Source: Lewinella sp. LCG006
Lineage (GTDB): Bacteria > Bacteroidota > Bacteroidia > Chitinophagales > Saprospiraceae
Length of the DNA: 64,000 nt
Assembly: GCF_040784935.1 (NCBI RefSeq)
Contig: NZ_CP160680.1
Coordinates: 6,615,802-6,679,801 of the forward strand
Reading direction: 5' to 3'
The notes beneath the pieces were generated by a model. The model worked only from the letters and a program-made list of their open reading frames with translations. It ran no database searches and was not told the DNA's origin. Shown piece after piece: positions 1 through 64,000 of the stretch; within the stretch, counting starts at the first letter, position 1; the number at the start of each line of letters is the position of its first letter. A program made the translations under genes and the position numbers.

Positions 1-186
1 TTTTTCACGTAAGAAAACGATAACCGTAGCGTATTCAACGACACCTGCTTTTACTTGAGAATCGGAACCAATACAGACTTTCATCCGATGGCCATCGGCC
101 AGTTCTTTTTGCAGTACTTTTTCTACGGCCACTTTCAAGTCGTCCTGAATAGGTTTGCCGTTCAGCCTTCGCCACTTCATTACCAT
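1..186 (-). CDS. YkuK-like RNase H-fold protein (DUF458), partial
   Basis: The window cuts this gene: 62 N-terminal codons are visible, reading from ATG at 186 to the window edge with no stop. The translation contains CIGSDSQVKAGVVEYATVIV, which matches the ribonuclease H-like YkuK/DUF458 family core (acidic residue in GSDSQ on the first strand of an RNase H-like fold). The substrate of this family is not established. A second in-frame ATG two codons downstream (180) could be the true start, giving MKWRRLNGK. The gene points out of the window and is separated from the DUF1080 gene by a gap of about 190 nt in which I see nothing distinct. Family assignment is by recognition of the motif only. 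Confidence 0.72.
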   Translation of the reverse strand, partial: MVMKWRRLNGKPIQDDLKVAVEKVLQKELADGHRMKVCIGSDSQVKAGVVEYATVIVFLREK

Positions 187-377
187 GTCCGTTGTTTTAT
201 TTGCTGGAAGATACACATTTTACCCCTGGATAAAGGAAGCCAACGCAACTTCTAGCGACATTTAATATTGCGGTCAAATGAAATTTACAAATTATTGACT
301 CGCAGCAACGGACACTCAACAACACTTTTACGATGGATAGTTCCCCAGCACAAAAAAGTTAATACCTGCAACTGAAA

Positions 378-1106
378 CTAAAGCTCTCTGATCCAGATAT
401 TGCGAAAACTTACCGGGTTGCTATGGTCTTGTAGCTTGATGGGTCCAGGGCCATGTGGCGGATTTTGAGGTAAGCCGATGTATGGGGTCGTACCTTTGAT
501 CTCCACATGATTTTGCACCAAAACGCCATTGATCAAAACGGTGATGTAACCGGAAGCGACTTTCATGCCATCATTGTTGAAACGTGGAGCCTGGAAGATA
601 ATATCGTAGGTATTCCACTCGCCAGTAGGGCGTAAAGGATTTACCAGTGGGACATGTTGCTTGTAGATGGCACCCGCCTGCCCATTGGAGTAAGTACGAT
701 TGTTGTAGCTGTCGAGAATTTGAACTTCATAGATACCCTGAAGGAAGACACCGCTGTTGCCACGGCCTTGTCCCTCGTCTTCAACTACGAGAGGAGATCT
801 CCATTCCAGGTGGAGCTGGCAATCACCAAAGACTTTTTTGGTTTGAATATCGCCCGTACCCTTTACTACAGTGAGGTGACTCCCCTCCTGTTTCCAGGCA
901 ACGGCTTTACCGTTGAGGTGTTCCCACTGGTCAGTATTGGTACCATCGAAAAGAATGTAGGCGTCAGCTGGTGGTCCATTTACAGGACCAGGAGCAACAA
1001 CTCGAGGTTCGGGTTCCCATACTTCGGTGGCAACCGGATCTGTAATTTGTGCCGACAGGAATGGGCCTGCCAGAAAAAGAAATAGCAAGAAAAAAAGTGG
1101 TCTCAT
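378..1106 (-). CDS. DUF1080 (3-keto-disaccharide hydrolase-like) exported protein
   Basis: 242 residues. An N-terminal signal peptide (MRPLFFLLFLFLAGPFLSAQ) is followed by one DUF1080 domain: the typical opening ILFDGTNTDQWEHLNG, the central GNSGVFLQGIYEVQILDSY, and the ending SFRNIWIREL. This concanavalin/LamG-like family is exported and some members hydrolyse 3-keto-glycosides; the substrate here cannot be read from sequence. It is the last gene of a minus-strand run, starting 39 nt after the creatininase-family stop, so it may be co-transcribed with the PLP/PP-loop/creatininase genes, or may simply be a neighbour. Length is normal for single-domain members. Confidence 0.88.
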   Translation of the reverse strand: MRPLFFLLFLFLAGPFLSAQITDPVATEVWEPEPRVVAPGPVNGPPADAYILFDGTNTDQWEHLNGKAVAWKQEGSHLTVVKGTGDIQTKKVFGDCQLHLEWRSPLVVEDEGQGRGNSGVFLQGIYEVQILDSYNNRTYSNGQAGAIYKQHVPLVNPLRPTGEWNTYDIIFQAPRFNNDGMKVASGYITVLINGVLVQNHVEIKGTTPYIGLPQNPPHGPGPIKLQDHSNPVSFRNIWIREL

Positions 1107-1145
1107 CTTTTTTTCTTGCTAAGAAACAATTTTTTGTGCTATTCC

Positions 1146-1940
1146 CTAATACCTCGGCTGATAAAGCTCTTCCAAAGGTGTCTTTTTCACAAAATTGGTA
1201 AACTTCACCAATTGGTGAATCATAATTTCCCACATTTTCAAGCCTTTCTCGGCGGTAGCGATGGTTGCGTCGCCCATGATTCCTGAGTTGGAAATTTTAC
1301 TCGTCCGAACATACCAGCTTACACTGCGATCATCGTCGAAATTGAGGAAGTCACTCCCAAAGTCAAGCGTCTCATTTACGGCTTTATCCATTTGTACCAT
1401 TTCAGGACGCAGCGCCAGGGTCGTACTGGTCTCTATTTCTCCAGCATGAATATCGTTGCGAGTGCTTGCTAGTTTGGCAATGTCCGTATCACTGGTATCG
1501 CCGGTATCCACACAGACGAAGATGCGTGCATCACGATTGATCATCTGGGCTGCGTAATTCAATGTAGGAGCATTATCTCCGTGTCCGTTGATGATGATGA
1601 TCTTCTTCACACCTTGCTTTGCTAGCGACATCCCAATATCGTAGACAAAGGCCGACAGGGCATTATTGGTCACACTGATCGTACCGGCAAAATCTTCGTG
1701 GTGATAAGACACGCCATAAGGGATGGCGGGTAAAACCAGGGGCTTGGGATCTGAACAAGCTTTTGCTACCTGTCGTGCCAGGTATTTGGCATCGTAATAA
1801 TCAATATCTACAGGAAGATGCGGCCCATGCTGTTCAATAGCTCCACAAGGCAGTAAAACCGTATCCACGGTTTCCAGGCGTTCCTTGATTTCTTCCCAGG
1901 TCATCTCTTCCCAGAGATAACCATTTTTATTCCTACTCAT
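1146..1940 (-). CDS. Creatininase-family amidohydrolase
   Basis: 264 residues, the usual length for the creatininase/FAPy-deformylase/MftE superfamily. The metal-binding signature is present: CGAIEQHGPHLPVDIDYYDA near residue 32, IIINGHGDNAPT near residue 115, and an acidic HAGEIETS motif near residue 163. Family members cleave small cyclic or formyl amides, or trim peptides (mycofactocin MftE), using two divalent metals in the cytoplasm. Its start overlaps the stop of the PP-loop gene by 8 nt, so the two are translationally coupled. This pairing, together with the upstream threonine-synthase-like enzyme, suggests it acts in the same small-molecule pathway rather than in creatinine degradation. 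The actual substrate is unknown. Confidence 0.85.
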   Translation of the reverse strand: MSRNKNGYLWEEMTWEEIKERLETVDTVLLPCGAIEQHGPHLPVDIDYYDAKYLARQVAKACSDPKPLVLPAIPYGVSYHHEDFAGTISVTNNALSAFVYDIGMSLAKQGVKKIIIINGHGDNAPTLNYAAQMINRDARIFVCVDTGDTSDTDIAKLASTRNDIHAGEIETSTTLALRPEMVQMDKAVNETLDFGSDFLNFDDDRSVSWYVRTSKISNSGIMGDATIATAEKGLKMWEIMIHQLVKFTNFVKKTPLEELYQPRY

Positions 1941-3453
1941 TGTTTGTTGAAAATTTATAAGGGATGTTTTCGGCCAGTAATTCCGCTAAGGAAATTGCTT
2001 CCCACTTGTGGTGATTCCGACGTACGGCTCCTTCTGCATACTGTTGAAATAATGACAATAATCGTTCGCGAAGATACACTGGCATATCCTCTAAATTGCT
2101 TCTTTCCTGATCAAAGCGCAGCTGTAGAATTTCAGGATTTTTCTTTGCCAATTTGCGTGTATGAGGGTTATCACTGATTAATTCTTTTTCTAACAGGAGG
2201 TAATACAATTGTTGGGCATCAGAGCCTAATTGCTTGACACTTTTGCCCTCTAAGGCTTTGAGACACTGGACAATTTGTTCTTCACTGTAACCACAGCGCC
2301 CAGGATCTTCGTCCAATGCTTTGAGCATGCCTACAATACGGCGGCATTTTTCACACTTCCCACAAGGCATCATCCGATCAATTTCCTTGTGTGCCGCGTG
2401 ACAAGAAACCTGCAAACTTTGCAGATCAGGATAACGCTTTACCAAAATTTTCAAAATCAAAAGTTCGGATAACGAGCGAAGGATGGAGAACTGAAAAAAT
2501 CCCCAGCCTTTTTTATCGTAATAGCGAGTGAGGGCATTGTCAAAATACTTGCTCTGATCGTAAAGCGCAGCGTAATGTGTGATGCCATCTTGCTGTAATT
2601 GCAAAGTGGTATCGTATTCATTACCGATGATGATATTTTTGACCTTGCGCTTACGTGCCAGGGGCAGCACGCCAAAAAGAAATACGGAAACCGTCCACAA
2701 GCGTATCGGGTAAATATCCGCACGAATATGCTGGTAATTCTCTCGAATAAAGGGCATTTGGCGTACCATCCAATTGAAAATACGATCACAATTGCACCAT
2801 ACCCGGCTGGTATTGGGCTCGGTTGCCAGCATCTTGTGGTAAGCATTGTAAGCTGTGTACCAATGACGCCCGGATTCATTAACGTAAATGGGGTGCGCCG
2901 TCCCTATTTCATTGAGGATACCGTAACTCAGTAAACTATCCTTACCACCGCTACTCAGTATGACGTAAGCATCCTCATCGAGTTCTGGAGCAGATTTTTC
3001 TTTAGCAGTCTTGGGCATTACTTCTCCCTGAAAAATCAAGGTAGCCGCTGCGTATTTTTGCTTTTTCTCAGGTGCTAAATCACTGTAAGCAGGGCGCAGA
3101 AACTCGTTGTCAGCCAACAACTTATGAACATATATTTCACGAGAGGTATTTTCCATAACTGCCCGTAGGAAAGATTGGTCTTTCTCATCAAACGCTCCAT
3201 CAAAGATGATCTGCTTACAAAACAAACCATAATTGAGCGCAACCTGTACCGCCATGGTGGATGCCAGATTGCGATCTTCCCAATTCCGAGGGTCAAAAAC
3301 CTTTTCGGTGTAAGCATAAATGAGGGTATTCGAAACTGCTTCCCCGCTTGTTTTCCCTAAAGTATAGGTAGCTTTCATGCGTTTGGGTTCTACCACAATT
3401 TCGTGTACTTTGAGGTAGTCAAAAACGATAAAATCCGATACTTGTATAGACAT
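1933..3453 (-). CDS. PP-loop (adenine nucleotide alpha hydrolase-like) ATPase with zinc knuckle
   Basis: 506 residues. Residues around 168-176 read LSSGGKDSLLSYG, the SGGxDS pyrophosphate-binding loop shared by QueC, TilS, asparagine synthetase and related ATP pyrophosphatases that activate a carbonyl as an adenylate. Near residue 365 MMPCGKCEKCRR (with an upstream SCHAAH) forms a Cys/His zinc knuckle resembling the zinc site of QueC-like enzymes. The N-terminal 150 residues and the C-terminal 120 residues are not recognised and make the protein about twice QueC length. It lies 21 nt after the PLP enzyme and overlaps the creatininase gene by 8 nt, so all three are probably one transcript. I infer an amide- or thio-forming activation step, but the substrate is unknown. 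Confidence 0.75.
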   Translation of the reverse strand: MSIQVSDFIVFDYLKVHEIVVEPKRMKATYTLGKTSGEAVSNTLIYAYTEKVFDPRNWEDRNLASTMAVQVALNYGLFCKQIIFDGAFDEKDQSFLRAVMENTSREIYVHKLLADNEFLRPAYSDLAPEKKQKYAAATLIFQGEVMPKTAKEKSAPELDEDAYVILSSGGKDSLLSYGILNEIGTAHPIYVNESGRHWYTAYNAYHKMLATEPNTSRVWCNCDRIFNWMVRQMPFIRENYQHIRADIYPIRLWTVSVFLFGVLPLARKRKVKNIIIGNEYDTTLQLQQDGITHYAALYDQSKYFDNALTRYYDKKGWGFFQFSILRSLSELLILKILVKRYPDLQSLQVSCHAAHKEIDRMMPCGKCEKCRRIVGMLKALDEDPGRCGYSEEQIVQCLKALEGKSVKQLGSDAQQLYYLLLEKELISDNPHTRKLAKKNPEILQLRFDQERSNLEDMPVYLRERLLSLFQQYAEGAVRRNHHKWEAISLAELLAENIPYKFSTNNE

Positions 3454-3474
3454 TCAACTGTTTTTTTTAACGCT

Positions 3475-4542
3475 TTACTTAGAATTCTTAGCGGTCAAAA
3501 TAGCCACGTAGCGGTCCGGCTCCATCTCATTTTTCTCGTGTTCTTTCAACAGGCCAATCAACCCGGCGGTAGAAGCCGGCAAAATGCTCTTTGACTCTTT
3601 ACTTAGCAGGTATTTAGACATACTTTTCATCTCACTGTCACTCACATTGTACGCCATTCCGTTACTTTCTCTGATCGCGTAAAGGGCTTCCTCACCATCG
3701 AAACTATGCCAATTGATGAGGGGTTCATTGAACTTGGTTTCTTTGATCATTTCAGGCTTCAAATCCACGCAGTGATCTAGTCCCTTATTGAAAGAGTAGA
3801 CAATCGGATTTTTATGCACCGATGATGCCCCTAGCATGAGCGGTACACGGGAGGTTTTCCCGCGCTTATGTAGGGAAACAAAACCACGGTAAATACCTGC
3901 CAACAAAGTACCATTTGAAATCGGAACAGCACAAATGCGAGGAGCATCACGCAATTGATCATAAATTTCAAAAGCGATTTGGCTGTAGGCAATGATCTGC
4001 AAAGGCGTGTTGGCACCACCGGGGTTGGCATCATACCATTCGTGCTCCTGGGCCATAAGGCTGCTTTCGGTGACGCTATCTTCGTAGCTACCTTTCAATC
4101 GGTTGATCTCACTTCCCAAATCGACCATTTCTTCAATGCGGGCAGTATGGTAGGATTCGGGAATGAAGATCTTGCATTCGATTCCCGCAAGATGTGCCGC
4201 CAGCGCTAATGCTGAGCCATAATTGCCACAAGTAGCAAGGCTGATCGTATCGTACTCTCGCCGTAAGGCATCATAGACCTGGGCAAACGCAATGCGATCT
4301 TTTTGGGTACCAGTAGGATTGTCTCCTTCTGTTTTCAGGAAAAGCTGTCGCAGGTTATAGTCACGCTCCAGTGATTTTGCGCGCATCAGGCCTGTATCTC
4401 CTACTTCGATATTGATGATATCTTCGAAGACTTCCAGTCGATCGATCAGACTGTTGTTTTTATTCTTAACAAACTCACTGTACTCTTCCGCTTCTTTAGA
4501 TACTTTGAGCTCAATGCTGTTGGTAAGATCCCGTAAATTCAT
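3475..4542 (-). CDS. Fold-type II PLP-dependent enzyme, threonine synthase-like
   Basis: 355 residues from ATG 4542. The frame is open further upstream, but that extension would run 56 nt into the DUF4846 gene and lacks family features, so I take MNLRDLTNS as the start. The PLP lysine lies in EGDNPTGTQKDR (residue about 90; threonine synthases have NPTGSFKDR), and TCGNYGSALALAA corresponds to the phosphate/substrate-binding SSGNxGxA loop. The central NPGGANTPLQ and the C-terminal ILPASTAGLIGLL also fit the threonine synthase/threonine deaminase superfamily. It is unlikely to be the housekeeping ThrC: no other thr genes are here, and it is joined to a PP-loop ATPase and a creatininase-family hydrolase. 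Probable role: beta/gamma-elimination or replacement making a non-standard amino acid (inference). Confidence 0.8.
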   Translation of the reverse strand: MNLRDLTNSIELKVSKEAEEYSEFVKNKNNSLIDRLEVFEDIINIEVGDTGLMRAKSLERDYNLRQLFLKTEGDNPTGTQKDRIAFAQVYDALRREYDTISLATCGNYGSALALAAHLAGIECKIFIPESYHTARIEEMVDLGSEINRLKGSYEDSVTESSLMAQEHEWYDANPGGANTPLQIIAYSQIAFEIYDQLRDAPRICAVPISNGTLLAGIYRGFVSLHKRGKTSRVPLMLGASSVHKNPIVYSFNKGLDHCVDLKPEMIKETKFNEPLINWHSFDGEEALYAIRESNGMAYNVSDSEMKSMSKYLLSKESKSILPASTAGLIGLLKEHEKNEMEPDRYVAILTAKNSK

Positions 4543-4633
4543 GTTGGTTGGATATTGATGGTTTGCCCAAAATAAGTAACCATTTACAAAAGATAAAGCG
4601 ATTTTTGCCTTTATTATCCCCTCTTCTTTCCCT

Positions 4634-5503
4634 CTAAAATCGCCGTAAGTCGCTGCCTCTAAATTGCCATTCAGGGGTAGAAAAAACACCTTCTAATTTA
4701 GCTACATCGTACCAGGGAGTAGCAGCCTTAGGCTTGCTTAACACATGAATACTCTGGGCGGGCATATAGCTTTGTGCCAGTAAAATCATTTTCTCTCCCG
4801 TCGTAGAGTTAAGCACCATATCTACCACAATCACCGCATGGCCGGGGCTACCTCCCTGGATAAAAACATCACCGACTTGAATATCAGCTAGGGATTGTGG
4901 TTGAAGTTCTTGGGCCACCGAAAGGGTTCCAGCGTAGGCAAATACCATATTGAGGTAACTACGAAAAGCCTGATAGGAAGTATCCACTCCTCTGCCATTG
5001 GTCCAACTTACTTCGTTGCCGTTTACTCGAATTCTTTGCCCCGAACGCCAATTGGAATATTTAGCCAGGAAGCCATTTGTAAAATGAAATTGAATAGCAG
5101 CATACGCTCTTTGCGCCCATAGGTATTCAGCTCTTAAACGGATAACTGCATCTGCACACTGCTGCAAATCACGCTTTCCTACGTCCATCGCCACCACGGC
5201 ACTTGCTGCTGCTTGATTTCTTTTTATCGCACCATTGAACAGCAAGACGGGCGCTTCCGCAGCTTGGAGTGGAAGGTTGCGTAAATAATGCGCGAAGCTA
5301 TTTTCGGAATAGGCCACTCGGTGAAACCCCTTAGGAGCGGGGAAACGATCCTGGATGGTGTAGCCACTGCTATCCAAAGTATAGACAGTATCTACTAACA
5401 CATTCTGCTCTGCTGGCGGATGAATAGCCTGAGTAGCTCCTTCCTGATGACAGGCCAGCAAGGACAAGCAAATTCCCCATAAAAAAACATGATTAACCTC
5501 CAC
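4634..5503 (-). CDS. DUF4846 lipoprotein
   Basis: 289 residues. A short lipoprotein signal ends in the lipobox LSLLAC (Cys about 18), so the protein is exported and lipidated. The body matches DUF4846: YLRNLPLQ, QQCADAVIRLRAEYLW, FTNGFLAKYSNWRSG and the Cys/His-containing GGSPGHAVIVVDMV region. Function of the family is not established. Its start overlaps the SUI1 gene stop by 11 nt, so it is probably translated from the mutS2-SUI1 transcript. The downstream PLP enzyme begins 91 nt later. Confidence 0.85.
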   Translation of the reverse strand: MEVNHVFLWGICLSLLACHQEGATQAIHPPAEQNVLVDTVYTLDSSGYTIQDRFPAPKGFHRVAYSENSFAHYLRNLPLQAAEAPVLLFNGAIKRNQAAASAVVAMDVGKRDLQQCADAVIRLRAEYLWAQRAYAAIQFHFTNGFLAKYSNWRSGQRIRVNGNEVSWTNGRGVDTSYQAFRSYLNMVFAYAGTLSVAQELQPQSLADIQVGDVFIQGGSPGHAVIVVDMVLNSTTGEKMILLAQSYMPAQSIHVLSKPKAATPWYDVAKLEGVFSTPEWQFRGSDLRRF

Positions 5504-5843
5504 TCTTCTTGGTTTGGGTATACCCCTTGTCCAATAAGTATTTTAACACTTTATCACGCTGATCACCTTGAACAATGATTTCACCATCTTTCGCAGAGCC
5601 GCCTACTCCACAATATGTTTTAAGTGCTTTTGCCAGGTCTTTCAGATCATCGTCATTACCTTCAAAACCGGTGATGAGGGTAACAGCCTTACCTTTGCGT
5701 TGTTTCTTGTCTAACCAAATGCGGAGTTTCTGATTGGAAGCAGCAGGGGTTTCAACTTCTTCTTCTGGCTGGTTCAGGTTGAGGTCGGGGTTGGTAGAAA
5801 ACACCAATCCACTCAAGTTTTTCCATTCGTTGTCTCTGGCCAT
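5493..5843 (-). CDS. SUI1/YciH-type translation initiation factor-like protein
   Basis: 116 residues. The C-terminal 75 residues form the eIF1/SUI1 domain: KGKAVTLITGFEGNDDDLKD, LAKALKTYCGVGGSAKDGEI and VQGDQRDKVLKYLLDKGY are all canonical. The N-terminal 40 residues are acidic and probably disordered. Bacterial homologues (YciH) bind the 30S subunit and are thought to modulate start-site fidelity. The gene starts 18 nt after mutS2 and overlaps the DUF4846 gene by 11 nt. Length is normal. Confidence 0.92.
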   Translation of the reverse strand: MARDNEWKNLSGLVFSTNPDLNLNQPEEEVETPAASNQKLRIWLDKKQRKGKAVTLITGFEGNDDDLKDLAKALKTYCGVGGSAKDGEIIVQGDQRDKVLKYLLDKGYTQTKKSGG

Positions 5844-5861
5844 ATCGTCGTCTCAATTTAT

Positions 5862-8243
5862 CTATAAATCAACTAAAGTTACGCCATCTCCTCCGGCTTC
5901 AGCAGCGGGATGATAAACTTCCATGGTCATGTTGTACTCCCGCAGCTTCTTCTTAACGGCCTCCCGGAGGGAACCATTGCCTTTGCCATGAACGATTCGC
6001 AAGTTGGAGACGTCGGCCAGGAGTGCCTGATCCACAAAGTCTTCCACTACCTTCATGGCTTCCGCATAGCGCATACCACGAATGTCAATTTTGCTTTCAA
6101 AGCGGGCCGCATAATCGACATCAGAATGTACACTTTGGTTGGTTTTTATGTCCAGCGGTGTTTTCGCCAATTGCAAGTCGCGCAACTTCACTGTCATACG
6201 CATCCCGCCCATAAAGATGATAGCATTTTTTCGATCAATACTATCAATTTCTCCGGTAGCACCACCCGATTTCAATTTCACGAAATCACCCACTTGTAAT
6301 GGCCGATCATCTTTTAAGACCTCATCAGGGTGATAAATTTCTTCTCTTAGCCCACCTACCTGCTCCGATAGGTTTTCCCGCTGGTATTTGATCTCCAGGG
6401 AGATTTTCTTGGCCTTATCCAGGTTCTTTTCTTCTTTCAGTTCCCGGATCAAACGTTCCAACTCTTTATTCTCCTGGGTCGTTTGTTGCAGCTCCTGTTC
6501 TTTGCGCTCGAGCTTGTGCTTTTTGCGTTTGTACTCCAGGTCACGGTGCAGTTCATCGTAGGTTTTGGTAAGACGATCAAGGAGTTTCTGCTTATCGGCG
6601 AGTTCTTTCAGTTTTTCTTCAACTTCCTGTTTTTCACGCTGTAGGTCGACCAACAAATCATCAACTGCCCGCTCATTACTGCCAATTCGTTTACGCGCGT
6701 ATTTGAGCACCCGGTCTGGTAGTCCACTCTTACCAGCGATCTCAAAGGCGTAAGAACTTCCTGGTCTGCCTACCTGAAGTTCGTAGCTCGGCGACAGGTT
6801 ATCTTTATCGAAGTACATGGAGCCATTGACCAACCCACGTGTCTTAAAAGCAAATACTTTCAGATTGCTGTAGTGCGTCGTGATCACCCCGTAAACCTTG
6901 CGTTGGTTGAGTTCGTAAAGTACGGATTCAGCGATAGCTCCACCTATTTTGGGGTCTGTTCCGGAACCAAATTCATCGATCAACACCAAGGTATTCGGCG
7001 TGGCGTGCTCCAGAAAAACTTTAGCATTCTCCAAACGAGAACTATAAGTCGACAAATCGTTTTCCAGAGATTGCTGGTCACCAATATCGGCAAACAGCTG
7101 TTCGTACACGGACATTTCCGTTTGACCATCAACAGGCAAAAGTAGGCCACATTGGAACATCAATTGCAACAATCCCACCGACTTCATCGTAATCGATTTC
7201 CCTCCGGCATTCGGCCCGCTAAGGACCAGTATTCGGTTTTGTCCGAAAAGATTAAGATCAAAGGGGACGGTCTTCCGACCCAGTTTTTTGTTTTTTAAAT
7301 AAAGCAGTGGATGCCGCCCTCTGATGATGGCTAAAGTAGGATCACTTTTCGTACGAGGACGCACAGCATCCAGTTTCAAAGCCAGTTGCGCCTTGGTTTG
7401 CACCACATCAAAACGGATAATCAGGTTTTGATAATCATGCAAGGCAGGCAAGTACGGACGCAGGGTGGCACTGAGCTCTTTGAGGATGCGATAAATCTCC
7501 CGCTTTTCCTCCTGCTGAAGATCAAAAAGATCATTGTTGATATCAATAACCCCCTCTGGTTCAATGAATGCCGTACGGCCAGTGCTGGATTCATCGTGAA
7601 TTATTCCCCGGATTTTGCGCTTGTGCTCTGATGGTACACTCAGTACCCGGCGAGCATTTCGGAAGCTTTCAACATTATCTGTCAGCCAGCCTTTTTTCCG
7701 ATAGGTATCAATAATCAGTCGGAATTGCCGATCCATTTCCCGGTACTTGCTCTGAATATGGCGGCGGATTTTTTGTAAGTCCGGCGAAGCGTCAGGTCGA
7801 ATATTGCCTTCTTCGTCAATCACCCGCTCAATCGCGTGCAATAATTCTTCATTAAAGTGGATGGGGCGAATAATAGCGTAAAGGGCTGCGTAAGCCTCCT
7901 GTCGGTCTTTATTGAAAAACTTATAAATGTCTTTAATGAAAAGAAGAAGGATGTTCAGTTTTTGCAAGCCTTCCTCTGGAAGCACAAAACCGGAAATTTC
8001 CAGCATACGCAGCTCTTCCGAAATCTCCTGATAAGCACCAATGGGAAAATTATCTCGCCGCTCCAAAGTACGCCGAAATTCATCGACCTCCGCCAATAAT
8101 TGCTCGATCTTGTCCAGTTCCCCTAAGGGTTGAATGGCCCTGATCTTTTGTTTTCCCTGTTCGCCAAAACAAGATTCCTCCAATAAGGAAAGGATCTTAT
8201 CAAACTCCAACTTTTCGTACAAATCACCTGGTTCCAGTCGCAT
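5862..8243 (-). CDS. mutS2: MutS2 family ATPase/endonuclease
   Basis: 793 residues from ATG 8243 (MRLEPGDLYEKLEFDKIL). The frame is open to 8351, but the extra 36 residues are low-complexity and unlike the family start. Domains in order: MutS core/clamp region (1-300), ATPase with Walker A GPNAGGKS at about residues 342-349, Walker B LVLIDEFGSGTDP and the TTHYSNLK switch, a long charged coiled coil (about 510-640), a KOW-like stretch, and a C-terminal Smr nuclease domain (IDIRGMRYAEAM and RIVHGKGNGSLREAVKK). MutS2 lacks the mismatch-recognition domain; it suppresses recombination and in some bacteria rescues collided ribosomes. It heads a minus-strand operon in which a SUI1-like ribosome factor follows by 18 nt, which fits the ribosome-linked role. 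Confidence 0.95.
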   Translation of the reverse strand: MRLEPGDLYEKLEFDKILSLLEESCFGEQGKQKIRAIQPLGELDKIEQLLAEVDEFRRTLERRDNFPIGAYQEISEELRMLEISGFVLPEEGLQKLNILLLFIKDIYKFFNKDRQEAYAALYAIIRPIHFNEELLHAIERVIDEEGNIRPDASPDLQKIRRHIQSKYREMDRQFRLIIDTYRKKGWLTDNVESFRNARRVLSVPSEHKRKIRGIIHDESSTGRTAFIEPEGVIDINNDLFDLQQEEKREIYRILKELSATLRPYLPALHDYQNLIIRFDVVQTKAQLALKLDAVRPRTKSDPTLAIIRGRHPLLYLKNKKLGRKTVPFDLNLFGQNRILVLSGPNAGGKSITMKSVGLLQLMFQCGLLLPVDGQTEMSVYEQLFADIGDQQSLENDLSTYSSRLENAKVFLEHATPNTLVLIDEFGSGTDPKIGGAIAESVLYELNQRKVYGVITTHYSNLKVFAFKTRGLVNGSMYFDKDNLSPSYELQVGRPGSSYAFEIAGKSGLPDRVLKYARKRIGSNERAVDDLLVDLQREKQEVEEKLKELADKQKLLDRLTKTYDELHRDLEYKRKKHKLERKEQELQQTTQENKELERLIRELKEEKNLDKAKKISLEIKYQRENLSEQVGGLREEIYHPDEVLKDDRPLQVGDFVKLKSGGATGEIDSIDRKNAIIFMGGMRMTVKLRDLQLAKTPLDIKTNQSVHSDVDYAARFESKIDIRGMRYAEAMKVVEDFVDQALLADVSNLRIVHGKGNGSLREAVKKKLREYNMTMEVYHPAAEAGGDGVTLVDL

Positions 8244-8450
8244 CGTATACTTTGTTCTAACGTGAGATTTGCCTGTTTTTAATTTGCCTTTTAGGAATAC
8301 AAAAAAGCAAACCTCAATTTTTCCTAAGCCCGCAAAGATAAGATTTAGCAATGGTTTTGTCTACCCTTGCTGGCTGCGTACATCTAACTGTGTAGTTTAC
8401 CAAAAAGTTTCAATAGGATAAGAGATTGTAATTTTTACTTTTTTATAGCT

Positions 8451-8479
8451 TTTGCTCTTCCTGTGAAATCCTACCTTAG
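8451..8479 (+). promoter_or_regulatory. Putative Bacteroidota promoter for aroC
   Basis: TTTG at 8451-8454 and TACCTTAG at 8472-8479, spaced by 17 nt. This matches the Bacteroidota primary-sigma consensus TTTG / TAnnTTTG with one mismatch in the -7 box. Transcription would start near 8486, giving a very short leader before aroC. Confidence 0.4.
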
Positions 8480-8503
8480 CGGGCGAATCAAATAAATGTG
8501 ATT

Positions 8504-9583
8504 GTGGCAGGAAGTAATTTTGGCACCCTATTTCGGATCAGTACTTTTGGAGAATCTCACGGTAAAGCCATTGGTGTTATCGTCGATGGTTGCCCGGCTG
8601 GTATCGCCATTGATGAAGATTTCATTCAGGAAGAACTCGCCCGCCGCCGCCCCGGACAAAGCAATATTGTCACCCAGCGCAAGGAAGCTGATGAGGCACA
8701 AATACTTTCCGGTGTCTTCGAAGGTTATTCGACCGGCACCCCTATTGCCATGGTCATTTTCAATGCCGACGCGCGGTCTAAAGATTATAGCCACATCGCC
8801 GACAAGTTTCGTCCTAGTCACGCAGATTATACCTTCCACGCGAAATACGGGGCAAGAGATTACCGGGGTGGCGGGCGCTCTTCCGCCAGAGAAACAGCTG
8901 CCCGGGTGGCAGGAGGAGCCATCGCCAAGCTTTTCCTTCAGCACTATGGGATAGCAATTTTTGCTTACACCTCCCAGGTGGGGAAATTACAACTGAGTAA
9001 AAATTACAACAAGATAAGTAAAGAGTTGATTGAAGCCAATCCTGTTCGCTGCCCTGACCCACAGATGGCCGCAGAGATGGAAGCTTACATCAAGGAGATT
9101 CGTAAAGACGGTGATACGGTGGGAGGGGTCGTCAGCGCCATTGTTCATGGTTGCCCACCTGGCCTGGGAGAACCCGTCTTTGACAAACTCCACGCTGATC
9201 TGGCGAAAGCCATTATGAGCATCAATGCTTGCAAGGGTTTTGAATATGGCTCAGGTTTTGAGGGCGTAAGTATGCGTGGCAGCGAGCACAATGATGCCTT
9301 TTTTCAGGAGGGCGATGAGGTAAAAACGCGCACCAATTACAGCGGTGGCATCCAAGGGGGGATCTCCAATGGAATGGACATCTATTTTCGGGCAGCCTTT
9401 AAACCCGTAGCCACCATTGTCGCTGACCAGGAGTCGGTCAACGAAGCCGGAGAAGCCGTAACGGTTTCCGGCAAGGGCAGACATGACCCTTGTGTAGTTC
9501 CCCGCGCAGTACCCATTGTGGAAGCCATGACAGCCTTGGTACTGGCTGATCATCTGTTGAGACAAAGGGGGAGTCAGAAATAG
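8504..9583 (+). CDS. aroC: Chorismate synthase
   Basis: About 359 residues. It converts 5-enolpyruvylshikimate-3-phosphate to chorismate with reduced FMN, the last shared step of aromatic biosynthesis. Family signatures are intact: [47 protein letters not shown] and [15 protein letters not shown]. The start is not an ATG: GTG at 8504 gives [10 protein letters not shown], which matches the family N-terminus, while GTG at 8498 would add two residues. It is monocistronic and convergent with kdsC. The shikimate kinase gene aroK lies about 9 kb away rather than in an aro operon. Confidence 0.95.
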
Positions 9584-9587
9584 GAGT

Positions 9588-9710
9588 GTGTAAAGGTTGG
9601 GTAAGTGTAAAGGTGTAAGGGTAGACGAGACTGTTCGATCTCTAGCATGTATTTTACACCAGATTTGTACAGTCTACCTTTACACATTTACACCCTTCCA
9701 ACTTTTACAC
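9588..9710. repeat. Imperfect 39-nt inverted repeat between convergent genes
   Basis: The left arm 9588-9626 and the reverse complement of 9672-9710 agree at 32 of 39 positions, around a 45-nt loop. Each arm is itself made of near-repeats of GTGTAAAGG/GTGTAAG. It fills nearly the whole gap between aroC and kdsC. It could act as a bidirectional terminator or be a copy of a dispersed palindromic repeat family. No long T-run follows either arm, so simple intrinsic termination is not obvious. Confidence 0.7.
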
Positions 9711-9717
9711 CAACTCC

Positions 9718-10218
9718 CTAAACCTCCCACTGCCCATTCAGTTTCAAAACTTTTTCGATGACGTCGCGGGCACAGCCTTCTCCGCCATTATCACCGGAAA
9801 TGTACTGGGCAATAGCTTTTATCTCGCGAGCAGCATTGGCGGGGCAGGTGGGTAAGCCCACGCGGCGCATTACCTCATAATCCGGCAAATCATCACCCAT
9901 GTAGAGAATACCTGCTTCGTCGAGGTCGTACATATCTACGACTTCCTCGTAGGTTTCCAGTTTATCAGAAATCCCCAGATAGACATCAGATACCCCAAGA
10001 TTTTGTAAACGCACGCGAACCCCCTCTGATTTCCCTCCACTGATGATCACCACCCGGTAGCCTTCCTCCACGGCGCGTTTGATAGCAAAGCCATCGCGAA
10101 TACTCATCTGCCGCAACAACTGGCCATCTTGCATCACCAATACCTGGCTATTTGTGAGCACACCATCAACATCAAAAATAAAGGTGTGGATCTGTCCAAA
10201 GACTTCAAGGTTATTCAT
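9718..10218 (-). CDS. kdsC: KdsC-type HAD phosphatase (KDO 8-phosphate phosphatase)
   Basis: 166 residues from ATG 10218 (MNNLEVFGQIHTFIFDVDGV); the frame is open upstream, but that extension is not conserved-looking. HAD motifs: FIFDVDGVLTNS (nucleophile and acid Asp), IISGGKSEGVRVR (motif II), a conserved Lys in SDKLETYEE, and YMGDDLPDYEVM (motif IV). The C2-capless short form and the NGGEGCARDVIEKVL ending are typical of KdsC, which releases phosphate from KDO-8-phosphate for LPS inner-core synthesis. No other kds genes are nearby. Confidence 0.9.
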   Translation of the reverse strand: MNNLEVFGQIHTFIFDVDGVLTNSQVLVMQDGQLLRQMSIRDGFAIKRAVEEGYRVVIISGGKSEGVRVRLQNLGVSDVYLGISDKLETYEEVVDMYDLDEAGILYMGDDLPDYEVMRRVGLPTCPANAAREIKAIAQYISGDNGGEGCARDVIEKVLKLNGQWEV

Positions 10219-10418
10219 AAAAGCTAAGAAGAGATTAATGAAAAGGATCATTGTTTCACCCGCAAATGTAAGGGCAATATTGCAAAACCTAGGCAACGAT
10301 CATCTTTTGTCATCCAGCAAACAAAGCGAAAATCTCCCAAAACAAGATGCTTTTGAAATGGTTTCGTCAGAGAATTGTGCAAAACAATTCTGCATTAGTA
10401 AACCAAAAAACAATCCAA

Positions 10419-13364
10419 ATGAAAAAGCTTTCTACGCTTTTGTGCCTGTTCATGGCACTCACTCTCAGCCTGTGGAGCCAGGCTTCTGTTCAAATCATCC
10501 ACAACTCCCCTACTCCTGGAACGGATGCTGGCCCCGTTGTTGATATTTACGTCAACGGTGCTTTGCTACCAGAACTGACTGGCGTTGCTTACCGAACTGC
10601 TACGCCTTACCTTACCGTACCTGCAAATGCCGATATCGAGGTAGGTGTTGCACTTAATCCTAGTAGCGGCCCTGCTGATATCATTGCTACTTTCCCCTTG
10701 GGACAATTGGCTGATGGCGAAGTGTATACCGTCACTGCCGCTGGAATCGTTGGCGACATGGATACGCCATTCAACGTTTTTGCGGGTGGTGGCCAAACCA
10801 CCTCCAGTGGAAGCGACCAAGTGGCCATCCAGGCTTTTCATGGTGCTACCAATGCCCCAACCGTAGATGTAGATGCACGATTTGTGGGAAATCTAATTGC
10901 TGATTTAGCTTTCAGCAACTATTCTGGATATTTGGAAGTACCAGCAGGCTCCTATTTCCTCGACGTTAGAGCAGCAGGTGACCCAAATATTGTTGCGACG
11001 TTTGAAGCCAACCTGAGCAGTCTTGGCGGTGGTGCAGCCAATGTCTTTGCCTCGGGTCTACTAGGTGGTTCGCCTGCTTTTGGGCTCTTTGCCGCATTGG
11101 CAGATGGCACCGTGATCGAGTTGCCAGCTGTTTCTTTGGCCACGCTGCAGCTCATCCATAATTCACCTAGCCCTACCGTCGATATTTATGTCAACGGTGC
11201 ACTTTATCAGGATGATTTCGAATACCTTACCGCTACCGCCTTTGCGGAAGTTCCCGCAGGAGTTGAGCTAAATATAGCAGTAGCTCCCGCAAGCAGCGCT
11301 AGTGCTGACGAAGCCATTTTTACCACTTCTGTAACCCTTGAAAATGGTGAGAACTACATCGCTATCGCGAATGGTGTTGTCGGTGATGCAGACTTCCCAT
11401 TCACCATTGCCCTTACGGATGGTGCCCAGCTGACGGGAACCGATGCCAATGCCATTGACTTGCGCGCCTTCCACGGAATTCCCGGTGCACCAGCGGTGGA
11501 TATTTACGAAGGTATAGACGATATTACTCCCTTTGTCAACCTTGCTTACGGAGAATTTTCTGATACGTATGTAGGAATATTCCCGGGACAAAGCTTTTTT
11601 GAAATCCGTCCTACCGGCACCGAAACAACAGTAGGTACCTTGTTTGGCAACCTTAACGGCGGAGGTGGCCTGAGCGGCCTGGTCTTTGCAGGTGGTTTTC
11701 TGGATGCAGACCCACTTTTTAACCTCTATGTTGTTTTAACGAATGGAGCAGTGATTCCATTGACGCCCCTCGCTCCTTTGCAAATCATCCATAATTCTCC
11801 AGCCACCGCCGCTGCGGTAGTGGATTTGTACGCGGGTATTAACCCAACCGAAGCTGTAGATTATTCGCTGATCGCTGATGACCTGGCTTTCCGCACCGCA
11901 ACAAGCCTTAATACCTACTACCCTACCCGAGTACCATTGACGATTGGGGTAGCTCCTGGTAACAGCACTGATGCTGAAGACATTCTCTTCAACTTGCCAG
12001 CGGTGACCCTGGAAGATGGAAAACTGTACACCGCTATTGCCAACGGCATCCCTGGTGATGCTAATTTCCCCTTTGGTTTGGAAATCAATGATGATGCACG
12101 TATCAACAGCAGCGACGAAGGGCTGGTAGGTATCACTGCCTTCCACGGCTCCCCAGGAGCTCCAAACGTAGACATTGCTACCCGCAGCAATGGTGCTACC
12201 GCCATCAGTGATCTTGCTTATGGTGATTTCACTGGTTATCTGGAAGTAGCCAACGTGGCTGAATTCCTCGAATTGAGAGCAGCTGGTGACCCCAACCTGG
12301 TAGCAACGTTTGACGCAAGTGTGTTAGAAGCGATTGGTGGCGTAGCAGTAACCGTTTTTGCTTCCGGCATTTTAGGTGACGAACCTGCTTTTGGTCTTTT
12401 TGCGGCACTTCCTAATGGCGATGTAGCTGAACTAGGCGCTGTAAGTCGCTTGCAAATCATTCACAACTCTCCCGACCCAACGGTTGATATTTACGTGAAC
12501 GGTACCAATGCGGTTCCTGGGCTGACCTTCCGTAGTGCTACGGGCATGATCGATCTACCTACTCGTACTCCCATTGATATTGCAGTAGTGCCTGCGGGTG
12601 CAGAGATTGGCAGTGCTGTCGCTACATTAGATGGTGTTGTTTTAGAAGATGGCAAAGTATACCTGGCTATGGCCAGTGGTATTGTAGGGGATGCAACGAC
12701 TCCCTTTAATGTGGTCATCAACGACCTGGGGCGCGATCGTGCAGCAGATGCTAATCAAGTAGATTTGGTCTTGTTCCATGGTGCTCCTGATGCCCCTACG
12801 GTAGACGTCGTAGTTGAAGATGGGCCAGTACTATTTGACAATATCGAATACGGTAATTTCAGTGACTATCTAGGCGTTGCTCCTGCCGCTTACGTTTTGG
12901 ATGTTACGCCAGCTGACGACAATACGGTAGTCGTTAAAAAGTACGATGCCGACCTTACCTCGCTGGTTGGTCAGGCTGCCGTGGTATTTGCTTCTGGATT
13001 TTTAACACCAGATACAGCTCCAGCCTTTGAAACCTGGGTAGCACTTACAGATGGCACGACCTTCCCGCTGGCGGAAATTGTAAACACCAACGAGATTCCT
13101 GGTACACTGGATGCTTACCGTGTATTCCCCAACCCTGCACGTACAATTACTACAGTTGACTTTAATTTGACAGAACCCACGGAAATTTTAATAAATCTCG
13201 TGAACCAAGAAGGTAGGGTATTGTTGAATAAATCGTTCGGACAATTGGGAGCGGGCAATTACCGTGAACAACTGAACCTGGGCAACTGGCCTGCTGGCTT
13301 ATACCAACTGCAATTGGTAACTCCTGAGGGACAAGCTACACTGCCTTTGCTTTTGATAAAATAG
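10419..13364 (+). CDS. Secreted DUF4397 repeat protein with T9SS type A sorting domain
   Basis: 981 residues from ATG 10419, which starts a clean signal peptide (MKKLSTLLCLFMALTLSLWS). The body is four modules of about 220 residues. Each has an IIHNSPxPxVDIYVNG half (starting near residues 24, 243, 454, 677) and a FHGxxxAPxVDV half (near 134, 345, 569, 779), i.e. eight DUF4397-type beta-sandwich half-repeats. From about residue 895 follows YRVFPNPARTITTVDF and a final LYQLQLVTPEG segment, the type A signal recognised and removed by the type IX secretion system. The protein is therefore expected outside the cell or on its surface; the ligand is unknown. It has its own terminator and no operon partner. 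Confidence 0.9.
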   Translation: MKKLSTLLCLFMALTLSLWSQASVQIIHNSPTPGTDAGPVVDIYVNGALLPELTGVAYRTATPYLTVPANADIEVGVALNPSSGPADIIATFPLGQLADGEVYTVTAAGIVGDMDTPFNVFAGGGQTTSSGSDQVAIQAFHGATNAPTVDVDARFVGNLIADLAFSNYSGYLEVPAGSYFLDVRAAGDPNIVATFEANLSSLGGGAANVFASGLLGGSPAFGLFAALADGTVIELPAVSLATLQLIHNSPSPTVDIYVNGALYQDDFEYLTATAFAEVPAGVELNIAVAPASSASADEAIFTTSVTLENGENYIAIANGVVGDADFPFTIALTDGAQLTGTDANAIDLRAFHGIPGAPAVDIYEGIDDITPFVNLAYGEFSDTYVGIFPGQSFFEIRPTGTETTVGTLFGNLNGGGGLSGLVFAGGFLDADPLFNLYVVLTNGAVIPLTPLAPLQIIHNSPATAAAVVDLYAGINPTEAVDYSLIADDLAFRTATSLNTYYPTRVPLTIGVAPGNSTDAEDILFNLPAVTLEDGKLYTAIANGIPGDANFPFGLEINDDARINSSDEGLVGITAFHGSPGAPNVDIATRSNGATAISDLAYGDFTGYLEVANVAEFLELRAAGDPNLVATFDASVLEAIGGVAVTVFASGILGDEPAFGLFAALPNGDVAELGAVSRLQIIHNSPDPTVDIYVNGTNAVPGLTFRSATGMIDLPTRTPIDIAVVPAGAEIGSAVATLDGVVLEDGKVYLAMASGIVGDATTPFNVVINDLGRDRAADANQVDLVLFHGAPDAPTVDVVVEDGPVLFDNIEYGNFSDYLGVAPAAYVLDVTPADDNTVVVKKYDADLTSLVGQAAVVFASGFLTPDTAPAFETWVALTDGTTFPLAEIVNTNEIPGTLDAYRVFPNPARTITTVDFNLTEPTEILINLVNQEGRVLLNKSFGQLGAGNYREQLNLGNWPAGLYQLQLVTPEGQATLPLLLIK

Positions 13365-13393
13365 GATTTTTCAAGTTTAGATAGGTGGTTTTG

Positions 13394-13428
13394 AGGCGCA
13401 TTCCCTTTTGGTGAATGCGCCTTTTTTA
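13394..13428 (+). terminator. Rho-independent terminator after the DUF4397 gene
   Basis: A perfect 10-bp stem (AGGCGCATTC 13394-13403 with GAATGCGCCT 13413-13422) is followed by a T6 run. It lies 30 nt past the stop codon. Confidence 0.9.
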
Positions 13429-13441
13429 TGGACTATATTTG
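13407..13441 (+). promoter_or_regulatory. Putative Bacteroidota promoter for the tandem AAA+ gene
   Basis: TTTG at 13407-13410 and a perfect TATATTTG at 13434-13441, spaced 23 nt. Transcription would start near 13448, about 70 nt before the ATG at 13520. The -33 box lies inside the loop of the preceding terminator, so the two signals are packed together. Confidence 0.5.
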
Positions 13442-13519
13442 TATATGTGGCGAAAAGGTCAGACCTTCATAGGCAACAAAAAAATTCCCTTCTAAAACGA
13501 TAGCCGTCTACCTTTACCT

Positions 13520-16141
13520 ATGGCCGAAGAAGCGCACTCAAATCCTACCAGAGAAAATTTTAAGTTCAAAGAACTTAGGGTATACTCCTCTACGGAATGG
13601 TTAGCGGACAACCGGAAGAAATACCGTCAGGTTTTTGATCGCTACACCACTACTTTTGTCTACGCAGAACTTTCTTTTTACAACCGCCTTTTTGATGAAG
13701 AAGACTGGGATGTTGCGGTAGACATGGTCTGCTATTCTTTACGCAAAGGGAAGCGTGAAATCTGCCGTCTAAGCCTGAATAAAAAAATCAGCAAGTACGA
13801 CAATATTGCTTACGTCCGCGAAGGTTGGGGTAACAAGGCAGAAGGTAGTTTTTGGAAAAAAGGCACTTATTACTGGGAAGTTTTTCTGGACGGGCAAAAG
13901 GTGGGTTCAAAATACTTTTACATTGAGGACGCCAATCAAGAGCCTCATCCTGAAGAAAACCCCTACCTCGAAGTACAAAGCCTCCGGCTGTACGAGGGCC
14001 CTTATGATGATGTCAACGAAGATGACCGCAAGTACTTCAAAGCTTTCAACTGTGAAGAAACGCGCTACATTTACATTGAAATACTGCTCAAAAACCTCCT
14101 CCCAGAGAAAAACTGGCAATGCGAACTTTTCACGAAGTTCTTTAATAATGCGCGCGAATTAAAAGGGCAAGTTGTCCGACTTCAAAGGGTAGAAAAAGGT
14201 AAAGATACCATCCAGCTCACCGCCGGATGGGGCTCCAATGTTCAAGGTTCCTGGCGGAAAGATCGCTACACCGTTGAACTCGTTTTTATGGATGAACTCT
14301 TGGCGAGTATTCCCTTTGAAGTGGGCGTAGACTATATTGAAGGCGACCCCGCCGTTTGGTTACCCAATCGTACCGCAGCAGTTGTATTGGCGCCAGAAGA
14401 AGGAGACAGCCGTACTTTCTCAGAAGTGGTCGAAAATCTTGATGACTTGATTGGCTTAAAAACCATCAAAAAGCAAGTCAAAGAACACGCCCAGTACATC
14501 CAATTCCTGCAACTACGCCGGGACAAAGGCTTTGTAGAAAAGGATGAAATCAACGTTCATTCGGTTTTCATTGGCAACCCTGGCACGGGTAAGACCACCG
14601 TAGCCAGCATGATGGGCAAGCTCTACCACAAAATGGGGCTACTCAGCAAGGGTCATGTACATAGCGTTGACCGGGTGGATCTAGTAGGTGAATACATCGG
14701 ACAAACCGCGCCCAAGGTAAAAGAAGCCATTGAAAAAGCGCGTGGCGGCGTTTTGTTTGTTGACGAAGCGTATTCCCTGGCGCGTTCTCAGGACGACTCC
14801 AAAGATTTTGGTCGGGAAGTGATCGAAATACTTGTCAAAGAAATGAGTAATGGCCCTGGTGACCTGGCGGTTATCGCTGCTGGCTATCCTCGGGAAATGA
14901 AATATTTTCTCGATAGCAACCCAGGCTTAAAATCCCGATTTAAGCACCGCTTTGAATTTCCCGATTACCTGCCCCAGGAGCTTACCCAAATTGCTCGCTT
15001 TGCTGCGCAGCACATGGAGGTCCTCCTTTCGCCAACAGCGGCACAAAAGATTGACATCATTATTACGGAAGCTTTCCGAAACCGTGATCGCTCTTTTGGC
15101 AATGCCCGTTTCGTCTTTGATCTGGTGGAAAAAGCAAAGATCAATCTTGGCTTGCGCATCATGGCTCATCCCCAACCACGGCAGCTGGCGATAGAAGAAT
15201 TGAGGCTGATCACTGCCGAAGATGTAGATCAGATAAATACCGGAATGCTCAAGCAACTTCCTGACATTCCGGTAGATGAAGCCTTGCTGGAGGAAAGCCT
15301 GGAGGAATTAGATGCCCTCATTGGCATGAAAAATGTGAAGGAACAGATCAGGGAGATGGTTCAATTGGTGAGATACTATCGCCTTTCAAAAAAAGATGTA
15401 CTCCATCGCTTTTTTCTTCACACTGTTTTTGTGGGCAACCCCGGGACAGGAAAAACGACCGTAGCGCGTATTCTCACTAAAATATATAAAGCGCTGGGCG
15501 TACTGGAACGCGGTCACATGATCGAAACCGATCGCCAGGGCATGGTGGCAGGCTACGTTGGCCAAACGGCAACAAAAACGACAGAAAAAATTGATGAAGC
15601 ACTCGGAGGAGTACTTTTCATCGACGAGGCTTATGCCCTCACCCAGCGTTCCGGCAGTAGTCAGGGTGACTTTGGTGATGAAGCGATACAAACACTTCTC
15701 AAACGCATGGAAGACCAACGCGGTCAGTTTTTTGTCTTCGTGGCGGGCTATCCCGACAACATGGAGCGCTTCCTAAAAGCCAATCCAGGTCTCAGTTCTC
15801 GCTTTGATAAAACACTGCGTTTTGAGGATTACTCCCCGGATGAGTTGGTACAGATTGCGGAAAAGATGTTTCAAGACCAGGATCTTCTTCTCGCTGGAGC
15901 GGCACATACCCATCTAGTTCGTTACCTCAACTTTGTCCACGCTTTACGCGATAAGTTTTTTGGGAATGCTCGTACGGTTCGTAAAATCGTGGAGGAAGTT
16001 ATCAAAGCACACGACCTCAGGCTGGCAGCGGCAAAGGGAGAGTTATTGGCAAATGAAATCACGCTTGCAGACGCGCAAGTCTTAATAATGGATAAAAATA
16101 GCCTACAGTTTACCCGGCCAACTATTGGTTTCCGGAAATAG
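13520..16141 (+). CDS. Tandem AAA+ ATPase (CbbX/SpoVK type) with duplicated N-terminal domain
   Basis: 873 residues. Residues about 20-150 and 155-280 look like two copies of one beta-rich domain: both run from an LRxY start through an acidic segment to a GWG..(V/A)(E/Q)GSF/W..K..Y.VE/WEVF..D pattern. Two AAA+ modules of the CbbX/SpoVK/EccA family follow. Walker [12 protein letters not shown] occurs near residues 352 and 638, and Walker [11 protein letters not shown] / [10 protein letters not shown] near 411 and 699. Arg fingers (SRFKHR, SRFDKT) are present in both. Relatives remodel other protein complexes; the target here is unknown and the N-terminal pair is the likely adaptor. The gene is single, with its own promoter, and its stop is 3 nt from the convergent ybbR-like stop. 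Confidence 0.85.
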
Positions 16142-16144
16142 ATA

Positions 16145-17110
16145 TCACTGATCGGTAGGCTTAATCACAAAAAATTCGATCGCCCGAGGAGTAATCAGCG
16201 CATTGTGTAAGTAAGCTGGAGATTGCACCAACTCCAGTGGAACTGTGTTCTTACCTTCCCGGATAAAAGACTTCTTTAAATCCGCAATCAAGCGAAAGTC
16301 AGCTGCTGAAATGTCATTATAATGCCTCAAACCAATGACGCACTTGATTAAAGCTTTGTCTGGAAACAAACGAATACTGTCGGCTAAGGGATTCACCACT
16401 TCTACATCTACAAAAATGCTCTTTTCTGTAAAGCGCTCGACCGGCACTTGTACTTGAATAGCATCGGGAGCCACACGCAGGCCATCTTCAGGAATTCTCA
16501 ATGAAAGTTGTCCGATGTAATCTTTACTCAAATCCTCCAAAATGAGGCTGTCTGCAGCCCAAAATGTAAGTGCCGCAATTTGGCTTGCCGGGCCAGTGAT
16601 CCAAACAGAATCAGGTGTGATGATGATTGAATCCGCCAAATGATGCTCTTCCGCAAACGACAGCGTTGAAAAAAGACGAACTGGTAATAATAGTTGCTCC
16701 TGTTCTTCCAATGCTATCCGAACCCCGTCAAAAACCAGGTTCGTTATTTCTACTTCTTTGTCGTTGACGATATCGTCCAGATCCGTTCGAATCTGAGTAG
16801 GTGTCAAATTAAACACAGAATGGTCGGGGACAGCATAAGCCAGTTCATACTTACGGCCAAGTATGCCTGCCATCAAAAAATACCAACCCTGAGCAGTAAG
16901 ATTAACAATCAGCGATTCGGGAGGAGGCGTAACAAATGCTTTGCCCTGAGGCAACTCATACTGAAGAGCTACCGTACGTACCACGGTATACTCTTTAGAA
17001 AACTTCACCAATATCCAAAACACAAAGGCAAAACCCAGACAAATCGCCAGAATAATGCGATCCTCCGGCGATATGTCTGCAAGTGGGTTTTTAATTTTTA
17101 GTCGCTTCAT
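16145..17110 (-). CDS. YbbR-like domain protein, membrane anchored
   Basis: About 321 residues from ATG 17110 (MKRLKIKNPLADISPEDRI). One N-terminal transmembrane segment (ILAICLGFAFVFWILVKF, about residues 22-40) is followed by extracytoplasmic YbbR-type repeats, for example LPVRLFSTLSFAEEHHL and VQVPVERFTEKSIFVDVEV. In Firmicutes the family member CdaR regulates the diadenylate cyclase; in Bacteroidota the partner is not clear. The start overlaps yajC by 20 nt. The order DUF1573 - yajC - ybbR-like recurs in this phylum. It is convergent with, and almost touches, the AAA+ gene. Confidence 0.85.
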   Translation of the reverse strand: MKRLKIKNPLADISPEDRIILAICLGFAFVFWILVKFSKEYTVVRTVALQYELPQGKAFVTPPPESLIVNLTAQGWYFLMAGILGRKYELAYAVPDHSVFNLTPTQIRTDLDDIVNDKEVEITNLVFDGVRIALEEQEQLLLPVRLFSTLSFAEEHHLADSIIITPDSVWITGPASQIAALTFWAADSLILEDLSKDYIGQLSLRIPEDGLRVAPDAIQVQVPVERFTEKSIFVDVEVVNPLADSIRLFPDKALIKCVIGLRHYNDISAADFRLIADLKKSFIREGKNTVPLELVQSPAYLHNALITPRAIEFFVIKPTDQ

Positions 17111-17411
17111 TAAAGAAAGCATCAGTCATTTCTTTAGAAATGGCACTCCGAGTGAAAGGGATAAATACTTTTCCTACTTCAAGTACAATGGTCTTGTCTT
17201 CAATCTTGTTGATTTTCCCAATGATACCACTGGCCGTGACAACGTCATCGCCTTTCGCTAGATTTTTCATAAATTCTCCCTGCTCACGCTGGCGTTTTGC
17301 CTGGGGGCGAATAAGGAAAAGCCAAAAAATAAGCAACATTGCTCCGAAAAATACAAGTTGAACCATTCCTCCACCGGAAGCAGCTTGTAATAGTAATGTG
17401 GAAAACTCCAT
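17091..17411 (-). CDS. yajC: Preprotein translocase subunit YajC
   Basis: 106 residues. An N-terminal hydrophobic segment (VQLVFFGAMLLIFWLFLIRP) ends in the signature RPQAKRQREQGEFMKNLAKG, followed by GDDVVTASGIIGKINKIED, the small SH3-like domain. YajC associates with SecDF in the inner membrane during protein export. It overlaps the downstream ybbR-like gene by 20 nt and follows the DUF1573 gene by 55 nt, so the three are probably co-transcribed. Confidence 0.95.
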   Translation of the reverse strand: MEFSTLLLQAASGGGMVQLVFFGAMLLIFWLFLIRPQAKRQREQGEFMKNLAKGDDVVTASGIIGKINKIEDKTIVLEVGKVFIPFTRSAISKEMTDAFFNEATKN

Positions 17412-17466
17412 ATAAATAGCTGGTTTTATTGATACCCAAAGGTAATCATCTTAATCTAAATTCCGA

Positions 17467-17955
17467 CTAACTACTTTTTCCATCCACATGTCCATTGAGG
17501 TAAACAACTGTTTTCGCAGGAATTGTATTGGCCGTAATGGTGATGGGCTTATTTTGGTTGCCACTTTTATTCTTGGTATCAAAACGAACCGGAATCACCC
17601 CACCTTCTCCTGGAGCAATCGGCGTCTTGGGCCAATCTGCTACGGTGCATCCGCAAGTTGATCTCACGTCGCTGATAATAAGCGGTACTTTTCCTTCATT
17701 GGTAAACGTAAAATCGTGGGTAACCACAGCCCCTTCTTCAACACTGGAGAACTCATAAGTAGCGCTGGAAAAAGTAATCTTAGCCACATTACTGGTATCT
17801 ACCTCTTCCTGATCAGCCGTTACTGGATTACGGATAATTTCAGCGATCCCTCCTTCAATATCCTGAGCTCGGTTATTTTCGTCGTTAGTTGGGTTACGCT
17901 CCTTGCAAGCAACGAACCCCAAAATAACCAGAAGAAAAATCATATTCTTTAACAT
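17467..17955 (-). CDS. DUF1573 lipoprotein
   Basis: 162 residues from ATG 17955. The lipobox ILGFVAC places Cys near residue 17, so it is an exported lipoprotein. The C-terminal 100 residues are one DUF1573 immunoglobulin-like domain: HDFTFTNEGKVPLIISDV, STCGCTVADWPKTPIAPGE and PVRFDTKNKSGNQNKPITI. The family often sits beside yajC and ybbR in this phylum; its biochemical role is not known. A further ATG three codons upstream (17964) is possible. Confidence 0.88.
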   Translation of the reverse strand: MLKNMIFLLVILGFVACKERNPTNDENNRAQDIEGGIAEIIRNPVTADQEEVDTSNVAKITFSSATYEFSSVEEGAVVTHDFTFTNEGKVPLIISDVRSTCGCTVADWPKTPIAPGEGGVIPVRFDTKNKSGNQNKPITITANTIPAKTVVYLNGHVDGKSS

Positions 17956-18196
17956 AAAAGGCACTTTTTTTGATGCACACTAAATTACAGAAGGTCATAT
18001 TTTCAAGCAACAAAGGTAATTTTTTTCACGCAAAAGAAGCCTCCTAACGAGTGAACTCACCTTCCTGCTTAGGTAGCTAATCCCGGCACCTTCTAACTTT
18101 CATCGTTCTATGGCTTTCGGCAAATGCGTGATGTCCTTCTCTTTTTTCCCTTAGAAAATGTTATTTTCGTTTTTACCACCAAAGCTTAGTAGTTTG
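17956..18196. other. Intergenic stretch, no gene
   Basis: AT-rich DNA between the divergent DUF1573 and aroK genes. I see no supported ORF or RNA gene in this part; the palindrome at 18197-18317 occupies the remainder. Promoters for both genes are expected here, but I find no clear TTTG/TAnnTTTG pair. Confidence 0.5.
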
Positions 18197-18317
18197 ACGG
18201 AAATAAGTGTAACAACTTTCTTTTGAGATTTTTAAAAATTTCCACACAATTTTCTTACAGTCAATTGCTTAGGAAATTTCAAAAAATCGAAAGCTGTTAC
18301 ACTTATTTTTTCTCCGT
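18197..18317. repeat. Long imperfect palindrome upstream of aroK
   Basis: AAATAAGTGTAACAACTTTC (18201-18220) pairs with 18289-18308 at 19 of 20 positions. Inside it a second segment (about 18224-18242) pairs imperfectly with 18271-18287, and outside it ACGG/CCGT extends the dyad after a bulge. The whole is a roughly 120-nt snap-back with a loop of about 28 nt. It could be a miniature inverted-repeat element or a regulatory hairpin in the aroK leader. Confidence 0.65.
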
Positions 18318-18347
18318 CTCTTAGCCATCATTTGTAACAAGCGCACC

Positions 18348-18875
18348 ATGCACAAACCAATTTTCCTGGTTGGATTTATGGGTTCTGGCAAATCTCATGT
18401 CGGGATAAAACTAGCAGATTATTTATACTGCCCTTTTACTGATCTTGATCAACAGATTGAAGCGTATACGCAAAAAAGCATCAAAACTACTTTCGCCGAA
18501 GATGGTGAAGCTTGGTTTCGGCTCATTGAGCGCAGAGTACTGCACAATACAATGTATAAAATTCCCGGAATCGTCGCTACTGGAGGAGGTACTGCTTGTT
18601 TTTTTGACAATATGGATTGGATGAACAAGCACGGTGTGGTTATCTTTTTAGACCCTACAGAAGAGGTACTTCAGCAACGCCTATGGAGAGGGCGAACCAA
18701 AAGACCATTGCTCAATGGCTTATCCATAGATAGCTTGCAGACCTTCATCCATCAAAAAATGAAAACAAGGAGACCTTTCTACGAAAAAGCTGCTGTTCAC
18801 TACGTCATCACCCATCATGAACAAGCCACCGCAGAAGACATTTCCGCCCAGATAAATGCTATTACAGGGCACTGA
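18348..18875 (+). CDS. aroK: Shikimate kinase
   Basis: 175 residues, normal length. Walker A FLVGFMGSGKSHVG is at residues 6-19, the shikimate-binding D34 lies in TDLDQQIE, and the GGG motif is in IVATGGGTACF. The lid RGRTKRPLL and the R of MKTRRPFYEKAA are also present. It phosphorylates shikimate in the pathway completed by AroC (8504-9583). It is transcribed alone and converges on folE. Short direct and inverted segments of the AAGCTTGGGCTCAAGC type lie in the 100-nt gap after it. Confidence 0.95.
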   Translation: MHKPIFLVGFMGSGKSHVGIKLADYLYCPFTDLDQQIEAYTQKSIKTTFAEDGEAWFRLIERRVLHNTMYKIPGIVATGGGTACFFDNMDWMNKHGVVIFLDPTEEVLQQRLWRGRTKRPLLNGLSIDSLQTFIHQKMKTRRPFYEKAAVHYVITHHEQATAEDISAQINAITGH

Positions 18876-18974
18876 AAACTGGACAAAGCTTGGGCTCAAG
18901 CCTATGCAAAACATTCAAGTTGAAGCTCAAGTTTAAGATGGCTAAAAACGTCCTTAACCTCCACCTCAGTAGAG

Positions 18975-19691
18975 CTATTTCTGCCTGATGGTTTGTAAAA
19001 ACTCCTGACGAACATTTTCATTCAAAAATTTGCCACTGTACTCCGAAGTAGAAGTTACAGAAGCTTCGTGCTGAATCCCCCTGGCTTGTACGCACATGTG
19101 GTAAGCTTCAATAAACACAGCGACATCTTCCGTCCCTAAAACACTTTTTAGCTCTTCCGCAATCTGTATGGTCAGTCGCTCCTGAACCTGAGGCCGCTTT
19201 GCGTAGTATTCAACTATACGGTTGAGTTTCGACAAACCAATGACGTTACCATTGGCCATGTAGGCAATGTGCGCCTTTCCGTATATAGGAAGAAAGTGGT
19301 GCTCGCAAAAAGAGTGCAATTTAATATCCCGCTCTACCAGCATCTGCTTGTAACGGTATTTGTTCTCAAACAGGGAAATGTTTGGCTTCGCCTCAGGATT
19401 AAGACCTGCAAATATTTCTTTGACAAACATTTTCGCAACGCGCCTTGGTGTATCCTGAAGAGAGTCGTCTTCCAGGTCAAGCCCAAGGGTGTTCATGATT
19501 TCACGAAAATGGTCTTCAATAATGTCCATTTTTTCCTCGTCACTCCGTTCAAAAGCATCTGCGCGCATTGGCGTGCTAATATCAACCAGACTGGGAGGGA
19601 CGATTGGTTTGATCATCAGTGATTTTTCGTTATTGGTAATGGGGCCACTGTTACTAATGCTATCAACGGCAGGAAATTCGTCCTTGCGCAT
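18975..19691 (-). CDS. folE: GTP cyclohydrolase I
   Basis: 238 residues. The catalytic domain spans about residues 55-235: DTPRRVAKMFV, HSFCEHHFLPIYGKAHIAY (zinc Cys and His), LSKLNRIVEYYAKRPQVQE and MCVQARGIQHEASVTST (second zinc Cys). It converts GTP to dihydroneopterin triphosphate for folate. The first 50 residues (Ser/Pro-rich, then VPPSLVDISTP) precede the usual domain start and may be a poorly ordered extension, or translation may begin at the internal Met near residue 26. It is monocistronic. Confidence 0.94.
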   Translation of the reverse strand: MRKDEFPAVDSISNSGPITNNEKSLMIKPIVPPSLVDISTPMRADAFERSDEEKMDIIEDHFREIMNTLGLDLEDDSLQDTPRRVAKMFVKEIFAGLNPEAKPNISLFENKYRYKQMLVERDIKLHSFCEHHFLPIYGKAHIAYMANGNVIGLSKLNRIVEYYAKRPQVQERLTIQIAEELKSVLGTEDVAVFIEAYHMCVQARGIQHEASVTSTSEYSGKFLNENVRQEFLQTIRQK

Positions 19692-19719
19692 TTTGTTATT
19701 TTTTGAGGATGAAAGATCA

Positions 19720-19748
19720 CAAATATTTATTTATGATCTGAAAGCAAA
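19720..19748 (-). promoter_or_regulatory. Putative promoter of folE
   Basis: On the minus strand TTTG (19748-19745) is followed after 17 nt by AATATTTG (19727-19720), one mismatch from TAnnTTTG. It lies about 30 nt upstream of the folE start. Confidence 0.4.
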
Positions 19749-20030
19749 ATAAGAACGCCATCTGACCGCTTTTGTTTACAACTCTACCGCTAACCTTTCG
19801 AAGAATGCCCTTAAAAACCGTTAGTACAATGTTTACAACATCTTGTTGGGCGTTTTTTTTTTCAAAGAGGTCTATTTAGGGTTAAGCCTTGTTTTTCAAG
19901 GGCTTCACCTCGTACAACAGCTTGTTTGCGATAATTTTATGTAATATATAATCAACTTAAAATCATTAAGTTAAGCAAAAAAATGATACTTTTTAACCTA
20001 AGGTTTACACAAAGATTTTTTCAGCGAATA
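19749..20030. other. Intergenic stretch with an isolated T10 run
   Basis: No supported gene. At 19837-19862 the plus strand carries a short stem (CAACA/TGTTG) followed by GGCG and a T10 run, which could be a weak terminator of an unseen short plus-strand transcript. The rest is AT-rich and featureless to me. Confidence 0.35.
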
Positions 20031-20062
20031 TTTGGTGGGCGGGGACAAAAACCCTAATTTTA
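20031..20062 (+). promoter_or_regulatory. Putative promoter of a small RNA
   Basis: TTTG at 20031-20034 and TAATTTTA at 20055-20062, spaced 20 nt. This fits the Bacteroidota consensus with one mismatch in the last base. The predicted start is near 20069. No protein gene follows before the terminator at 20234-20267. Confidence 0.4.
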
Positions 20063-20068
20063 CATCGT

Positions 20069-20267
20069 TAAGCGAGTCTAGCCTCCGATCGAGCATATAA
20101 TAATGATCTCGGAGAGATTTTCCTGAAGCGTATAAAGAGTTGGTCTTTTTTAGATCGTCAAAAGTTTTCTGCTGATGATAACTAACTTCGACGGCTCTTT
20201 GCAAAATATTATTTGGTATCAGTAAGTTTATTCGAGCCCTGTCAGTTCCTGACGGGGTTCTTTTTTT
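20069..20267 (+). ncRNA. Candidate small RNA, about 190-200 nt
   Basis: The interval runs from a predicted promoter to a strong intrinsic terminator and holds no plus-strand ORF of note. It contains a clear hairpin (CTCCGA 20083-20088 with TCGGAG 20109-20114, with further pairing inside). Size and layout resemble 6S-like regulatory RNAs, but I cannot identify it with a known family. I looked for tmRNA, RNase P and SRP RNA signatures and did not see them. The alternative is that the hairpin attenuates transcription into lpdA. A 68-codon minus-strand frame crosses the same interval. Confidence 0.4.
20234..20267 (+). terminator. Strong intrinsic terminator upstream of lpdA
   Basis: GAGCCCTGTCAG (20234-20245) pairs along its whole length, with two G-U pairs, to CTGACGGGGTTC (20249-20260). 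A T7 run follows. The T-run is only on the plus strand, so it must end a plus-strand transcript that begins upstream of it. Confidence 0.85.
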
Positions 20268-20281
20268 GGCGAATTCTTAAC

Positions 20282-20289
20282 TATATTTG
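20282..20289 (+). promoter_or_regulatory. Putative -7 box for lpdA
   Basis: A perfect TATATTTG lies between the terminator and the lpdA ATG (20365). The nearest TTTG (20265-20268) is only 13 nt away, closer than usual, so the promoter call rests on the -7 box alone. Confidence 0.4.
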
Positions 20290-20364
20290 CGCCAAATTAA
20301 AGTGCTTACCAACCATCGGCGAAGTAAACTTGTTTACTGGCCAGTAGAAAAAATCAATACCCTT

Positions 20365-21762
20365 ATGAATTTTGATCTCATTGTCATTGGTTCAGGCCCT
20401 GGAGGATACGTAGCGGCAATCCGTGCTTCCCAACTTGGGCTAAAAGTAGGTGTCGTAGAACGTGAAAACCTGGGAGGCGTGTGTCTCAACTGGGGCTGTA
20501 TTCCTACCAAAGCCTTGCTGAAAAGTGCTCAGGTTTTTGAATACATCCAACACGCTGACGACTACGGTATCACCGTAAAAGATGCTAAAGCTGATTTTGG
20601 TAGCATGATCGGTCGTAGCCGTAATGTTGCCGACGGGATGAGCAAAGGGATCAATTTTCTCTTCCGCAAAAACAAGATCACGACCATCGAAGGAGAAGGT
20701 CGCTTGGTTCGCGGCAAGAAAGTAGAGGTTACTGATAAAGACGGTAAAAAAACAACTTACGAAGCAGCTCATATTATTATCGCTACGGGAGGTCGTGCAC
20801 GTGAGCTGCCCAACATCCCGATCGACGGTAAGAAAATCATTGGTTACCGTGAGGCCATGACGCTTGCCAAGCAACCTAAGAAGATGGTAGTGGTTGGAGC
20901 TGGTGCCATTGGCGTAGAATTTGCTTATTTCTACAGTAGCATTGGTACCGAAGTTACCATTGTAGAGTTTATGGAGCAAGGGCTGGTTCCTCGTGAAGAT
21001 GCCGACATCTCTAAGGAACTGACCAAAATCTACAAGAAGAAAGGTATCGCGGTAATGGCCAACAGCGCTGTACAATCCGTAGACACCAAAGGCAGTACTT
21101 GTAAAGTGGTCGTTAAGAATCGCAAAACGGAGAAAGAAGAAACCATCACTTGTGATGTCGTTCTTTCCGCTGCTGGCGTAACCCCGAATACCGAAAATAT
21201 TGGCTTGGAAGAACTAGGCATCAAAACCGATCGCGGTATGATTCAGGTGGATGCTTATTACCAGACCAATGTACCTGGCATCTACGCCATTGGTGACGTA
21301 GTCGCTGGACAAGCGCTTGCTCACGTAGCAAGTGCCGAGGGAATCATCTGTGTTGAAAAAATAGCTGGCCACCACCCTGAGCCATTAGATTACAACAATA
21401 TCCCGGGCTGTACTTACTGTTCTCCCGAAGTAGCTTCGGTGGGTTATACAGAAGCAGCAGCAAAGGAAGCGGGTTACGAAGTAAAAGTGGGTAAGTTTCC
21501 TTTCACCGCATCAGGTAAGGCTAAAGCGGCTGGTGCTAGCGAAGGCTTCGTAAAGGTTATTTTCGACGCCAAGTACGGTGAATGGTTAGGAGCACACTTC
21601 ATTGGTGCCAATGTCACCGAAATGATCGCAGAAGTAGTCGTAGCTCGTAAGCTGGAAACAACCGGGCACGAAATCATCAAATCTGTACACCCCCACCCTA
21701 CCATGAGTGAAGCGGTGATGGAAGCTGCGGCAGCGGCTTATGATGAGGTGATTCACATGTAA
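20365..21762 (+). CDS. lpdA: Dihydrolipoyl dehydrogenase
   Basis: 465 residues from ATG 20365 (MNFDLIVIGSGPGGYVAAIR). The FAD-binding GSGPGG is at residues 9-14, and the redox disulfide is in NLGGVCLNWGCIPTKALL (CxxxxC). The NAD-binding VVVGAGAIGVEFAYF comes next, then the second FAD motif GIYAIGDVVAG. The C-terminal HPHPTMSEAV carries the catalytic His-Glu. It reoxidises dihydrolipoamide in pyruvate and 2-oxoglutarate dehydrogenase complexes. No E1/E2 genes are adjacent; the gene is monocistronic with a terminator on each side. Confidence 0.95.
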   Translation: MNFDLIVIGSGPGGYVAAIRASQLGLKVGVVERENLGGVCLNWGCIPTKALLKSAQVFEYIQHADDYGITVKDAKADFGSMIGRSRNVADGMSKGINFLFRKNKITTIEGEGRLVRGKKVEVTDKDGKKTTYEAAHIIIATGGRARELPNIPIDGKKIIGYREAMTLAKQPKKMVVVGAGAIGVEFAYFYSSIGTEVTIVEFMEQGLVPREDADISKELTKIYKKKGIAVMANSAVQSVDTKGSTCKVVVKNRKTEKEETITCDVVLSAAGVTPNTENIGLEELGIKTDRGMIQVDAYYQTNVPGIYAIGDVVAGQALAHVASAEGIICVEKIAGHHPEPLDYNNIPGCTYCSPEVASVGYTEAAAKEAGYEVKVGKFPFTASGKAKAAGASEGFVKVIFDAKYGEWLGAHFIGANVTEMIAEVVVARKLETTGHEIIKSVHPHPTMSEAVMEAAAAAYDEVIHM

Positions 21763-21783
21763 AACCACATGGTGATTAGATAG

Positions 21784-21824
21784 AAAAAAGCCATTTCCTG
21801 AGGTTCAGGAAATGGCTTTTTTTT
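21784..21824. terminator. Bidirectional terminator between lpdA and the Uma2 remnant
   Basis: A 13-bp perfect stem (AGCCATTTCCTGA 21789-21801 with its complement after a 3-nt loop) is flanked by A6 on the left and T8 on the right. It can therefore terminate lpdA on the plus strand and the prfB-side transcript on the minus strand. Confidence 0.92.
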
Positions 21825-21852
21825 GCACTTTGTAGTAATTGCAATAAGCGTA

Positions 21853-22041
21853 CTAGGTCTCTTCGTGGAGTTTCACGCGAAAATAGATTTTCGCTAAGTC
21901 AATTTCTACGCCAATGGAATTTAGAATAACGGAGGTCTCCAAACCTTTTACTCTTGTGATTTTCCACAACACTCCTTCTCGCTTGTAAATTTCTACTTGT
22001 GCTTTATCTTGTTCGATCAACACATATTCTTGCAAACTTTG
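21853..22041 (-). pseudogene. C-terminal remnant of an Uma2-family (DUF820) nuclease
   Basis: About 62 codons encode SLQEYVLIEQDKAQVEIYKR and ...SIGVEIDLAKIYFRV, which is the C-terminal third of Uma2/DUF820 PD-(D/E)XK-fold proteins. The N-terminal two thirds with the catalytic residues are absent. The recognisable similarity begins almost exactly at the prfB stop (22043), and the open frame upstream of it is only antiparallel-frame shadow of prfB. I read it as a decayed gene cut off at the prfB 3' end; a short expressed peptide is not excluded, because the reading frame is still intact. Confidence 0.7.
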
Positions 22042-22042
22042 G

Positions 22043-23126
22043 CTAGGCGGTCCCATCATACATGAGCCACGCTTTGAGGAAACCATCAATTTGTCCATCA
22101 AGCACCGCATCCGTTTGAGGGGTTTGATAGCCGGTGCGGTGATCTTTTACCCTCCGATCATCTAGCACATAGGAGCGGATCTGTGAGCCCCATTCGTTTT
22201 TCATTTTTTGCGACTCTAAATCGTCTTTTTCCTGGCGTTGTTTTTCTAGTTCCAACTCATAGAGGCGAGATTTCAGCATTTGCATCGCTTTCTCCCTGTT
22301 CATGTGTTGGGAACGTTCTTCCTGACAGGAAACAACTACCCCGGAGGGTAAATGTCGTAGTCGCACCGCCGATTCTGTTTTATTTACGTGCTGTCCACCT
22401 GCACCACTTGCGCGGAAAGTGTCCCATTCGATATCCGCTGGATTAACTGCTACTTCAATGCTGTCGTCTACCATCGGGTGTACGAAAACTGAAGCAAAAG
22501 AAGTCATCCGTTTTCCTTGAGAATTGAATGGACTCACGCGTACCAAACGATGAACGCCATTTTCACCTTTAAGTAATCCGTAAGCAAAATCACCTTTAAT
22601 CTCCAGAGAAATAGACTTCACGCCGGCAACTTCCCCATCCTGACGATCCAACTCAGATATTTTGAAACCTTGCTTTTCGGCCCACATCATGTACATTCGC
22701 CCTAGCATTTCTGCCCAATCGCAAGCCTCCGTACCACCAGCGCCAGCGTTGATCTCTAAAATAGCATTCAATTCATCCTCCGGACGATTAAGCGTGGAAT
22801 GAAACTCGACGTCCTCTACCAGCTCTAGTACCTGATCATAACGTTCATCTACTTCTTTTTCGGTACCCTCCCCTTCTTTGAGAAACTCAAAAAGCACTTC
22901 CAAATCCTCAATAGCGGAAGCTACTTTTTCATATTGCCCCAGCCAGTTTTTGTGACTCTTCAAGTCTTTCATCACCCCTTCAGCGAGTTGAGGATCATCC
23001 CAAAAGTTGGGATTGAGTAGCTGTTGCTCTAGTTCAGCTAATTTGTGTTCACGTTCTGCGACGTCAAAGATAGTGCCTCAACTGATCGAGGCGACTGTGC
23101 AGCGATTGTAATTGCTCTGCGGTCAT
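22043..23126 (-). CDS. prfB: Peptide chain release factor 2, with programmed +1 frameshift
   Basis: Two joined parts: 23126-23067 (20 codons, [20 protein letters not shown]) runs into an in-frame TGA, and 23065-22043 continues as [14 protein letters not shown] in the +1 frame, total about 360 residues. The RF2 hallmarks are the GGQ motif in [20 protein letters not shown] and the coiled N-terminal domain; RF2 reads UAA and UGA. Low RF2 favours frameshifting at its own UGA, giving autoregulation. The gene begins 11 nt after the FKBP gene stop, so it is probably the last functional gene of the nrnA-FKBP-prfB transcript. Confidence 0.95.
23063..23079 (-). promoter_or_regulatory. prfB programmed frameshift site
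   Basis: On the minus strand the slip sequence CTTTGAC (23069-23063) is the standard RF2 site: CUU in the P site slips forward onto UUU/UUG as the ribosome pauses at UGA. A GAGG element lies at 23079-23076, six nt before CUU, i.e. three nt further away than the canonical Shine-Dalgarno-like stimulator. Confidence 0.9.
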
Positions 23127-23137
23127 GAATAAAATAT

Positions 23138-24061
23138 TTATTTTGAAAGCTTTGCTGCTTCCTCTAATTTTAAATAATAAAACAAGGTATCCTGCGCTTG
23201 GATAAAAGGTGCTTTACCTAATTTCCCATAAGACAAAGCTGGCGGAACAGCCATAAAAAGCTGGCCACCAGGACCAATAATCGACAAAGCCTCTTCCCAC
23301 GCTTTTATCACACTGCCTTGTCCGGCCGTAAAAGAAAACGGTGATGCAATGGTAAAGTTCTCTCCAAAAACAATTCCATCCTGTAGACAACCTATATATT
23401 TCAGCTGTGCCACTTCACCATTTTTCACTTTAGGTGCGTTTCCTGCGTCTACGATGGTATACCACAAACCAGACTTGGTAGAAGTTCCACCTTGTCGGTA
23501 ATTTTCTTTGAACCGCTCTAATTCTGCTAAAATTGCTTCAGCTGCTGGATTTTGCTCCAAGGCTTGCCGCAAATCAGGTTTTGCCAATGGATTCTCTTCT
23601 TCATACTCATCTATTAACAATTGCGCTCCCTCACTACCTGCTGGAATAATTTTTCGTAAAACTACATCGTAATAGAGCAAATCTGCGGTAGCTAATCCGG
23701 GCGCAATCCTCATCTCATCGGTCACTTTCATCACTACCGTTACACTGTCCCCCTCACTCATCAATGGCAAGACATCTGCTACAGGGTCAGGCTTTTTAAT
23801 AGGATTCAAGGCAGGGTCCTGGAGAACCGTACGGAGGCCTACTTTCCCGTTGTCCGATGTAAACAACAAAGTATCCAGGGTACGAATCTGGAAGTAGACA
23901 TACACCTCGTCTCCAATTGCCGGTTTTACACCCCCAAAATCAAGGTGATGCCAATAATCATAGCCATGCTCAGTCTGGCCATCATAATTACTACATCTCA
24001 ACAACATTAAGACCAAGAGCAGCAGCACCCCATACCGAAAAGCATCCAGCTTGGCCAACAT
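23138..24061 (-). CDS. FKBP-type peptidyl-prolyl isomerase lipoprotein
   Basis: About 307 residues. The signal segment ends with LMLLRC, a probable lipobox, so it is likely a periplasm-facing lipoprotein. The C-terminal FKBP domain (about 205-300) has GEVAQLKYIGCLQDGIVFGE, VIKAWEEALSIIGPGGQLFM and PPALSYGKLGKAPFIQ. The middle (about 45-135) resembles a second, degenerate FKBP domain (GDEVYVYFQIRTLDTLLFTS). It lies 9 nt after nrnA and 11 nt before prfB, in a compact operon. Confidence 0.85.
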   Translation of the reverse strand: MLAKLDAFRYGVLLLLVLMLLRCSNYDGQTEHGYDYWHHLDFGGVKPAIGDEVYVYFQIRTLDTLLFTSDNGKVGLRTVLQDPALNPIKKPDPVADVLPLMSEGDSVTVVMKVTDEMRIAPGLATADLLYYDVVLRKIIPAGSEGAQLLIDEYEEENPLAKPDLRQALEQNPAAEAILAELERFKENYRQGGTSTKSGLWYTIVDAGNAPKVKNGEVAQLKYIGCLQDGIVFGENFTIASPFSFTAGQGSVIKAWEEALSIIGPGGQLFMAVPPALSYGKLGKAPFIQAQDTLFYYLKLEEAAKLSK

Positions 24062-24070
24062 GAACATAGG

Positions 24071-25075
24071 CTAAGATTGGAGTTGTTGCTGGTACTCTGG
24101 CAAGATCTCTTTGAAACGCCTTACCGTGATACTAAGGTTATGAAAACTGGCACCTCCGGCAGCATTTTTATGTCCCCCCCCGCGAAAATGGGTCTTGGCC
24201 ATGTCCTGAACATCAATATCGCCTTTGGAGCGTAGACTCAACTTGACAATCTTTGGCTGTTCATGAATGAAAGCGGCCAATTTTATGTCCCTTAATTTCA
24301 GCAAGAAGTTGACGACACCTTCTGTGTCCCCCCGATTGATGTCAAAAAAAGCATAATCCTCTTTTGTCAGCGTTATGATCCCCGTGTGAAACTCTGGCAA
24401 GATTTCCAATCGATTATACAAGCAATGCCCCAGAATGCGCAATTGCTTCTCATTCATACTGTTGAATATCAGATCCTGCAGCTTAAGATCATCTACGCCA
24501 ATCTCCAACAAGTTGGCAACCGTACGAAACAGTTTAGGAGAATTGCTGTATTTGAAAGATCCCGTATCCGTCAATATCCCAGTAAACAAACACTCCCCTA
24601 TCACTTTATCCAAGTCATCGTTCTGCCCGAGCATATGAATAAAATCATAAACCAGCTCACAGGTAGAGCTGGCGGTTGTCTCACTCAATATGAAATCCGC
24701 AAATGGTTCGGGGAAAAGATGATGGTCAATCATCACTTTAGGACAACGAGCTTCATCAACCAACTCACCAGCTTTATCAATGCGGTCAAGTGAGTTAAAA
24801 TCGAGACAAAAGATAAGCGTTGCTCTTTTGACAATCCGCTCTACTTCCTCCGGGTCATGGTCGTAAATAACAATGTCGTTCGCTTGTGGCATCCACGACA
24901 AAAAGTCGGGATAATCCGAAGGAGCGATCACTTTTACGTTATGTCCATTCTTTTGTAAAAAAAGACTAAGGCCTAGTGAAGAACCGACCGCATCGCCATC
25001 GGGATTGCGATGAGTAAGAATGACCACATCCTGTGGTGTATTAAGTAGCTTCTTGAGCCCTTCCAAATTTTCCAT
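24071..25075 (-). CDS. DHH-family phosphoesterase, NrnA-like
   Basis: 334 residues from ATG 25075 (MENLEGLKKLLNTPQDVVIL). DHH motifs: THRNPDGDAVGS (residues about 21-32), CLDFNSLDRI, and VMIDHHLFPEP with the DHH triad. A DHHA1 domain ends with FRGGGHKNAAGGAS. NrnA proteins degrade oligoribonucleotides and dephosphorylate pAp with Mn2+. It leads an operon with the FKBP lipoprotein and prfB, and is divergent from ndk. Confidence 0.9.
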   Translation of the reverse strand: MENLEGLKKLLNTPQDVVILTHRNPDGDAVGSSLGLSLFLQKNGHNVKVIAPSDYPDFLSWMPQANDIVIYDHDPEEVERIVKRATLIFCLDFNSLDRIDKAGELVDEARCPKVMIDHHLFPEPFADFILSETTASSTCELVYDFIHMLGQNDDLDKVIGECLFTGILTDTGSFKYSNSPKLFRTVANLLEIGVDDLKLQDLIFNSMNEKQLRILGHCLYNRLEILPEFHTGIITLTKEDYAFFDINRGDTEGVVNFLLKLRDIKLAAFIHEQPKIVKLSLRSKGDIDVQDMAKTHFRGGGHKNAAGGASFHNLSITVRRFKEILPEYQQQLQS

Positions 25076-25145
25076 AATTGTGCATATACTGGGGGGTGCG
25101 AAGTTGATAAAAATAATTGATTCTGCCAAAATGTTTGGAAGGGGC

Positions 25146-25176
25146 TTTGGTGCTCAGCGGCATTTGTTTACTTTTG
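25146..25176 (+). promoter_or_regulatory. Bacteroidota promoter of ndk
   Basis: TTTG at 25146-25149, a 19-nt spacer, then TACTTTTG at 25169-25176, a full match to TTTG-N-TAnnTTTG. The predicted transcription start is near 25183, about 33 nt before the ATG. Confidence 0.6.
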
Positions 25177-25215
25177 CACCGCTTTTTACAAATAATGACC
25201 AAACCAAAGAAAAAC

Positions 25216-25638
25216 ATGGCTGGCAATATCACTTTTACGATGATCAAACCTGATGCTGTTGAAGGCGGACACATCGGCAATATTTTAGCAGACATCAACG
25301 CAGGTGGTTTCCGCATCGTTGCGATGAAATACACCAAACTATCCGCAGAAAAGGCCGGAGAATTTTACGCTGTTCACAAAGAGCGTCCTTTCTACGGTGA
25401 ATTGGTGGAGTTCATGTCAAGAGGTCCAATCGTGGCAGCTGTTTTAGAGAAAGACAATGCCGTTGAAGATTTCCGTAAGTTAATCGGTGCTACTAATCCT
25501 GCGGAAGCAGCGGAAGGTACCATTCGTGCGAAGTACGCTACCAGTATCGGCGAGAATGCGGTGCATGGTTCTGATTCTGATGAGAACGCACTTATCGAAG
25601 CTAATTTCCACTTTGCTGGCACAGAAATGTTCCGATAA
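25216..25638 (+). CDS. ndk: Nucleoside diphosphate kinase
   Basis: 140 residues from ATG 25216 ([20 protein letters not shown]); an ATG seven codons upstream is in frame but outside the family start. Signatures: [28 protein letters not shown], and the catalytic His in [13 protein letters not shown]. It transfers the gamma phosphate between NTPs and NDPs by a phospho-histidine. It is monocistronic with its own promoter and terminator. Confidence 0.96.
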
Positions 25639-25661
25639 TATTCCTTGCTTCCAAGAATAAA

Positions 25662-25698
25662 GCGGTGTCGATCTTCTTCGATACCGTTTTATTTTTTT
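25662..25698 (+). terminator. Terminator after ndk
   Basis: The stem CGGTGTCGA (25663-25671) with TCGATACCG (25678-25686), one G-U pair, is followed by a T-rich tract. Confidence 0.75.
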
Positions 25699-25750
25699 GC
25701 CTAAACCAATCCTTGAAATGGTTTGGACTAAGCCCTTACTGAACACCATT

Positions 25751-25957
25751 TTAAGGACGGACCTCATCCGTAGCAGCTACCGCAGTAGCTGGAGCCTCCT
25801 CTCCTATCAGTTCCAATACTACTTCCGGCATGTATTTCTTCCAGGAAATAGCATCCTTTACTAGAAAAAAGGTTAACAAACTACCGTAGAGTAAGGTAGT
25901 GATGACAATGGCTTTGCGGCGGTTGCGGCGTTCGATGCGATCAGCTTGATAAGACAT
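25751..25957 (-). CDS. Small single-pass membrane protein, unknown
   Basis: 68 residues: a basic N-terminus (RIERRNRRK), one transmembrane helix (AIVITTLLYGSLLTFFLV, about residues 16-33) and an acidic Ala-rich tail. I do not recognise a family. The topology fits a small inner-membrane protein with the N-terminus inside. It stands alone between ndk, with which it converges, and yggS, from which it diverges. The coherent charge pattern makes it more credible than a chance ORF. Confidence 0.6.
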   Translation of the reverse strand: MSYQADRIERRNRRKAIVITTLLYGSLLTFFLVKDAISWKKYMPEVVLELIGEEAPATAVAATDEVRP

Positions 25958-26051
25958 AGTTGGAAATAGTTTAGGTAATACGAAACGGCATTCCTTTAAA
26001 CCTTATTTTTGAGTCATTCGTTAAAGATGTCGTAAAATCCAAAATAAACGT

Positions 26052-26717
26052 ATGTTATCCTCCGTCCTGCAAAGCATCCAAGAAGAGCTGGCTCCTTACC
26101 AAGCCAAGCTAATTGCTGTTTCAAAAACCTACCCCAAAGAGATCCTTCTAGAAGCATATGAAGCTGGACAGCGAGAATTCGGCGAAAACCGCGTGCAAGA
26201 AGTCGTAGACAAGGCAGCCGCGCTACCAGAAGATATTAAATGGCACTTCATTGGCCACTTGCAAACAAATAAGGTAAAATATATCGCCCCCTTCGTACAC
26301 CTCATTCACGCGGTAGATAGCTTTAAACTATTGAAAGAAATAGACAATAGAGCCGCTGCTAACAACCGGGTTATTGATGTTTTGCTTCAATTTAAAATTG
26401 CGGAAGAGGACACAAAATATGGCTATGAAGCAGCCGAAATTTTCGAAATGTTGGACGAATTACCCTGGCAAGATCTAAAAAACACCCGTATCGTAGGGGT
26501 GATGGGTATGGCAACTTACACCGATGACCAAGAACAAGTTGCCCGCGAATTCCGCCAACTTCATACTTACTTCAAGCGCCTCAAGGATACCTATTTTAAA
26601 TACCAATCCTACTTCAAAGAAATCTCAATGGGAATGTCCGGTGACTATCCACTGGCGCTTGCAGAAGGCAGCACCATGGTTAGGATTGGCAGTAAAATTT
26701 TTGGAGAAAGGGATTAA
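26052..26717 (+). CDS. YggS-family PLP-homeostasis protein
   Basis: 221 residues, usual length. Signature segments: LIAVSKTYP with the PLP-binding lysine, GENRVQEVVDKA, WHFIGHLQTNKVKYIAPF and SMGMSGDYPLALAEGSTMVRIG. Members (YggS/PLPBP) bind pyridoxal phosphate on an alanine-racemase-like barrel and keep free PLP in balance. It is monocistronic and converges on the TfoX-N gene with a gap of 3 nt. Confidence 0.94.
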   Translation: MLSSVLQSIQEELAPYQAKLIAVSKTYPKEILLEAYEAGQREFGENRVQEVVDKAAALPEDIKWHFIGHLQTNKVKYIAPFVHLIHAVDSFKLLKEIDNRAAANNRVIDVLLQFKIAEEDTKYGYEAAEIFEMLDELPWQDLKNTRIVGVMGMATYTDDQEQVAREFRQLHTYFKRLKDTYFKYQSYFKEISMGMSGDYPLALAEGSTMVRIGSKIFGERD

Positions 26718-26720
26718 AAT

Positions 26721-27086
26721 CTATTTTTTTCGTTTTTTACTGGCCTGTGCTAACGGATTAAACCTCAGACAACTTTCTATCCAATAAATCAAATCTTCCT
26801 CCTGGTCAAATCCGTCAGGAGTCACAAAAACGTAGCCATTCATTGGGCGTCCCGTAAAATCCATGGGATGACAACCCTCTCGTTTTAATGCCTCTTCCGA
26901 AGCATCTGGGCCAATCCTGGCCATCAGTAGATCAGTTGCTTTGTTTTTATCATAATGGATACCGCAGCACATTTTCTCATCGACCATAAAACAGAGGCCG
27001 CCCATCATTTTTTTCTCTGCAAATGACGTGTTGTGATCTTTAAAAACTTGCCTGATACGGTCCGCCAAATACTCATCGTACGCCAT
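26721..27086 (-). CDS. TfoX N-terminal domain protein
   Basis: 121 residues covering one TfoX_N domain: a helical start DRIRQVFKDH, then the family core KKMMGGLCFMVDEKMCCGI, followed by LLMARIGPDASEEALKREG and PMDFTGRPMNGYVFV. TfoX/Sxy promotes competence in gamma-proteobacteria, but stand-alone N-domain proteins in other phyla have no known role. The last residues KKRKK are strongly basic. Confidence 0.88.
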   Translation of the reverse strand: MAYDEYLADRIRQVFKDHNTSFAEKKMMGGLCFMVDEKMCCGIHYDKNKATDLLMARIGPDASEEALKREGCHPMDFTGRPMNGYVFVTPDGFDQEEDLIYWIESCLRFNPLAQASKKRKK

Positions 27087-27207
27087 AAAAATTATTGTTA
27101 AACTTAAAATTCTTATTAAAAATTAATCCACAAAAGAAAAGAATAATATTATATTCAAGCCGCTTTTCACAACTATTTTTATCAACTATCTACAGAAAAA
27201 CCGAATT

Positions 27208-28740
27208 ATGATCCGTAACTATCTACTAGTTTGCTTATCACTCGCGCTGGTACTGGCCAGTTGCGCTAAAGAGCAAGGTGCCGATCAGGAAATCCAAATC
27301 GACACTCCTCAGCGTGTGAGCAAAGAAGACATTAATGCTTTTGTTCTCTCACAGCTCCACGAAAAAAATATTTTCAAATGGGAAACCATGGATAATGAGA
27401 TGCTTTGGAGCGCCATATCTCATGGCAACGACATTGCTTCCATTGGTTACCAGCCCGCAGGTTTTACCAACATCGAGGACCGAATCCACGAGATTGACAT
27501 CACCAAAGACGAATGGCGCAGTGTTCGTCAGGATATCATCGACTTGGTGGTCAGTGAAACCCAACGGTATTTCCCCGATGAGAACATCACTGCGGAGAAG
27601 CTCCTGATGGGTAAGCCTTTGGAGGAATTTCTACCCAATTTTTCCATACTCATCAAGCATCCTGCAATTGTGGCCACCCTTCGCGAACGAGCCGATGTGC
27701 GCTACGTTGAGCCAATGAACTACACCTACGAAGAAGTTGCTGACCGCAGCGACTCTGGCTGTGGTGTTAGTCCCGCAACCAATATTCCTACTGCCGATTA
27801 TACCACCACTTCCCCAGCGGCGAAAATTCCCTGGAATTTTTACCTGCTCAATATTCCTTCCGCCTGGAATACCAGTCAGGGTGATAACATCGGAGTTTGC
27901 CTTATTGATACGGGCACCTCTCCCAACCAACCAAAACTGGGCAGCGATTTTGCATCTGGTCAATCCACCAATCGCTACATTGCCCGTTATGGTACTTACG
28001 TGAGCTCCTGGTGGTGGTGGGCTTCTCCAGATGGGCCAGATGACGACTGTGGTCACGGCACACAGATGGCGGGTTTAATTGCTGGTCCCCGAAGCTCAGG
28101 TGGTTCTACAGTTGGAGCAGCCTATAAAGCCAATTTGATTTCTTACCGCGGCACTGGAGACGTAGTTATCAATAGCTCTAATGAAAAAGAAGGCGTTAGA
28201 GATGCCTTGGTCGCAGCGGGTAATCGCAGTGATGTAAAAATCATCAGCATGTCTATCGGTGATGTTTTCTACAGCAGTACCGTTGCTGACGGCATCTTTT
28301 TCGCCTACAACAAAGGCAAACTGATCTTCGCTGCTGCGGGAACGTCCTTGAGTTGGACCAGCTGGTGGGGTGTTATCTTCCCAGCGAACATGTCGCAAAC
28401 GGTTGCGGTAACAGGTGTGAAAGAAGGCTACCCACTAGAGCGTTGCAACACCTGCCATGATGGTGCTGAAGTAGACTTTATCGTCCCCATGCAACGTCGT
28501 AATGACAATAGCAGAACTTCCCTGACACTGGCGATGAGTGGCAACACTCCTGCTTACGTAGGAGGCTCAAGTGCTGCTACAGCCACCACAGCAGGCATTG
28601 CGGCCATGGTTTGGGCGACCAGCCCCTCTTCTTCCAGAACTACCATTCTGAATCGGTTGAAGAATGCCGCCTCTATTTATCCAAGCCGAGATGGTAATTT
28701 CGGTTGGGGGATAATTGATGCACAACAAGCCGTAAATTAA
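27208..28740 (+). CDS. Subtilisin-like (S8) serine peptidase lipoprotein
   Basis: 510 residues. The lipobox VLASC gives a lipidated Cys near residue 19. An N-terminal region of about 200 residues probably acts as a propeptide. Catalytic triad: D234 in VCLIDTGTS, H283 in CGHGTQMAGLIAG, and Ser455 in GGSSAATATTAGIAAM, where GSSAATA replaces the usual GTSMATP. A CxxCH sequence (Cys413, Cys416, His417 in RCNTCHDG) lies just before the Ser region. The substrate is unknown. It is monocistronic with a terminator. Confidence 0.88.
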   Translation: MIRNYLLVCLSLALVLASCAKEQGADQEIQIDTPQRVSKEDINAFVLSQLHEKNIFKWETMDNEMLWSAISHGNDIASIGYQPAGFTNIEDRIHEIDITKDEWRSVRQDIIDLVVSETQRYFPDENITAEKLLMGKPLEEFLPNFSILIKHPAIVATLRERADVRYVEPMNYTYEEVADRSDSGCGVSPATNIPTADYTTTSPAAKIPWNFYLLNIPSAWNTSQGDNIGVCLIDTGTSPNQPKLGSDFASGQSTNRYIARYGTYVSSWWWWASPDGPDDDCGHGTQMAGLIAGPRSSGGSTVGAAYKANLISYRGTGDVVINSSNEKEGVRDALVAAGNRSDVKIISMSIGDVFYSSTVADGIFFAYNKGKLIFAAAGTSLSWTSWWGVIFPANMSQTVAVTGVKEGYPLERCNTCHDGAEVDFIVPMQRRNDNSRTSLTLAMSGNTPAYVGGSSAATATTAGIAAMVWATSPSSSRTTILNRLKNAASIYPSRDGNFGWGIIDAQQAVN

Positions 28741-28756
28741 AAAAACACGCAACGAG

Positions 28757-28796
28757 AAGAGGGTAAAGGGATGGTCATCCCTCTACCCTCTTTTTT
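28757..28796 (+). terminator. Terminator after the subtilase gene
   Basis: AGAGGGTAAAGGGATG pairs with the following CATCCCTCTACCCTCT around a two-base loop (one imperfect position), and a T6 run follows. Confidence 0.88.
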
Positions 28797-28828
28797 ATTG
28801 GCAGCAATTATCTTGATAACCTTTTAAA

Positions 28829-30460
28829 CTAGGCTTCTTCCAAGAAAGGATAGCGATAGTCGGTTGGCGTAACAAAATTTTCTTTGATGGTCCGTGGGCT
28901 GATCCAACGGTAAAGGTTCAATACAGAACCAGCTTTATCATTGGTTCCAGAACCACGCGCACCACCAAAGGGCTGCTGCCCAACAACTGCTCCGGTAGGC
29001 TTATCGTTGATATAAAAATTACCCGCCGCATTGCTCAATTTGTCCGTAACGTAATTGATCACGGAACGCTCGCGAGCAAAAATTGATCCCGTTAATGCAT
29101 AAGGTGAGGTGCTATCCACCTGGTCGAGCATGGTATCAAATTCGGCATCTGGATAAACATAAATGGTTAGTACAGGGCCAAAAATCTCCTCTTCCATGGT
29201 ACGATAATGAGGATCTTTTACCACAATTACGGTGGGTTCTACAAAGTATCCTTCTGACTTGTCGCAGTTGCCACCAGCGATGATCTCTACACCTTCGTCT
29301 TTTTTGGCTTGCGCCAGGTAACCGCTGATCTTATCGAAAGAACGCTCGTCGATTACCGCATTGATGAAATTGGAAAAATCTTCAACACTACCCATTTTGA
29401 AAGTAGCCATATCTGCAACCAATTTTTCCTTCACCGCAGGCCACAAACTTTGTGGAATATAAGCACGAGAGGCCGCAGAACATTTCTGCCCCTGGTATTC
29501 AAACGCACCCCGTGCGAGAGCCACAGCGACCTGAGTGGCATCAGCCGATGGATGAGCAACGACAAAATCCTTGCCACCTGTTTCCCCTACAATACGGGGA
29601 TAAGAACGGTACTTACTGATATTTTTACCAATCAAGCCCCATAGTGCCTGAAATACTTTGGTACTGCCTGTAAAGTGTAAACCGGCAAAATCAGCGTGAG
29701 AAAAGACAATATCCCCAGCCATGGGGCCATCAGTGTAAATCAGGTTAATCACTCCCGCTGGTAAGCCGGCCTCATGGAAGATTTCCATGACCAGCTTCGC
29801 CGCAAAAATTTGAGTTTCAGCAGGTTTCCAGACCACTACGTTGCCCATCATGGCAGGAGCAGCCGGCAAGTTACCCGCAATAGCCGTAAAATTAAAAGGA
29901 GTAATCGCGAAGACAAAGCCTTCCAACGGACGGTATTCCATACGGTTCCATACCGTAGGTGAGCTATTTGGCTGCTGCTGATAGATTTCCGTCATGTATT
30001 GCACATTGAAACGAAGGAAATCGGCTAACTCTGCCACGCAATCAATCTCGGCTTGGTACACATTTTTACTTTGCCCCAACATGGTGGCAGCATTCATGCG
30101 CGCCCGGTAAGGGCCACTGATCAGATCGGCAGCTTTCAAAAACACTGCAGCACGGTCTTGCCAAGGCATTCTCTCCCAAGCCGCCTGGGCACCCAATGCT
30201 GCATCTATTGCTGCATGGACATGGCTGGAGTCTCCTTTAGAAAAATGAGCTAAAACGTGCTTTTTTTCGTGCGGTGGATGGATTGCAACCTTGTTGCTGG
30301 TAGACACCCATGCTCCGTTGATATACATGGGTAAATCGTGTGCTTCTTTCTTATAAGCTGCCAATGCTGCTTTTAAAGCCTTACGTTCTGGAGAGCCAGA
30401 TCGATAGTTGAGTATAGGTTCATTGCTTGGTTGGGGTACCTGATAGAATGCGTTAGCCAT
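28829..30460 (-). CDS. pruA: L-glutamate gamma-semialdehyde (1-pyrroline-5-carboxylate) dehydrogenase
   Basis: 543 residues from ATG 30460 (MANAFYQVPQPSNEPILNYR), the classical length of the monofunctional enzyme; the upstream open frame is not family-like. The catalytic Cys is in FEYQGQKCSAASRAYIP, the general base Glu in VGETGGKDFVVAHPSAD, and the NAD-binding AITPFNFTAIAGNLP is present. It oxidises glutamate semialdehyde to glutamate in proline catabolism. No proline dehydrogenase gene is adjacent. Confidence 0.94.
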   Translation of the reverse strand: MANAFYQVPQPSNEPILNYRSGSPERKALKAALAAYKKEAHDLPMYINGAWVSTSNKVAIHPPHEKKHVLAHFSKGDSSHVHAAIDAALGAQAAWERMPWQDRAAVFLKAADLISGPYRARMNAATMLGQSKNVYQAEIDCVAELADFLRFNVQYMTEIYQQQPNSSPTVWNRMEYRPLEGFVFAITPFNFTAIAGNLPAAPAMMGNVVVWKPAETQIFAAKLVMEIFHEAGLPAGVINLIYTDGPMAGDIVFSHADFAGLHFTGSTKVFQALWGLIGKNISKYRSYPRIVGETGGKDFVVAHPSADATQVAVALARGAFEYQGQKCSAASRAYIPQSLWPAVKEKLVADMATFKMGSVEDFSNFINAVIDERSFDKISGYLAQAKKDEGVEIIAGGNCDKSEGYFVEPTVIVVKDPHYRTMEEEIFGPVLTIYVYPDAEFDTMLDQVDSTSPYALTGSIFARERSVINYVTDKLSNAAGNFYINDKPTGAVVGQQPFGGARGSGTNDKAGSVLNLYRWISPRTIKENFVTPTDYRYPFLEEA

Positions 30461-30550
30461 ATTCTGGAAATTGGTTAGATTTTTTATTAGTGCAAACATA
30501 CTTACTACCAAGGGAACACCCAAATAAGCAAGATCGTTGCCCACAAGGAA

Positions 30551-31276
30551 TTAAGGATTGGTCGGTTTTAGTTTTTTCAACGCTACCATTGCCTGAATGT
30601 AGCGTTTGGCCAGTGGCAGTATCTTTACTTTGCTACTACTCACATCATCGGTCCACTTTACCGGAAGCTCACAAATACTCTTGCCTTGCCACTCTGCTAC
30701 GGTAAGCAATTCGGTACTAAAAAACCAACCATCGTTCTGTGCTCCTCCTTGCATCAAATCCTCCAGAATGGAGCGGTGCAAGAATTTAAAGCCACACATG
30801 CCATCCGAAAACCCTACTCCCAAATATGTTTTTAAAAGGAAATTAAACACCCGCGAAGCCACTTCCCTTTTCAGTGGACGATGGATGACTTCCGCATCAG
30901 GATGCAGGCGGGAACCGTAGACCAAATCACAGCCTTGTTCTACGAGTGCTTCGTATGCTTCCAGGAAATGTTGAAGGTCGGTAGCCAAGTCAAGGTCCAT
31001 ATAACCGACGATATCAGCTTTCGATTGCTTCCAGGAGGTTTTTAATGCTAAACCTACACCACGGCGAGGTACGCTTACCCAATGTACGGCAGCATATTGC
31101 TCACTTAGCTGCTGAGCTAGTGCCCTGGTATTGTCTTCAGAACCATTGTCGGCAATGACAATTTTCCACTGCCCTGGTGTTGTAAACTGATCTTTTAAGA
31201 AGGCGTGCAAAACACCAACTTGCTGCACCAATGTGGCCTCTTCGTTTAGAACAGGGATCGTAATATCGAAAGTCAT
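30551..31276 (-). CDS. GT2 glycosyltransferase, dolichyl-phosphate glucosyltransferase-like
   Basis: 241 residues forming one GT-A domain: ITIPVLNEEATL, IVIADNGSEDNTRALAQQL, and GYMDLDLATDLQHFLEAY with the DxD metal site. GVGFSDGMCGFKFL and DGWFFSTELLTVAEW are typical of the DPM1/ALG5-like branch that glycosylates polyprenyl phosphate from a nucleotide sugar. No membrane helices are seen. The gene lies 90 nt upstream of pruA on the same strand; a functional link is not obvious. Confidence 0.85.
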   Translation of the reverse strand: MTFDITIPVLNEEATLVQQVGVLHAFLKDQFTTPGQWKIVIADNGSEDNTRALAQQLSEQYAAVHWVSVPRRGVGLALKTSWKQSKADIVGYMDLDLATDLQHFLEAYEALVEQGCDLVYGSRLHPDAEVIHRPLKREVASRVFNFLLKTYLGVGFSDGMCGFKFLHRSILEDLMQGGAQNDGWFFSTELLTVAEWQGKSICELPVKWTDDVSSSKVKILPLAKRYIQAMVALKKLKPTNP

Positions 31277-31416
31277 TCCAATAGCTTTAAGCGCGAAGAT
31301 AGAGCAGGTTTAGGATATTTTGGGATACTTTTGTTTACTTTGTAGAAATTCTGACCAGCTTTATCGAAGATTCGTAACAATCCAGTGAATAAAGCTATTA
31401 TTAGAGGTAAGAAACT

Positions 31417-32076
31417 ATGCTAAAAAATCTGAAATCAATATTTATTGTGGAGGAAGATGTGCCCGCAAAAAGCAAGGCGCCTTCCCCTACTTCCGCTACC
31501 CCGGCAAAAGAGCAGGCACCAACAGCGGCCAGTAGTACCCCACCCACTAGTCGTAGTGGTAAGGTGACTCAAAAATTCACCGACATTCTCCTTTCAGCAA
31601 TGGACAATGCCGACCTGGAAGGATTTGATTACCTGGAATATAAAAAATCACTTCAGTCGCTCCAGAAGATGAACATGGAAGAACGCACGGCCTACCAGTC
31701 TGCTTTCGCAATGGCTCAAACCATGGGTGCAACACCACAACACCTGGTCAGTACTGCCCAACACTACCTTAAAGCACTTCAAGAAGAAGAGCAAAAGTTT
31801 GGCAAGGCCCTCCTCAACCAACAGGAAAGCAGGATTGGAGCCAAGCGGCAAGAACAACAAACGCTAGCAGATACGATCAAGGACAAAGAAGCCCAAATCA
31901 AAAAGTTGCAAGCAGAAATTCAGGAACATCAGCAAAAATTGGGTAAATTGGACGGTGAGATTAAACAGGCCGATTTATCAATCGCTAATACTAAAAATGA
32001 CTTCTTTGCATCCTATCAAAACCTGACCAATCAGATTCAGGAGGATATCAACAAAATGCAAGAGTACTTAAAATAA
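31417..32076 (+). CDS. Coiled-coil protein of unknown function (first gene of a three-gene module)
   Basis: 219 residues, no signal peptide or membrane segment. It begins MLKNLKSIFIVEEDV, then a Pro/Thr/Ala/Ser-rich linker (about 17-50), a globular helical part (KFTDILLSAMDNADLEGFDY, about 52-120) and a long charged coiled coil (about 120-200: KDKEAQIKKLQAEIQEHQQK). I do not recognise a family. It precedes the membrane coiled-coil gene by 44 nt on the same strand. Together with the solute-binding/OmpA protein it may form an envelope-associated assembly (inference). Confidence 0.8.
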   Translation: MLKNLKSIFIVEEDVPAKSKAPSPTSATPAKEQAPTAASSTPPTSRSGKVTQKFTDILLSAMDNADLEGFDYLEYKKSLQSLQKMNMEERTAYQSAFAMAQTMGATPQHLVSTAQHYLKALQEEEQKFGKALLNQQESRIGAKRQEQQTLADTIKDKEAQIKKLQAEIQEHQQKLGKLDGEIKQADLSIANTKNDFFASYQNLTNQIQEDINKMQEYLK

Positions 32077-32120
32077 TCTGACATACAATAGTCAGCGCAT
32101 CAAAATCATCACGGTATTAA

Positions 32121-33140
32121 ATGGATAAGACACAGTTAAAATCAAAATCATTCTGGCAACGTCCTGAGGGAGTTACCGGACTCATTTTCCTGGCAGCATT
32201 AGTAGCTGGTGGAGCTTACTTATTAACCACCATCAACTGGGCAGCTATTTTTGCCAACACCCTGGCATTGGCTGGCACACTGGGCATTTTAGGGATCATC
32301 GTCTACATGGTATTAGACCCAAAAATGAGGGCCTTAGTCAGCTTTGGCTACAAAAGTATCATGCGTTGGATTACGGGTATTTTTGTGCGCGTTGACCCCA
32401 TCGGCATCCTCAAATCTTACGTTGATGAGCTACAGGGCAACCTGCGTAAAATGAACAAGCAGATCAGCCAGCTCAGAGCCCAAATGCACAAACTCAAGGA
32501 AATCATCGTCAATAATCAACGTGAAATCCAGAGCAATCTGCAACTCGCCAGCAAAGCCAAAGAAACCCAGAAGACCAATGTGATGATTCTGAAATCACGT
32601 CGAGCTGGCCGCCTGAAGGAGTCTAACCTCAAGTTGGAAGACCTCTATAAGCGGATGGAAGTGCTGTACCGCGTACTCACCAAGATGTACGAAAACAGCC
32701 AAATCCTAGCCGAAGACATCAAGGATCAGGTAGCCGTGAAAGAGCAAGAGCGCAAAGCTATCCATGCTTCGCACTCCGCCATGAATTCCGCGATGAGCAT
32801 TATTTCTGGCGATCCTGATAAGCGTGCTATGTTCGACATGGCTATGGAAGCCGTAACCGAGGATGTTGCCAATAAAGTTGGAGAAATGGAACGCTTCATG
32901 GAAGTGTCGGCCAACTTTATGAACTCCATCGACCTTCAGCAGGGCGTCTTCGAAGAAGATGGCTTAAATATGCTGGAAAAATGGGAAAAGGAAAGCACCT
33001 CTTTCATTCTGGGTGAGGAAAAATCAACCCTCCTATTGGAAGCAGAAGACGACAGCAACATACTGGATCTCAATGCACCAGTTGTAGAAAAAGTACGTGC
33101 AAGCAATCACCGGAATCAATACGACAACTTTTTTGAGTGA
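32121..33140 (+). CDS. Membrane-anchored coiled-coil protein (second gene of the module)
   Basis: 339 residues. Two hydrophobic segments near the N-terminus (about 17-35, GLIFLAALVAGGAYLLTTI, and about 43-65, LALAGTLGILGIIVYMVL) are followed by a long helical cytoplasmic part with coiled coils (for example YVDELQGNLRKMNKQISQLR and LKEIIVNNQREIQSNLQLAS). The tail is acidic. The arrangement of a membrane hairpin plus a long alpha-helical rod recalls PspA/bactofilin-style membrane scaffolds in architecture only; I see no clear homology. It is co-directional with the genes on both sides, with gaps of 44 and 86 nt. Confidence 0.8.
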   Translation: MDKTQLKSKSFWQRPEGVTGLIFLAALVAGGAYLLTTINWAAIFANTLALAGTLGILGIIVYMVLDPKMRALVSFGYKSIMRWITGIFVRVDPIGILKSYVDELQGNLRKMNKQISQLRAQMHKLKEIIVNNQREIQSNLQLASKAKETQKTNVMILKSRRAGRLKESNLKLEDLYKRMEVLYRVLTKMYENSQILAEDIKDQVAVKEQERKAIHASHSAMNSAMSIISGDPDKRAMFDMAMEAVTEDVANKVGEMERFMEVSANFMNSIDLQQGVFEEDGLNMLEKWEKESTSFILGEEKSTLLLEAEDDSNILDLNAPVVEKVRASNHRNQYDNFFE

Positions 33141-33226
33141 CCCAAAGCCCTCGAACAGGTCTGAATATTGCATTTTTCCAGGCCTCTACCTTTGGATCAT
33201 TTCTTCATAAACACCATCAAAGTTCA

Positions 33227-34774
33227 ATGGCTAAACTAACCACGTTTTCGAAATTACTTATCGTTTTCCTAGTTGTAGCAGGTGCCTTTTTTGGCATCCA
33301 ATATGCTACCAATTCCGGTTTAATCGGCGGTGGAGACGATCAAAATAACACCTCCAGTTCAACATCTGGCAAAACGGGAAACCGTTCTGGTGACGGCGAC
33401 CCGATCAGAATCGGTATTGTAACCTGGGGTGGCTACGCTGGTGGTCAATATTTCAATGAAGGATTCGCAGCCAGTGAGGCTTCTCGGTTCTCGAAAGAAT
33501 ACGGGATTGACGTAGAATTCGTCCTTAACGACGATTTCGACGCTTCCCTCAATGCCTGGAAAGCGGGTGATCTTGACCTTCATTGGTACACGATTGATGC
33601 CTTTCCAACGATTCTTCCCGGCTTAGAAGCTTTCGATCCGGTCGCTTTATTCCAGGCCGACTGGTCGCGGGGTGGTGATGCTATCATCGTCCGACGCGGT
33701 ATCCGTTCGGTTGCTGACCTCAAGGGCAAAAAAATTGCCGTTGCAGAACTTACGCCGTCTCACTCCTTCCTCATTTGGTTACTAGATGCGGGTGGTTTGA
33801 GTATTAATGATGTAGAGATTGTTAGACAAGCTTCGGCCATTGACGCTGCTGCTGCATTCAAAAGCCAGCAGGTGGATGCCGCCGTTGTATGGAGTCCCGA
33901 TGATGAATTGGCCACTCGGGCAGTACCCGGTTCCAGAGTTTTGGAAAGCACGCGTTCTGCTTCTAACATCATTGCCGATTTCTTCTTTGCGAAACGTGAA
34001 TACGTTAATGCTAATCGCGACAAGCTTCAAAAACTCTACGAAGGTTGGATGCGTGGTGCAGCAGAGATCAATGCTTCAGCTGACGCTAAGACTAAAGCAG
34101 GTAAGATTCTCGCCGAAGGCCTGGGCATACCCGAGCCGGATGCGATTGCTGCAATCGATAATGTTCGTTTGGCGACCCACGGTGACAACCGCAACTTTTT
34201 TGGCTTGAACACAGACTTCCAGGGAGTAGATGGCAATGCCCTCTATTTGCGGATGACCAACGAGTACCAAAAACTGGGTGTCATAGATGGGAAAGTGCCC
34301 AACTGGCGCCAAATCAGTATGCCTACGCTCATTCAGCGTACAGAACTAAGCGGTCCTAATGACGCTGCAGAAGCCAGCAAAACTTTCACCAAAGTAGAAG
34401 CTACAGAAGCCAAAGAGCTAGAAGCTATTGCTTCTAAACCCGTCAGTATCAACTTCCGAACGGGAGAGCACGTTTTGGATGAAAACGCCAAATACATCAT
34501 TGATCGGGAATTTGTAGAAATTGCGAAAGCATTTGCTAACGCCCGTATCAGGATTGAAGGAAATACCGATGATGTCGGCTCTCGTACGAGCAATATCAAG
34601 TTATCCGAATTGCGCGCCCAATCGGTAGCCAACTACCTCATCAAGGAACACAACATGTCCCCTAACCGTCTGATCATTGTAGGCAACGGCCCCGACAAGC
34701 CGCTTGCCAGTAACAATACAGAAGACGGTAAAGCCAAGAACCGACGGACCGACTTCCAGCTCGTACGCGAGTAA
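33227..34774 (+). CDS. ABC-type solute-binding domain fused to OmpA peptidoglycan-binding domain
   Basis: 515 residues from ATG 33227 (MAKLTTFSKLLIVFLVVAGA). A membrane anchor (about 9-28) is followed by a Gly/Ser/Thr-rich linker. Next is a type II periplasmic binding domain (about 55-390): IRIGIVTWGGYAGGQYF, GDLDLHWYTIDAFPTILPG, VADLKGKKIAVAELTPSHS and VDAAVVWSPDDELATRA, like NMT1/taurine-type receptors. An OmpA C-terminal domain ends the protein (about 410-515): ISINFRTGEHVLDENAKYII, IEGNTDDVGS and NRRTDFQL. It is thus tied to both membrane and cell wall while able to bind a small ligand. No permease or ATPase genes are near. A strong terminator follows. Confidence 0.88.
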   Translation: MAKLTTFSKLLIVFLVVAGAFFGIQYATNSGLIGGGDDQNNTSSSTSGKTGNRSGDGDPIRIGIVTWGGYAGGQYFNEGFAASEASRFSKEYGIDVEFVLNDDFDASLNAWKAGDLDLHWYTIDAFPTILPGLEAFDPVALFQADWSRGGDAIIVRRGIRSVADLKGKKIAVAELTPSHSFLIWLLDAGGLSINDVEIVRQASAIDAAAAFKSQQVDAAVVWSPDDELATRAVPGSRVLESTRSASNIIADFFFAKREYVNANRDKLQKLYEGWMRGAAEINASADAKTKAGKILAEGLGIPEPDAIAAIDNVRLATHGDNRNFFGLNTDFQGVDGNALYLRMTNEYQKLGVIDGKVPNWRQISMPTLIQRTELSGPNDAAEASKTFTKVEATEAKELEAIASKPVSINFRTGEHVLDENAKYIIDREFVEIAKAFANARIRIEGNTDDVGSRTSNIKLSELRAQSVANYLIKEHNMSPNRLIIVGNGPDKPLASNNTEDGKAKNRRTDFQLVRE

Positions 34775-34799
34775 GGAATCCTCCTGTTTAACATAAATG

Positions 34800-34838
34800 A
34801 TAGAACACGCCTGCCTGCTGTAGGCGTGTTCTATTATT
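34800..34838 (+). terminator. Terminator after the solute-binding/OmpA gene
   Basis: A 13-bp perfect stem, ATAGAACACGCCT (34800-34812) with AGGCGTGTTCTAT (34822-34834), is followed by TATT. Confidence 0.85.
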
Positions 34839-34956
34839 GCTGATGGTTATACCATTATTTCTGCCCTCCTGCTTTGTTTTTTCACGCCTCTATTTCTGTT
34901 TCATACAATACCCCTCCTCCACTATCCGTTTAGCCCCCAAAGCTAACTATCCAACG

Positions 34957-35550
34957 ATGAAGAAATCCTTGCTGGCCCTACTGCCCCTTTTTTGTTCTAC
35001 CATAATTATTGCTCAATCTTACGATCTTGCCGCCGGTGTCCGACTGGGTACAGACTTGGGGATCAGTGCTAAATTGCGCCTTCCTCCCATCGATGAAAAC
35101 TTTACCCTGGAGACCATTCTTCAAACCAGCCTTGAGAGAAACGAAGGCATGCTCACCGTACTAGGAGAACAACATTTTCCGCTTATCACCCGCCGGGTCA
35201 ATCTCTATGCTGGTCTTGGCTTGCACGCCGGCTGGTTGGAAAATGACCCAGATCGCGTAGAAGACTACAAAGCCCCTGCCGGTATCAGTTTCATTGGTGG
35301 TGCTGAAATTAACTTCAAAAACATCAACATCAGCACCGATTTTAAGCCAGCCGTAAATATCAGCGGTGGCGAGAAACGTATGTACAGCCAAACGGCAATC
35401 ACCTTGCGCTACATCCCCTTCAAACGATACGACATTTTTGAATCTCCGCGCGAAAAACGTAAACGTCAACGCCAAAAAGCCCGTGACCAAAGACGCCAGG
35501 ACAGGACTACAAATGGCAAAAAAGATTGGCAATTTTGGAAGAAGGGCTAA
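34957..35550 (+). CDS. Probable outer-membrane beta-barrel protein with basic C-terminal tail
   Basis: 197 residues from ATG 34957, which begins a signal peptide (MKKSLLALLPLFCSTIIIAQ). Alternating strands with Gly/aromatic residues (GVRLGTDLGISAKLRL, RVNLYAGLGLHAGWLEND, ISFIGGAEINFKNINIS, SQTAITLRYIPF) suggest a small eight-stranded barrel. The last 40 residues are very rich in Lys/Arg (EKRKRQRQKARDQRRQDR), unusual after a barrel and presumably periplasmic or surface exposed. No specific family is recognised. The gene follows the solute-binding/OmpA gene but behind a terminator. Confidence 0.7.
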   Translation: MKKSLLALLPLFCSTIIIAQSYDLAAGVRLGTDLGISAKLRLPPIDENFTLETILQTSLERNEGMLTVLGEQHFPLITRRVNLYAGLGLHAGWLENDPDRVEDYKAPAGISFIGGAEINFKNINISTDFKPAVNISGGEKRMYSQTAITLRYIPFKRYDIFESPREKRKRQRQKARDQRRQDRTTNGKKDWQFWKKG

Positions 35551-35564
35551 ACACTCTTGCTTTT

Positions 35565-35643
35565 AGGGCCGTGCCTTCTCCCGTCCCGACTTTTCTAGTC
35601 GGTACTAGGCTGTCCACTGCGCTGCTATCACCCCTCGTCCTCC
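35565..35643. repeat. REP-like intergenic repeat, copy 1 (short)
   Basis: It shares TGCCTTnTCCCGTCCCGAC, TTTTCTAGT, GCTGTC..GCGCTGCT and CCCTCGTCCT blocks, in the same order, with the element at 47036-47220. This copy is degenerate: the hairpin arms seen in the second copy are incomplete. It lies between the outer-membrane protein and the DUF885 gene. Confidence 0.65.
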
Positions 35644-35677
35644 TAATTTAACAATCACAACTATCAAGCCTACCTTT

Positions 35678-37318
35678 ATGAATGTTCATCCAATACCCTA
35701 CACCTTTAAGGTACTCCTGATTAGCTGTTTTTTATTGTCTTCTCTAATAGTACAGGGCCAGCAAACAACAAGCACTTACGAACAACTCACCTCTCTCTTT
35801 ACCGAGTGGCGAGCTTTCGAAACACCTCCTCGGTTGAACGGTGCGCCCGACTATACCGCAGCGACTTTCACCAAACGGCAGCCAGCGTTTAAGGCGCTTC
35901 AGCAAAGACTCCTCTCTATTGATACAAATGGATGGACCATCGCCCAGCAAGTAGATTACCGCATTGTCTGGGCAGAAATGAATGGCTACGATTTCAATCA
36001 CCGCATCCTTCAACCCTGGGCACGTGATCCCGCTTTTTATAAAACAGTATGGACGTACCGTAGTGATGTGCCCGCTCACGAAGGGCCTACCCACCATGCT
36101 ACTACCGAACTTTGGACTTACGATTTCCCGTTGACCGAGGCCGAAAAAATTCGCCTCATCAGCGACCTCCAAGTGATTCCTCCACTAAATGCACAAGCAC
36201 AGAAGAATCTGACGGGAAATGCTCGTGACCTATGGGTCACCGGTATCCGCGATATTCGGGGGCAAAGCATGGTTTTGAACCGCTTGCTGGAACAGGAAGG
36301 CGTGCAAGATCACAACGATTTAGTAAAAGCAATCCAGGCTGCCATCGCATCTACGGATAAGTTGGTCAGCTGGTTGGAAGAGGAAGCCAAGACTAAAACG
36401 GGTCCTTCGGGTATTGGCAAGGAAAACTACACTTGGTACCTAAAAAATGTCCACCTCGTACCCCTGACCTGGGACGACGAGGTCATGATTTTAAAAAGAG
36501 AACTGGCTCGCGCCTGGTCTTCCCTCAAATTGGAAGAGCATCGCAACCGCAATTTACCCCCACTCACCGCCGCAGATAGCCCAGAAGCCTATGCTGCACT
36601 GGCTGAGCTTTCAGCCCAAAGCCTGATGAAGTTTTTAGCGGATGATCAGATAGTGAGTGTCAAAGATTATTTTGAGCCTGCCCTGCGAGAACACCTGGGT
36701 AGCTTTATCCCTAGCGAACAAAGAAACTTCTTTTGGATTACCGCACATTATGATCCACGCCCGCTCTATTCCCATTTCTACCATTGGTTTGAGTTGGCAC
36801 GGATGGAAAAGGAACCCAATACCAGCCCGGTACGGCGAGGACCTTTATTGTACAATATTTTTGATTCTCGGAATGAAGGAATAGCCACTGCCGTAGAAGA
36901 GCTGTTTATGCAAGCTGGCCTCTATGATGATAACCCTCGCGTGCGTGAGATCGTCTACATCATGATCGCTCAGCGTGCAGCACGTGGCTTGGGGTCGCTC
37001 TACGCCCACGCCAACGAGATGACGATGGAAGAAGCGGGCGGCATCCACTCGGAATATACCCCCAGGGGTTGGATGAAAACAGAGAAAGATTTACTCATCT
37101 TTGAGCAACACCTCTACCTTCGCCAACCCGGCTACGGCACCAGCTACATCACAGGTAAGTATTTGGTCGAAAATGCACTGGCCGATTATGCTCGCATCCA
37201 GGAAGCCCAGGGAAATACGTTCGAGTTAAAAAACTTCTTTGACCAACTCAATTCAATTGGTAACATCCCTATTGCTTTAGGTCACTGGCAGATGACGGGA
37301 ATAGATCCGCTGAAATAG
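35678..37318 (+). CDS. DUF885-family exported protein
   Basis: 546 residues with a signal peptide (about 1-27, [14 protein letters not shown]). The C-terminal half is DUF885-like: [35 protein letters not shown] and [18 protein letters not shown]885 proteins are predicted gluzincin-like metallopeptidases with an HExxH-type helix. I do not find that helix here; the nearest region reads [14 protein letters not shown]. The protein may be a non-catalytic or altered member. It is transcribed alone and converges on the TonB receptor gene. Confidence 0.8.
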
Positions 37319-37472
37319 CCTCCTGTAAAGCAAAAGACTAAACCGACCTCCCAATCACGCCGTCCTTCCTCCCTGAGACAGGACCGAGCCTCCCTACCCG
37401 GTAGGCTACCTGCCGAGCAGAACCCCTGAAAAACCTTATGTGCCCTTATGAGCCTCATGTGGTTCAAAAAAC
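37319..37472. repeat. Intergenic gap with palindrome and decamer repeats
   Basis: Between convergent DUF885 and TonB-receptor genes. It holds a perfect palindrome CCTACCCGGTAGG (37393-37405) and three near-copies of a CCTTATGTGC-like decamer (37434-37462: CCTTATGTGC, CCTTATGAGC, CCTCATGTGG). No gene is visible. The base composition (GC-rich first part) differs from neighbouring gaps. Confidence 0.55.
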
Positions 37473-40004
37473 CTAAAAATCCATCTTCAAGCGCAAATTG
37501 ATCCGTCGTGAAGTGAGGTAATTCGGGATAGCGTACTGCTGGTTGAAGACGGTCTTCACCCAGGTATTTCCTGCTTGGTTCTGTACCTGAAGGAGGTTAA
37601 AGATTTCCAGATTAAGCCAGGTGGTTTGTGTAAAACGGAGGAAATGATTAGGACGTTTGGCACGGCGTTTTTCATCAAACAGTAAAAAACCAAAGCCAAT
37701 ATCTACCCGGTGGTAAGGGTTGAAGCGGTAAGTGTTGCGGTAGACTTCGTTGTTGCCCAGCAGACCATAAGGTAGGCCACTACCTACTGTGAGATTGAGA
37801 TGCATCTTGATATTCTCATTCGTTTTCAGGTAATCCTGAAAGAACATACTCAACTGCATCAGCCGATCTGTAGGGCGAGGAACATCTTTGACTTCCACAG
37901 CTTCTTCAACGTTCAGTTCCCTGCGCAAGTGCGTGACATCATCCAGGCGCTCGCGTGTCCTTAATAAGGAGAGATTTATCCAGCTTTCAGCACCTGGGAC
38001 AAACTCCCCATTGAGGCGCATATCCAGCCCCATGGCGTACCCTTGTGCGTTATTGAGACCACTGTAACGAATCCTTACATTTTCAATCTCGTAACTCACC
38101 AGGTCCCACAGTTCTTTATAATAAGCTTCGGTAATGAAGCGGAATTTCTTGGGATTGGCTTTGCCCAAATAAAAATCAAGGGTAAAGCCGCCCACAACGT
38201 GAAAGGATTTTTGGGCCAGTAAATCGGTATTGACCTGGCCATTGAAAGCTCTCATCTCGCGGTAGAAAGGTGCCTGGTAGTACAAGCCACTGGCCAGACG
38301 ATAGCTGATATCGCGTTTGCTACCCAGGGGTTTGTACAATAATTGTACACGAGGGGAAATCAAAAGTTCCTGATTCAAATCCCAGTAGTTGGCGCGCACT
38401 CCAGCGGAAAGGCGCAACTCTCCCTTGTCGTCTTTACGCCAGGTATAAGTGTCTTGCAGAAAGCCGGAAAAACGCAAAGAACGCAGTTGGTTACTGGTTT
38501 TCAGGGTAGAGAACAACAAGACCGCCGACGTATCGTAAGGCAAGCTGTAGCCCGCCGAGTCGAGGCGTTCCCACTCATTGATCATATCATCAATCCGTTC
38601 GTGCTGAGCTTTGACGCTGAATTGAAAAAAGTGGGAAGCGTCTACTTCTTCATTGCCTTTCTGTACTTCCAAACCACCTTTGACTTCCGCATTATAAAGC
38701 TGGATATCCAGGAAGTTGCGGATGTATTGCTGTTGCGTGCCTGCACCAAGTTCTGCCAGGACCTCGCCAAAATTATCACTTCCCAGGTTACTATCGATTT
38801 GACGAAGGCTGTAACGCCCGATGACATCAATCCGCTCATTTTCGTCGCTGCGAAAAGAGGAAGCTAAAAACTTAAGAAAAAATGGATTAACACTACGATC
38901 TGGCAAGTAGGTAAGGCTCAAACCTCCCATCTGCGTAGTGAATTCATTGACCTCCTGACCTTCAAAAACGCTGAAGAGCTGCAAGGCCAGGTTGATCAAA
39001 CCAAAACCAGTGCTTCTTTGCGTAGGTTGGAAACGGTAGATACTCTGATTGAAGTTACCAAGCACCCCTAGCTGCCAGTCTCTGCTCAAATCATAGGTCA
39101 CATAAGCCTGGATATCGGTAAAACTAGGGGTATACTCACCGGACACATCTAGTGACCCCAGCAAATACCTCGTATCTTTATAACGGGTGCCGACAAGAAA
39201 ACGTAAGCGGCGATAGGAATCCTTCTTAGGTGCTACACTTCCTTCCAAGTGGGCAGAACCTCCCAGAAAACTTAACCCAACAGAGCCTCTGAGCTCATCG
39301 GGCCGCTTGTATTTGATGTCCAGCACACTCGATAGTTTATCACCATAGCGTGCCTCGAAACCACCGGAGGAAAAGGAAAGATCTCGGATGAGGTCCATGT
39401 TGGCAAAAGTCAGTCCTTCTTGCTGTCCAGCTCGCACCAGTTGAGGGCGGTAGATTTCAAAATCATTGACATACACGAGATTTTCATCGTAATTACCACC
39501 ACGTACGTTGTACTGGCTGCTCAATTCTCCTCCTGTTCCGCTGCTTACGCCCAGTGCGATGTGGGGCAATACACTCTCCAGGTTGCCAGTGGTTGTGGGC
39601 AGCAGTTTGAGTTGTTCCATGTCTTCCCGCACCATACCGCCTTCCTCAATCTTGCTCTCGCGCACGATCACTTCAATTTCACTCTCTGAAGGTGCCAGAT
39701 TGACATCTATCTGCTGGTTTGAACGTGCGGGCAGAGGCCCTAATTCAGTACTCCCCTCCTGGTAACCAATGCGAGAAAATACCAAAACAAACTTTTCATT
39801 AGCGGGTACCACCAAGCTGTAGCGACCATTGCTTGCCGTTTCCGTTGCGGTATTGCTGCCTTTTACATAAACCGTCACTAAATCAATGGCTTGCTCCGAA
39901 ATGGCGTCCGTCACAACACCCGTGACCGTAGCTCTTTCATTTTGTGCAATAAGTCCAAGACTAAGCTGAAAAAATACCAGCGCGGTAAGAAGAATTAATC
40001 GCAT
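37473..40004 (-). CDS. TonB-dependent outer-membrane receptor with carboxypeptidase-like N-terminal domain
   Basis: 843 residues. Signal peptide 1-20 (MRLILLTALVFFQLSLGLIA), then a CarboxypepD_reg-like domain (about 24-105: TVTGVVTDAISEQAIDLVTV). A plug domain follows (about 125-240: LESVLPHIALGVSSGTGGE, SQYNVRGGNYDENLVYVND) and a 22-strand-type barrel ends in strands such as NYLTSRRINLRLKMDF. It should import a TonB-energised ligand across the outer membrane. No SusD partner or substrate-specific genes lie nearby, so the ligand cannot be named. It lies 99 nt downstream of rpe on the same strand. Confidence 0.9.
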   Translation of the reverse strand: MRLILLTALVFFQLSLGLIAQNERATVTGVVTDAISEQAIDLVTVYVKGSNTATETASNGRYSLVVPANEKFVLVFSRIGYQEGSTELGPLPARSNQQIDVNLAPSESEIEVIVRESKIEEGGMVREDMEQLKLLPTTTGNLESVLPHIALGVSSGTGGELSSQYNVRGGNYDENLVYVNDFEIYRPQLVRAGQQEGLTFANMDLIRDLSFSSGGFEARYGDKLSSVLDIKYKRPDELRGSVGLSFLGGSAHLEGSVAPKKDSYRRLRFLVGTRYKDTRYLLGSLDVSGEYTPSFTDIQAYVTYDLSRDWQLGVLGNFNQSIYRFQPTQRSTGFGLINLALQLFSVFEGQEVNEFTTQMGGLSLTYLPDRSVNPFFLKFLASSFRSDENERIDVIGRYSLRQIDSNLGSDNFGEVLAELGAGTQQQYIRNFLDIQLYNAEVKGGLEVQKGNEEVDASHFFQFSVKAQHERIDDMINEWERLDSAGYSLPYDTSAVLLFSTLKTSNQLRSLRFSGFLQDTYTWRKDDKGELRLSAGVRANYWDLNQELLISPRVQLLYKPLGSKRDISYRLASGLYYQAPFYREMRAFNGQVNTDLLAQKSFHVVGGFTLDFYLGKANPKKFRFITEAYYKELWDLVSYEIENVRIRYSGLNNAQGYAMGLDMRLNGEFVPGAESWINLSLLRTRERLDDVTHLRRELNVEEAVEVKDVPRPTDRLMQLSMFFQDYLKTNENIKMHLNLTVGSGLPYGLLGNNEVYRNTYRFNPYHRVDIGFGFLLFDEKRRAKRPNHFLRFTQTTWLNLEIFNLLQVQNQAGNTWVKTVFNQQYAIPNYLTSRRINLRLKMDF

Positions 40005-40103
40005 ATTCCTTTTAGGTAATTACTGAGTAGCCCGAAGAGCAAAAGCACCCCGGCCCCCAAAGGTAGAAAGAGAAAAGCAGAGAAATTGTCTGCTACCAGA
40101 AAA

Positions 40104-40781
40104 CTAGATAAATTTATTCACCTCGTGCCCTACAGCTTTCAATTGCTCAATTGCCTGCTTGGGGTTTGCTGCCTTGAAAACACTGCTCCCAGCTACGAGT
40201 ACATCCGCTCCGGCAGCCAACACTTCCTGCGCATTCTGCAGGCCAATACCTCCATCTACTTCAATCACCGTCTTGGCATTGCGGGTGGTTATCAAATCCT
40301 TCAGCGCCCTGATTTTAGGAATACTTTGGTAGATGAACTTTTGTCCGCCAAAGCCGGGGTTGACAGACATAATCAGTACCAAATCAATGTCCTCAATCAA
40401 GTCCGTAAGCAACGAAACGGGGGTATGAGGATTAAGCGCTACCCCCGCCTTTGCCCCAGTTTCTTTAATTTGCTGAACCGTACGATGCAAGTGGGGACAA
40501 GTTTCGTAATGAACGGTGATCACCTCCGCACCTATTTCACGAAAAGTAGAAATATATTTTTCAGGTTGCTCAATCATCAAGTGAACGTCTAAAGGCTTGG
40601 TTGCCTGACGGTTGATCGCCTCGATGACGGGCATACCGTAAGAAATATTGGGGACAAACTGACCGTCCATCACATCCAAGTGAAACCAATCTGCTAAACT
40701 TTCGTTAACCAAATCAATGGCAGCACCTAAATGGAGAAAGTCTGCTGCTAAAAGTGAAGGGGCTACTAAATGCTTTTTCAT
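40104..40781 (-). CDS. rpe: Ribulose-phosphate 3-epimerase
   Basis: 225 residues, normal length. Signatures: APSLLAADFLHLG, WFHLDVMDGQFVPNISYG with metal-binding His and Asp, LDVHLMIEQPEKYI, MSVNPGFGGQKFI and IEVDGGIGLQNA. It interconverts ribulose-5-phosphate and xylulose-5-phosphate in the pentose phosphate pathway. It is followed on the same strand by the TonB receptor after 99 nt. Confidence 0.95.
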   Translation of the reverse strand: MKKHLVAPSLLAADFLHLGAAIDLVNESLADWFHLDVMDGQFVPNISYGMPVIEAINRQATKPLDVHLMIEQPEKYISTFREIGAEVITVHYETCPHLHRTVQQIKETGAKAGVALNPHTPVSLLTDLIEDIDLVLIMSVNPGFGGQKFIYQSIPKIRALKDLITTRNAKTVIEVDGGIGLQNAQEVLAAGADVLVAGSSVFKAANPKQAIEQLKAVGHEVNKFI

Positions 40782-40824
40782 ATTATGAATTATACGTACA
40801 TTTGCGTTAGAGCCGAAACATAAA

Positions 40825-40855
40825 CAAAAAAAACCGGTTGGAATACCAACCGGTT
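40825..40855 (-). terminator. Terminator of unit copy 1
   Basis: The perfect 10-bp stem AACCGGTTGG / CCAACCGGTT (40855-40832) with a 4-nt loop is followed on the minus strand by an 8-9 nt T run. No ordinary gene lies just upstream on the minus strand. Confidence 0.9.
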
Positions 40856-41150
40856 CGAAAAAAGAGCTTTGAGAGGCTATCTACATACCAAAAAACGAAA
40901 CATCCATTGATGTTCCTAAAACTTCATGAGATTATAATTGATCTTGAAAGACAAATAAGTCATGGGATTATAATTTGTTATTAACAGGTGTTTTTCAACC
41001 TTTTGTAATCATGCTTATTTGTTTGGGCAACTCTCCTTCGAGAATTCAAGAAGCTTTTCACTTCCTCATCAACACCTTTCTTCCTGTTGACAATACAAAT
41101 ATGCAGCAAGAATAAGCCGAGACGAAGTACATTTGAGATTCGTACTGGAT
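40826..41150 (-). repeat. Duplicated 325-nt unit, copy 1
   Basis: It matches 41455-41779 with about 14 substitutions or small indels. The differences cluster at the two ends; a core of about 140 nt (about 40864-41003) is identical. Read on the minus strand, the unit ends in a strong terminator. The core carries a 36-nt-spaced duplicate of ATTATAATC (40938-40930 and 40974-40966), a small hairpin AACATC/GATGTT, and two tiny reading frames. One is 15 codons (MTYLSFKINYNLMKF). The other is 8 codons (MDVSFFGM, 40907-40881), preceded by AGGAAC. I read it as a short RNA or micropeptide transcription unit of unknown role. Confidence 0.75.
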
Positions 41151-41454
41151 TAAAACTAATATCGTCCACAAATACAATCAATTACAAATCAATCATTTAA
41201 ATCAAATTACAATCCACCTCACTGTATTTATAAACCTATTTTTTTGAGATTTCAAGCCTTTATTTTTTTAGAAAAAGCACTTAAAAAGCGATAGTGCCTG
41301 AAATATAGCAACATAAACTGTCTATTTTATTCCCAAAAAATGTAACAAAGCAACTGCCCTTTCGTAAACCACGTTCAGCGAACAGTGCCTACGAAAAGAA
41401 TGGAAGGAAGGATTCGAAAAGATTCGGCTAAGATTTACGCTTGAGCATAAGCAT

Positions 41455-41485
41455 AAAAAAAACCGGCTGGGATTACCAACCGGTT
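41455..41485 (-). terminator. Terminator of unit copy 2
   Basis: The stem 41461-41470/41476-41485 differs from copy 1 by a change that gives a U-G pair in the minus-strand RNA, but would give a C-A mismatch in plus-strand RNA. A T8 run follows on the minus strand. This supports the minus strand as the one transcribed. Confidence 0.88.
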
Positions 41486-41779
41486 TGAAAAAGAGCTTTG
41501 AGAGGCTATCTACATACCAAAAAACGAAACATCCATTGATGTTCCTAAAACTTCATGAGATTATAATTGATCTTGAAAGACAAATAAGTCATGGGATTAT
41601 AATTTGTTATTAACAGGTGTTTTTCAACCTTTCGTAGTCATGCTTATTTGTTTGGGCAACTCTCCTTCGAGAATTCAAGAAGCTTTTCACTTCCTCATCA
41701 ACACCTTTTCTCCTGTTGACAATACAAATATGCGGTAAGAATCAGCTGGGATGAAGTACATTTGAGATTCGTACTGGAT
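41455..41779 (-). repeat. Duplicated 325-nt unit, copy 2
   Basis: Second copy, direct orientation, offset by 629 nt from copy 1. Both tiny frames (15 codons; MDVSFFGM at 41536-41510) are unchanged. The 66-codon frame that crosses copy 1 is broken here by a TGA (41744-41742) and has no start, so that longer frame is not the conserved product. Confidence 0.75.
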
Positions 41780-41961
41780 AAATAAATCCAACACTAAAAA
41801 CCACAAAAACCTGACAATCAAATAAATACATCTAAAAATAGACTAATCGGCTGTAATAAAATCACTACTTTATTGCTATTTTACTCCCTGTTTTTTCGGT
41901 TTTTTTATCAAAAAAAACGAATAATCACTTGAGAGCATCCAATACTACGCCAAAGTTCCAC

Positions 41962-42564
41962 CTACTTTTTTCGAAATTCGTCCCAATCTGCTGGTCGATC
42001 CAGGTCAAATAAACCTTCTGGAAAATCAATAGCTATCAGTTGGTTTTGTTCTCTTTTAATAATTTTCCGAGCGCCTTCCTCTGGCGAGACGCTACCCAAC
42101 TCATCAAACCACACCTTGCCAAATAACGCAGGCACCCCTAATTGTCCGTTTTTATAGCGAGAAGTAAGCATTCCATGATCACCTTCTTTCAATTCATCGA
42201 AAGCTTCCATAAAATTTCGCAATAGTTTTTCATCTAAATAAGGCTGATCGACAACACAAAACAAAATGCCATCCATTGCTCTAAACACCTCTACTCCCAT
42301 GGAAACGGAAGTTCCCATACCGAGTTTCCAATTTTCATTGATGAGTACCTGGAGCGGTAGGTCTTCTATTACTGGTTGAATTAAACCCGCCCGAGCCCCC
42401 AAGACCACAGCTACCGGCTGATGTAATTTCAACAACAATTTAGCCATATGCCGAATTAAGGGCTCTTTCTGGTGAACCAAAAGCTGTTTGGGCATTCCCA
42501 TTCTGCTGGCCTCTCCGGCAGCTAAGAGTACGACACCTAACTTTTTTTCAATGACTGTATTCAT
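41962..42564 (-). CDS. MobA/MocA-like nucleotidyltransferase
   Basis: 200 residues. The GT-A-like nucleotidyltransferase start VVLLAAGEASRMGMPKQLL (LAAGxSxRMGxxK) is intact, with GMGTSVSMGVEVF, FCVVDQPYLDEKL and GVPALFGKVWFDEL further on. This pattern fits the MobA-like/MocA group that transfers CMP or GMP to molybdopterin. No molybdoenzyme or cofactor genes are in the window, so the nucleotide and acceptor are uncertain. Confidence 0.85.
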   Translation of the reverse strand: MNTVIEKKLGVVLLAAGEASRMGMPKQLLVHQKEPLIRHMAKLLLKLHQPVAVVLGARAGLIQPVIEDLPLQVLINENWKLGMGTSVSMGVEVFRAMDGILFCVVDQPYLDEKLLRNFMEAFDELKEGDHGMLTSRYKNGQLGVPALFGKVWFDELGSVSPEEGARKIIKREQNQLIAIDFPEGLFDLDRPADWDEFRKK

Positions 42565-42632
42565 GGCGATAATTTAAGCATTTGATCTAGGAATAAACGA
42601 GTACTCTCCACCTTTGTTTCTAACTTTACACT

Positions 42633-43616
42633 ATGGATCAACGACTTCTAGTTTCACTTCTCCTGTGGGTTGCTTTCAGCACTTCTGCCTTTGCGCAACA
42701 TTCCTGGCAATGGATGACACCATCCGACACCTTGAACAAGCAACGTTTTTGGGGAACGATTGGTGCAGGAGCCATTATTTATAGTGGTGCTGCTTATGGT
42801 TTATACCAGACCTGGTACAAAGATTATGAACTGACCAAATTTAGAACCTTCAATGATGCCCGTGAATGGCAACAAATGGACAAGGCGGGACATTTTCTAA
42901 CCACTTATTCCGAAGCCCGTTGGTTGTACGATGGTGCGCGTTGGACGGGATTAGACAAAAAGCGTTCGCTCTGGTTAGCCGGAGGAATAAGCATGTTTTT
43001 ACAGAGTACCCTTGAAGTCATGGATGGCTATTCAGCCGAATGGGGCTTCTCTTGGTCAGATATGGGATTCAATGCGCTGGGGATGGGCTTATTTGTCACT
43101 CAAGAAAGCTTGTGGGAAGAGCAGCGGATTCTTTTAAAAATTTCCTTCAACCGTCGGCTCCCCTCCTCCACTCCCCTGCTGAGCACCAATGGAGAAGCAA
43201 CGAGTAGCCTCCGAATGCGCCATTTAGAACTTTACGGTTCTTCTATTGCCGAGCGGTTTCTCAAAGACTATAATACGATGACGATTTGGGCCAGCGTAAG
43301 CCCGAAAGCTTTTGCCCCGGAAAGCCGCTGGCCAGCGTGGTTGAATATAGCGGTGGGGTATGGTTCGGAAAATCTCTACGGTGGGTTTTCCAACACTTGG
43401 TCGGATGACCAGGGTAATAGTTTTGTGCTTCCGGAAGCGGACTATCCCCGTTATCGTCAGCTTTATCTCTCTTTTGATATTAATTTAAAGAAAATACCCA
43501 CCAAAAGGCCCCTGCTCAGGTCAGCATTGAGCATTCTGAATGTGATCAAAATTCCTGCTCCAGCATTGCAATGGAATACTTTAGGCCAAGTGAAGTTTCA
43601 CCCCCTCCACTTCTAA
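42633..43616 (+). CDS. DUF2279 exported/membrane protein
   Basis: 327 residues with a signal peptide (MDQRLLVSLLLWVAFSTSAFA). The family core lies at about residues 35-165: FWGTIGAGAIIYSGAAYGLY, WQQMDKAGHFLTTYSEARW, GGISMFLQSTLEVMDGYS and FSWSDMGFNALGMGLFV. Conserved His and acidic residues sit near predicted membrane-associated helices, resembling the YfiM/DUF2279 group of putative outer-membrane lipoproteins. The function is unknown. It is divergent from the MobA-like gene and converges on the AstE-like gene with no gap (1 nt). Confidence 0.85.
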   Translation: MDQRLLVSLLLWVAFSTSAFAQHSWQWMTPSDTLNKQRFWGTIGAGAIIYSGAAYGLYQTWYKDYELTKFRTFNDAREWQQMDKAGHFLTTYSEARWLYDGARWTGLDKKRSLWLAGGISMFLQSTLEVMDGYSAEWGFSWSDMGFNALGMGLFVTQESLWEEQRILLKISFNRRLPSSTPLLSTNGEATSSLRMRHLELYGSSIAERFLKDYNTMTIWASVSPKAFAPESRWPAWLNIAVGYGSENLYGGFSNTWSDDQGNSFVLPEADYPRYRQLYLSFDINLKKIPTKRPLLRSALSILNVIKIPAPALQWNTLGQVKFHPLHF

Positions 43617-43617
43617 T

Positions 43618-44559
43618 TTACTCTCGGTAAGCTAGATGAAACAAAGCATCTCCTTGACTGACGACAGGCGTATTGTTGTGCCCGATAATATAGGCATCGG
43701 CACGGGCGTGAATATACCTGGCTGGCTTCACTCCCTGAGGGTCACTAATAAAGCCTAAGGGTTCCCCTTTCGCTACCCAGCTTCCCGATGATTTCATCCA
43801 TTGAAACAAGCCACCTCGAGCTGCTCTCAACCAGCTGGTCTTGTTAAAAGAATGTCCTTCTTTGGGCAAGTATTCTCCTGAAATCATCTTGTAGTATTGC
43901 AAAATACGGCGGATTCCAGCCAAACCATGCTGGATACTCAGACCATCATAGCGCTGATTCTCCCCCCCTTCAAATACCAAAATCGGTACCTGATGTTTAT
44001 CAAGTGCCACTTTCCTCAGTGATTTTCTTAAAGTGCCGTAGGCAATACGCAAGGGTGCGCCAAAAATTTCGGCCAACTCGCTGGCCTTTTCATCCCCTAC
44101 CGTGTATCGAATTTGAGGGTAATTGTAATTACTTCTACCCCCCGTATGAAAATCAACGCCAAAATCAATTAATGGGAGAATATGTTTATGAATGGCAAAG
44201 GCTACACGAGAAGCTAATGATCCTGTTTTTGTTCCTGGAAACGAGCGATTTACATCCTTCCCGTCGGGTACTTCCCGGGAGAAATTAATAAAGCCATAAG
44301 TGTTAAGAATCGGAATAGCAATAACATTACCTGCCCTCAAGTTTTCAAATATTCCACTCTCAATGGCTTGCCGGATGATCTCCATCCCATTGATTTCATC
44401 GCCGTGAACACCCGCCAAAAACAATACCGTGGGACCAGGCTTTTTAGACCGAAAAACGTGTGCTGTAACGATGATCGTATTTCCACTCGGAAGCTGCCCT
44501 ACCGGTATTTTTATCAGTTGTTTTTTCCCCGGTGCTACCGTGGTTTCAAGAATTTTCAT
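43618..44559 (-). CDS. Succinylglutamate desuccinylase/aspartoacylase-family metallohydrolase
   Basis: 313 residues from ATG 44559 (MKILETTVAPGKKQLIK). Zinc ligands: His and Glu in FLAGVHGDEINGMEIIRQAI, and His in GVDFHTGGRSN. FEGGENQ holds the probable catalytic Glu. The C-terminal beta domain ends SQGDALFHLAYRE. The family cleaves N-acyl amino acids or trims gamma-glutamyl-type tails. It starts 5 nt after the RimK-like ligase stop, so the pair is co-translated, and it may reverse or edit the ligase's product (inference). Confidence 0.88.
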   Translation of the reverse strand: MKILETTVAPGKKQLIKIPVGQLPSGNTIIVTAHVFRSKKPGPTVLFLAGVHGDEINGMEIIRQAIESGIFENLRAGNVIAIPILNTYGFINFSREVPDGKDVNRSFPGTKTGSLASRVAFAIHKHILPLIDFGVDFHTGGRSNYNYPQIRYTVGDEKASELAEIFGAPLRIAYGTLRKSLRKVALDKHQVPILVFEGGENQRYDGLSIQHGLAGIRRILQYYKMISGEYLPKEGHSFNKTSWLRAARGGLFQWMKSSGSWVAKGEPLGFISDPQGVKPARYIHARADAYIIGHNNTPVVSQGDALFHLAYRE

Positions 44560-44564
44560 AAAAT

Positions 44565-45458
44565 TCAATCTTTCCTTTTATTCGCTTTTACCTTCTTTTC
44601 TACCAATCGGATGATGGCACCAGCAACATCTTTACCCGTAGTTCCTTCAATTCCTTCTAAGCCCGGACTAGCATTTACTTCCATCACCAATGGCCCCTGG
44701 GAAGAAGGTAGTAAGTCCACTCCTGCTACTTCAATATTCAACACCCTGACTACCTCTTTCACCAAATTTTCTTCTTCTGGTTTCAATTGAATGGCTATGG
44801 AGCTTGCTCCTCGGTGTAAATTAGAGCGAAACTCTCCGGGCTTGGCTTGCCTGCGCATACTGGCAATTATCTGTCCATCGACCACTAATACGCGCGTATC
44901 GGCCCCTCTTGCTTCCGCGATGTACTCCTGCATGAGCAGTCGGTTTTCATAGCGAAAAAATTCCGACATTATTCGTTGCAAGCTCCAAGCATTATGGGCT
45001 AGTTCTACCCCTTCGCCATGGGTACTTTCCAGCATTTTCACTACTACTGGAAATCCTCCTAATTTCTCGACAATCTCTTTCAGGTCTTCAGAAGGATTGA
45101 TCATAAAGGTTTTGGGAACAGGTATTTGATGTTGAACTAAAGTTTGAAAACTCCTTAATTTATCTCGCGCCAATTGAAGAGCCTCAGGGCTCGTTGGGCT
45201 GACAATCCCCATGAGTTCAAACTGATTGATGACTGCAGCTCCGAGGCCTGTAACACTGGCACCTATTCGAGGAATAACCGCATCAAGGAAATCAAGGGGC
45301 TTCGATTGATAAAAAATATTGGGTTCCGCTGCGTCTATCATCAAGCTGCACCGTGTGTGGTCAATCACGTGCATAGCATGCCCCCTTCGCTTGCCCGCTC
45401 TGTAGAGGCTGCGCGTAGAATAGAGTTCCGTGCTACGAGATAGAATTCCGATGTTCAT
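44565..45458 (-). CDS. RimK-family ATP-grasp ligase
   Basis: 297 residues from ATG 45458 (MNIGILSRSTELYSTRSLY). ATP-grasp elements: GGFPVVVKMLESTHGEGV (P-loop-like), LLMQEYIAEARGADTRVLVV, GVDLLPSSQGPLVMEVNASP (metal-binding Glu-Asn) and GLEGIEGTTG. Members add glutamates to the C-terminus of ribosomal protein S6 or ligate other glutamyl amides. No rpsF is here. The next gene, 5 nt away, encodes an AstE-like hydrolase, a pairing seen in RimK-type systems. Confidence 0.9.
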   Translation of the reverse strand: MNIGILSRSTELYSTRSLYRAGKRRGHAMHVIDHTRCSLMIDAAEPNIFYQSKPLDFLDAVIPRIGASVTGLGAAVINQFELMGIVSPTSPEALQLARDKLRSFQTLVQHQIPVPKTFMINPSEDLKEIVEKLGGFPVVVKMLESTHGEGVELAHNAWSLQRIMSEFFRYENRLLMQEYIAEARGADTRVLVVDGQIIASMRRQAKPGEFRSNLHRGASSIAIQLKPEEENLVKEVVRVLNIEVAGVDLLPSSQGPLVMEVNASPGLEGIEGTTGKDVAGAIIRLVEKKVKANKRKD

Positions 45459-45539
45459 ATTGGCGGGAAAGGTAAGTGTTTTTAATAAGCAAACCAATTA
45501 TGAAGATTCTTGTATCTTGACGATCCTAAACCTCACGGT

Positions 45540-45622
45540 ATTAGGTACCTAGTATAGGGTATAAGGATTTTTCAATCCCGAATTCGATATTATACCAAGT
45601 ACCATGCACCTCGTACCTTAAT
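45540..45622. repeat. Imperfect dyad of GGTAC/GGTATA words
   Basis: ATTAGGTAC and GGGTATAA on the left are mirrored by TTATACC and GTACCTTAAT on the right, with extra GTACC-like words between. It lies between the divergent rimK-like and UMF1 transporter genes. It resembles in style, not in sequence, the palindrome at 9588-9710. Confidence 0.5.
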
Positions 45623-45703
45623 AAAGAGAGGTTTGATATACTACAATTCACTAATGATGAGGCACTTATTTAAAAAACACCTCACATTAAACCACCCATC
45701 TAA

Positions 45704-47035
45704 ATGGATATACTGGATACGCCGGACGCGGCACCTGCAATCAAAAACAATCCCAGAACCATCAATGGTTGGGCGATGTTTGACTGGGCCAACTCTGCTT
45801 TTGCCCTCGTTATTACCGTTGCCATTTTCCCTCCTTACTTTTTGAGTGTCACCAACGATGTCATCCTTATTGGCTCCTTAGAGGTTTCCAACAGCAGTCT
45901 GTTTGCCTTTGCTATTTCGGCAGCCTATATTCTAATTGCCCTGGTTTCTCCCTGGCTATCAGGCATTGCTGATGCGGGAGGACGGAAAATGTGGTTTTTG
46001 AAGTTTTTTACCACCTTCGGCGCGGTTGGCTGTCTATCTCTCCTGTGGTTCAATGGTATGTCCACCTTGTGGGTAGGAACCATTGGCTTTATCATGGCCA
46101 TGATAGGCTTTGCAGGTGGCCTGGTTTTTTACAACAGCTACTTACCTGATATCGCTACGGAGGACATGTATGATCGGGTGAGTGCCCGTGGATTTGCCTT
46201 CGGTTACGTCGGCAGTGTATTGCTGCTGATCATCAACCTGATTATGATTCTCAAGCCACAATTCTTTGGCCTTCCGGCCGAAGACACCCTGCCCGCGAGA
46301 ATCTCTTTCGCGATGGTAGGACTATGGTGGATTGGGTTTTCACAGATTCCTTTTCGCAGATTGCCTAAGGATCAGCGGCGCGGAAGCGACAAGATCAGCA
46401 CCATGGCCAAACAAGGCTACCAGGAAATAAAAAAAGTGTGGAAAGACCTTAAGCACCAACAAGAAGTAAAGCGCTTTCTCTACAGCTTTTTTTGCTACAG
46501 TATGGGCGTTCAAACCATCTTGTACCTAGCTTCGGTTTTTGCTGAAAAAGAACTTGCTTTCGCCGCTGAAGAGCTGATTTATGTGGTATTGATTCTACAG
46601 ATTGTCGCTATTGGCGGTGCTTATCTTTTTGCGCTGATTTCTGAATTTCGAGGTAATGTTTTTAGCCTCGCGAGTATGCTAATCATCTGGATTGCCATCT
46701 GTCTTTCTGCTTATTTCGTTGAGGGGAAAGCAGAATTTTACTATATAGCCGGAGCGGTAGGTTTGGTCATGGGTGGAATTCAGTCGCTCTCCCGCTCTAC
46801 CTATTCCAAGTTGCTCCCAGAAAACACAGAAGACACTACCTCCTATTTTAGCTTTTATGATGTTTTAGAAAAAGTAGCCATCGTTTCAGGCACCTTTATC
46901 TTTGGTTTGGCCGAACTGATTACGGGCAATATCCGCAACAGCATTTTAGTGCTGGGGGTCTTTTTTCTGCTCAGCCTTGTGCTGCTGCTACGCCTGAAGG
47001 TTCGCCGTCCGAAACGTAGGGTGGCTAAGGTTTAA
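45704..47035 (+). CDS. UMF1-family MFS transporter
   Basis: 443 residues, about 12 membrane segments. Family signatures: INGWAMFDWANSAFALVITV at the start, GGLVFYNSYLPDIATEDMYD with the following RVSARGFAFGYVGS, and MGGIQSLSRSTYSKLLPENT. UMF1/Atg22-like proteins are secondary transporters; the bacterial substrates are not established. The C-terminus is very basic (RLKVRRPKRRVAKV). It is followed directly by the REP-like element. Confidence 0.9.
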   Translation: MDILDTPDAAPAIKNNPRTINGWAMFDWANSAFALVITVAIFPPYFLSVTNDVILIGSLEVSNSSLFAFAISAAYILIALVSPWLSGIADAGGRKMWFLKFFTTFGAVGCLSLLWFNGMSTLWVGTIGFIMAMIGFAGGLVFYNSYLPDIATEDMYDRVSARGFAFGYVGSVLLLIINLIMILKPQFFGLPAEDTLPARISFAMVGLWWIGFSQIPFRRLPKDQRRGSDKISTMAKQGYQEIKKVWKDLKHQQEVKRFLYSFFCYSMGVQTILYLASVFAEKELAFAAEELIYVVLILQIVAIGGAYLFALISEFRGNVFSLASMLIIWIAICLSAYFVEGKAEFYYIAGAVGLVMGGIQSLSRSTYSKLLPENTEDTTSYFSFYDVLEKVAIVSGTFIFGLAELITGNIRNSILVLGVFFLLSLVLLLRLKVRRPKRRVAKV

Positions 47036-47220
47036 TTCTGGGGCAATGCCTTTTCCCGTCCCGACTTTTCTAGTAGGAACGGGAAAAGGCACCGGGTTAT
47101 CTGTCGCGCTGCTCCGTGCTCCGTAGTCGGGTATAAAACCCGACGATACGGAGGACGGAGCAGAGCAGCTGCCCATCCCTCGTCCTTGCCCGATCTTCCA
47201 TCGGTATCCGGTCCCCGTGC
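47036..47220. repeat. REP-like intergenic repeat, copy 2 (two hairpins)
   Basis: Hairpin 1: TGCCTTTTCCCGT (47047-47059) with a perfect complement at 47079-47091, carrying TTTTCTAGT in its loop. Hairpin 2: about 20 bp with small bulges (47111-47132 with 47138-47161). It ends with CATCCCTCGTCCTTGCC. It lies between convergent genes and shares its sequence blocks with 35565-35643. It looks like a bacterial interspersed palindromic element rather than a terminator, since no T run follows. Confidence 0.75.
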
Positions 47221-47245
47221 TCCGGCCTAAAAGCCTGCGCACTAA

Positions 47246-48688
47246 TTAAAACCGATAGCGCAAACCGAGCTGCCCACCCAAGAGCTGATAACGTTCAACA
47301 AAAGGAGACGCATCACTGGAAAAGTCCTGTAAATTATAACGTACACTACCTCCTGCCAGGATGTCAATCTTTGACGTAATAGGGTACGCTAGCTGTAAGC
47401 CGCCTTGTAAACTTACCCCCAAGCCGGTTCGGTACCAATCTGTCGTCGACAAATCCTGAAAATTACTTTCCATGTCCTGGTTAAAGACCGTACCTTCCCA
47501 GCTGCGATCAAGCTGTAGCCGCACACCGGCTTCCGCCAGTAAAGTCAAACGTCCTAACTCAAAATTGTAACCCGCCAAAATTGGCAGTTCCCACTGTCGA
47601 ATACTATTGTAGGTTTGCTTAAGTCGGGTAGTCGTTTCGTAATAAGCAATCTGCCCCATAATCGAATCTACCGAATTGTCTGCATTGTAAATCAACACCT
47701 GTAACCCCTCTACTGAGTCCACGGTCTGGGTAGTTACTGTATTTCCAAAAAGGGTGTTAATTTGAGTGTAGCCCAAACCTCCTCTGACTTGCCAGCCACG
47801 CTGACTACGATAGCCAAAACTGAGATCAGCACTTACACCTTCCAGCAATTCCTCGGAATTCGTTCTATCACTCGCCCAATCCCCGGCCAGCGAATCCTTG
47901 CTTTCAAGTTCGCGCTGAAGGCCAAAGTAGGCGACATCAATTTGAGCAAAAAACGGGCTATTCTTACTCCGGCGGTAAGCTGATGTGGCTGGTATAGCCA
48001 TTATCAATTCATTGTTCTTGCCAACATGCTCCACACCAAAGACCAACGTCTTGATGGCTGGTGTTAGCGCAAATGACCTCTCCTTACGGGTGTCCGTCTC
48101 CAATAGAGGGTTTTCGATAGGTGACCATACCATTGCAGCTTCCTCCGATTGCTCAGAAGAATTCACGATTGTCTTATCTTCTATAGACAAATCTGCTACG
48201 GCTTGGTCAATTTCCACCTCTTTAGGTTCCCCATGACGGGTAGACAACTTATCAGCCACCGTAATACCGTCGGTAGTTATTTCTTTTTCTTCAGCAGCCT
48301 TAGTCATGTAAGTCGCTGGGGAGAATTGTTTTGTATTTTCCGTTTCTACTGAGCTATTTATCGGATCCGAAATAGTAGGCTGCTGACTTTGAATAGCTGC
48401 AACTTCTTCCCCGCTTTCCAATGTGGAAAGTACGGTGTCTGTTTCGGTAGAGAGCAACGTATGATCAACCATAGCAGGAGCATCTTCCACTACTTGATCT
48501 TGCTCCTTCATAGCAGACCAAGTCCAAAGACCTCCAGCAACTGCTATCACTCCAGCCAGTAACAATAACCACAGCCATGGCTTACGCTTCTTGGGAGGCT
48601 TGACAGCCTGCCAAAGCGCCTCCGCATCTACGCTAGATTCGTATCGCCCCAGCGTTTCTCCAATGTGCTTATCCAACTCGTTTGACAT
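47246..48688 (-). CDS. Anti-sigma-like membrane protein with C-terminal beta-barrel
   Basis: 480 residues. A short cytoplasmic part (1-35, MSNELDKHIGETLGRYESSV) is followed by one transmembrane helix (about 37-57, PWLWLLLLAGVIAVAGGLW). Then comes a long acidic/Ser/Thr-rich region (about 60-225). The C-terminal 240 residues alternate like an outer-membrane barrel and end in Tyr-Arg-Phe (GGQLGLRYRF). Its start overlaps the ECF sigma gene by 20 nt, so the N-terminus is probably the anti-sigma part. The fusion of an inner-membrane anchor with a barrel-like domain is odd. Confidence 0.8.
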   Translation of the reverse strand: MSNELDKHIGETLGRYESSVDAEALWQAVKPPKKRKPWLWLLLLAGVIAVAGGLWTWSAMKEQDQVVEDAPAMVDHTLLSTETDTVLSTLESGEEVAAIQSQQPTISDPINSSVETENTKQFSPATYMTKAAEEKEITTDGITVADKLSTRHGEPKEVEIDQAVADLSIEDKTIVNSSEQSEEAAMVWSPIENPLLETDTRKERSFALTPAIKTLVFGVEHVGKNNELIMAIPATSAYRRSKNSPFFAQIDVAYFGLQRELESKDSLAGDWASDRTNSEELLEGVSADLSFGYRSQRGWQVRGGLGYTQINTLFGNTVTTQTVDSVEGLQVLIYNADNSVDSIMGQIAYYETTTRLKQTYNSIRQWELPILAGYNFELGRLTLLAEAGVRLQLDRSWEGTVFNQDMESNFQDLSTTDWYRTGLGVSLQGGLQLAYPITSKIDILAGGSVRYNLQDFSSDASPFVERYQLLGGQLGLRYRF

Positions 48689-49220
48689 AAGTCTCCTTTT
48701 CTTGTTGTAAAATCATGGCCTGCAATTTTTGCCGCGCACGTACCAACTGTGAGCGAGATGTACCGGGAGCAATTCCAAGTATATCTGCAATTTCATCGTG
48801 TGCGTAACCTTCTACAACGTATAAATTAAAAACATCCCGAAAACCATCGGGCAACTGCTGTATCAAAGCGATCAGTTCTTCCGCACCTAATTGCTGAATC
48901 ACATTGGGAGCAACCAAAGGATGTGTGATCTCTTCCAAACCGGCTTGCTCTCGCTGATAAGCAGCTTTGTCTTTGGATTGCAAGGCGATGTTGATGACTA
49001 TCCTGCGCAACCACGCCGCGAAAGAACCCGTTTCCTGGTACCTTTCAATCGCCCGAAAAATGCGAATAAACGCTTCTTGCAGTACATCTTTAGCAGCATG
49101 ATCATCACGGCAGTAGCGTCGCGCTACGGTCATCATCATGGGCGAGTAGCGAAGCACCAGTGCTTTCTGGTACTTCGCTTTTCCTCGTTGACACCCGCGA
49201 ATGATTTCGCTTTCCGTCAT
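48669..49220 (-). CDS. ECF-type RNA polymerase sigma factor
   Basis: 183 residues. Region 2 (about 20-85): RRYCRDDHAAKDVLQEAFIR and the following GSFAAWLRRIVINIAL. Region 4 (about 110-165): LIQQLPDGFRDVFNLYVVEG and YAHDEIADILGIAPGTSRSQ with the HTH. There is no C-terminal extension. It overlaps by 20 nt the gene for a membrane protein that presumably holds it inactive, and follows the CILP-like lipoprotein gene by 69 nt. The regulon is unknown; autoregulation is likely (family knowledge). Confidence 0.92.
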   Translation of the reverse strand: MTESEIIRGCQRGKAKYQKALVLRYSPMMMTVARRYCRDDHAAKDVLQEAFIRIFRAIERYQETGSFAAWLRRIVINIALQSKDKAAYQREQAGLEEITHPLVAPNVIQQLGAEELIALIQQLPDGFRDVFNLYVVEGYAHDEIADILGIAPGTSRSQLVRARQKLQAMILQQEKETYVKRVG

Positions 49221-49289
49221 AAATTATTAGATGCGTTTTATCTCTTTAAGCTAAAAGATATTCTCTTCGCTTATCTATTCATCAGCTCA

Positions 49290-51110
49290 CTAGTCAGGAA
49301 TTCGCACTCGGAACGTTCCACTCACTGGCACATCAATTAATTGCTGCGTCTGTTGTTGTGTACCTTCATAGCCATTTGAAGTTCCTGAATAATTACCTTC
49401 CAAGAACCCTCCTGGGCCTTCGTTATTGGTAATATTCACCGTTACACTACCACAAGGAGGGTAACAGTACAAGAACATACCACCACCAATGGGGCTCTCA
49501 TATTGATTATAGTTGTATCCCACATCTATGCCAGTGTAAGATCCAACTCCAAGTTCGTTCAGGTACAAAGTAATCTGATGCTGGCTATTATTTGTGTCAA
49601 AACCACGGCCACTAATGACACTGTAAGTTTCGAAGATAATGCTATCGGGAGAAAGCTCAATCGTATCAATCGATAAAGTAAGATCAACAAAATCAAGTAA
49701 TGTACCATTGGCATCACTGCTCAGGAAACTCTCTAAAACTACACCACAAGCCGCAATCGTACCAATATCAAGGTCATCCGTTAAGGTGTAGCTAGCAGGT
49801 TCTGAAGACTCAAGGTTATCAAAATCGTAAACCACAATATTTAACTCGGTACTCGTACAACCTAGGTAAGTATACTCAAAGAAACCATTCTCATCAGCTA
49901 TTACTACTTCTGAATAATACCAGATGTTGTGATTAAGCATGACGATAGCTCCGTCAACACCATCACCATTACAATCAACCACCTGGCCGCTAATAGTAGC
50001 ATCAGAAGGACTTTGTAAGGTTAAGCACTCCGACAAGTCAGTGTCAGCAGTAAATGGTCCTACAGAAACTACCTGGCCTCCTCCACATGGATTACTGAAG
50101 TAAAAATTCAAGACTTCGCCAGCAGGCACTGGGCCGTAAAAATGACCAGCATCATCCGTTCTTCCCCAAATAATCGAACCCTGACCTTCTACGGCAACCG
50201 TAAAGGATTCAAATGAAGCAGATGATCCGTCCTCGAATTGGACACAACCAGTGATGTCAATGGTCTCTGTACCATAAGGGAAATCAACATTCCAGAAAGT
50301 AAAGTGGCTTACTTCACCATAGTAGAAGTCACCATCCATAATGGCTTTACCATCTTCAATCCAAACGCCATCGGTTTCATCAAAATACCAGAGCGGAATT
50401 TCTGTTGGAGCAATAGAGCGAAGTTCCGCAGGGATAGGATAGCTCAACATTGCCTTACGGCCAGGAGCTATTTGTAGTTTATTACCAGACTGGTCGTACA
50501 GTTCTACGGCCAACATCCCCATGGAAGTCATGGTCACCTCCTGTCCAGCTTCATTTACACCAAACAAACCACCAGGCATAAAGTCGCCAAGGTTTTCATC
50601 TGTTGGATCAAGCCACTGAGCATAGACTTCGACCTGGCCTGTTACGACCTGACCTTGTGGGTTAACCACACTGTTGGCAGGCAGCTCTATTCGAGCATCC
50701 TGAACCTCAATAGTGCCTCCCTGGCTGCCCGTTACGGTTCCTGCTAAAGTTTTGGGAAGCAATTGAATCCGATTGGTATTACGAGAACCATTGGCGGGAT
50801 AAAAGCGATCAGAACCCAGAAAATAGCCCGCTTTTGTAACGGTAACATAGGCCCCCTTGGCATTCATCTGTACGCTGCGGAATTGGTAGAGACCTTCAGC
50901 ATTGGTAACAGCAACTTGGCTCCCCAAGCGCACCATAGCATTATCGATCCCGACGCCATTCAAATCAACAACTTGTCCGGCAAGATCTGCCGTGACAATT
51001 ACGATAGGTGGCTGGTATTCCGTACCGGTAGTAGTAATGATGTCAGTGTCTTTTCGACAGCTAAATGTAATCAGTGGCAGAGCCAATAAAAGGAAAATCC
51101 AATTTTTCAT
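49290..51110 (-). CDS. Lipoprotein with carboxypeptidase-like repeat domains
   Basis: 606 residues. The lipobox LPLITFSC gives a lipidated Cys near 18. A carboxypeptidase regulatory-like beta-sandwich (about 40-120: AGQVVDLNGVGIDNAMVRLG) comes first. A central region resembles extracellular ZU5/CILP-type domains (GTIEVQDARIELPANSVV, IPLWYFDETDGVWIEDGKA). A second regulatory-like domain is near 370-450 (ISGQVVDCNGDGVDGAIVML), and the C-terminal 140 residues are unrecognised. It is a probable surface or periplasmic adhesin or structural protein. It lies upstream of the ECF sigma gene on the same strand. Confidence 0.8.
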   Translation of the reverse strand: MKNWIFLLLALPLITFSCRKDTDIITTTGTEYQPPIVIVTADLAGQVVDLNGVGIDNAMVRLGSQVAVTNAEGLYQFRSVQMNAKGAYVTVTKAGYFLGSDRFYPANGSRNTNRIQLLPKTLAGTVTGSQGGTIEVQDARIELPANSVVNPQGQVVTGQVEVYAQWLDPTDENLGDFMPGGLFGVNEAGQEVTMTSMGMLAVELYDQSGNKLQIAPGRKAMLSYPIPAELRSIAPTEIPLWYFDETDGVWIEDGKAIMDGDFYYGEVSHFTFWNVDFPYGTETIDITGCVQFEDGSSASFESFTVAVEGQGSIIWGRTDDAGHFYGPVPAGEVLNFYFSNPCGGGQVVSVGPFTADTDLSECLTLQSPSDATISGQVVDCNGDGVDGAIVMLNHNIWYYSEVVIADENGFFEYTYLGCTSTELNIVVYDFDNLESSEPASYTLTDDLDIGTIAACGVVLESFLSSDANGTLLDFVDLTLSIDTIELSPDSIIFETYSVISGRGFDTNNSQHQITLYLNELGVGSYTGIDVGYNYNQYESPIGGGMFLYCYPPCGSVTVNITNNEGPGGFLEGNYSGTSNGYEGTQQQTQQLIDVPVSGTFRVRIPD

Positions 51111-51241
51111 TTTCTATTCTTTTGCTTTCCGATGTTTTTCGGTAGGCGGTGATAAGTTTTGCGTTGACAACGTTTTCACCCTTAGAATAGGACAAGTACA
51201 ACTTCTGCTGCACGGAGAGTTGGATTTTTTTATTTTTTATT

Positions 51242-52264
51242 TCATAAGCTTAAAAGAAAGGCCATGGTATCCACGCCGTCGGCATAATCACTGAGCCCTG
51301 GTTGTTGGGCCGTTCCTGGTGGATAGACTGCTAAGCCATCCAGCGGCAGCTGACTCACCACCAGCTGAATCTCCTCTTCCCTCAGTAATAGTTCCGTCGT
51401 CACTGCTTCTAATCCTGTATAGTATTCATAATGTAGCGTTGCTATGGGAGATTGTAGTGAAGTGTTCTCCGTTATAAGAATACAGCCATTGGCTTCATAG
51501 CTCACCTTATTGAGCACATACAGTGCATAATTGTAATCGAAATTATTCTTGTACTTGGTGTGATTAATCAATAAATGCCGGTATTCGTGTAGTGCTTCTA
51601 ATAGTGGCTTAAAATCATAGCCCTCTGGCACGTACAGTTTCGAGACATTGCGGCAACCCAAGCCAAAATAATCAAAAATATCATGCCCCAATACCAACAA
51701 TTCCTCTACAGACTCTTCGCCTGAAAGTACTGCTACTGCATTTCTGTTGCGTCGAATGATGTGAGGGTATTTAGCAAAATATGCTTTAAAATAGCGAGCC
51801 GAATTGTTGCTCCCCGTAGCGATAACCGCTTCAAAGTCTTGTAGTTTATTTACTACATCAAAATAACCGGTGGTACGCTCATCAATAATTTTCAATGCCC
51901 GCAAAATTGCAGGCAACAGATAAGGGTCTTTATCAGACATTTTCACCTGTACTCGGTGCCCACTCATAAAAACGGTGAGCAGATCATGAAAACCGACCAA
52001 AGGCAAATTGCCGGCCATCACCAAGCCTACTTGCTTCGAAACGGTGGTTTCAGGTACATCGTACTTCGCCAACCAAGCAGTCAGTTTTTCTGGCGATAGC
52101 ATCTGGGTGGCAATCGCCTCAATGGCTTGTTGCTGGTTGGCTTCCGTAAACCAGCCATTATGAATGGCAGAACGTTTTATACTGGCTTGCAAAAAATCAT
52201 CTTCGCCACTACTTAGCCATTCTCCCAAACGTAACAGTGCGTTAAATCTTTCCTCTTTATTCAT
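51242..52264 (-). CDS. LuxC-like acyl-CoA reductase
   Basis: 340 residues from ATG 52264 (MNKEERFNALLRLGEWLSSG). It matches the LuxC/acyl-CoA reductase family: GLVMAGNLPLVGFHDLLTVF, VIATGSNNSARYFKAYFAKY, NRNAVAVLSGEESVEELLV and the catalytic Cys in YFGLGCRNVSKLYVPEG. The family reduces acyl-CoA or acyl groups to aldehydes with NAD(P)H. No LuxD/E genes are present. Its start overlaps the DUF1415 gene by 8 nt; this arrangement occurs in other Bacteroidota but its physiological role is unclear. Confidence 0.88.
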   Translation of the reverse strand: MNKEERFNALLRLGEWLSSGEDDFLQASIKRSAIHNGWFTEANQQQAIEAIATQMLSPEKLTAWLAKYDVPETTVSKQVGLVMAGNLPLVGFHDLLTVFMSGHRVQVKMSDKDPYLLPAILRALKIIDERTTGYFDVVNKLQDFEAVIATGSNNSARYFKAYFAKYPHIIRRNRNAVAVLSGEESVEELLVLGHDIFDYFGLGCRNVSKLYVPEGYDFKPLLEALHEYRHLLINHTKYKNNFDYNYALYVLNKVSYEANGCILITENTSLQSPIATLHYEYYTGLEAVTTELLLREEEIQLVVSQLPLDGLAVYPPGTAQQPGLSDYADGVDTMAFLLSL

Positions 52265-52796
52265 GGTGCCCAATGCGTAAATGCGCTAATGCTTTTTTGC
52301 TTAATGTCCTGAGATAAGCTGCGTTACGCTCAGGGATTTCGTCAACTTCAGGAAACTGCGCTACCGCCTCTTCTACACTCTCTTCCCGCAACAAATGAAG
52401 CAGCGGAAAAGGAGAACGGTTGGTATAATTAGCCAGATCCTCCTGATCGCTATCGCCAAAATAAAAGTCGGGGTGGAATCCTACCAACTGGACCAGGCCT
52501 TCTGTCTTACTATCCACCAAAATGTCCTGGGTCCATTCCCAATAAGCCCAGAAATCATCAAACTCTGGAAATAAATTTGGGAAGACCAGCAGTGTTGTTT
52601 CCAGTTTTTGTCGATCCTCCGTCACCAGATCACTCAGCTCTTCCAGAAGTGCCCTCGTCAGTACTTCTTCTTCAGCAGCATCAACCACTCTGATCCTGAT
52701 TCGTTCCTGCATAAATGGCCGCTTGGCAAAAGGGCAAATATTGTGACCGATCACAAAATGGGCAAGCCACGAATGGACAACTTCAGCTGGACTCAT
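52257..52796 (-). CDS. DUF1415 protein
   Basis: 179 residues. Family features: WLAHFVIGHNICPFAKRPFM near the N-terminus with a conserved Cys, VQLVGFHPDFYFGD, and ANYTNRSPFPLLHLLREESV. The function is unknown. It overlaps the RluD-like gene by 4 nt (ATGA) and the LuxC-like gene by 8 nt, so the three are translationally coupled. Confidence 0.9.
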   Translation of the reverse strand: MSPAEVVHSWLAHFVIGHNICPFAKRPFMQERIRIRVVDAAEEEVLTRALLEELSDLVTEDRQKLETTLLVFPNLFPEFDDFWAYWEWTQDILVDSKTEGLVQLVGFHPDFYFGDSDQEDLANYTNRSPFPLLHLLREESVEEAVAQFPEVDEIPERNAAYLRTLSKKALAHLRIGHHE

Positions 52797-53842
52797 GGCA
52801 TGTTGTTTTTACCAGCTTTACGCTGCGCGACATAGTCGCGCCAAAGCGTCATCGCGGCCTCAAAATCAGCAGGTAAATCCGACTCAAACAGCATACGTTC
52901 GCCCGTACGGGGGTGATCAAAACCAATGGATTTAGCGTGAAGTGCCTGACGAGGCATCGCATCAAAGATTTTTTCTACGTATTGCTTGTACTTGGTATAA
53001 ACCGTTCCTTTCACTATTTTATCTCCTCCGTAGTGACGATCACTGAACAAGGGGTGCCCTAAATGCTGCATATGCACCCGAATTTGGTGGGTACGCCCCG
53101 TTTCCAAATTACACTTGACCAAGGTCGTGTAGTACATCCGCTCTATTACTTCGTAATGCGTAATGGCCAATTTGCCATCCTCTTCTTCTTCGTAAACGCG
53201 GTTGACACGTGGGTTGCGATCATCACGACCAACATAATTGGAAATTGTCCCTTTATCCTGTTCTAGATCCCCCCACACCAGGGCATAATAGGTACGCTCA
53301 ATGGTGTGGTCAAAAAATTGTTTCGCCAGGTGAGTCATCGCTAAATCACTCTTGGCCACAACCATTAGGCCCGAAGTATCTTTGTCAATCCGGTGCACCA
53401 ACCCAATGCGATTGTGCGCGTTCCCTTCCAATACCGGTAACTCTTTGCCAAAATGAAAGGCCAGTGCGTTGGCTAAGGTACCCGTCCAGTTTCCGACCCC
53501 GGGGTGCACCACCAAACCTGGTGGCTTGTGCAAAATCAGTAGGTCTTCGTCTTCGTAACGAATATCCAGCGTGATGTTCTCCGCCAATAAGGGCGAGTCT
53601 TCATTGTAATACTTGGGGAGCACCATCTTAATCAACTCCCCTGGTTTAACCTTATGGTTGGATTTGATTTGCTTATCATTCACGGTGATACTCCCGGCCT
53701 TGATGGCCTCTTGTATCCGATTCCGCGAAAATTGCATGCGCGTATGCAGAAATTTATCAATCCTTAGGGGTGATTGTTTACCATCCACCCTGATTTCGGA
53801 GATTTCGTACAAGTCATCACTTTCTTTATCTTCTTCCTGCAT
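52793..53842 (-). CDS. rluD: RluA/RluD-family pseudouridine synthase
   Basis: 349 residues from ATG 53842 (MQEEDKESDDLYEISEIRVD). An S4 domain is at about 18-80 (RIDKFLHTRMQFSRNRIQEA). The catalytic core has GLVHRIDKDTSGLMVVAKSD with the nucleophilic Asp, and then TYYALVWG and GRTHQIRVHMQHLGHPLFSD. By length and domain order it is RluD-like, modifying helix 69 of 23S rRNA, though the exact target needs experiment. It is the first gene of an operon with DUF1415 and LuxC-like genes. Confidence 0.9.
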   Translation of the reverse strand: MQEEDKESDDLYEISEIRVDGKQSPLRIDKFLHTRMQFSRNRIQEAIKAGSITVNDKQIKSNHKVKPGELIKMVLPKYYNEDSPLLAENITLDIRYEDEDLLILHKPPGLVVHPGVGNWTGTLANALAFHFGKELPVLEGNAHNRIGLVHRIDKDTSGLMVVAKSDLAMTHLAKQFFDHTIERTYYALVWGDLEQDKGTISNYVGRDDRNPRVNRVYEEEEDGKLAITHYEVIERMYYTTLVKCNLETGRTHQIRVHMQHLGHPLFSDRHYGGDKIVKGTVYTKYKQYVEKIFDAMPRQALHAKSIGFDHPRTGERMLFESDLPADFEAAMTLWRDYVAQRKAGKNNMP

Positions 53843-53937
53843 GTTGATCAACTATTGACTGGTGCAAAAGTAGTAATTTTGGCACTAGGTCAGTGCTTTT
53901 CACTGGTCATAGAATTCTTAATCTCAAGAAAAGCAAT

Positions 53938-55140
53938 ATGTCTGAGCAACCCATTGGCCCCGCTTCCATTAGTGCACGTGATCCGCAGTGGTCGGCGGGC
54001 AATCCTCCTCACCAATTACCCATTTATGCCGCTTCCTCCTTCACTTTCGAAAGTATCGAGCAAGGGATGGCCATTTTTGATGGAGAAACACCCGGTAATA
54101 TCTATTCTCGTTTCGGCAACCCCACCATTGATGCCGTCGCCGATAAGATTGCGCGACTAGAGGGCCGAGGACTTCCCGGCGAAACTTATGGGCTTTTGAC
54201 CAGTTCGGGGATGGCTGCTATTTCACTCATGGGCTTGGGCTTGTTGAGCCCTGGTGATAGTGTCTTGACACAGGCCGATTTATACGGTGGAACGGTAGCG
54301 CTTTTCCGCGACGTCTTCCAGCCATTGGGCATCAAAATGATCATCCACGATCTGCGCGACGAAGACGGGCTTACGCGCTTGCTGGAGGAGGATAGTAGTA
54401 TAAAAATGATTTACACTGAAACGCCTTCCAACCCTATTTTACGCTGTGTAGATTTAGAAAAACTGGCGGCTTTCGCCAAAATGTACGACTGTATTACCGT
54501 CGTAGACAATACCTTTGCCACGCCGCTCTTACAACAACCCCTGGCTCTTGGTATTGACTTTGTCTTGCACTCTACCACCAAATACCTTAATGGGCACGGT
54601 ACGGGCACTGCTGGCGTCTTGGTCAGCCAACATCTGGAGCTGATGAAGGAACGATTATTGCCCAAACTGCGCCTCTTGGGAGGAACGGCCAGCCCTTGGG
54701 AAGCCTGGCTACTCCACAACGGCATGAAGACCTTAGCTCTCCGGATGGAGCGCCATTGTCAAAATGCTCAGATGGTTGCAGAAATGCTTGTTGCAAATGA
54801 TAAAGTTGAAGTCGTTCACTATCTCGGCCTGCCGGATCATCCCGATCACGAACTCGCCAAGTCCCAAATGCAAGGCCCCGGTGGGATGATCAGCTTTGAA
54901 TTGACAGGTGGTTTAGAAGCAGGAAAGGATTTTCTTAACCGACTTAAATTTTGCACCCTCACCCCTACCCTTGGTGATGTAGATACCTTGATTCTTCATC
55001 CTGCAACCATGTCTCATCGGGCAATTGATCCCGAAGTGCGACGTGCCCACGGTATCAGTGATGGTCTGATTCGGATTTCCGTTGGGATAGAAGATGTGGC
55101 AGATATTTTGCATGATTTGGAGCAGGCGATTGGTGGGTAG
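53938..55140 (+). CDS. PLP-dependent trans-sulfuration enzyme (cystathionine gamma-synthase/lyase type)
   Basis: 400 residues from ATG 53938 (MSEQPIGPASISARDPQWSA). Cys/Met-metabolism fold-type I features: YSRFGNPTIDAVADKIARLE, LTSSGMAAISLM, VVDNTFATPLLQQPLALGID and the PLP-lysine in HSTTKYLNGHGTGTAGVLV. The C-terminal SLG-type region reads TLGDVDTLILHPATMSHRAI. Members make or split cystathionine, or form homocysteine or methanethiol; the sequence alone does not decide which. It is monocistronic and divergent from rluD. Confidence 0.88.
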   Translation: MSEQPIGPASISARDPQWSAGNPPHQLPIYAASSFTFESIEQGMAIFDGETPGNIYSRFGNPTIDAVADKIARLEGRGLPGETYGLLTSSGMAAISLMGLGLLSPGDSVLTQADLYGGTVALFRDVFQPLGIKMIIHDLRDEDGLTRLLEEDSSIKMIYTETPSNPILRCVDLEKLAAFAKMYDCITVVDNTFATPLLQQPLALGIDFVLHSTTKYLNGHGTGTAGVLVSQHLELMKERLLPKLRLLGGTASPWEAWLLHNGMKTLALRMERHCQNAQMVAEMLVANDKVEVVHYLGLPDHPDHELAKSQMQGPGGMISFELTGGLEAGKDFLNRLKFCTLTPTLGDVDTLILHPATMSHRAIDPEVRRAHGISDGLIRISVGIEDVADILHDLEQAIGG

Positions 55141-55331
55141 TTAGATCATACACTACAACCTTTCCTTAACAAGAAACTAAGACCAGTTAACAGCCTTTAA
55201 CCAAGCTGATTTTCCCTTTAACCATTTCTTAGCGAAGAAGATGGAAGGCCGCCGTTATCTTTGATTACATGGAGAAAGGATATAACCTATCTATTCTCAA
55301 GACAAATTTGACGCCCATAAATTCTTCAGTT

Positions 55332-56528
55332 ATGAAACGTATCACCCCTGCCCTCGTTTACTTGATCCTTGTTTTGTTCACCTTCCAGTCTTGTGTGAGT
55401 GCCGAAAAGCTCGTTGAGACCGGCAATTATGATCAAGCCATTGCCCTGGCAAAGCGAAAGCTAAGTGGCAAGCAGCGTAAAAACCCCAAACTGGTGCTCG
55501 CAGCAGAAGAGGCATTCGCTAAAATCACTGTACGAGAAATGCGCGAATTGGAACGCTTACAGCGCGCCAATCGCGATGAAAACTGGGGCAGAATCAACGA
55601 AATAACCCGCAACATCCGCAAACGTCAAGAGGCACTTCGTCCATTACTTCCTCTGACGGATAAAAATGGCTACACTGCCACTTTTAATTTTGTCCAAGTA
55701 GATGCCCTTGAGGAAGAAAGCCGCGACAAAGCTGCCGCTTATCACTACCAGCAGGCTAACGACCTTTTGCGGCAAGCACAAAATGGCGACAAAGCTGCCG
55801 CACGCGCTGCTTATCGCGAGCTGGAAGAAACCCAGCGTTATTTTAGAAACTACCAAAATGCTACTGCCTTGCAACAGCGGGCTCACGAGCTGGGCATAAC
55901 GCACATTCTGGTACGGGTAGAAAACAGTGCACCTGTAGTCACACCAGCTGCTTTTGAACAAAGGCTTGCACAGGTAAACACCGCTGGTCTGAATAACTTC
56001 TGGCAGCAGTACCATATTCGAGATAACCGTCAGTTTGACTTTGACTACGAGATCAAATTACGTATTACAGACATCATCGTGAGCCCTGAATTGGTGCGTG
56101 AACGCGAATATGTAGACACCAAAAATATCACTGATGGCTTCGAGTATGTCCTGGATAACAATGGTAATGTCGTGAAAGATTCTTTAGGCAACGACGTGAA
56201 AGTACCCCGCGAGATTACGGTCAAAGCTTGGGTCATTGAGACCTTGCAGCAAAAAGAAGCCAATGTGGAGGGTGTGGTAGAAGTTTACAATTTGCACACC
56301 AATCGCTTGGTTCGCTCTCAGCCATTGGCCGCAGCGGCAATATTTGAAAATTATGCTTCCACATTCCGTGGCGACAATCGTGCTTTGAGCAGAGATACCC
56401 GCAACAGAATCGGAAATCGGCCAGTGCCTTTTCCTAGCAATGAGGCACTTATCCTGCAAGCAGCCGATCAGCTGAAGCCAGCTTTACTTGATCGCATCCT
56501 GGATTACAACCATTTGGTGGAAGTTTAG
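55332..56528 (+). CDS. Lipoprotein of unknown function with helical repeats
   Basis: 398 residues from ATG 55332 (MKRITPALVYLILVLFTFQS), with lipobox LFTFQSC. The N-terminal half (about 30-200) is helical, with TPR-like pairs (VETGNYDQAIALAKRKLSGK; AAARAAYRELEETQRYFRNY). The C-terminal half is a beta-rich domain (LRITDIIVSPELVREREYV, PREITVKAWVIETL). I do not recognise a named family. It stands alone and ends at a bidirectional terminator. Confidence 0.78.
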   Translation: MKRITPALVYLILVLFTFQSCVSAEKLVETGNYDQAIALAKRKLSGKQRKNPKLVLAAEEAFAKITVREMRELERLQRANRDENWGRINEITRNIRKRQEALRPLLPLTDKNGYTATFNFVQVDALEEESRDKAAAYHYQQANDLLRQAQNGDKAAARAAYRELEETQRYFRNYQNATALQQRAHELGITHILVRVENSAPVVTPAAFEQRLAQVNTAGLNNFWQQYHIRDNRQFDFDYEIKLRITDIIVSPELVREREYVDTKNITDGFEYVLDNNGNVVKDSLGNDVKVPREITVKAWVIETLQQKEANVEGVVEVYNLHTNRLVRSQPLAAAAIFENYASTFRGDNRALSRDTRNRIGNRPVPFPSNEALILQAADQLKPALLDRILDYNHLVEV

Positions 56529-56549
56529 GAAAGCATAAAGGATAGAAAA

Positions 56550-56602
56550 AAGAGGGTAGAAAGCACGCATTTCAAATTGCGAGTTCTCTACCCTCTTCTT
56601 TT
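56550..56602. terminator. Bidirectional terminator
   Basis: AAGAGGGTAGA (56550-56560) pairs with TCTACCCTCTT (56587-56597). A-runs on the left and TTCTTTT on the right allow termination of the lipoprotein gene on the plus strand and of the 1532-residue protein gene on the minus strand. Confidence 0.85.
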
Positions 56603-56633
56603 AACCAAAAGCTAAAATTATTGCTGATTAGCG

Positions 56634-59600
56634 TTACTGTACCGCCTGAATCCTACGAAGGAATAGATTAGCAGAGCTAAGTTCTACGGGTACAATTTCA
56701 AAAGTCTCCCCGTCATCCATCTTCATGATGAGGTCTTTGACCTTCATCCCCTCCAGCTGCTGCATGAAGACCGTATTGTTGGAAGTGATACTGAGGATAC
56801 CTTGCTTAAAGCCAAAGAAATAGAACAATCCGCTGGGTGATTTTAGATACACGTACAGGCGATCATCAGCGTCTGTACTTGGCATTTTCAACTCTACGTA
56901 GCATTCTACCTGTTTATTCAATGGAACACCACTGATGGAAATAATACCATTGTTTTTTTCCGTTGAAACGAATGACTGATAATCCTGGTGCCATTTCATA
57001 GGTAGCTTGCTAAACAGGAAATCGTAAGGATTTAACTTTTTGGGAACGTCTAACACCCCTAAACCTAAGCCAGCCAATGCGTCGTCGCGTTCCTTACCCG
57101 CTGGAAAAAGCTCTCTCACTGTTTTTTGATAGAATGCAATATCTGTCAAGTAACCAATTGCTCTTGATTCGAAAGAAGCCGACTCAAAGTCGTTTTGAAC
57201 GATTTTCAAGAGGTTTTCAGGGATTCTCATCTTCAATCCCATCATCCATTCTGCATTAAAAGCAATTTGGGAGGGATCAAAAGCTACCGATGCTTCTGTT
57301 TCCTCTTCTTCTACCAGTGGTTCATCGGCGAGCATAATAGCACCTGTTTCTTCCACTTCTGGTTCCTCTTCCGGTGCGGGGGGAGGAAAAGCAGTTGTGG
57401 CCCTACCTGCTGCATCTACTTGCATATAACGCAACTCCGACCCTAAGGTGAATTTACCTTCTGCTTCTACACTTCCATCCACATTTTTAAACAGCATTTT
57501 ATTGCCGACGATCTCGTTTCCAAGGATAATCGCAGAATCTCCAAGAATGAACTGATCCTTATCCTCCAGATACTTGATCACGCCCGTTGATAAATCCAGG
57601 ATCTTGCGGTCTTTACGGAAGTAAAGAGGTGTGATGATTCGTGGATAAACCCTACTGAATTCTTTCGATAGAAACAAGCCAGAGAACAAGGGTTCATTTT
57701 CGTAGGAATTGGGGACATCATAATCAATGACCAAGTCATTTTTATCCCCCGCAAAACTTACCGTAAACCAATATTTATTAGGCAAATTCTCCGCGTTGAA
57801 TCGGGCATAACCGTCAAAACGAAGGCTCTTTTCTTCCGCATCCAGGCTAATTGTGCCTCGGAACTGCGTTTTGTGATCAATAAAGAAAGTATCCGTCGGT
57901 TGAATTTCACCCGTTGCTCTGGTTACGGAAAGTTTCTCCTTATAACCTCCCTTTCCTATAGGCTGACCGATAATATTATCCAGTTCAAATTCTTGCTGGT
58001 GAGGTCCCACATTGTATTCGTAAAACCCACTGGCTTCGTACACTCTTCTGCCCTTGATATCTACCGTCGCTCGATTGATGACGTGGTATTTACTGGTGGT
58101 ATCTGCAATGATTTTCGCATTTTCCAGTCGTGCCATTTCAGCATTCGCAGAGATTTCTATGTACTGGCTATCCGGGTAAATGAAAGCGTCAGAAGACACA
58201 ATGTAATCTACACCATTAATAGCCAAGAGGCTGGTTTTCAAATCATACGTAGCTTCCTCTCCCCTGAACTGCAAGGAGTCTTGATCAGGATGTATAGACG
58301 TAAATAAGGCAGGGTTATCTTTATCCGACTCGAAAGTGATGGTACTGCCTTTCATATCCCAGTCAAACTTATTCATGGAAGTTGTGTACTGGTTATAAGG
58401 TAAGGTCGTAATGACGCTCTCATCGTTCGCCTCGAAATGCCCGACCCCTTCATCATAATCGAGTGAACCATTTACGTTATCTGTTTCCAGACCAAGTCGA
58501 TCATCTACTTCAAGCACATTGATCTTGATCAGCATGGTGTCGGCAACTGCAGAGTTAGCCCCGAAGGAGAAAATGGTTGACTCCGCCTCTCCCAAACTCC
58601 ATCCCAAACTTCCTGATCCTCGTAAGCCGGAGGGAGTTAATACCAGTGTTCCTTCCAACTGGTGATCGTTTTCTTGATAGAGCTCGAAAGGAGCTTCTGC
58701 GCTTTTTACAATCAAGCTATCACTGTAAGGTCGCCATTCCAGGTTTACCGCTTCCCCGTGTACTTCAGGCACGGGAATAGCTCCTACCCGATCTTCTTCC
58801 AAATCAAAGGCATCTGCACTTGCAGTGGTTCTTTTAGGCATAAAAGTAAAATCCTCTGCGTCGACTACTGCCTGCAAGTAGTTCAATCTTCCTTTACCGA
58901 GAAGGCCATTGTTATCCAGCTTCATTTCACCGGTAAAGGTTCCTTTATCATCGTAAGCAGGGTAACCTTCGGTTGGTGTTTCGGTACTAAAGCCCAAAGA
59001 TTGGTCCTCTTGTAATACCAAGGTCTCTTTGATCTCTGGAAACATGCCATTACTGAAAAGCTTTCCTTTAAAGTGTACATCTTGAGGTCCGTATCGGTCC
59101 AGGTGATCAAAGCTAAAAGGTGCAATCTCGAAGTAAAAGGAATCGCGGGTATAAACCCCATCTTGGGTATCACTACGGTCATAAAAAACGTAGCTATTCC
59201 CCTTGCTCTGTAATGAAGGAAAGATAGGAATATCCTTACGACCAGACTTATTGTTGGGTGCATCCACCAATAGAACCCCTTGAAGATGTTCAATCCTGGA
59301 ACCAATGCTAAAAGCTTCCGGCTTGTTGTTCTCATCCAGGTTCCCTGTAGGGACAAACAAATCAAAATAGCGCACGGAATCTAGATCGATTTGATTGCTC
59401 TCATACTGAAAATGGAAGTCTTTTCCTTCCATCACACTGTAACCAGCAAACAATTGACCATCGAAATCAAAATTTCGGTTACCCTTTAAGAAAACCTGAT
59501 TTCCGGAAGGTAAAGTAGCTACTCGTTGAGGTTTACTGAAATCAATACGTTTCACCCCATTAAGAACTGTGTATCCATCGCCCAAACCAATAGAGGCGTT

Positions 59601-61232
59601 GATGGTATCCGTTTGAGAGACCAACTGTAGGTAATCATAATCTACATTTCCAGCATCCGCATTTACATAGTGGTATATTTTCTCTTTCATCTCAATCTCA
59701 TCCGTTTCGGGATCATAAGCGATGAAGCCTTTGCTAACCAGATCGTAGATAAGTGGGCGGATATTTTCTACCGTAAATTTTGAATTCAGCCGGCTTGCTA
59801 GCAAAGAAGCCGACATGAAGTTGGTACCTTCCCTTTCTGCCGTTGCTTTCATAATCGCCAGCGGGTTGGCTGTCGCAATATTTTGCACCCGGTTGTATTC
59901 CCTGGGATCAAAATAATTAAGTGACTCGAAAACGACGTCTCCTTTATTTACAAAACTTGCCGTTGGACGACCAATGATAAGCGAATCTTCATTCAAAAAC
60001 ACCTTGATAAAATCTGCATCGATATTCATCTGGTGAAGACTATGGTAGAAAGGATACCGATCTGTCCCTTTTTTACCACGCGTAAGCTCCATACTAAGAT
60101 CGCTCAAGTTTAATCGGACATTGACCGAAGGATGATAAAGACTATCTGCTCCCAGGTAAACAATAGAATTGACGCTTGAGCCAACAATACGATCCTGTTC
60201 TTTTATGGTAACCAGGTTTCCAACGCCTTGAAAACGCGGTTGATTCCGATCATTCAATACCAGTAGCTCGGCAGGCGCGTCTTTTGAGCCAAAAGCATAG
60301 ACCGTTGCGCCGTGAAGTCGAAATCCTCCTCTCAATCTAACCCCTTCACGTACATTGGGAATATTGATATACCCCTCCGTTGATTCAAACCGTGGATAGG
60401 ATGTCCGGCTGTCATCAGAAACCAATTTATCCGTAAAAGTCCCCTTGACCCGCTTATCTCCAAAGTACTGGGGATAAGTAAGATAAGCTACTTCTGCATC
60501 GTAAATACTGCGAATGGTTTCTACTTCGTAACGCTCCAAGTCTACAAAAACGGCGGATCCTAATTCTGTTCGCTGCCAAGTTGTTTTTCCCCCGCTGCCT
60601 TTCAGTACATTTTCTAGTGGATAGTAATCAAAATTGGTTTGATTGATCATGATCGTATCATCAGACCTCAGCCCGGTCAGATCAGCATTTTGCACCTTTA
60701 GGACAGGTTCTTTATCGTACGCCCAATCAAACTTTTCGGCAAACACAAACCAACTTACACTTGCTGGAGAATATTTGATGGCTTGTAAGCCAAAGAAGTC
60801 GTTAGAAAATTTCAAAAATGAACCAATGGTATTCACTGTAAAATTGGCATCATCCTTGAGCATACTTTCCAGAACTCGGTTCCAGGCAGTGAATTGTTCT
60901 GCGTACGCTGTATTTTGTTTGATGTTTATGAGCGTCTCCAGGTAATCCTGAAAATGGGGGCTAGCTCCAAGACGCTTTGAACGCATCAGTAGCCCTGTAT
61001 TGGTAATTTGTGTTTGTTCTTCGGGCGTGAATGCACCAGAACTAAAGACTTCCGCAAAAGTTCTGTAAGCTTCTTCAACAGGCTTTGGCTTACCTTCGGT
61101 CATTAAAGTTTCTAATTCCGAAATAAACTCTGCCTGCACTTGGGCGGGTGAAAGCGTATCCTTGGCCATCTGAGCAGAAAGCAGGCCATGTCCTCCCAAA
61201 AAGAGAACACCCAATAGTAACAGTCGCAACAT
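56634..61232 (-). CDS. Giant exported protein of unknown function (1532 aa)
   Basis: A signal peptide (MLRLLLLGVLFLGGHGLLSA, cleavage near 21) is followed by about 1400 residues with no recognised catalytic domain. An N-terminal helical region (about 25-170) precedes very many short beta-strand segments, each with G-D/N turns (for example VFESLNYFDPREYN, GTFTGEMKLDNNGLLGKGRL, FELDNIIGQPIGKG). This gives a beta-helix or OstA/LptA-like impression. A Pro/Glu-rich linker lies near 1315-1350. The C-terminal 180 residues end without a T9SS or Por motif. It is probably periplasmic or outer-membrane associated. It lies 12 nt after prmA, so it may belong to the folD-prmA transcript. Confidence 0.85.
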   Translation of the reverse strand: MLRLLLLGVLFLGGHGLLSAQMAKDTLSPAQVQAEFISELETLMTEGKPKPVEEAYRTFAEVFSSGAFTPEEQTQITNTGLLMRSKRLGASPHFQDYLETLINIKQNTAYAEQFTAWNRVLESMLKDDANFTVNTIGSFLKFSNDFFGLQAIKYSPASVSWFVFAEKFDWAYDKEPVLKVQNADLTGLRSDDTIMINQTNFDYYPLENVLKGSGGKTTWQRTELGSAVFVDLERYEVETIRSIYDAEVAYLTYPQYFGDKRVKGTFTDKLVSDDSRTSYPRFESTEGYINIPNVREGVRLRGGFRLHGATVYAFGSKDAPAELLVLNDRNQPRFQGVGNLVTIKEQDRIVGSSVNSIVYLGADSLYHPSVNVRLNLSDLSMELTRGKKGTDRYPFYHSLHQMNIDADFIKVFLNEDSLIIGRPTASFVNKGDVVFESLNYFDPREYNRVQNIATANPLAIMKATAEREGTNFMSASLLASRLNSKFTVENIRPLIYDLVSKGFIAYDPETDEIEMKEKIYHYVNADAGNVDYDYLQLVSQTDTINASIGLGDGYTVLNGVKRIDFSKPQRVATLPSGNQVFLKGNRNFDFDGQLFAGYSVMEGKDFHFQYESNQIDLDSVRYFDLFVPTGNLDENNKPEAFSIGSRIEHLQGVLLVDAPNNKSGRKDIPIFPSLQSKGNSYVFYDRSDTQDGVYTRDSFYFEIAPFSFDHLDRYGPQDVHFKGKLFSNGMFPEIKETLVLQEDQSLGFSTETPTEGYPAYDDKGTFTGEMKLDNNGLLGKGRLNYLQAVVDAEDFTFMPKRTTASADAFDLEEDRVGAIPVPEVHGEAVNLEWRPYSDSLIVKSAEAPFELYQENDHQLEGTLVLTPSGLRGSGSLGWSLGEAESTIFSFGANSAVADTMLIKINVLEVDDRLGLETDNVNGSLDYDEGVGHFEANDESVITTLPYNQYTTSMNKFDWDMKGSTITFESDKDNPALFTSIHPDQDSLQFRGEEATYDLKTSLLAINGVDYIVSSDAFIYPDSQYIEISANAEMARLENAKIIADTTSKYHVINRATVDIKGRRVYEASGFYEYNVGPHQQEFELDNIIGQPIGKGGYKEKLSVTRATGEIQPTDTFFIDHKTQFRGTISLDAEEKSLRFDGYARFNAENLPNKYWFTVSFAGDKNDLVIDYDVPNSYENEPLFSGLFLSKEFSRVYPRIITPLYFRKDRKILDLSTGVIKYLEDKDQFILGDSAIILGNEIVGNKMLFKNVDGSVEAEGKFTLGSELRYMQVDAAGRATTAFPPPAPEEEPEVEETGAIMLADEPLVEEEETEASVAFDPSQIAFNAEWMMGLKMRIPENLLKIVQNDFESASFESRAIGYLTDIAFYQKTVRELFPAGKERDDALAGLGLGVLDVPKKLNPYDFLFSKLPMKWHQDYQSFVSTEKNNGIISISGVPLNKQVECYVELKMPSTDADDRLYVYLKSPSGLFYFFGFKQGILSITSNNTVFMQQLEGMKVKDLIMKMDDGETFEIVPVELSSANLFLRRIQAVQ

Positions 61233-61244
61233 AATTATTCTTTT

Positions 61245-62078
61245 TTAATCCCTCCGATAGTGTAAGAGTAGCCAACCGTCTCTTTCTCGGGTCAACACTT
61301 TCTGCCAGCCTACCTCCGCAGCTTTTTGGTCAACTAAAGCTTGATCTTGCTGCAAAATACCTGACACTAGTAAATCCCCGCCGGCAACGGTCCTTGCGTA
61401 TAACGCATCAAGGCTAGACAGTATTACGTTACGATTGATATTCGCCAGGATGACCTGATTATTGGTCGGAGGGACGGCACTAATATCTCCCGTAAAGACT
61501 TCGATACCCGTCACATCGTTGGCCTCCATGTTCACCAGGGTATTCTCCGTAGCAGCTTCTTCTATATCTACGGCGGTAATCGGGTGAGCACCCAATTTAC
61601 TGGCAAGAATTGCTAAAATACCGGTCCCACAACCATAATCAAAGACCGACTTGCTGTTAAAATCCAATTCCTGCATCCGTTCCATGACCAGATAAGTCGT
61701 AGCGTGATGCCCTGTTCCGAAAGCCATTCGAGGGTGAATGGTAAGCTCGTATTCAACATCATCAAAAGAAGGATGAAACTCGGCTCGAATACCGACAAAT
61801 GTTCCTACTTGAACAGGCTTGAAAGACGCCTCCCATTGTTCATTCCAGTTCTGGCCAGCAATAAACTCACGATCATAAGCGCAGCTATGCACGTCTGCGA
61901 GGATGGCAATTTGAGCTACGACTTCTTCACTCAAATCTGTAACATCTATATAAGCTAACAGCTCCTTTGTTTTCTCTTCAAAGCCAAGGACAGGAAGCAG
62001 GTTAAGTTGCTCAACCAATTCTTCCCTTTCATCACCTATTACCTTAAAGGAATAAGCCCAATAAGCATGCTTATCCAT
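61245..62078 (-). CDS. prmA: Ribosomal protein L11 methyltransferase
   Basis: 277 residues from ATG 62078 (MDKHAYWAYSFKVIGDEREE). The SAM-binding motif FDYGCGTGILAILASKLGA and the substrate-side segment HPRMAFGTGHHATTYLVMER are canonical for PrmA, as is VILANINRNVIL. It methylates L11 on several amino groups. Its start overlaps folD by 8 nt, so translation is coupled. Confidence 0.92.
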   Translation of the reverse strand: MDKHAYWAYSFKVIGDEREELVEQLNLLPVLGFEEKTKELLAYIDVTDLSEEVVAQIAILADVHSCAYDREFIAGQNWNEQWEASFKPVQVGTFVGIRAEFHPSFDDVEYELTIHPRMAFGTGHHATTYLVMERMQELDFNSKSVFDYGCGTGILAILASKLGAHPITAVDIEEAATENTLVNMEANDVTGIEVFTGDISAVPPTNNQVILANINRNVILSSLDALYARTVAGGDLLVSGILQQDQALVDQKAAEVGWQKVLTRERDGWLLLHYRRD

Positions 62079-62952
62079 AAATGGCGTTTTGGCTCGCACT
62101 TAGCGTATTCATTAACAAAGAAACTACCGTCATCTGCCCTACTCCTCCAGGGACAGGAGTGATATAGCTGGCTTTGGGGCTAACTCCCTCAAAATCTACA
62201 TCCCCTACGAGGCGATAGCCACGAGCCGCCGCAGGATCTTCAATCCGGTTGATACCCACATCAATAATAACCACTCCTTCTTTTACCATATCGGCGGTAA
62301 TGGTATTAGGATGACCAATAGAGGCGATGAGAATATCGGCACGGCGGGTATGCTCGGCCAGATTTTCCGTACGGCTATGACAAAGTGTTACGGTAGCATC
62401 TCCAACCTTTCCTTTGCGGGAAAGAAGAATACTAATGGGTGTACCCACAATATTGGAACGGCCTACCACCACCACTTCTTTTCCCGAAGTAGGAATTTCG
62501 TAACGCTTTAAGATTTCAACGATTCCACAGGGTGTCGCGGGTAGGTAACAAGGCAACCCAAGGGCCATTCGACCAATATTAACTGGATGAAAACCGTCTA
62601 CATCTTTGGCAGGATCAATTGCTAAAGTAACTTTTTCTTCATCAAGGTGCGCAGGCAGAGGCAATTGTACGATAAATCCATCGATACCATCATCATGATT
62701 TAATTCATGGATAATATGCAGCAATTCCGTTTCCGAAATATCGGCAGGCTTCTTGATGAGGGTAGAGTGGAATCCCACTTGTTCACAAGAACGCACCTTA
62801 TTGCGAACATAGACCTGACTAGCTGGATTGTCTCCTACTAATACCGCAGCCAAATGAGGCACTTTCCCTCCAGCGGCAATTTGAGCAGTAGTTGCTTTTG
62901 CTAATTCATCTTTAATCTGGCGAGCCAGTAATTTTCCGTCCAATAATTCCAT
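62071..62952 (-). CDS. folD: Methylenetetrahydrofolate dehydrogenase/cyclohydrolase
   Basis: 293 residues, normal length. Signatures: VGDNPASQVYVRNKVRSCEQ, GFIVQLPLPAHLDE, the NADP-binding VVVGRSNIVGTPISILLSRK, and the C-terminal TPVPGGVGQMTVVSLL. It interconverts methylene-, methenyl- and formyl-tetrahydrofolate in the cytoplasm. It is the first gene of a probable folD-prmA-giant protein operon. FolE, at 18975, acts earlier in folate supply. Confidence 0.95.
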   Translation of the reverse strand: MELLDGKLLARQIKDELAKATTAQIAAGGKVPHLAAVLVGDNPASQVYVRNKVRSCEQVGFHSTLIKKPADISETELLHIIHELNHDDGIDGFIVQLPLPAHLDEEKVTLAIDPAKDVDGFHPVNIGRMALGLPCYLPATPCGIVEILKRYEIPTSGKEVVVVGRSNIVGTPISILLSRKGKVGDATVTLCHSRTENLAEHTRRADILIASIGHPNTITADMVKEGVVIIDVGINRIEDPAAARGYRLVGDVDFEGVSPKASYITPVPGGVGQMTVVSLLMNTLSASQNAIYG

Positions 62953-63443
62953 GCCTTCTTATTATTAAGCTGCAAAGATAAACTTTAGCTTTTGCTTAGC
63001 CGAACCACAAACAGCAATATTTCTTACTAATCGTCGGTAATTTACAATACTCGCGAATTTAGGTAAACGTGATCAACATTCTTTGCGCCAAGCAGCGAAT
63101 AGATCCTAGCGAGGGTCTAAACCTCGAGGAAGGAAATATCAAATGTCGGGTAACTATCCGAATCTTATAAGGAAAACAGCGTAGTAATCGGAAATAAAAA
63201 AATACATTTGTCACCTGAGGATAGCGTATAAAACAAATGGGGGAATAATTAGGCTAATTAATCTGAGATGTTTACATTTGCTATGTACGTAGCAACTTTT
63301 CAAACTTCTCTTTACTGGATTCCCCGGTATTTATTTTGCCCTTCCCATGAACTGTACCCCAGTTCAATTTCCTGTATTTCTGACTGCACAGCAGCCAAGC
63401 TAGAGCTTTGTAACTCGTTAATTTGAAACAAAAAAGGTCATCC
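62953..63443. other. 490-nt intergenic region, no supported gene
   Basis: Divergent promoter region of folD and the adhesin gene. I see no tRNA and no convincing ORF. It contains the dyad at 63278-63295 listed separately. A stretch near 63110-63130 with ccTAGCGAGG..CCTCGAGG has weak self-complementarity. Confidence 0.5.
63278..63295. promoter_or_regulatory. Operator-like dyad upstream of the adhesin gene
   Basis: TTGCTATGTACGTAGCAA is symmetrical at 16 of 18 positions (TTGCTA..TAGCAA arms). Placed about 150 nt before the adhesin ATG, it could be a repressor site. It could equally be chance. Confidence 0.3.
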
Positions 63444-64000
63444 ATGGGACAACTTTTACCCAGACACATCTGGACATTCCTGTTTTTTTTGGGAATCTGT
63501 TCTTTCAGTCTCTCTGCGCAGAGCTACCTAATGAACGGCAACCCTATCACCGATTGTCAAGGCTTTTTCCAGGACAGTGGAGGTGGTTCAGGTAGCTACG
63601 GCGTCAATGAAAACTTCACTACCGTTATTTGTAGTGATGGGACGGAGGGTACGCATATACAGCTAATATTTTCGAGTATCGATATTGGTGATGGAGAAAC
63701 TATTACCTTTTACGATGCGAATAACCCTGATCCCAATTTTGCGTTCGACGGGGCCTTTCTCCTCGATCCTACTAATCCTTTCATCATTCAAGCTACTGCA
63801 GCCAATACCAGTGGTTGTATTACCGTCGTCTTCACCTCGGATGGAACAGATGAAGGAAATTCTGGCTGGAGCGCAGACATCAATTGTGTTGCCGCTTGCC
63901 AAATCATTCTGGCGGATTTGGTAAGTACCAATCCAATGGTTATGCCAGTTGATACAGGCTGGATAGATATTTGCCCTGGTGACCGAGTAGCTTTTACTGG
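63444..64000 (+). CDS. Start of a large secreted protein/adhesin (partial)
   Basis: 185 codons from ATG 63444 to the window edge. A signal peptide (about 1-26, TFLFFLGICSFSLSAQ) precedes an N-terminal domain. This domain has a CUB-like pattern with paired cysteines: NPITDCQGFFQDSGGGSGSY, NENFTTVICSDGTEGTHI, TSGCITVVFTSDGTDEGNSG. This start (DCxGxFxDSGGxxGxYxxNE) is typical of the large PKD-repeat proteins of Bacteroidota that end in a T9SS type B sorting domain (gliding/adhesion class). The C-terminus lies outside the window, so secretion route and size are not visible. Confidence 0.8.
   Translation, partial: MGQLLPRHIWTFLFFLGICSFSLSAQSYLMNGNPITDCQGFFQDSGGGSGSYGVNENFTTVICSDGTEGTHIQLIFSSIDIGDGETITFYDANNPDPNFAFDGAFLLDPTNPFIIQATAANTSGCITVVFTSDGTDEGNSGWSADINCVAACQIILADLVSTNPMVMPVDTGWIDICPGDRVAFT

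Follow-up and report, generated by a model that had tools for sequence, protein, structure and literature searches.

What are the two long direct repeats in the window, i.e., the whole stretch of 64,000 nucleotides of the Lewinella sp. LCG006 genome analysed here? A sequence-only reading had described them as a duplicated transcription unit of 325 nt on the minus strand, with direct copies 629 nt apart. The copies do start 629 nt apart (40826-41125 and 41455-41754), and they align without gaps at 93% identity over 300 nt. BLAST retrieved these two as the only full copies in the 7.5-Mb single-contig genome (95% identity, 328 nt). Judging from their predicted anatomy, the repeats are very probably tandem copies of a small-RNA gene family, whose product we call B-RNA. 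The features, all on the minus strand, are the following:

40104-40781, minus strand: rpe, ribulose-phosphate 3-epimerase (named from sequence), downstream neighbour of copy 1
40830-41085, minus strand: small-RNA gene, copy 1; predicted transcript of ~255 nt, 5' end approximate (promoter element, covarying hairpins, terminator)
41459-41714, minus strand: small-RNA gene, copy 2; predicted transcript of ~255 nt, 5' end approximate (anatomy as in copy 1)
41091-41102, minus strand: predicted promoter -7 element ATATTTGTATTG, copy 1 (same string upstream of motif B at other loci)
41720-41731, minus strand: predicted promoter -7 element ATATTTGTATTG, copy 2 (same string upstream of motif B at other loci)
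40960-40979, minus strand: distal motif A, copy 1, AACAAATTATAATCCCATGA; complementary to A' in the 3'UTR of C and in A'-type RNAs
41589-41608, minus strand: distal motif A, copy 2 (complementarity to A')
40924-40940, minus strand: proximal motif A, copy 1, CAATTATAATCTCATGA; complementary to A', possible helix H0 with motif B
41553-41569, minus strand: proximal motif A, copy 2 (complementarity to A')
40897-40916, minus strand: hairpin H1, copy 1, GGAACATC AATG GATGTTTC, then a U-run (covariation)
41526-41545, minus strand: hairpin H1, copy 2 (terminator scan, covariation)
40867-40889, minus strand: motif B, copy 1, GGTATGTAGATAGCCTCTCAAAG; conservation runs on as CTCTTT to 40861
41496-41518, minus strand: motif B, copy 2 (26-mer search)
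40831-40856, minus strand: terminator hairpin H2, copy 1, then a T-run (terminator scan, covariation)
41460-41486, minus strand: terminator hairpin H2, copy 2, then a T-run (terminator scan, covariation)

Read in the direction of the minus strand, each unit thus has the -7 element, then a 5' part that varies, motif A in up to two copies (AATTATAATCYCATGA; RNA consensus AAUUAUAAUCYCAUGA) upstream of H1, H1 itself, the U-run, motif B and the terminator H2. Motif B, between H1 and the terminator, is the invariant core (RNA form GGUAUGUAGAUAGCCUCUCAAAG). About a third of the loci have the string ATATTTGTATTG at a distance of 75-306 nt upstream of motif B, and the string also precedes the A'-type and C-type RNAs described below. 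The -33 element is weak in the window. We found four terminator-like sites where 0.8 were expected; two of these are H1 with its U-run. Both copies end in a minus-strand terminator, as first claimed (40856-40831 and 41486-41460). The promoter elements are predicted at ~41091-41102 and ~41720-41731 instead of the suggested ~41150 and ~41780, and the transcript would be of ~255 nt, shorter than the initial proposal. The units have the general features of the small-RNA class: a predicted promoter and an intrinsic terminator of their own, an apparently non-coding sequence, and no fixed downstream gene.

The strand assignment was upheld by the stems. The copies differ in the terminator stem by a change from U-A to U-G in the minus-strand RNA, which had been read, correctly, as compatible with pairing only on that strand. 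Interior stem mismatches read on the minus strand in 77 relatives gave 97 G.U against 24 A.C (p=1e-11). Since G.U wobbles outnumber A.C, the RNA should be the minus strand. Covariance analysis had been suggested as a check; it showed that both H1 and the terminator covary (77 sequences). All nine pairs of H1 have two-sided changes, and its stem ranges from GGAACATC/GATGTTTC to GAGCCGAC/GTCGGCTC with pairing kept. Over H1 and H2 together, 91.3% of the cells were paired, against 81.4% in shuffles, and none of the 500 shuffles matched this value. Two-sided changes occurred in 16 of the 19 pairs, with 197 cells changed on both sides, and pairing fell to 33-55% when partners were slid by 1-3 columns. 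The candidate helix H0, between the proximal motif A and the 5' half of motif B, was 85% paired, but two-sided change is impossible there.

A search for further copies in relatives had been suggested, and they are many. When a 26-mer was searched with up to 3 mismatches (the reversed control gave no matches), 30 of the 150 family genomes, representing 24 of 112 genera, proved to contain the element, with one to at least five copies each. Among 84,980 species, the exact 23-mer was present in 92 stretches of contigs: Lewinella, Neolewinella, Phaeodactylibacter, Flavilitoribacter, Haliscomenobacter and metagenome-assembled genomes (MAGs). All the taxonomically labelled stretches were from Saprospiria/Bacteroidota, one record being labelled only "bacterium", and viral contigs contained none. 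A covariance model run on 299 genomes of the order found members confined to this family, except for two borderline matches that we treated as chance. The window and 20 related loci had no match to Rfam at gathering scores, including 6S RNA and riboswitches; the low-threshold matches resembled chance. B-RNA is a previously undescribed, Saprospiria-specific small-RNA family of marine and sludge bacteria, absent from Rfam. In the 30 genomes, substitutions in motif B are limited to the last 3 of 26 positions, and the flanking CTCTTT is 93-100% conserved. Motif A is missing from several B-RNA copies. One MAG labelled only "Bacteroidetes" (G136) carries tandem RNA pairs at two loci (L078, L079), with the variant core end AAAGTTT where others have AAAGCTC. 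The locus is of interest as a member of an RNA family that lacks annotation, keeps a 23-nt core invariant in at least 24 genera, and has a specific candidate target.

When we looked in the B-positive genomes for sequences complementary to motif B, we arrived at three non-coding RNAs (L290, L300, L323), which have the same promoter as B-RNA plus an A' variant, and at one long gene. Gene C, the candidate target, encodes a protein of ~1000 aa, predicted to be secreted by the T9SS and to comprise beta-propeller-like, DUF11 and DUF7619 parts. In Lewinella sp. LCG006 it lies at L358:4732-7833 (~G000:C1:2641131-2644232), and its orthologues are at L359-L377. In the 3'UTR of C, motif A is located at or close to the stop codon, accompanied by a hairpin, the conserved TTAGGTCGTCTT, A' (TCATGAGATTATGATTTGTT) and a terminator. 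Many orthologues of C carry ACGACCTAA near the start codon and TTAGGTCGT in the 3'UTR, which might allow the two ends of the same mRNA to pair. We scored the presence of C in the same 150 genomes with a non-coding RNA from this search as query, and obtained 28 positives. Both B-RNA and C were present in 27 genomes, B-RNA only in three, C only in one and neither in 119 (Fisher p=2.6e-25, a value that ignores phylogeny). By genus (n=112), 22 had both, two had B-RNA only and none had C only. Within one genus (g7) the association was good but imperfect: five genomes with both, one with B-RNA only, one with C only and one with neither. The three genomes with B-RNA and no detected C count against a partnership of the two.

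The first potential contact involves motif A. We found its complement A' (TCATGGGATTATAATTTGT) in 107 of the 150 genomes, for the most part once or twice in separate small RNAs, which have a promoter and a terminator to themselves. In 33 of 92 B-RNAs, the sequence preceding H1 can form at least 15 contiguous pairs with the A' of C (shuffled mean 8.8). The longest such contacts have 27 pairs (L115, L122, L123), and the one in the window has 21. The complementarity of A and A' could stem from a common origin, which counts against reading it as pairing. Motif B generally has no complementarity to the A'-type RNAs. These form a second unannotated small-RNA family in the same 107 genomes, with one to several GGATATGTTCATGGGATTATAATTTGTT between hairpins. 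Their loci include L003 and L004 in our genome (G000:C1 ~4761430 and ~3530934-3531338) and L016-L032 and L228-L257 in relatives. One of them (L026:1621-1678) scored E=0.0003 with the U1 snRNA model, below the gathering score, and has a Sm-site-like AUAAUUUGUUG and a hairpin; the score is probably due to chance.

The second potential contact lies between motif B and the coding sequence of C. We aligned the codons of 20 C genes picked by their 3' module and not by motif B. The segment encoding (E)LRGYP ranked first among 879 six-codon windows for excess synonymous identity. LRGYP used the same codon in 77% of cases, against 27% expected, and is coded TTG AGA GGC TAT CC, a stretch that includes the motif-B complement. 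The summed length of this complement over the 20 genes was 194, whereas resampling of synonymous codons gave a mean of 114 and a maximum of 144; no other window of C was comparable in the same resampling. Nucleotide conservation extends beyond the complement (CCC AAA GGC), and further constraint would therefore act at this segment. In three genomes (G004, G023, G130), the complement in the C gene is reduced to 0-8 nt, and an adjacent non-coding C-type RNA retains 13, 10 and 11 nt of it, respectively. Two more genomes have relevant RNAs: a non-coding C-type RNA with a 14-nt complement in G078, and, in G072, a short C-type RNA in which 15 nt match the other half of motif B. Since the complement itself had served to find some of the non-coding C-type RNAs, the unbiased set consists of the 20 C genes, L367 and L390. 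We considered whether the complement in C merely reflects the coding of RGYP, and rejected this coincidence on the basis of the synonymous-site tests and the non-coding copies. The two contact sites lie in an antiparallel order fit for simultaneous pairing, with the coding site ~0.7 kb upstream of A'. Duplex energies of whole RNAs were uninformative for these long duplexes. Short C-type RNAs of ~200 nt (L388, L389, L390, L396, L398) share the promoter and carry, in most cases, a conserved CCCAAAAACCGAT-like block, together with TTAGGTCGTC and A' ahead of a terminator.

Taken at the level of sequence, these results make it somewhat probable that B-RNA is a trans-acting small RNA of ~255 nt that acts by pairing with C transcripts. 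Each copy would have a Bacteroidota-type promoter that drives minus-strand transcription up to the intrinsic terminator. The RNA would offer two antisense surfaces on either side of H1: motif A, pairing with A' just before the terminator in the 3'UTR of C, and motif B, pairing with the coding segment of C or with its equivalent in non-coding C-derived RNAs. The effect would probably concern the translation or stability of the C mRNA, or else titration by the C-derived RNAs. We infer the production of the RNA, its pairing in the cell and its effect from gene anatomy, conservation, co-occurrence and complementarity. If the pairing is real, the synonymous sites of a coding region are fixed by a small RNA. 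Target-derived non-coding RNAs would moreover seem to take over the contact, making the origin of a sponge traceable by genome comparison. A more elaborate version of this reading, which we put forward tentatively, is that of a new circuit, in which a multicopy, two-seed small RNA links the coding region of one secreted-protein mRNA to its 3'UTR, with target-derived non-coding decoys in some lineages. The decoys would keep both contact sites and free the C gene from the constraint of motif B, and the A'-type small RNAs would compete for motif A.

The genome of the window itself fits the pairing less well. Its site for motif B in C is degraded (6 nt; TTA ATA GGC CAT), while motif B is unchanged. 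Motif B must therefore have another partner there, or else pairing is not its main role. Matches to the complement elsewhere in this genome (up to 1 mismatch) amounted to three scattered sites, none convincing. Motif B could instead be mainly a protein-binding site, either in a CsrB-like decoy or in an RNA bound by an RRM protein, with the pairing to C being incidental. Such a site would suit an element whose every base is invariant in paralogues with diverged flanks, and which stays so in Lewinella despite the degraded C site. The genome also encodes one RRM_1 protein, of the family of Bacteroides RbpB, whose binding to B-RNA is hypothetical. We nevertheless regard this alternative as rather unlikely, because it leaves unexplained the synonymous constraint at the complement in C, the retention of this complement by non-coding C-type RNAs, and the co-occurrence with C.

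Pairing by B-RNA would have parallels among known systems. The sibling small RNAs Qrr (Vibrio) and LhrC (Listeria) have paralogous copies that share a short invariant antisense segment within diverged flanks. B-RNA resembles them in its copies and its invariant segment, but its sequence, phylum and promoters are unrelated. Pairs of small RNAs and sponge RNAs are a general concept. The non-coding C-type RNAs resemble such pairs in that they retain both complementary sites for the small RNA beside a C gene that has lost the motif-B site. By this analogy, the C-type RNAs may have a titration role. In Bacteroides thetaiotaomicron, FopS and GibS are multicopy small RNAs with sigma-ABfr promoters, a conserved single-stranded seed (two in GibS) and an intrinsic terminator; their targets encode surface proteins and they have an RRM protein partner (PMC11697453). 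B-RNA is likewise multicopy, with a Bacteroidota-type -7 element, an intrinsic terminator and two candidate seeds. In contrast to FopS/GibS, its invariant segment lies inside the molecule, flanked by H1 and the terminator, instead of at the 5' end, and its predicted contacts are in a coding region and a 3'UTR instead of at the start codon. As to family membership, the Rfam search of the window and 20 related loci gave no match to a described family model. B-RNA may thus work like multicopy seed-bearing small RNAs such as FopS, a likeness in kind and not of family. A literature search on small RNAs of Bacteroidota outside Bacteroides returned nothing relevant. To our knowledge, small-RNA biology in this phylum beyond Bacteroides is almost unexplored.

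The copies also carry a trace of their history. An identical middle of ~140 nt had been claimed, and we found ~150 nt (roughly 40848-40998 and its partner). This identity had been taken as a mark of constraint, which the relatives contradict. Conservation over wide distances covers part of the unit only (BLAST in relatives), and the part truly constant across genera has only ~23-29 nt. Lewinella cohaerens has three copies at the same place. The 3' end of copy 2 of the window matches that of L. cohaerens copy 1, and the 3' end of copy 1 of the window matches that of L. cohaerens copy 3. Since the 3' ends pair off with different copies of L. cohaerens, the duplication would predate the split of the species. 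At eight positions of the RNA body the two copies of the window agree and all informative L. cohaerens copies differ. With 3' ends orthologous to different copies, these shared differences argue that an older duplication was followed by gene conversion, which made the middle uniform. The long identity between copies is best read as concerted evolution through gene conversion, and is not in itself a sign of constraint; the short core would therefore be the part held by selection. The sequence-only reading had named gene conversion combined with a lack of conservation in relatives as its weak point: gene conversion does lie behind the identical middle, but the core is kept in at least 24 genera. 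Gene conversion, tandem copies and a copy number of one to at least five could also be expected of a mobile or selfish repeat, e.g., an insertion-sequence end or a REP-like element, which transposition would have spread and recombination maintained. This is very unlikely, given that rpe and its following gene are among the commonest neighbours, where neither a transposase nor flanking repeats were seen, that the hairpins covary base by base, and that the layout from promoter to terminator is maintained.

The neighbourhood raises another alternative. No adjacent gene was thought to explain the terminators, which overlooked rpe, on the same strand ~50 nt downstream of copy 1. The gene is downstream in ~22 sampled loci of relatives, showing conserved synteny, and rpe and the gene after it are among the most frequent neighbours of the RNA. 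The unit might then be a cis-acting leader or attenuator of rpe, its terminator controlling read-through. This is highly improbable: copy 2 precedes copy 1, the unit has a complete predicted promoter and terminator of its own, and a leader would always lie upstream of one co-directional gene, whereas other loci have different downstream genes, many of them convergent. As downstream genes vary and many converge, the RNA would act in trans, and since loci elsewhere lack rpe, the unit stands alone.

A small protein-coding or decayed gene with a peptide product is hardly credible: copy 1 has a minus-strand ORF of 66 aa whose 3' part is still open in copy 2, but its start is lost there, the conserved blocks lie outside the frame, and the base changes are compensatory around an invariant non-coding core. 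The frame had been described as broken in copy 2, which holds for its start and not for its end. Of the two products that had been envisaged, an RNA or a very small peptide, the former is favoured, as no start, frame or peptide is conserved across copies and relatives. The related non-coding RNAs that we checked contain no ORF of at least 100 codons. A type I toxin-antitoxin system was rejected by sequence inspection, with no conserved hydrophobic peptide at the ATG of motif A.

Many rpe-type loci also carry a divergent protein, R, of ~470-480 aa. The R gene (L358:3243-4658 in our genome) lies next to the C gene and divergent from it, and we aligned 40 homologues of R. No Pfam family matched R above cut-off, and its structural matches in the PDB were weak throughout. 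In the AlphaFold model (mean pLDDT 93), R is a TPR-like superhelix that is entirely helical.
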